Below, piece by piece: positions 1-15,736 of a DNA stretch of 15,736 nucleotides; position 1 is the first letter of the stretch; each line of letters opens with the position of its first letter. The stretch lies in NCBI GenBank assembly GCA_016929465.1, contig JAFGIT010000351.1, forward strand, positions 1 through 15,736. The letters are read 5' to 3'. The notes beneath the pieces were generated by a model. That model was not told where the DNA came from and searched no databases. It was given only the letters and a program-made list of their open reading frames with translations. Source of the stretch: JAFGIT01 sp016929465 [NCBI: Candidatus Coatesbacteria bacterium] (GTDB lineage: Bacteria; B130-G9). Position numbers and translations under genes: made by a program.

Positions 1-719
1 CACTCGAGTTCAGAAACGCGCTCGAGGCGGTATGGGAATTGATTTCGAAGGCGAATGTCTGCATCGACCGCGAGAAGCCCTGGGCGCTCTACAATAGCGG
101 CGATATGGAGAAGCTCGGCTCCGTCCTGTATTCGGTGCTAGAGACAGGACGCATCGTGCTGAACATGCTCCACCCATTCATCCCGTCTGCCGCGGAGCAA
201 ATGCTCCGACAGCTCGGCGCCCCCGAGACCGGTGGAAGCGACCTACCCGACAGAGCCAAATGGGGAGGGCTGGTAGCAGGCAATCCACTCGGAGAACTCG
301 CACCGGTCTTTGTGAAGAGAAAGGTACAAAAGCAGACGCCAGAGAAGCCGGCGCCCTCAAACAAAAAGAAAGAGAAAGGTGATAAAGTGGTTAAACCTGA
401 AATAGCGATCGACGATTTCGCAAAGGTCCAGCTTGTGGTCGGAGAGATAACGAACGCGGAGCCCGTCGAGGGTTCGCAGAAGCTCTTGAAGCTCGCCGTC
501 GATATCGGCGACGAGGTTAGGCAGGCGGTGGCCGGGATGAGGGAATTCTATGAGCCGGACGAGATGGTCGGCAAGAAGGTCATATTCCTCGCAAACCTCG
601 CCCCAGCCAAGATATTCGGCATCGAGTCGCAGGGGATGATCCTTGCCGCGGAGGGCGGAGGTATCGTCTCATTGCTATCGATAGACAAAGATGTCCCGAT
701 CGGATCGGGCATCAGATGA
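1..719 (+). CDS. metG: Methionyl-tRNA synthetase, C-terminal part (5' end outside window)
   Basis: The frame is open from base 3 to the TGA at 717-719, so only the last 238 codons are present. The enzyme charges tRNA-Met in the cytoplasm. The first ~80 residues read as the end of the helical anticodon-binding domain (EFRNALEAVWELISKAN, then DREKPWALYN). A Lys/Pro/Glu-rich linker follows (about bases 305-390). The last ~110 residues form a tRNA-binding OB-fold of the Trbp111/CsaA type, with IDDFAKVQLVVGEI, AVAGMREFY, and ANLAPAKIFGIESQGMILAA. This appended domain is common in bacterial MetG and promotes dimerisation and tRNA binding. The catalytic HIGH and KMSKS motifs lie upstream, outside the window. 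purN begins 13 bp downstream, so the two may share a transcript. Confidence 0.96.
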   Translation, partial: LEFRNALEAVWELISKANVCIDREKPWALYNSGDMEKLGSVLYSVLETGRIVLNMLHPFIPSAAEQMLRQLGAPETGGSDLPDRAKWGGLVAGNPLGELAPVFVKRKVQKQTPEKPAPSNKKKEKGDKVVKPEIAIDDFAKVQLVVGEITNAEPVEGSQKLLKLAVDIGDEVRQAVAGMREFYEPDEMVGKKVIFLANLAPAKIFGIESQGMILAAEGGGIVSLLSIDKDVPIGSGIR

Positions 720-732
720 TTGGGATGAAAGC

Positions 733-1386
733 ATGATGAAACGTGGAAGACCAGCTTCACTTGCGGTGCTGCTGTCAGGCACCGGGACAACGCTGCAAAA
801 TCTAATAGATAAGATAGCGGCTGGCGAGCTGCCCGTTAAGATCGCGGTGGTGGTCTCGAGCAGACCCGATGCGTATGGAGTAGTGCGTGCTCATAAGGCA
901 GGCATTCCTGTTGAGGTAATCAATCGGAAGGACTTCGAGGACCCAATGGAGCACGCGGAGGCCGTGAAAGCACGTCTTGCTAAGCACGACATCGACCTCA
1001 TAGTGCTAGCGGGTTACAACCACATCGTCGCGCTAGAGAAGAGCCGTCAGGTGCCTGCAATCAACATCCATCCCGCACTGATTCCGGCTTTTAGCGGCAA
1101 AGGCTTCTACGGCGATCGAGTCCACAAGGCCGTCCTTGAATACGGCGTCAGATTCACTGGTGTCACGGTGCACTTCGTCGATGACGAATACGACCACGGG
1201 CCGGTCATACTCCAGGAGACGGTGGAGGTTCGGGATGATGACACAGTCGAAACTCTGCGCTCCCGCGTGCAGCAGGTCGAGCACCGGCTGTACCCGACTG
1301 CAATCAAGCTCTTCGCCGAGGGGCGACTGAAAGTGGAAGGCCGCAGGGTCAAAATCATGCCGCGCCGCCGCAAGCAGCAATCCTGA
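733..1386 (+). CDS. purN: Phosphoribosylglycinamide formyltransferase (GART)
   Basis: 217 aa, the usual size. It transfers a formyl group from 10-formyl-THF to GAR, the third step of purine synthesis. A phosphate-binding loop reads LLSGTGTTLQNL near the N-terminus (residues 13-24; E. coli has GNGSNLQ). The catalytic trio is visible: N111 and H113 in INIHPALIPAF and D154 in YDHGPVILQ. Between them is SGKGFYGD, about five residues longer than the E. coli loop and familiar from other bacterial PurN proteins. The frame stays open back to 691, inside metG, but the tandem ATGs at 733 and 736 place the N-terminus just before the Rossmann strand, so I use 733; the ribosome-binding site is weak. No other pur genes are nearby. 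Confidence 0.95.
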   Translation: MMKRGRPASLAVLLSGTGTTLQNLIDKIAAGELPVKIAVVVSSRPDAYGVVRAHKAGIPVEVINRKDFEDPMEHAEAVKARLAKHDIDLIVLAGYNHIVALEKSRQVPAINIHPALIPAFSGKGFYGDRVHKAVLEYGVRFTGVTVHFVDDEYDHGPVILQETVEVRDDDTVETLRSRVQQVEHRLYPTAIKLFAEGRLKVEGRRVKIMPRRRKQQS

Positions 1387-1418
1387 AAGGTACCACTCCT
1401 GAAAGAGGGAGCCTGAAC

Positions 1419-2522
1419 TTGGAAACTGGAGCCCCCAGGGTCGCCATCGTGCACGACTGGTTGACCGGCATGAGGGGAGGGGAGCGGATACTCGAGTCGC
1501 TGTGCCGGCTCTTTCCATCCGCCACTATCTTCACTCTTCTGCACCTGCCGGGGTCGGTATCGCACCAGATCGAGTCGCATCCTATCCGCACCTCGTTCAT
1601 TCAGCGACTCCCGTTCACCAGGGAGCACTACAGGAGATATCTGCCACTATTCCCGCGAGCCATCGAGGCGTTCGATCTATCAGGCTTCGACCTCGTAATC
1701 AGCATCAGCCACTGCGTCGCAAAGGGGATAATCCCACCCGAGGGGGCGGTCTCGGTGTGCATCTGCCTGACCCCCGTGAGATACTCCTGGGACCAAATGG
1801 ATACATACTTCCCGGAGAGCTCGCCGCAAAACAAGCTCCTCATCAGGCCGCTCCTGAAGAGGCTCAGGGATTGGGACCGAAGGACAGCGGACAGGGTGCA
1901 CCATTATATCGCTATCTCCGATTTCGTGGCCGATAGGATAAGGCGTTACTATGACCGAGACTCGGAGGTCATATACCCACCCGTTGATATGTCCAGGTTT
2001 GCCATAGCACCGGTTGGGTCGGACGATTTCTATCTGATTGTCTCCGCGTTCGCTCCGTATAAGCGACTCGACATCGCGATCGAGGCCTTCAAGTGCCTCG
2101 ATGCGAAGCTCAAGATCATCGGCAAGGGTCAGGATGAGAGACGCCTAAGGGAGATGGCCCCCCCCAACGTCGAGTTCCTCGGTCCAGTCTCCGATGAAGT
2201 CGTGGCGGACCACCTTGCCCTCTGCAAAGCCCTTCTCTTCTGCGGGGTGGAGGACTTCGGTATCGTCCCGCTGGAGGCACTCGCCTCGGGACGCCCGGTG
2301 ATCGCATTCGGTCAGGGTGGGGTCCTGGAGACCCTCGAAGACGGCAGAACCGGCGTCTTCTTCTCAGAGCAAACCCCCGCCTCCCTCATCTCCGCCATCG
2401 AGCGAGCCGAGACCATCGATTTCTACCCAGATACCCTCCGTAAGGCAGCCGCAAGGTTCGACATTCCAGTATTCGAGCGTCGGTTCAGGGAATTCATCGC
2501 GGACAGGGTCGGGATTAGATAG
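1419..2522 (+). CDS. GT4-family glycosyltransferase (mannosyltransferase-like)
   Basis: 367 aa, two Rossmann domains (GT-B fold), cytoplasmic or membrane-associated. The N-terminal half carries VAIVHDWLTGMRGGERILE, typical of GT4 enzymes in exopolysaccharide or O-antigen clusters that use nucleotide sugars such as GDP-mannose. The C-terminal half has the donor-binding APYKR (residues 212-216), the loop IIGKGQDERRL, and the E-x7-E pair E278/E286 in EDFGIVPLEALASGRPVIA. The start is TTG at 1419, chosen because GAGGGAG lies about eight bases upstream and the strand beginning VAIVHDW follows immediately. Oddity: the family block I know as CHTPMRY reads CLTPVRY here, so residue 117 is Leu, not His. 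It stands alone, 32 bp after purN, with no other sugar genes, so its acceptor cannot be guessed. Confidence 0.9.
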   Translation: METGAPRVAIVHDWLTGMRGGERILESLCRLFPSATIFTLLHLPGSVSHQIESHPIRTSFIQRLPFTREHYRRYLPLFPRAIEAFDLSGFDLVISISHCVAKGIIPPEGAVSVCICLTPVRYSWDQMDTYFPESSPQNKLLIRPLLKRLRDWDRRTADRVHHYIAISDFVADRIRRYYDRDSEVIYPPVDMSRFAIAPVGSDDFYLIVSAFAPYKRLDIAIEAFKCLDAKLKIIGKGQDERRLREMAPPNVEFLGPVSDEVVADHLALCKALLFCGVEDFGIVPLEALASGRPVIAFGQGGVLETLEDGRTGVFFSEQTPASLISAIERAETIDFYPDTLRKAAARFDIPVFERRFREFIADRVGIR

Positions 2523-2730
2523 CGGCTGAGGCGGTTGGACGATGCTCAATGCGCTCATCTGTCTTATCGCAACACATCGGAAAGGCACGACGACAAACAC
2601 CACAATCCGGGCAGCCAGCCCCGATTGCGTGTCAGCTTTTTGTTTAGCGTCGCTTGCGAAATCGATGGCCCTGCGATACCTTATATGGGGGAATCACTGT
2701 CTATTTAAGCCGAGATTCTGAATTGCAGAG

Positions 2731-3522
2731 GTGAATTTGCACAGCGATCCATTTTTCAGGCGAGACAATCTTTCCGTATTCAACGCTGATTTCCTGACAA
2801 CCGACTGCGTCGAGCCGGCCTCCGTCGATCTGATTGTGACCTCGCCCCCCTACAACGTCGAGATCGATTACGGCTCATACGATGACCAATCATCTTATTC
2901 GTCCTATCTGGATTTCACCCGGAAATGGCTCGGGCGAGCCTTGGAGGTGCTGAAGGACGACGGTCGGATGTGCCTGAACATTCCACTCGATAAGAATAAA
3001 GGCGGTCAACAAAGCGTATATGCCGACATCGTCAGCATCGCAAAGGAGGTCGGTCTTAGATACCACTCGACGGTCATCTGGAACGAGCAGAACATCTCGA
3101 GACGGACAGCGTGGGGCTCCTGGCTCTCGGCGAGCGCACCCTTTGTGATAGCGCCTGTCGAAATGATCGCAATCCTGTATAGGGATTCATGGAAGAAGAC
3201 AAGCGGCTCGAGGAAGTCGGATATAGATAGGCAGGAATTCATGGACTGGACGAACGGGGTCTGGACCTTTCCTGGAGAGAGCAAGAAGCGCATAGGACAT
3301 CCCGCGCCATTCCCTGTCGAACTGCCCAGGCGATGCATCAAGCTCTTTACCTACGTCGGCGATGCAGTTCTCGATCCTTTCATGGGAAGCGGATCGACGC
3401 TCATTGCGAGCGCCGAGACCGGCAGGAATGGAGTAGGCATCGAGATAGATCCGAACTATTGCGAGATCGCGGCCAAGAGGCTCAGCGGGGCGATAGAACC
3501 GAATGAGCACAATAGCGAATGA
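2731..3522 (+). CDS. Beta-class site-specific DNA methyltransferase, likely N4-cytosine
   Basis: 263 aa. It transfers a methyl group from SAM to an exocyclic amino group of DNA. The catalytic motif IV is TSPPY (residues 37-41) and the SAM-binding motif I is DPFMGSGST (215-223), followed by GIEID (236-240). Motif IV before motif I with the recognition region between is the beta order. SPPY, not DPPY, favours N4-methylcytosine, though adenine is not excluded. The middle is strongly conserved in a family I recognise: NIPLDKNKGGQQS, WNEQNISRRTAWGSW, and WTFPGESKKRIGHPAPFP. The start is GTG at 2731 with only a poor ribosome-binding site (GCAGAG directly upstream). No restriction endonuclease or specificity subunit lies nearby, so it looks like an orphan enzyme. 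The recognition sequence cannot be read from the protein. Confidence 0.92.
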   Translation: MNLHSDPFFRRDNLSVFNADFLTTDCVEPASVDLIVTSPPYNVEIDYGSYDDQSSYSSYLDFTRKWLGRALEVLKDDGRMCLNIPLDKNKGGQQSVYADIVSIAKEVGLRYHSTVIWNEQNISRRTAWGSWLSASAPFVIAPVEMIAILYRDSWKKTSGSRKSDIDRQEFMDWTNGVWTFPGESKKRIGHPAPFPVELPRRCIKLFTYVGDAVLDPFMGSGSTLIASAETGRNGVGIEIDPNYCEIAAKRLSGAIEPNEHNSE

Positions 3523-3541
3523 CTGTGAGCAACTTTCGTGA

Positions 3542-3582
3542 CTATATATTGTATGACGAGAGAGTATAACACCAATATATAG
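3542..3582. repeat. Perfect 10-bp inverted repeat upstream of the DUF6600-like gene
   Basis: CTATATATTG (3542-3551) and its exact reverse complement CAATATATAG (3573-3582) are separated by 21 bp. It lies 33 bp upstream of the TTGACA box for the next gene and 19 bp after the methyltransferase stop. No T-run follows, and the stem is almost all A/T, so a terminator is unlikely. A dyad binding site for a regulator is the simpler reading, but no regulator is known. Confidence 0.6.
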
Positions 3583-3614
3583 CCCCCATGCTAACTTACG
3601 TTAAACCTACTGCC

Positions 3615-3641
3615 TTGACAGATTGTTCTTATTGGTATAGC
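3615..3641 (+). promoter_or_regulatory. Sigma-70-like promoter with extended -10
   Basis: A perfect -35 box TTGACA (3615-3620) is followed after 15 bp by TATAGC (3636-3641), preceded by TG at 3633-3634, which makes an extended -10 element. The short spacer is compensated by the TGn motif. It would give a leader of roughly 70 bases before the ATG at 3717. Confidence 0.55.
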
Positions 3642-3703
3642 TTCATCATAGCAATATGTATTTCGGATATGCCCTTCACCCATTGGTGGGTAGGAAGCTC
3701 TAT

Positions 3704-3710
3704 AAGGAGG
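3704..3710 (+). promoter_or_regulatory. Consensus ribosome-binding site that sets the start at 3717
   Basis: AAGGAGG six bases before ATG 3717. It decides against the in-frame ATG at 3588, which lies upstream of the promoter and would put about 40 unlikely residues ahead of a clear signal peptide. Confidence 0.85.
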
Positions 3711-3716
3711 TTTAAC

Positions 3717-5315
3717 ATGGGCAAATCATCTCGGATAATATCAATTGCAGCGTTGCTAGCAGCTGTCATGGCAGTTCTCTTGGCTGGCCTCGCCGGCGCT
3801 GAGCCGGTCCTTTCCAACGTCAAGATCACTCTTTCGAGCGGGTCCATTCTCGACGCCAACGTCATCTATTGCCAGAATGAAGGAGCCGAGTTCCTTCTCG
3901 AGGCAGACGGTATTTGCTATGCCTTCGTGTTTGCGGTTGACCCGTCCGGCGAAGTTCGCCTCGCATTCCCGAACCAGGGCCACCCGTTCAACATGCTGAG
4001 CCCAAATCAAACCATGAGGGTCCCTGACAGCGGTTACTCACAGGGCGTGGGAGTCACGACCGGGTGGGCGGCGCTCGTTGCCGTGGCCTCGGATGACCCA
4101 TCTTGGGCGTATAGCTTCAATGAGTTCTATGCGCCGGGGGTCTGGAATGCTAACCTGTTTTCTGCTTGGGCGGGTCAAGACAGCTCTGCAATCGAAGCAT
4201 CATCGGACGGCACTTCAGGCAGTTGCCGGGCGGGGATATCGCCCGACATGAGAGATGAGCTCAGGGAGGAGATCCAGCACCGAGGTCCATCCATCACTTC
4301 CGAGAAGGTCGATGGGATATTGGCTCAGGCGAGAGCGGCTGTCCACGGTTATCGCTTCGCCTTCGAGAAGCAGCGCTATTGCGTTGCGAGTACCGCTTAT
4401 GCGACCCCCTCCTATTACGGGAGCGATGACGCCGAGACCAGTTCCTATTCGTATTCATGGTATGTCTTCAACGACGACCTATCCCCATACGGATACTGGG
4501 AATTCTATTCCGGCTACGGCTACGTCTGGCGTCCGTATCACGTGTCCATCGGGTGGGGTCCATACTACCGCGGCCGCTGGGTATTTACCTCATACGGTTG
4601 GACGTGGGTATCGTCTGATCCGTGGGGGTGGATAACCTGCCATTATGGCTATTGGGCAAAGACCCGAAGATGGGGCTGGGTCTGGCTTCCAGGCAGCGTG
4701 TGGTCCCCCGCGCGGGTCTCTTGGTACAGGTCGAAGGGTCACGTCGGATGGCGCCCGGCTCCACTGCCGTCGCATATCAGGGTCTCATTCGAGGTGGACT
4801 TGGACGACTACTCCATGACATACGTGTCGCGCGACCATTTCACCTCCGACAAGGTGGACAGATACGCCCATCATGGCTCTCTCAAGAAGCAAGGTGATGG
4901 CTTCATGACCGATGACGGAGACAAGATGGAGAGATTCCTCGGCGCGACGCCCGACAAAGAGCGTGAATTGGCCCCGGGTTCGGTCACGACCTTCGGCGTC
5001 ACGAGCAGCGACCTCGATAGCGGCCAGGGCAGGATCTATGGCTACTATAGGGTCGAGGATGAGAATCTCCGCATATTCAAGCCCAAGATGGAAAAGTCCA
5101 TCCGATATGACTCGAATTTCATTCCGCTTCGGAAGTCAAACTCGCCAAGATGGGATTATAGGCCAAATCCGGACAATGAAAGGTCGAGACCCAAGCAGAA
5201 GGCCCCCGATAAGCCGAAATCTAAGGAAAAAGAGAAGAAGAAGTCCTCTTCTCCGAAGGAAAAGCCAAAAGGCTCAGATCGAAGAAAGGCTGAGCCGAAG
5301 GAGAAGAAGGATTGA
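3717..5315 (+). CDS. Exported aromatic-rich protein, DUF4384-like plus DUF6600-like
   Basis: 532 aa, function unknown. Residues 1-28 are a signal peptide with a likely cut after AGA (GLAGA|EP). Residues ~32-130 resemble DUF4384: FVFAVDPSGEVRLAFPN followed by small beta segments. Residues ~247-350 are a Tyr/Trp/Gly block of the DUF6600 type: FNDDLSPYGYWEF, GYGYVWRPY, GRWVFTSYGWTWV, DPWGWITCHYGYW, GWVWLPGSVWSPARVSW, GHVGWRPAPLP. The last ~45 residues are a Lys/Pro/Ser/Glu low-complexity tail (KPKSKEKEKKKSSSPKEKP), strongly basic. Such proteins are taken to be secreted or periplasmic; a charged tail could contact the cell wall, polysaccharide or DNA, but that is inference. The start is set by the consensus ribosome-binding site. 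The lipoprotein gene begins 29 bp after the stop and may be co-transcribed, though no functional link is evident. Confidence 0.85.
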   Translation: MGKSSRIISIAALLAAVMAVLLAGLAGAEPVLSNVKITLSSGSILDANVIYCQNEGAEFLLEADGICYAFVFAVDPSGEVRLAFPNQGHPFNMLSPNQTMRVPDSGYSQGVGVTTGWAALVAVASDDPSWAYSFNEFYAPGVWNANLFSAWAGQDSSAIEASSDGTSGSCRAGISPDMRDELREEIQHRGPSITSEKVDGILAQARAAVHGYRFAFEKQRYCVASTAYATPSYYGSDDAETSSYSYSWYVFNDDLSPYGYWEFYSGYGYVWRPYHVSIGWGPYYRGRWVFTSYGWTWVSSDPWGWITCHYGYWAKTRRWGWVWLPGSVWSPARVSWYRSKGHVGWRPAPLPSHIRVSFEVDLDDYSMTYVSRDHFTSDKVDRYAHHGSLKKQGDGFMTDDGDKMERFLGATPDKERELAPGSVTTFGVTSSDLDSGQGRIYGYYRVEDENLRIFKPKMEKSIRYDSNFIPLRKSNSPRWDYRPNPDNERSRPKQKAPDKPKSKEKEKKKSSSPKEKPKGSDRRKAEPKEKKD

Positions 5316-5344
5316 GCCGGCGTGGATAGACCGCGGGGAATGGT

Positions 5345-6886
5345 TTGAGGCCGGGATCTCTGGCGGCGATCGCGCTGTCGATATGTCTTCTGATTGGCTG
5401 TGGGCAGGATGAGCCCTCCCCCCACCCGGGCAGCAGGCTCACCATAGCCCTTCAATCCGACCCCACATCGCTTGACCCCAGGCTCGCGACTGACGCGATG
5501 TCGAGTAGGGTGATCGACCTCCTATTCAATGGTCTCTTCAAGAACGACCCAAACGGGAGCATGCAGCCGGACCTCCTGGAGAGCTATAAACGCAATAGCG
5601 AGACTTCTTACCTTCTGAAGGTGAAGGAGGGCGTCCTCTTCTCGAATGGCGCCGAACTCACCTCCGATGACGTGAAATACACGATAGAGTCGGTGATGGA
5701 CCCGGCGTTCGGTTCTCGGAAGGCGGCGGCGTTCAAGAACGTGTCAATGGTCGAGATAATGGACCGCTATTCACTTATGGTCTGGCTTAAAGAGCCCCAG
5801 GCGAGCTTTCTCGAGTGTCTGAAGATTGGGATTGTGCACAAAGGCGAGGCGGAAAAGGCCGGAGACGAGTTCGCTTCCAGGCCCGTCGGCACCGGCCCTT
5901 TCACACTCGTCGAGTGGGATAAGGGCAGCCATATAGTGCTCAGGAGACGAGATGACTACTTCGAGGGAGCGCCCAGGATCGAGGCGATCGATTGCAGGAT
6001 AGTGCCCGACACATCGACCAGGCTCCTCGAGCTAAGGAAAGGATCGGTCGAATTCGTCGAGAATGACATCCCGCCGGAACTCGTAGAGGCCTTTCAGGGG
6101 GACGCGAAGTTCAAAGTCGAAATGGCCCCAAGCAGCACTTTCAAGTATATCGGGATTAATATGAAGCACCCCATCCTGTCAAGGCGTGATGTGCGTGCGG
6201 CGATGGCCCACGCAATCGACAGGAATTCGATAGTCGATAGGCTCCTGCTTGGCCAGGCGACGCTTGCGTCGGGGCTTCTCTGCCCGGGCAATCCGTTCTA
6301 CCTTCCTGACCTGAAGCAATACGAGTTCGACCCGGCACTTGCACGCAGGATGCTCGACGAGGCGGGGCTTATGGTTGACGCCGAAAAGGGCTGCCGGTTC
6401 TCGATCACCTTCAAGACCTCGAAGGATGAAAGGGCGAACCAGATCGCACAGATCATCCAGCAGCAACTCTCAGATGTTGGGATCCAGATGGAGATCAAGT
6501 CTTACGAGTGGGCGACCTTTTATAGCGACATAATCGGCGGCAACTTCGACATCTACTCACTCACCTGGGTGGGTATCTCGGACCCCGACTTCTTCTACGA
6601 CGCCTTCAACTCAAAGAGCATCCCCCCGAATGGGGTCAACCGGGGCCATTACAGCAATCCTGAGATCGATAGGCTCACGGAACAGGGCAGGATAGAGCTG
6701 AATCCATCCGTGCGCCTGGAAACCTATAGGCAGGTCCAGGAGATAATCGCCCACGACCTGCCATACATCCCCCTCTGGTACCCCCACAACGTCGCGATTA
6801 TGTCCAGCAGGCTGAAGGGATTCGAGCTGTATCCGTCGGGTGATTTCAAGTCATTCGCGAAGGCAGAGCTTCTCCCAGCGCAATGA
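5345..6886 (+). CDS. Peptide/nickel-type ABC transporter substrate-binding lipoprotein (SBP family 5)
   Basis: 513 aa, the usual size for the OppA/DppA family. It captures oligopeptides or related solutes outside the inner membrane. The N-terminus is a lipoprotein signal with lipobox LIGC and lipidated Cys19. Family features: LTIALQSDPTSLDPRLATD, VIDLLFNGLFKND, ESYKRNSETSYLLKVKEGVLFSNG, LTSDDVKYTIE, PVGTGPFTLVEWDKGSHIVLRR, LSRRDVRAAMAHAIDRNSIV, and near the end DLPYIPLWYPHNVAI. The start is TTG 5345 with GGGGAA just upstream; a nearby ATG at 5340 is in another frame. The stop overlaps the permease start by 4 bp (ATGA), so the two are translationally coupled. The ligand cannot be inferred from sequence alone. 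Confidence 0.93.
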   Translation: MRPGSLAAIALSICLLIGCGQDEPSPHPGSRLTIALQSDPTSLDPRLATDAMSSRVIDLLFNGLFKNDPNGSMQPDLLESYKRNSETSYLLKVKEGVLFSNGAELTSDDVKYTIESVMDPAFGSRKAAAFKNVSMVEIMDRYSLMVWLKEPQASFLECLKIGIVHKGEAEKAGDEFASRPVGTGPFTLVEWDKGSHIVLRRRDDYFEGAPRIEAIDCRIVPDTSTRLLELRKGSVEFVENDIPPELVEAFQGDAKFKVEMAPSSTFKYIGINMKHPILSRRDVRAAMAHAIDRNSIVDRLLLGQATLASGLLCPGNPFYLPDLKQYEFDPALARRMLDEAGLMVDAEKGCRFSITFKTSKDERANQIAQIIQQQLSDVGIQMEIKSYEWATFYSDIIGGNFDIYSLTWVGISDPDFFYDAFNSKSIPPNGVNRGHYSNPEIDRLTEQGRIELNPSVRLETYRQVQEIIAHDLPYIPLWYPHNVAIMSSRLKGFELYPSGDFKSFAKAELLPAQ

Positions 6887-7803
6887 TCTCACCCGCCATT
6901 AGGAAGCGCCTGCTCATGTTTCCGATCACCGTCTTCTTTGTCTGCACGGTTGTCTTTTTCGTCATCCATCTCGTCCCGGGTGACCCCGCAGCGCTCATGC
7001 TCGGCGAATCCGCGGAGCCAGGTGACATCGAGGCCTTAAGGAGCCAACTCGGCCTTGATAGACCATTGGGCGCCCAATACACATCGTATCTTGTGGGCCT
7101 TCTAAGGCTCGACCTCGGCCGTTCGATATGGACCAAGGAGCCGGTCCTCGACCGGATTCTCGACCGGTATCCTGCGACGATGGAGCTCGCCCTCTTCGCG
7201 ATGGTTTTCGCCGTGGTATTCGCGATCCCGATCGGCATCCTGTCAGCAATGAAGCCTAACAGCCTGATTGACCGCCTTGCGATGTTCCTCTCGGTGTTGG
7301 GCGTTTCGATCCCGAATTTCTTCCTTGGGCTGGTCCTGATCGTGGTCTTCTCGGTGGAGCTCGACCTTCTGCCTGTTTCGGGGCGTGGGGGCATAGAGCA
7401 TATCATCCTGCCCGCGGTGACGCTCGGTCTTGGGATGTCAGCGATACTCGCGCGGATGACGCGGAGCCAGATGATCGAGGCGCTCGCCTCGGATTATGTC
7501 CGCACAGCGAGGGCGAAGGGCCTTTCCGAGTTCACGGTCATCACGAAGCATGCCCTCCGCAACGCACTCACCCCGGTCGTTACCATCCTGGGCCTGCAGA
7601 TGGGGGCGCTGCTCACGGGTGCCATCATAACCGAGACGATATTCTCATACGAGGGCATCGGCTCGCTCATGATCCAGTCGATAGCCCGCCGAGACTACCC
7701 CCAGGTGCAGGCCTGCGTCCTCGTGATCGCGATATCCTACGTCCTCGCCAACCTCTTCGCCGACCTCACTTACAGGGCCCTCGATCCCCGGATAAGGTTG
7801 TAA
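6883..7803 (+). CDS. DppB/OppB-type ABC transporter permease
   Basis: 306 aa, about six membrane segments, inner membrane. The N-terminus has the DppB signature FFVIHLVPGDPA, followed by the external region LRSQLGLDRPLGAQY. The EAA loop that contacts the ATPase is visible: ALASDYVRTARAKG then ITKHALRNAL. The C-terminus ends LDPRIRL, usual for the family. ATG 6883 overlaps the lipoprotein stop by 4 bp. The DppC-type permease and the DppD/DppF ATPases that normally follow are absent; a palindromic element and a convergent gene come next. The partners must be elsewhere, or the operon has been cut short. The gene itself looks intact. Confidence 0.94.
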   Translation: MISPAIRKRLLMFPITVFFVCTVVFFVIHLVPGDPAALMLGESAEPGDIEALRSQLGLDRPLGAQYTSYLVGLLRLDLGRSIWTKEPVLDRILDRYPATMELALFAMVFAVVFAIPIGILSAMKPNSLIDRLAMFLSVLGVSIPNFFLGLVLIVVFSVELDLLPVSGRGGIEHIILPAVTLGLGMSAILARMTRSQMIEALASDYVRTARAKGLSEFTVITKHALRNALTPVVTILGLQMGALLTGAIITETIFSYEGIGSLMIQSIARRDYPQVQACVLVIAISYVLANLFADLTYRALDPRIRL

Positions 7804-7831
7804 TTGCAGCTTCGCGTCAAAGGAGCTTTGG

Positions 7832-7913
7832 TGTAGGGGCGGGGCTTGTCTCCGCCCTTTGCCGGACGCGATTCAATGTGACGAAGTGGGCAGACACAAG
7901 GCCTGCCCCTACA
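7832..7913. repeat. Palindromic two-hairpin element (GTAGGGGC type)
   Basis: The 20-bp ends (7832-7851 and 7894-7913) are inverted repeats matching at 17 of 20 positions, beginning TGTAGGGGC and ending GCCCCTACA. Each arm also folds on itself: GGGCGG (7837-7842) with CCGCCC (7852-7857), and GGGCAG (7888-7893) with CTGCCC (7903-7908). The element is 82 bp, carries no gene, and sits between convergent genes. This architecture matches short palindromic repeats dispersed in many genomes (REP- or MITE-like). I recall similar GTAGGGGC palindromes from metagenome contigs but cannot confirm this here. It could end transcription in both directions, though no T-run is present. Confidence 0.65.
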
Positions 7914-7972
7914 GAAGACCCTCATGTCGATTCATGGCTCAGCCTCTTGCAGACCGCCGGAAGGGTCAAGCT

Positions 7973-10261
7973 TCAATCCCTATGATGGCTGACGACCGAG
8001 ACTTTCTTCCCCCTCGCCCCGATAAGGCAATCAAAGCCCCCGAGCAGGCTGATTGCGCCGTAGAACGTATATTCCCCGGGTGGGAGCGCCGCGGTATCCA
8101 TCCGCAGCAGCTCGTGCGTCTCGATCGACTTCCCGCAGATGACGTATTTGACCGGTGTGGGTATGGGCCCCCAATCGGGGTAGTAATACATGCTCCCGTT
8201 GTGCTCGCACGCTAGCCATAGGAGCACGGGATACGCGCTGCCAATGGCATTAGTGAACGCCCCCGTTACGACCAGCGATGAGTCATCGCTCTCCTCGAGA
8301 GATAAGACGAGCTTCTGCTGGGCTGCGCCACCGTCGATGATCCGGTTAAGGCGGCTCTTTGCTCCGGGTATTTCGGCACGCCAAGTACCCACCCACTTAT
8401 CTCCATTGTGGTCGATTAGAAAGCTCGTGATCCAAGGGCTCGAAAGGCCATCTTCCATGGATATCTGCCGCCAGTCTTCAATGCTGTTCCCACAGAAAAG
8501 CCCGCTTTTGGGCTCGTACGCTTCGCCCTGGTAACTCCACCATTTCCCATCTGCATCCTGAACGAAGTTCCAAAGATCCTCCTCGTCGCATAATTTGGTC
8601 CTCCGACCATCTGCATCGACTAGATCGCGGCCCTCCTCCGGAGAGCATGTGAGGAAGCCTCCATTGATATCCAGCTCCAAGACCCACTTCGGAATGTTAT
8701 CGCCCGGAAAGAAATGGGTCCACTCCTTCCCGTCGAAAGTCGTAAAGCCGAAGTCTGTCTTGAACCACTTGACGTCGCCGGGGCCTATTTTGACCTCCGT
8801 TGTATAGCTTCCCCTGAAATACTGAGATGCATCATATTTGGTAAGAACATTGCCGCTAATACTGTAGGGGGGGCCAGGCTCCAGGAAATCGGGGCTGAAC
8901 CAAAGAGTCCCACTCCGGTCAACTATTGGTAAAGGGCCTTTGATGGGCCACAGGCCCGTGTCGGGCGCCACAGGATTGCTATCTCGAATGGCGGCGATAG
9001 AAAATTCACGATACGGATACTTTCTGTAGTTGAAGACCTGAAAGAACAAAGTGCCATCCAAGTCCATGAGAGGGGCGTGGCGGCTCGAATATCCGTCCAT
9101 GCCGATTTGTATGATATCCCTCCAGGCATCACCTCTGCATCCGCAGATGACCGGACAATTGAGGTCATAGAACCAGGCAAATCCGTTCGAATCAAGACCA
9201 ATACTCCTTGCGTGGTTTCCTGGAGCACGGTCTGAGTGGAATCTGGAGAGGTGCCCGTCCTCGAGTGCTAGTAATCCATACCCCGATGTGCCTATCATGA
9301 GAATATCGGATTCAATCAAAGCGGAACAACTGAAGAATGGACTATCAGAGCCCTTTCGGAGTTTGCCGATAGGCATACCGAATAAGTCCGAGACCTTTGT
9401 AACTGAAGGCTCGGACCAGCGGAGCATGCTCTCGCGCCCGAATAGCCACACGCCCCCAGATGCGTCGAATTGGATTACTCCCGAATAGGAGTCCCGGCCA
9501 AGCACTGCATCATCCGACATCAACTCCCAGTCATTTCCACTTCTCCGATATAAAGCGGGAGGTTCCGTTGTCGAGCACCAAAGCTTATTCTTATCGTCAA
9601 TGCCGACCGCTTTCACTCCTTGGATATCCTGTACATCCCAGCTGGAGCCATAGAAGCGTACCAAATTCTGCTCAACATCTCGGTGACAAAAGCGGATCCA
9701 GACGTCCCCTTGGGCATCGATAAGGAGATTTCCCTCGAAAAGGTAGGACAGCCCTACCGGAGCTCTCCCGTAGCTTACCCAGAAAGATGCATCGAACTTC
9801 TTCAATCCTCGGTCGTCATAGCACCAGAGAACACCATCTTGACTGACGGTAACCATATTATTGCCTAAGAAACGCAAACCATTGGCGGGCGTTATGTCTG
9901 TCAGGCGAAGCTGCGGCCCGTCAAGCTCTGCAGCAAAAAGGCTCTCGATATGTGCAAGCTGGTCGCTGGTGGTGTCGAATTGGAGGTATATCTCTGATTC
10001 GCTCTTCAATCGAGCAGAGAATACTGAATCATCTGGAAGACCATTATCTGTGGTGAAAGTCATCACATTGCCGTCCTTGACCACGACCAACCCGGCCTCG
10101 TACGTCCCAATCGCCAATGTGCCATCCTTGTAGTCCATGCACTCGATCCGGTTCGGTCCGGGCCTGATATGTTCTATCACAAGGTCATTCCCGGATGCAT
10201 GTCCGGCAACCAGCATCCCAATGAAGACCACGTAGGGCACAATCGCCCTGATTCCCTTCAT
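7973..10261 (-). CDS. Exported beta-propeller protein (Reg_prop-like sensor-type repeats)
   Basis: 762 aa, read on the minus strand. A signal peptide covers residues ~1-24 (VVFIGMLVAGHASG). Most of the protein is a chain of propeller-like units: GTLAIGTYEAGLVVVKDGNVMTF then TTDNGLPDDSVFS, later NNMVTVSQDGVLWCYDDRGL, DAQGDVWIRF, DASGGVWLFG, DGLSSPWITSFLIDHNGDKWVGTW. These resemble the Reg_prop units (xDxxGxxWxGT) found in periplasmic sensor parts of hybrid two-component proteins, but no membrane segment, kinase or output domain follows. The last ~110 residues form a different beta-rich domain (LVLSLEESDDSSLVVTGAF to LPPGEYTFYGAIS), perhaps Ig-like and of a type seen at the ends of secreted candidate-phylum proteins. 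ATG 10261 follows TGGAG on its strand. Ligand unknown; a stand-alone sensor or surface protein is possible. Confidence 0.85.
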   Translation of the reverse strand: MKGIRAIVPYVVFIGMLVAGHASGNDLVIEHIRPGPNRIECMDYKDGTLAIGTYEAGLVVVKDGNVMTFTTDNGLPDDSVFSARLKSESEIYLQFDTTSDQLAHIESLFAAELDGPQLRLTDITPANGLRFLGNNMVTVSQDGVLWCYDDRGLKKFDASFWVSYGRAPVGLSYLFEGNLLIDAQGDVWIRFCHRDVEQNLVRFYGSSWDVQDIQGVKAVGIDDKNKLWCSTTEPPALYRRSGNDWELMSDDAVLGRDSYSGVIQFDASGGVWLFGRESMLRWSEPSVTKVSDLFGMPIGKLRKGSDSPFFSCSALIESDILMIGTSGYGLLALEDGHLSRFHSDRAPGNHARSIGLDSNGFAWFYDLNCPVICGCRGDAWRDIIQIGMDGYSSRHAPLMDLDGTLFFQVFNYRKYPYREFSIAAIRDSNPVAPDTGLWPIKGPLPIVDRSGTLWFSPDFLEPGPPYSISGNVLTKYDASQYFRGSYTTEVKIGPGDVKWFKTDFGFTTFDGKEWTHFFPGDNIPKWVLELDINGGFLTCSPEEGRDLVDADGRRTKLCDEEDLWNFVQDADGKWWSYQGEAYEPKSGLFCGNSIEDWRQISMEDGLSSPWITSFLIDHNGDKWVGTWRAEIPGAKSRLNRIIDGGAAQQKLVLSLEESDDSSLVVTGAFTNAIGSAYPVLLWLACEHNGSMYYYPDWGPIPTPVKYVICGKSIETHELLRMDTAALPPGEYTFYGAISLLGGFDCLIGARGKKVSVVSHHRD

Positions 10262-10292
10262 TACTGCTCCAGTATTTTGAAATTGCCTCCTA

Positions 10293-10320
10293 ATTATATT
10301 GAAAACCGTTCCAAGGTCAA
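10293..10320 (-). promoter_or_regulatory. Sigma-70 promoter for the propeller gene
   Basis: On the minus strand, TTGACC (10320-10315) is followed after 16 bp by a perfect TATAAT (10298-10293). Initiation near 10286 would give a leader of about 25 bases before the ATG at 10261. This is the clearest promoter in the window and supports a bacterial host. Confidence 0.75.
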
Positions 10321-10385
10321 TCTTATTATCGGAAGGTGCCTGGTCAGAGATTAGCTCTCATTGGCTTTATTGCGGGGGTAAGAGA

Positions 10386-10452
10386 GAGCATCGGAGTATT
10401 GAAGAATGATGCTCGCTGGTCTATTGTTGAATCATGATGAATAAGAGCATCA
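10386..10452 (+). repeat. Three alternating copies of a 7-mer upstream of hicB
   Basis: GAGCATC occurs at 10386-10392 and 10445-10451, and its complement GATGCTC at 10408-10414. The latter pair extends to 8 bp (TGATGCTC 10407-10414 with GAGCATCA 10445-10452). The middle copy can pair with either flank, giving two mutually exclusive hairpins; the downstream one reaches the ribosome-binding site of hicB. An operator for autoregulation or an RNA switch would both explain it. Confidence 0.5.
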
Positions 10453-10465
10453 AGGAGATGAGAGA

Positions 10466-10669
10466 ATGAAATGGCGAGTAATTTTAGAGAGGGATCCCGA
10501 GACGGGCGATTGGGCCGTTTGGTGTCCCGAACTCCCCGGATGCATATCCGCCGGCGAAAGCGAGGAAGAGGCGCTATCGAACATCCGCGAGGCAATTGAG
10601 CTTTATCTCGAGCCTTGCGCGATGGAACTCCCAGACGGGACGCTTGCCCGCGAGGTCGTTGTTGGGTGA
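10466..10669 (+). CDS. Solitary HicB-like (UPF0150) small protein
   Basis: 67 aa. The pattern WRVILERDPETGDWAVWCPELPGCISAGESEEEALSNIREAIELYLE is that of the HicB antitoxin fold: a partially degraded RNase-H-like strand set followed by a helix. HicB proteins normally block the HicA mRNA interferase. No HicA-like reading frame lies within 200 bp upstream or 480 bp downstream, and the protein lacks the C-terminal HTH/RHH DNA-binding domain of full antitoxins. AAGGAG (10452-10457) lies eight bases before ATG 10466 and supports the start. It may be an orphan antitoxin, an anti-toxin acting on a distant locus, or a domain with another role. Confidence 0.8.
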   Translation: MKWRVILERDPETGDWAVWCPELPGCISAGESEEEALSNIREAIELYLEPCAMELPDGTLAREVVVG

Positions 10670-11107
10670 GACCGGCATTGCTATATTCATCGAACATGCA
10701 ATCCAATTAATCGCCGCCCTGAATGGGCGAAATGTGAATAGCCGTGTGTGAAACGCACGGATCCGTATAGAGCATCAACCTAGTTTCTTCCCCCGCCCCC
10801 CATTCGCGAAGGCGAATGGGGGGCGGGGGAAGTTTTTTTCTCTTTTTCCGTAGGCTTGCCAAAGGCTGCGCCTACGTCTATTCACATGATGCCCCGCAAG
10901 GGCATTAACTGAATAAAGCAGATTAATTATATAGCGATTTGACGAAATCAATTCTGGCCTTGGATCGCCCACAATTTTGGCTCGCATTGTCAAGCCGCGA
11001 CGAATGAAAGCGGCGTCAAGCCGCCGCAGTCCATACAAGCCCCCCTATTCCCTCACGATCAATACGTAAGCATCTGCTCTTGGGAACATTTGCCGCCCGC
11101 TCTTGGT
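10670..11107. other. Gene-free region with clustered hairpins
   Basis: No protein with family signature is seen on either strand. Hairpins in order: CGCCC-TGAAT-GGGCG (10715-10729); CCGTGTG-TGAAA-CGCACGG (10742-10760, one G-U pair); the terminator at 10788-10847; CGTAGGC/GCCTACG (10849-10855 with 10870-10876) enclosing GCC-AAA-GGC; ATGCCC-CGCAA-GGGCAT (10889-10905); and GCGGC-GTCAA-GCCGC (about 11010-11024). The first three could be the 3' part of the hicB transcript or a separate structured RNA. An 87-codon frame on the minus strand (11038-10775) runs straight through the terminator stem and looks non-coding. Confidence 0.55.
10788..10847 (+). terminator. Very strong intrinsic terminator (perfect 20-bp stem)
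   Basis: Arm 10788-10807 and arm 10812-10831 are exact complements over 20 bp, with loop GAAG and a GC-rich base (CCCCCGCCCCCC with GGGGGGCGGGGG). A T-rich tract follows directly (seven T at 10833-10839, five more at 10843-10847). It ends plus-strand transcription from hicB or from a transcript within the gene-free region. Confidence 0.9.
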
Positions 11108-11129
11108 TATTTGGTTATATTGCCAAATA
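11108..11129 (+). promoter_or_regulatory. Probable ArsR operator overlapping the -10 box
   Basis: A perfect dyad TATTTGG-N8-CCAAATA lies 31 bp before the arsR start. The N8 spacer contains TATATT (11116-11121), close to the -10 consensus. A second dyad TTGCC-AAATA-GGCAA (11120-11134) overlaps the right arm, and the octamer TTGGTTAT is repeated in tandem at 11103-11118. No good -35 box is present (TTGCCG at 11090-11095 would leave 20 bp). A repressor bound here would block polymerase, which fits ArsR autoregulation. Confidence 0.6.
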
Positions 11130-11159
11130 GGCAACGGTGAAAGCGAGGGTCATTGGATT

Positions 11160-11480
11160 ATGGAAAAGAAGAGCAAGGCGAAATATGAGGCGAGGGCCGC
11201 GATAATAAAGGCGCTCGCGCATCCGACGCGGCTATTCATCGTCGATCAGCTCGAAGGCGGAAAGCGCTGCGTGTGCGAACTCACGAGAATGATTGGCGTG
11301 GATATGTCCACCGTATCGAAGCACCTCTCGGTCCTGAGAGCGGTCGGGATTGTCCAGGACGAGAAGGTAGGCCAACAAGTATTTTATCAACTGAAGGTCC
11401 CCTGCGTTCTCAGCTTCCTCGGTTGCGTCGAGTCGGTTATCAAGTCGAACGCCGAGGCGCAGATGGAGCTCGTTGGATGA
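11160..11480 (+). CDS. arsR: ArsR/SmtB-family metalloid-responsive repressor
   Basis: 106 aa, the usual size, a dimeric winged-helix repressor released from DNA when it binds a thiophilic ion. The helix-turn-helix spans ~38-62 (CELTRMIGVDMSTVSKHLSVLR), followed by the wing (GIVQDEKVGQQVFYQL). C37-V-C39 in GKRCVCEL matches the alpha-3 metal site of As(III)/Sb(III)-responsive ArsR (ELCVCDL). Two more cysteines near the C-terminus (C82, C89) could contribute a third ligand. ATG 11160 has GAGGGT about nine bases upstream; the frame is open to 11103 but that would overlap the operator. Its stop overlaps the permease start by 4 bp, so the repressor controls the operon that follows. The effector (arsenite or another thiophile) is inferred from the CxC motif. 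Confidence 0.9.
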   Translation: MEKKSKAKYEARAAIIKALAHPTRLFIVDQLEGGKRCVCELTRMIGVDMSTVSKHLSVLRAVGIVQDEKVGQQVFYQLKVPCVLSFLGCVESVIKSNAEAQMELVG

Positions 11481-12784
11481 CGGATACAGTTAAGAAAGAG
11501 GTGAAGACGCTACTGCTCTTCATCGCAGTCTTCCTTGGGGCATACTATCTCCCGGTCGGGACGCCGCGGTTCGACAATGCGGTCTTCGAGGCGTTTCGTT
11601 TATTGAAATCCTACGCGAGGGAGCACGTCCTGTTGTGCCTGGTCCCGGCCTTCTTCATTGCGGGTGGGATCTCGGTCTTTGTAAGCCAGGCCTCGGTCAT
11701 GAAGTATCTTGGAGCGCGTGCAAACAAGTTCCTCGCCTATGGTGTCGCCTCGGTCTCCGGGTCTGTGCTTGCGGTGTGCTCCTGCACCGTCCTCCCGCTC
11801 TTCGCGGGCATATACCGGATGGGTGCGGGGCTGGGTCCGGCGACGACTTTTCTGTATTCCGGACCAGCTATCAATGTCCTCGCGATCGCTTTGACTGCCC
11901 GCGTGCTGGGGATTGAGATCGGAATTGCCCGCGCGGTGGGGGCGGTCTTATTCAGCGTCGTGATTGGGCTCTTGATGCACCTGATCTTCAGGAAGGAAGA
12001 GCAGGAAAGGCAGACGGCACACGCCGCGATGCCTGAGCCGGAAGTGACCAGGCCACTCTGGCAGAATGCGGTCTATTTCGCGACAATGATCGGTGTGCTG
12101 GTGTTTGCCAATTGGGGCGCGCCGCAGGGCGATTCTGGCCTATGGCAGGCTGTCTATTCCGCCAAGTGGTTTATCACCGGCGCTTTCGCGGTGGCCTTCG
12201 GTGTGGTCCTTATCGCCTGGCTTGGCGTGAGGTGGTGGAAGGTAGTTGCGGCAGCCCTGCCGGCGATAATTTTGGCACTCCTATTCCCAGAGGCTCCGAT
12301 ATTCGGCTTTGCAGCGGGTATCGTCGGGCTTTTCGTCATCACCGCATCGAGCCAAGGGGAGCCGAAGGAGTGGTTCTCCAGCACCTGGATTTTCGCCCAG
12401 CAGATACTTCCGCTGCTATTCTTCGGGGTGCTTATTGCGGGGGCGCTGCTTGGCCGTCCCAACCACGAGGGGCTGATCCCTTCCGAGTGGGTCAATGCGG
12501 CCGTGGGTGGCAACTCGATCTTCGCGAACCTCTTCGCCTCGATAGCTGGCGCATTCATGTATTTCGCGACTCTGACAGAGGTCCCCATCCTGCAAGGGCT
12601 TATAGGTGCTGGCATGGGCAAAGGCCCTGCGCTTGCGCTCCTCCTTGCGGGCCCCGCGCTGTCGCTGCCGAACATGCTCGTAATAAGACGTATCATGGGC
12701 ACCACGAAGACCATCACCTATGTCTCTCTCGTGGTGGCGATGGCGACGATATCAGGCGTTCTATTCGGAATGGTGGTCGATTGA
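11477..12784 (+). CDS. ArsP-type permease (DUF318/YraQ family), likely metalloid or organoarsenical efflux
   Basis: 435 aa with about ten membrane segments. The family block CSCTVLPLFAGIYRMGAGLG (residues 101-120) runs into PATTFLYSGPAINVLAI, with the paired cysteines C101 and C103 inside the membrane region. A degenerate second copy lies at ~365-400 (TLTEVPILQGLIGAGMGKGP, then ALLLAGPALSLPNML), indicating internal duplication. ArsP proteins studied elsewhere export trivalent organoarsenicals; other DUF318 members have unknown substrates. The start is ATG 11477, overlapping the arsR stop (ATGA); the frame is open further upstream, but only as a shadow of arsR. A hydrophilic loop (~172-192, RKEEQERQTAHAAMPEPEV) separates the halves. 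The thioredoxin gene follows 27 bp later. Confidence 0.88.
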   Translation: MTDTVKKEVKTLLLFIAVFLGAYYLPVGTPRFDNAVFEAFRLLKSYAREHVLLCLVPAFFIAGGISVFVSQASVMKYLGARANKFLAYGVASVSGSVLAVCSCTVLPLFAGIYRMGAGLGPATTFLYSGPAINVLAIALTARVLGIEIGIARAVGAVLFSVVIGLLMHLIFRKEEQERQTAHAAMPEPEVTRPLWQNAVYFATMIGVLVFANWGAPQGDSGLWQAVYSAKWFITGAFAVAFGVVLIAWLGVRWWKVVAAALPAIILALLFPEAPIFGFAAGIVGLFVITASSQGEPKEWFSSTWIFAQQILPLLFFGVLIAGALLGRPNHEGLIPSEWVNAAVGGNSIFANLFASIAGAFMYFATLTEVPILQGLIGAGMGKGPALALLLAGPALSLPNMLVIRRIMGTTKTITYVSLVVAMATISGVLFGMVVD

Positions 12785-12811
12785 GCGGATACAATCAGGA
12801 GAGTTTTTTGC

Positions 12812-13285
12812 ATGACTAAAGGACAGGAAGAACCAATGAGCAAACCTCGGTCGAAGGTCGCGACGAAGATTGCGATCGTCGCGATACTCATCGCAGCGGT
12901 CGCAGGAGCATTCTATCTCCGGGAGAGCAAGAGCGGCGAGCCCGCGAGCACTGAATCGCAGGTCATCAACGCCATTTGTGACCAGGCACAATCTGCAGCA
13001 AGCCTTCCACGGCTGGTGGACCTCGGCGCGGGAAAGTGCATCCCATGCAAGATGATGGCCCCAATACTCGAACAGCTGAAGAAGGACTTCGAGGGGAAAT
13101 TCGAGGTCGTAGTCATAGACGTTTGGAAGGACCAGGCCAAAGCAACTGAATACGGCGTGCGCCTGATCCCCACCCAGATATTCTACGACGCGTCGGGCAA
13201 GGAACTATTTAGGCACCAGGGCTTCTTCTCCCGGGAGGACATTCTCAAGACCTGGAGGAATTACGGGCACGATTTTGGCGAGTGA
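12812..13285 (+). CDS. Membrane-anchored thioredoxin-fold protein (CIPC)
   Basis: 157 aa. One N-terminal membrane segment (~19-36, AIVAILIAAVAGAFYL) is preceded by basic residues (KPRSKVATK), so the N-terminus should be inside and the thioredoxin domain outside the cytoplasm. The active site is GKCIPCKMMAP (C76, C79), then VVVIDVWKDQ, and the cis-proline P120 in RLIPTQIF. The C-terminal FRHQGFFSREDILKTW belongs to a thioredoxin subfamily that I know beside CcdA-like genes. The start is ATG 12812 with AGGAGAG (12797-12803) eight bases upstream; ATG 12836 is an alternative with a weaker site. An extra Cys56 sits between anchor and active site. It probably receives electrons from the next gene's product; its client, perhaps the permease or its substrate, is inference. 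Confidence 0.88.
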   Translation: MTKGQEEPMSKPRSKVATKIAIVAILIAAVAGAFYLRESKSGEPASTESQVINAICDQAQSAASLPRLVDLGAGKCIPCKMMAPILEQLKKDFEGKFEVVVIDVWKDQAKATEYGVRLIPTQIFYDASGKELFRHQGFFSREDILKTWRNYGHDFGE

Positions 13286-13315
13286 TCGAAAGACTGGGTT
13301 TGAGATAGGATAGCC

Positions 13316-14014
13316 ATGCAGGAGCTTTTCACACAATTGACCCACGCCGTAGGGGAGACACCCGCGATCGCCCTTCCCGCATCCTTCGTGTGGGGTGTAT
13401 TCAGCGTCATCCTGAGCCCATGCCACCTCGCGAGCATCCCCCTGATCGTCGGCTTCATCAACCGGCAGGGCAGGACCACGCCAAGGCGAGCGTTCTGGAT
13501 TTCCTCCCTATTCGCGCTTGGGATCTTGATCACTATTGCCATTATAGGTGCGATCACAGGAATGGCTGGCCGGATGCTCGGGGACCTTGGGCGCTATGGG
13601 AATTACTTCGTGGCTCTCATCTTCTTCGCTGTCGGATTACACCTGCTCGACGTCATCCCAATGCCGTGGTCCGGCCCCGGCAATGTGAAAATGAAGCGAA
13701 AGGGCGTGCTTGGAGCCTTCATTCTCGGCCTCATTTTCGGAATCGCGATTGGCCCATGCACGTTCGCCTACATGGCCCCGATGCTTGGGGTCACTTTCAA
13801 GCTCGCTTCCGAGAATATGCTCTACGGAATCCTGCTCCTGCTCGCTTACGGCATCGGGCATTGCTCGGTCATCGTGGTCGCCGGGACCAGCACGGAGCTC
13901 GTTCAGCGCTACCTGAATTGGAACGAGCGGTCGAGGGGCTCGGTAATTCTCAAGAAGATCTGCGGCGCTCTGGTCTTATTCGGCGGCGTCTATCTCATCT
14001 ATACCGCACCATAG
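13316..14014 (+). CDS. CcdA/ArsG-type membrane thiol-disulfide transporter
   Basis: 232 aa with about six membrane segments, inner membrane. It resembles the CcdA/DsbD core, which moves reducing equivalents across the membrane. The two redox cysteines sit at matching places in the two halves: C36 in ILSPCHLASIPLI and C148 in AIGPCTFAYMAPML, each before a proline-bearing helix. Further cysteines are C183 (GIGHCSVIV) and C216. Relatives in arsenic-type operons are annotated as ArsG-family aminobenzylarsenical efflux permeases; that transport role is less well supported than electron transfer, and both names should be kept. ATG 13316 has AGGA seven bases upstream. The gene follows the anchored thioredoxin by 30 bp, so the two are almost certainly co-transcribed. 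Confidence 0.85.
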   Translation: MQELFTQLTHAVGETPAIALPASFVWGVFSVILSPCHLASIPLIVGFINRQGRTTPRRAFWISSLFALGILITIAIIGAITGMAGRMLGDLGRYGNYFVALIFFAVGLHLLDVIPMPWSGPGNVKMKRKGVLGAFILGLIFGIAIGPCTFAYMAPMLGVTFKLASENMLYGILLLLAYGIGHCSVIVVAGTSTELVQRYLNWNERSRGSVILKKICGALVLFGGVYLIYTAP

Positions 14015-14099
14015 GTGAATCACGGCGGGGCATGTAGCTACACATACTTGGACTATCGATTGAATAATAGGAAATCGGCTGAAATACAGCTTAGAGTGA

Positions 14100-14111
14100 G
14101 TGTTCGAACAC
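14100..14111. promoter_or_regulatory. Perfect 12-bp palindrome GTGTTCGAACAC
   Basis: It lies in the 204-bp gap before the mini-thioredoxin gene. A second palindrome, TGTAGCTACA, is at 14033-14042. Either could be a dimeric regulator site. No convincing -35/-10 pair was found in the gap, and neither palindrome matches the dyad ahead of arsR. Confidence 0.4.
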
Positions 14112-14218
14112 CTCCTCGGAAACTGGAACTAACAATATGCCAGCCGGTGTTTTACAATTGACCGCCACGCCTTGACGCGCGTTGAGACGGTCGCGAAATA
14201 ATCAGTTAGGAGAGATTG

Positions 14219-14455
14219 ATGAAAAGACTTCAGATACTGGGCGCAGGATGCCCAAAATGCGAGAAGCTCGAGGAGAATACCAGGGCTGCGGCCAAAGAGC
14301 TTCAGATTCAATACGTGTTGGAGAAGATCACCGACATAGAGCGCATAGGCGAATTCGGTGTGATGATGACCCCGGCGCTCGCGGTTGATGGGGAAGTGAA
14401 GGCGCAGGGCAAGATGCTCTCTGTCAAGGAGATAATGGTCCTGATTTCCGAATAA
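14219..14455 (+). CDS. Mini-thioredoxin (TM0996/MTH895 glutaredoxin-like family)
   Basis: 78 aa, the family's usual size. Active site GAGCPKCEKL (C11, C14) right after the first strand, then a helix, and the cis-proline P52 in VMMTPALAVDGEV. It has no signal peptide or membrane segment and so acts in the cytoplasm. Members often lie beside DUF318 permeases and ArsR genes. Here it is well placed to hand electrons to the CcdA-type transporter, though that direction is inference. ATG 14219 has AGGAGAG (14208-14214) just upstream; TTG 14216 is an alternative adding one residue. It is separated from the four-gene operon by 204 bp with palindromes, so it may have its own promoter or be transcribed by read-through. 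Confidence 0.9.
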   Translation: MKRLQILGAGCPKCEKLEENTRAAAKELQIQYVLEKITDIERIGEFGVMMTPALAVDGEVKAQGKMLSVKEIMVLISE

Positions 14456-14571
14456 TCCATCGGGACATGCCAACCAATCGATATTCGGGCTATTCCATAG
14501 CAATAATAGCCCTTTTGTGAGAGCATTGGCGAGCACCTCGCGATGGCGCGGTGGGGAGCCATTTAGAGAGC

Positions 14572-14594
14572 CGTCTCATCTTGAGACGCTTTTT
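14572..14594 (+). terminator. Intrinsic terminator after the mini-thioredoxin gene
   Basis: CGTCTCA (14572-14578) pairs with TGAGACG (14582-14588) around the loop TCT, followed by CTTTTT. The stem is short (7 bp) but perfect. It separates the redox/permease unit from the CDF gene. ATCTTGAGACG, the right half, is repeated at 14615-14625. Confidence 0.7.
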
Positions 14595-14642
14595 GAGCAA
14601 TCATAGTGTCAGTGATCTTGAGACGAGGGACCGCACGAACGA

Positions 14643-15551
14643 ATGACCATTGATGCGAACGCGTCTGAGCTCCATCACATCGGTGGCGTGCGAAGGGCGA
14701 CCTGGATTAGCCTCATCGTCAACGTGCTGCTTTCGGCCCTCAAATTGGCCGGCGGAATCGTCGGATCGAGCCAGGCCATCATCGCCGACGGGGTCCACAG
14801 CCTTTCTGACAGCAGCACCGACATAGCGATCCTCATCGGTGTGAAATTCTGGTCGCGGCCTCCCGACGACGGCCACCCGTATGGCCATCGTCGCATTGAG
14901 ACGCTCGTCACCGTGTTCATCGGGGTCGTGCTTATAGCAGCCTCCATCGGGCTGATCTATAACGCGATTGTGACCCATCAGCAGAAGCATACCGAGGCTC
15001 CGAGCTGGATCGCGCTCGTTGCTGCTATCATCTCGATAGTCAGCAAGGAGATACTCTACCGCTGGACCAGGAACATCGGCAGACGACTCAAATCGAGCGC
15101 GGTCATCGCAAATGCCTGGCACCATAGGTCTGATGCGTTCAGCTCGATCCCGACCGCTGTTGCCGTCTCAGTCATGTTGCTTCACCCTTCATTGGCCTTC
15201 CTCGACCATATCGCGGCAGTCGTGGTCTCATTTTTCATATTGCGAGTTGCCTGGAATGTCCTAAAGCCGGCGCTGAAGGAACTGGTTGATGCGGGCGCTT
15301 CCGAAAAGGACTGCGAGAAGATTCGTGCGATCGCTCTTTTCACTGACGGAGTTCGAAAAGTCCACGCGATTCGCACTCGATATGTTGGGCCGGGCCTATC
15401 TGTTGACCTTCATGTCCAGGTCGATCCCGAGATGACCGTCCGCCGCGGTCACAATATCGGCGGCGAGGTAAAGAGCAAACTGCTCTCCGAGGGGCCGGAT
15501 GTCACGGATGTAATCGTCCACCTGGAACCCCACGAACCGGAAACAGATTGA
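14643..15551 (+). CDS. Cation diffusion facilitator (divalent metal efflux)
   Basis: 302 aa, the standard size, six membrane segments plus a cytoplasmic C-terminal domain. CDF proteins export Zn, Mn, Fe, Cd or Co in exchange for protons. The transport site is H52xxxD56 in ADGVHSLSD together with H160xxxD164 in WHHRSDAFSS, where FieF/YiiP has D45xxxD49. The segment GHPYGHRRIETL is the conserved loop after the second helix. The cytoplasmic zinc-binding residues of YiiP have counterparts: H241 (KVHAIRTR), H257 (DLHVQV), H270 (RRGHNI), H293 and E295 (VHLEP). An HD-HD site is more often linked with Zn, but the metal is not certain. ATG 14643 has only a distant purine-rich stretch (GAGGGA), so initiation may be weak. 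It follows a terminator, so it is likely a separate unit. Confidence 0.93.
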   Translation: MTIDANASELHHIGGVRRATWISLIVNVLLSALKLAGGIVGSSQAIIADGVHSLSDSSTDIAILIGVKFWSRPPDDGHPYGHRRIETLVTVFIGVVLIAASIGLIYNAIVTHQQKHTEAPSWIALVAAIISIVSKEILYRWTRNIGRRLKSSAVIANAWHHRSDAFSSIPTAVAVSVMLLHPSLAFLDHIAAVVVSFFILRVAWNVLKPALKELVDAGASEKDCEKIRAIALFTDGVRKVHAIRTRYVGPGLSVDLHVQVDPEMTVRRGHNIGGEVKSKLLSEGPDVTDVIVHLEPHEPETD

Positions 15552-15736
15552 CGTCGGCTTTTTTGCTCGTGCGATCGGGCAGATGCCGTCAAAGCAGAAT
15601 CGGCGCGGCTTGATCCACCGCTTTTCTTAGCGTAATTTGTTCCGAAATTAGGTTCCTCATAAGAATCTGTGCACGAGTTTTGGTTCAGGTAGGTTTCCGA
15701 GGCAGTGGTATAGTGCGGTGATGTAGTTGCGAGCTG
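15552..15736. other. Gene-free 3' end of the window
   Basis: I see no coding frame with family features, no tRNA and no clear terminator here. A run of six T follows the CDF stop within 20 bp (near 15558-15563), but without a convincing stem before it. Confidence 0.5.

What the first reader, a model, noticed from the sequence alone, without database searches (positions are those of the whole stretch)
11160..14455. A complete trans-membrane dithiol relay attached to an ArsP-type permease
Seen: ArsR (CxC), a permease with a CSC pair at residues 101-103, an N-in anchored thioredoxin (CIPC), a CcdA-like protein with one Cys in each half (C36, C148), and a cytosolic mini-thioredoxin (CPKC). Known: CcdA/DsbD proteins carry electrons from cytosolic to external thioredoxins, and ArsP exports trivalent organoarsenicals. 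Inference: electrons run mini-thioredoxin to CcdA-like protein to external thioredoxin, which keeps either the permease cysteines or the extruded thiol-bound metalloid reduced. The gene set recurs in other genomes, but how redox and transport are coupled is, to my knowledge, not settled.
Basis: partly seen in the sequence, partly recalled or inferred. Interest (0 to 1): 0.62.

Follow-up and report, generated by a model that had tools for sequence, protein, structure and literature searches.

The report
Arsenic exporter with membrane thiol relay
A bacterial gene set pairs an arsenic-type export pump with small thioredoxins and a membrane protein that can carry reducing power outward; the set recurs widely, is partly described already, and suggests that a protein now labelled an arsenic pump (ArsG) may really be such an electron carrier.

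Summary
The five genes are real and form one unit (11160-14455), bounded by terminator-like hairpins and preceded by an operator-like inverted repeat.

The set is conserved: 73 of 80 close permease loci have the mini-thioredoxin, 56 of 80 a CcdA-type partner. In 118 genomes of one phylum, 73 of 89 high-scoring ArsP-family permeases lie within 5 kb of a mini-thioredoxin, against 1 of 52 low-scoring ones. But 36 of those 89 have the mini-thioredoxin and no linked CcdA-type gene: permease plus mini-thioredoxin is the core, the membrane relay an optional module.

The module comes in two forms: window-type CcdA/thioredoxin, or ArsG with ArsF. The two membrane proteins were never found together (0 of 59 module-bearing loci, 0 of 118 genomes). 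ArsG is profile-homologous to the CcdA-like protein, so I infer that ArsG works as a thiol conduit, not a second pump. In-frame TGA codons replace the first mini-thioredoxin Cys in four genomes.

CcdA/thioredoxin/disulfide-protein trios in ars operons were reported in 2010: a new variant of a known kind. The final electron acceptor is unproven.

The parts
10787..10832 (+). strong intrinsic-terminator-like hairpin upstream of the unit
   Evidence: 20-pair stem, T tail; consensus match only, 5 found in the region against 3.8 expected in shuffles
11103..11134 (.). inverted repeat, 12-nt arms, 25 bp before arsR: candidate ArsR operator
   Evidence: 83% complementary arms; position is the only other support
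11160..11480 (+). ArsR/SmtB-family regulator with CVC and, near the C-terminus, PCVLSFLGC
   Evidence: PF01022 54.9 bits; NF033788 85.8 over 55; 52 of 69 upstream ArsRs have CxC[E/D/Q], 53 of 69 the PC..C pair
11477..12784 (+). ArsP-family permease, long variant (435 aa), three invariant Cys: C54, C101, C103
12836..13285 (+). membrane-anchored thioredoxin, CIPC at 68-71, domain outside (inferred)
   Evidence: alternative start 12812
13316..14014 (+). CcdA-like six-helix membrane protein, 'type A'; C36 in helix 1, C148 at the end of helix 4, C183 (GHC) in helix 5
   Evidence: (profile hits PDB 5vkv CcdA, E 1.4e-11)
14219..14455 (+). mini-thioredoxin (MTH895/ArsE family), CPKC at 11-14, cytosolic (no anchor seen; inferred)
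   Evidence: PDB 1ilo MTH895, E 3.7e-16
14572..14588 (+). terminator-like hairpin closing the unit before the CDF gene
   Evidence: consensus match only

Best explanation
This is an ArsR-controlled efflux operon for a thiol-reactive metalloid, most likely trivalent (organo)arsenic. Core: the ArsP-type permease exports the metalloid through a site built on three invariant cysteines, and a cytosolic mini-thioredoxin serves permease and/or substrate directly. Add-on: a trans-membrane dithiol relay in which the mini-thioredoxin (or another cytosolic thioredoxin) reduces the CcdA-like protein through C36/C148 (C183 perhaps assisting), which reduces the anchored external thioredoxin. That thioredoxin most likely acts outside on the exported arsenical or on thiols that bind it, keeping it trivalent or releasing it. 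ArsF/ArsG is an alternative form of the same add-on. Shown here: gene content, conservation, pairing, exchange of the two module forms, homology of ArsG to the CcdA-like protein. Inferred: direction of electron flow, identity of the external acceptor, role of the permease cysteines, and arsenic as substrate.
For: Genes and motifs. Co-localisation in 118 genomes of one phylum: 73 of 89 PF03773 permeases of 180 bits or more have a TIGR00412 mini-thioredoxin within 5 kb (median distance 125 bp among the 73) against 1 of 52 lower-scoring ones; with cut-offs from 150 to 190 bits the low class keeps 1 and the high class 73 of 107 to 73 of 88. Second phylum, 144 genomes: 24 of 28 long-type and 18 of 43 short-type high-scoring permeases, against 2 of 59 low-scoring. 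CcdA-type modules: 32 type A and 24 type B among 80 close loci; 48 of 49 genomes with a module have a mini-thioredoxin. Other CcdAs (profile score under 170 bits) lie near such a permease in 1 of 38 cases. Swap: 0 of 59 module-bearing loci and 0 of 118 genomes hold both membrane types; at least 12 A/B changes on the permease tree by parsimony. ArsG-CcdA homology: hhalign probability 98.5, E 2.6e-15, first Cys aligned; ArsG scores PF13386 DsbD_2 at 59 bits. Arsenic context: ArsM, ArsC or Acr3 on the same strand in 22 of 80 loci; an ArsM beside the operon in sister genome G002. Redox or soft-metal role of the Cys: in-frame TGA at the first mini-thioredoxin Cys (UPKC) in four genomes.
Against: 36 of 89 permeases of the class have the mini-thioredoxin and no linked CcdA-type gene, and 15 of 89 have neither. 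35 of 119 mini-thioredoxins have no listed permease within 5 kb. In the second phylum 20 of 61 genomes with a high-scoring permease have no mini-thioredoxin, and short-type permeases lack it more often than not. The permease Cys are invariant with or without a linked module. The characterised C. jejuni arsP was shown to export by expressing that gene in E. coli (PMC6205960, passage read), so an ArsP need not have a dedicated relay. No ArsM, ArsC or Acr3 was identified in the window (families searched for 7 of its proteins only), and no ArsM over the family cut-off in the window's 86%-complete genome; 58 of 80 loci show none of the three on the same strand (many contigs are cut). Structure models gave no significant fold match, and no complex could be modelled.
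Confidence: 0.55

Rival explanations
1. The redox genes serve cytosolic arsenic enzymes: mini-thioredoxin and thioredoxin supply electrons to arsenate reductase ArsC (or to the arsenite methyltransferase ArsM), and the CcdA-like protein is incidental. This is close to the 2010 proposal for such trios.
For: PMC2963123 found 8 instances of the trio in ars operons, 7 with arsC (passages read). ArsC on the same strand in 14 and ArsM in 8 of 80 loci.
Against: 66 of 80 loci show no ArsC on the same strand (many contigs are cut) and none was identified in the window; the thioredoxin is predicted to face outside; a membrane conduit is not needed for a cytosolic enzyme (the 2010 authors say that trans-membrane flow seems less likely because ArsC is cytoplasmic).
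Confidence: 0.15
2. The CxxC proteins act as metalloid-binding carriers rather than electron carriers: the mini-thioredoxin hands the trivalent arsenical to the permease, and the external thioredoxin accepts it on the other side, comparable to the ArsD chaperone.
For: The mini-thioredoxin pairs with the permease without a linked CcdA in 36 of 89 cases; a TGA at its first Cys and a permease with three invariant Cys would suit a ligand-exchange chain.
Against: It leaves the CcdA-type protein unexplained, and modules almost never occur in genomes without a mini-thioredoxin (1 of 49). Possible for the core while the module does redox work.
Confidence: 0.2
3. The substrate is not arsenic but another soft metal or metalloid (antimony, mercury, copper, selenium or tellurium species).
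For: The nearest named NCBIfam relative of the permease is the SO_0444 Cu/Zn family (114 bits, cut-off 300 not met); a CDF metal transporter follows; no ArsM over the cut-off in the window's genome.
Against: ArsR with the CxC and PC..C cysteines; ArsM, ArsC or Acr3 on the same strand in 22 of 80 loci; PF03773 is the ArsP family.
Confidence: 0.2
4. A housekeeping cytochrome-c or protein-disulfide module (CcdA plus thioredoxin) that merely sits beside an arsenic gene.
For: PF02683/PF13386 membership and CcdA-like topology.
Against: A separate CcdA exists in the same genome (C290, 65 bits; lacks the GHC Cys). Window-type CcdA (170 bits or more) lies near a high-scoring permease in 25 of 37 cases, other CcdAs in 1 of 38 (the profile was built from permease-linked proteins, which favours this).
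Confidence: 0.03

Closest known systems
[quoted passage not shown] passages read)
   Same: Same trio of redox families in ars operons; CcdA proposed to receive electrons from a thioredoxin-like protein.
   Different: There tied mainly to ArsC (7 of 8 instances); here tied to an ArsP-family permease, with the exchange against ArsFG and the core/add-on split not described in the passages seen.
ArsEFG (roxarsone/nitarsone system; Chen, Zhang and Rosen 2019, seen only as a cited reference and as NCBIfam names)
   Same: ArsE gives its name to the mini-thioredoxin family (TIGR00412); ArsF is thioredoxin-like (recalled, and weak match to the thioredoxin profile); ArsG is in the DsbD/CcdA superfamily.
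   Different: The window's CcdA-like protein fails the ArsG cut-off (53 of 200 bits) and its thioredoxin has no ArsF hit. ArsG is described as an efflux transporter (PMC9144182, one sentence read).
ArsP methylarsenite permease
   Same: Pfam PF03773 family, over the cut-off.
   Different: Long variant with three invariant Cys and linked redox genes; the characterised C. jejuni protein was active when its gene was expressed in E. coli (PMC6205960, passage read).
CcdA / DsbD transmembrane electron carriers
   Same: Two Cys placed as in CcdA (helices 1 and 4), six helices; profile hit to PDB 5vkv.
   Different: Third Cys in GHC: present in 31 of 33 type A proteins, the other two being cut short, absent in 24 of 24 type B. 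Of 9 other CcdA-type proteins read, 0 have GHC and 2 have a Cys at that place; one of the 9 (L117, 194.6 bits) falls in the type A score range without GHC.
SO_0444 Cu/Zn efflux and SaoE permeases; Sao and Tso selenoprotein systems
   Same: Related permease; in-frame TGA can replace the first Cys of the CxC (USC in G012; SO_0444 'UxC' is listed in PMC13188914, passages read).
   Different: Other PF03773 class by score, almost never linked to the mini-thioredoxin (1 of 52; only two members were typed by NCBIfam).

Membership tests
ArsP (PF03773) | Pfam profile over its cut-off | tested here: met
   240.9 bits, cut-off 32.3
ArsP (PF03773) | exports trivalent organoarsenicals | not testable with these tools
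   no assay; context only
CcdA/DsbD-type electron carrier | DsbD_TM profile, six helices | tested here: met
   52 bits over 27.1; six hydrophobic segments
CcdA/DsbD-type electron carrier | Cys pair, one in helix 1 and one in helix 4 | tested here: met
   C36 and C148 in 23 of 23 rows (rows picked by the C36 motif); both motifs in 33 of 33
CcdA/DsbD-type electron carrier | predicted fold matches a solved CcdA | tested here: inconclusive
   sequence profile matches 5vkv; Foldseek on the model found nothing with E of 0.001 or less
CcdA/DsbD-type electron carrier | carries electrons across the membrane | not testable with these tools
   none
ArsG (NF040495) | curated cut-off 200 bits | tested here: not met
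   window protein 53.2 bits; the one type B protein scanned meets it (295.6)
ArsF (NF040494) | curated cut-off 60 bits | tested here: not met
   no hit for the window thioredoxin
MTH895/ArsE mini-thioredoxin (TIGR00412) | curated cut-off 62 bits and CxxC | tested here: met
   97.2 bits; CPKC
SO_0444 / SaoE permeases | curated cut-offs 300 and 325 bits | tested here: not met
   114 and 98 bits
ArsR/SmtB metalloregulator | NF033788 cut-off 55 bits; thiol ligands | tested here: met
   85.8 bits; CVC and PC..C in the sequence, conserved in relatives

The most novel reading that the evidence does not exclude
ArsG is not an efflux pump: ArsFG and the window's thioredoxin/CcdA pair are interchangeable outward electron conduits, and ArsP operons of this class therefore couple export with reduction outside the cell. 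The cell would hold the exported arsenical in its trivalent, thiol-reactive form (as protection of the export route, or as a poison for competitors) instead of merely removing it.
Probability: 0.35. Interest if true: 0.75.

Novelty: new variant of a known kind. Interest (0 to 1): 0.52.

Why it matters
If right, it separates three things that annotation now mixes: the pump (ArsP class), its dedicated cytosolic thioredoxin, and an optional outward reducing module. It would correct the label of ArsG ('efflux permease') and make testable whether microbes control the oxidation state of arsenicals outside the cell, which bears on arsenic toxicity in anoxic soils and on the proposal that methylarsenite is a weapon between microbes (PMC11653729, passages read).

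Tried and rejected
Rejected: a chance neighbourhood. Rejected as a membership claim: that the window's CcdA-like protein is ArsG or its thioredoxin is ArsF (cut-offs not met). Rejected: spread on known plasmids; one place at 46% identity in 72,556 plasmid records. Rejected: that sister genome G003 lacks the relay. It looked absent within 8 kb, but an RND efflux set is inserted before it. L032 and L070, labelled without module and in the tree, have the same kind of insert, so their labels may also be artefacts of the 8-kb limit; their CcdA-type gene is not in view.

Led nowhere: Foldseek for both models (no match with E of 0.001 or less); the keyword search for ArsE/MTH895 gave noise; the primary ArsP and ArsEFG papers and the two Haft papers on selenoprotein systems are not held, so their content is cited only through other papers or as recalled.

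Limits: bit cut-offs 180 (permease) and 170 (type A; next lower score 142) were chosen after seeing the scores (one search shows that the first is not critical). Both phylum sets contain their centre genome (G012, G014), which had been found through the permease; the rest were not chosen by it. Rows I left out before counting: 9 listed partial PF03773 matches (G150 x3, G133 C71, G081 C41, G078, G066, G053, G052) and 7 low ones (G175, G204 x2, G287, G253, G167, G177); one search also says that further matches are not listed. One of the left-out rows, G150 C64, is a permease end beside a TGA-bearing mini-thioredoxin, so G150 counts wrongly as 'mini-thioredoxin only'; G175 C44 is similar in the second set. 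The type A and B profiles were made from permease-linked proteins picked by the motif around the first Cys. The permease tree is a quick one (81 inner branches, 16 starred, 37 drawn open); starred branches alone force fewer changes (A 5, B 2). Mutual exclusion holds for the membrane proteins only: a type A-like thioredoxin, a second low-scoring thioredoxin-like protein and ArsG occur together in L004, L005, L008, L020 and L035 (the second protein confirmed as ArsF only in L008), and sister genomes G001 and G002 have ArsF-like genes beside type A (by profile score and motif, not by NCBIfam). L008 and L091 also hold a further, distant CcdA-family protein (27 and 65 bits).
Full report
WHAT IS THERE. 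The window is the whole of contig C81 of a 3.19-Mb, 423-contig assembly estimated 86% complete. Its phylum has only 4 genomes in the collection. Between a strong terminator-like hairpin (10787-10832) and another (14572-14588) lie five genes on the plus strand: an ArsR-family regulator, an ArsP-family permease whose start overlaps the arsR stop, an N-in anchored thioredoxin, a CcdA-like protein with six hydrophobic segments, and after a 204-bp gap a mini-thioredoxin. An inverted repeat with 12-nt arms sits 25 bp before arsR.

FAMILY ASSIGNMENTS. Permease: PF03773 240.9 bits; it fails the SO_0444 (114 of 300) and SaoE (98 of 325) cut-offs. CcdA-like: DsbD_TM 52 bits; ArsG only 53 of 200. Mini-thioredoxin: MTH895/ArsE family, 97 over 62. 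By sequence the CcdA-like profile finds solved CcdA 5vkv (E 1.4e-11), and the mini-thioredoxin finds MTH895 1ilo. Models of the CcdA-like protein (pLDDT 82.4) and of the permease (80.8) gave no significant Foldseek match, so the fold assignment rests on sequence.

CONSERVATION OF THE SET. The 80 best permease relatives in named genomes (61-74% identity; more existed than were kept) come from many phyla. Within 8 kb and on the same strand, 73 of 80 have the mini-thioredoxin, 32 have a window-type CcdA (type A), 24 an ArsG-type protein (type B), 11 neither, and 13 cannot be judged because the contig ends (after removing the window and three sister genomes from its 84 rows). The commonest order is ArsR, permease, mini-thioredoxin, thioredoxin, CcdA-type. 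All 4 of 4 genomes of the window's phylum in the collection carry the complete set; in G003 a TolC/HlyD/AcrB-type efflux set lies between permease and relay (HlyD and AcrB parts typed).

CONTROL NOT STARTED FROM THE PERMEASE. I searched 118 genomes of the phylum of Desulfosediminicola (G012) for PF03773 and TIGR00412. Of 89 permeases of 180 bits or more, 73 have a mini-thioredoxin within 5 kb (68 within 2 kb); of 52 below, 1 (the low class stays at 1 for cut-offs from 150 to 190). Against a rough chance expectation of 0.5% per permease this is decisive. At genome level 77 of 80 genomes with a high-scoring permease have the mini-thioredoxin, against 6 of 38 others; 84 of 119 mini-thioredoxins have a listed permease within 5 kb. 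In 144 genomes of the phylum of Persicirhabdus (G014): long type 24 of 28, short type 18 of 43, low-scoring 2 of 59; 41 of 61 genomes with a high-scoring permease have the mini-thioredoxin, against 5 of 83 others. The association is strongest for the window's long type (28 of 31 in the first phylum).

CORE AND ADD-ON. In the 118 genomes, of the 89 permeases 36 have only the mini-thioredoxin within 8 kb, 25 mini-thioredoxin plus type A, 12 mini-thioredoxin plus type B, 1 type A alone, 15 none, and 0 both types. Of the modules, 29 of 37 type A and 14 of 15 type B lie within 8 kb of a mini-thioredoxin, and 25 of 37 and 12 of 15 near such a permease. The mini-thioredoxin is therefore the hub, and the trans-membrane pair is optional. 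It argues that the mini-thioredoxin also acts without CcdA, unless unlinked CcdA genes serve it (not tested).

TWO FORMS OF THE MODULE. The type B proteins scanned are ArsG (one protein, 295.6 bits over 200) and ArsF (three proteins, 99.7 to 114.8 over 60) by NCBIfam. The type A and B profiles are homologous (hhalign probability 98.5, E 2.6e-15), with the first Cys aligned and the helix-4 Cys two columns apart. Pfam places two ArsG-type proteins in DsbD_2 (59 bits over 24.9). The two membrane proteins were not found in one locus (0 of 59 with a module) nor in one of 118 genomes (34 with A, 15 with B; Fisher one-sided 0.004, or 0.0002 among the 83 genomes with a mini-thioredoxin; genomes are not independent). 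On a quick permease tree the A/B state changes at least 12 times by parsimony, with both forms inside a supported group of four (L004 and L008 type B, L006 and L026 type A, support 96). A shared slot, shared homology and repeated exchange beside an ArsP-family pump suggest that ArsG does the CcdA-type job. This is inference; published work calls ArsG an efflux transporter (one sentence read in PMC9144182).

WHICH CYSTEINES MATTER. In G116, G142, G150 and G126 an in-frame TGA stands exactly at the first mini-thioredoxin Cys (UPKC); in G116 and G142 the gene directly follows a high-scoring permease, in G150 it follows a permease end at a contig edge, and in G126 the contig begins there. Read as selenocysteine, TIGR00412 is still matched at 106-108 bits (two of the four scanned). 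I did not test for SECIS elements or the selenocysteine machinery. In the low-scoring permease class G012 has USC in the CxC motif; PMC13188914 already lists SO_0444 'UxC' and PF13192 selenoproteins (passages read).

SUBSTRATE. ArsR upstream of the permease has CxC[E/D/Q] in 52 of 69 and PC..C in 53 of 69 loci. ArsM (8), ArsC (14) or Acr3 (16) occur on the same strand in 22 of 80 loci. Examples were typed: four ArsM over the cut-off, one Acr3 over the cut-off, and one ArsC with a best score of 142 that is under its cut-off of 174. An ArsM of 361 bits lies beside the operon in sister genome G002, but none over the cut-off in the window's own genome. Trivalent organoarsenic is the best guess. 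ArsP of C. jejuni exports methylarsenite and trivalent roxarsone and not inorganic arsenite (PMC6205960, passage read).

MECHANISM. Most likely: export by the permease; mini-thioredoxin directly coupled to permease or substrate; electrons optionally passed from mini-thioredoxin to CcdA-type protein to external thioredoxin. That CcdA/DsbD proteins carry electrons outward is established knowledge (recalled; PMC2963123 says CcdA might do so). The external acceptor is inferred. The permease Cys triad is conserved whether or not a module is linked, so I favour the exported arsenical over the permease cysteines as acceptor.

NOVELTY. PMC2963123 (2010; [quoted passage not shown] In my ten searches I saw no paper tying the trio to ArsP or proposing ArsG as a CcdA-type conduit; these search open-licence papers only, and I read passages of five papers. 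I rate this a new variant of a known kind.

Noticed in passing
L106 (G003 C223) 3870-9499; L032 8182-13903; L070 from 7990; L009 5433-6845: A TolC/HlyD/AcrB-type efflux set (or part of it; only TolC by this search in L009, HlyD and AcrB in L070) follows the permease directly in 4 loci of different lineages, before the redox genes where these are in view: possible outer-membrane step of the same pathway.
   Followed up: partly
L107 1438-1668, L108 2639-2890, L109, L110: Mini-thioredoxins with in-frame TGA at the first active-site Cys (UPKC), beside permeases where the contig allows: candidate selenoproteins. SECIS not examined.
   Followed up: partly
L111 813-1568 minus strand (G029 C91), same gene in L053 9715-10470: A second mini-thioredoxin-like gene with TGA at the first Cys position and no second Cys (GGDULNANEL).
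   Followed up: no
L089 1945-2208 and 1293-1859 (G001): A second mini-thioredoxin with the Cys pair degenerated (KCRESD) and an ArsF-like protein without its Cys pair, between CcdA and a CDF gene: same slot as the window's mini-thioredoxin, though the window's gene is closer in identity to the permease-linked copy of G002 (74%) than to this one (62%).
   Followed up: partly
G000 C73 1024-2292 (L095): The same genome has a SO_0444-class permease (345.8 bits) with a CopZ-like heavy-metal domain at its end; none of the operon's other profiles matched on that 7.8-kb contig.
   Followed up: partly
window 14643-15551; L039, L056, L072: A CDF cation transporter follows the operon in the window and lies near it in 3 of 80 loci and in sister genome G001, beyond a terminator-like hairpin in the window.
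   Followed up: partly
L021 8582-8980 and 20 further loci; L038 3501-4094: DGC-domain proteins (PF08859, typed in one) in 21 of 80 loci, often between mini-thioredoxin and thioredoxin, and FmdE-domain proteins in 5: unexplained partners.
   Followed up: partly
L027 12595-13616, L052 10483-11510, L072 13474-14486, L081 2082-3121: PF03773-like permeases seen as two overlapping half-size reading frames in tandem.
   Followed up: no
G197 C6, G249 C4, G169 C51, G298 C144, G142 C147, G133 C26: Tandem pairs of PF03773 permeases, each followed by a mini-thioredoxin gene.
   Followed up: no
L008 12114-12506; L091 2134-2862 minus strand: A further, distant CcdA-family protein with a CC pair (ACCALPALG / LCCTLPVLG) near the operon in two loci.
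   Followed up: no
window 10466-10669: A HicB-like antitoxin-type gene (PF15919 40.6 bits) upstream of the operon; a toxin partner was not looked for.
   Followed up: no
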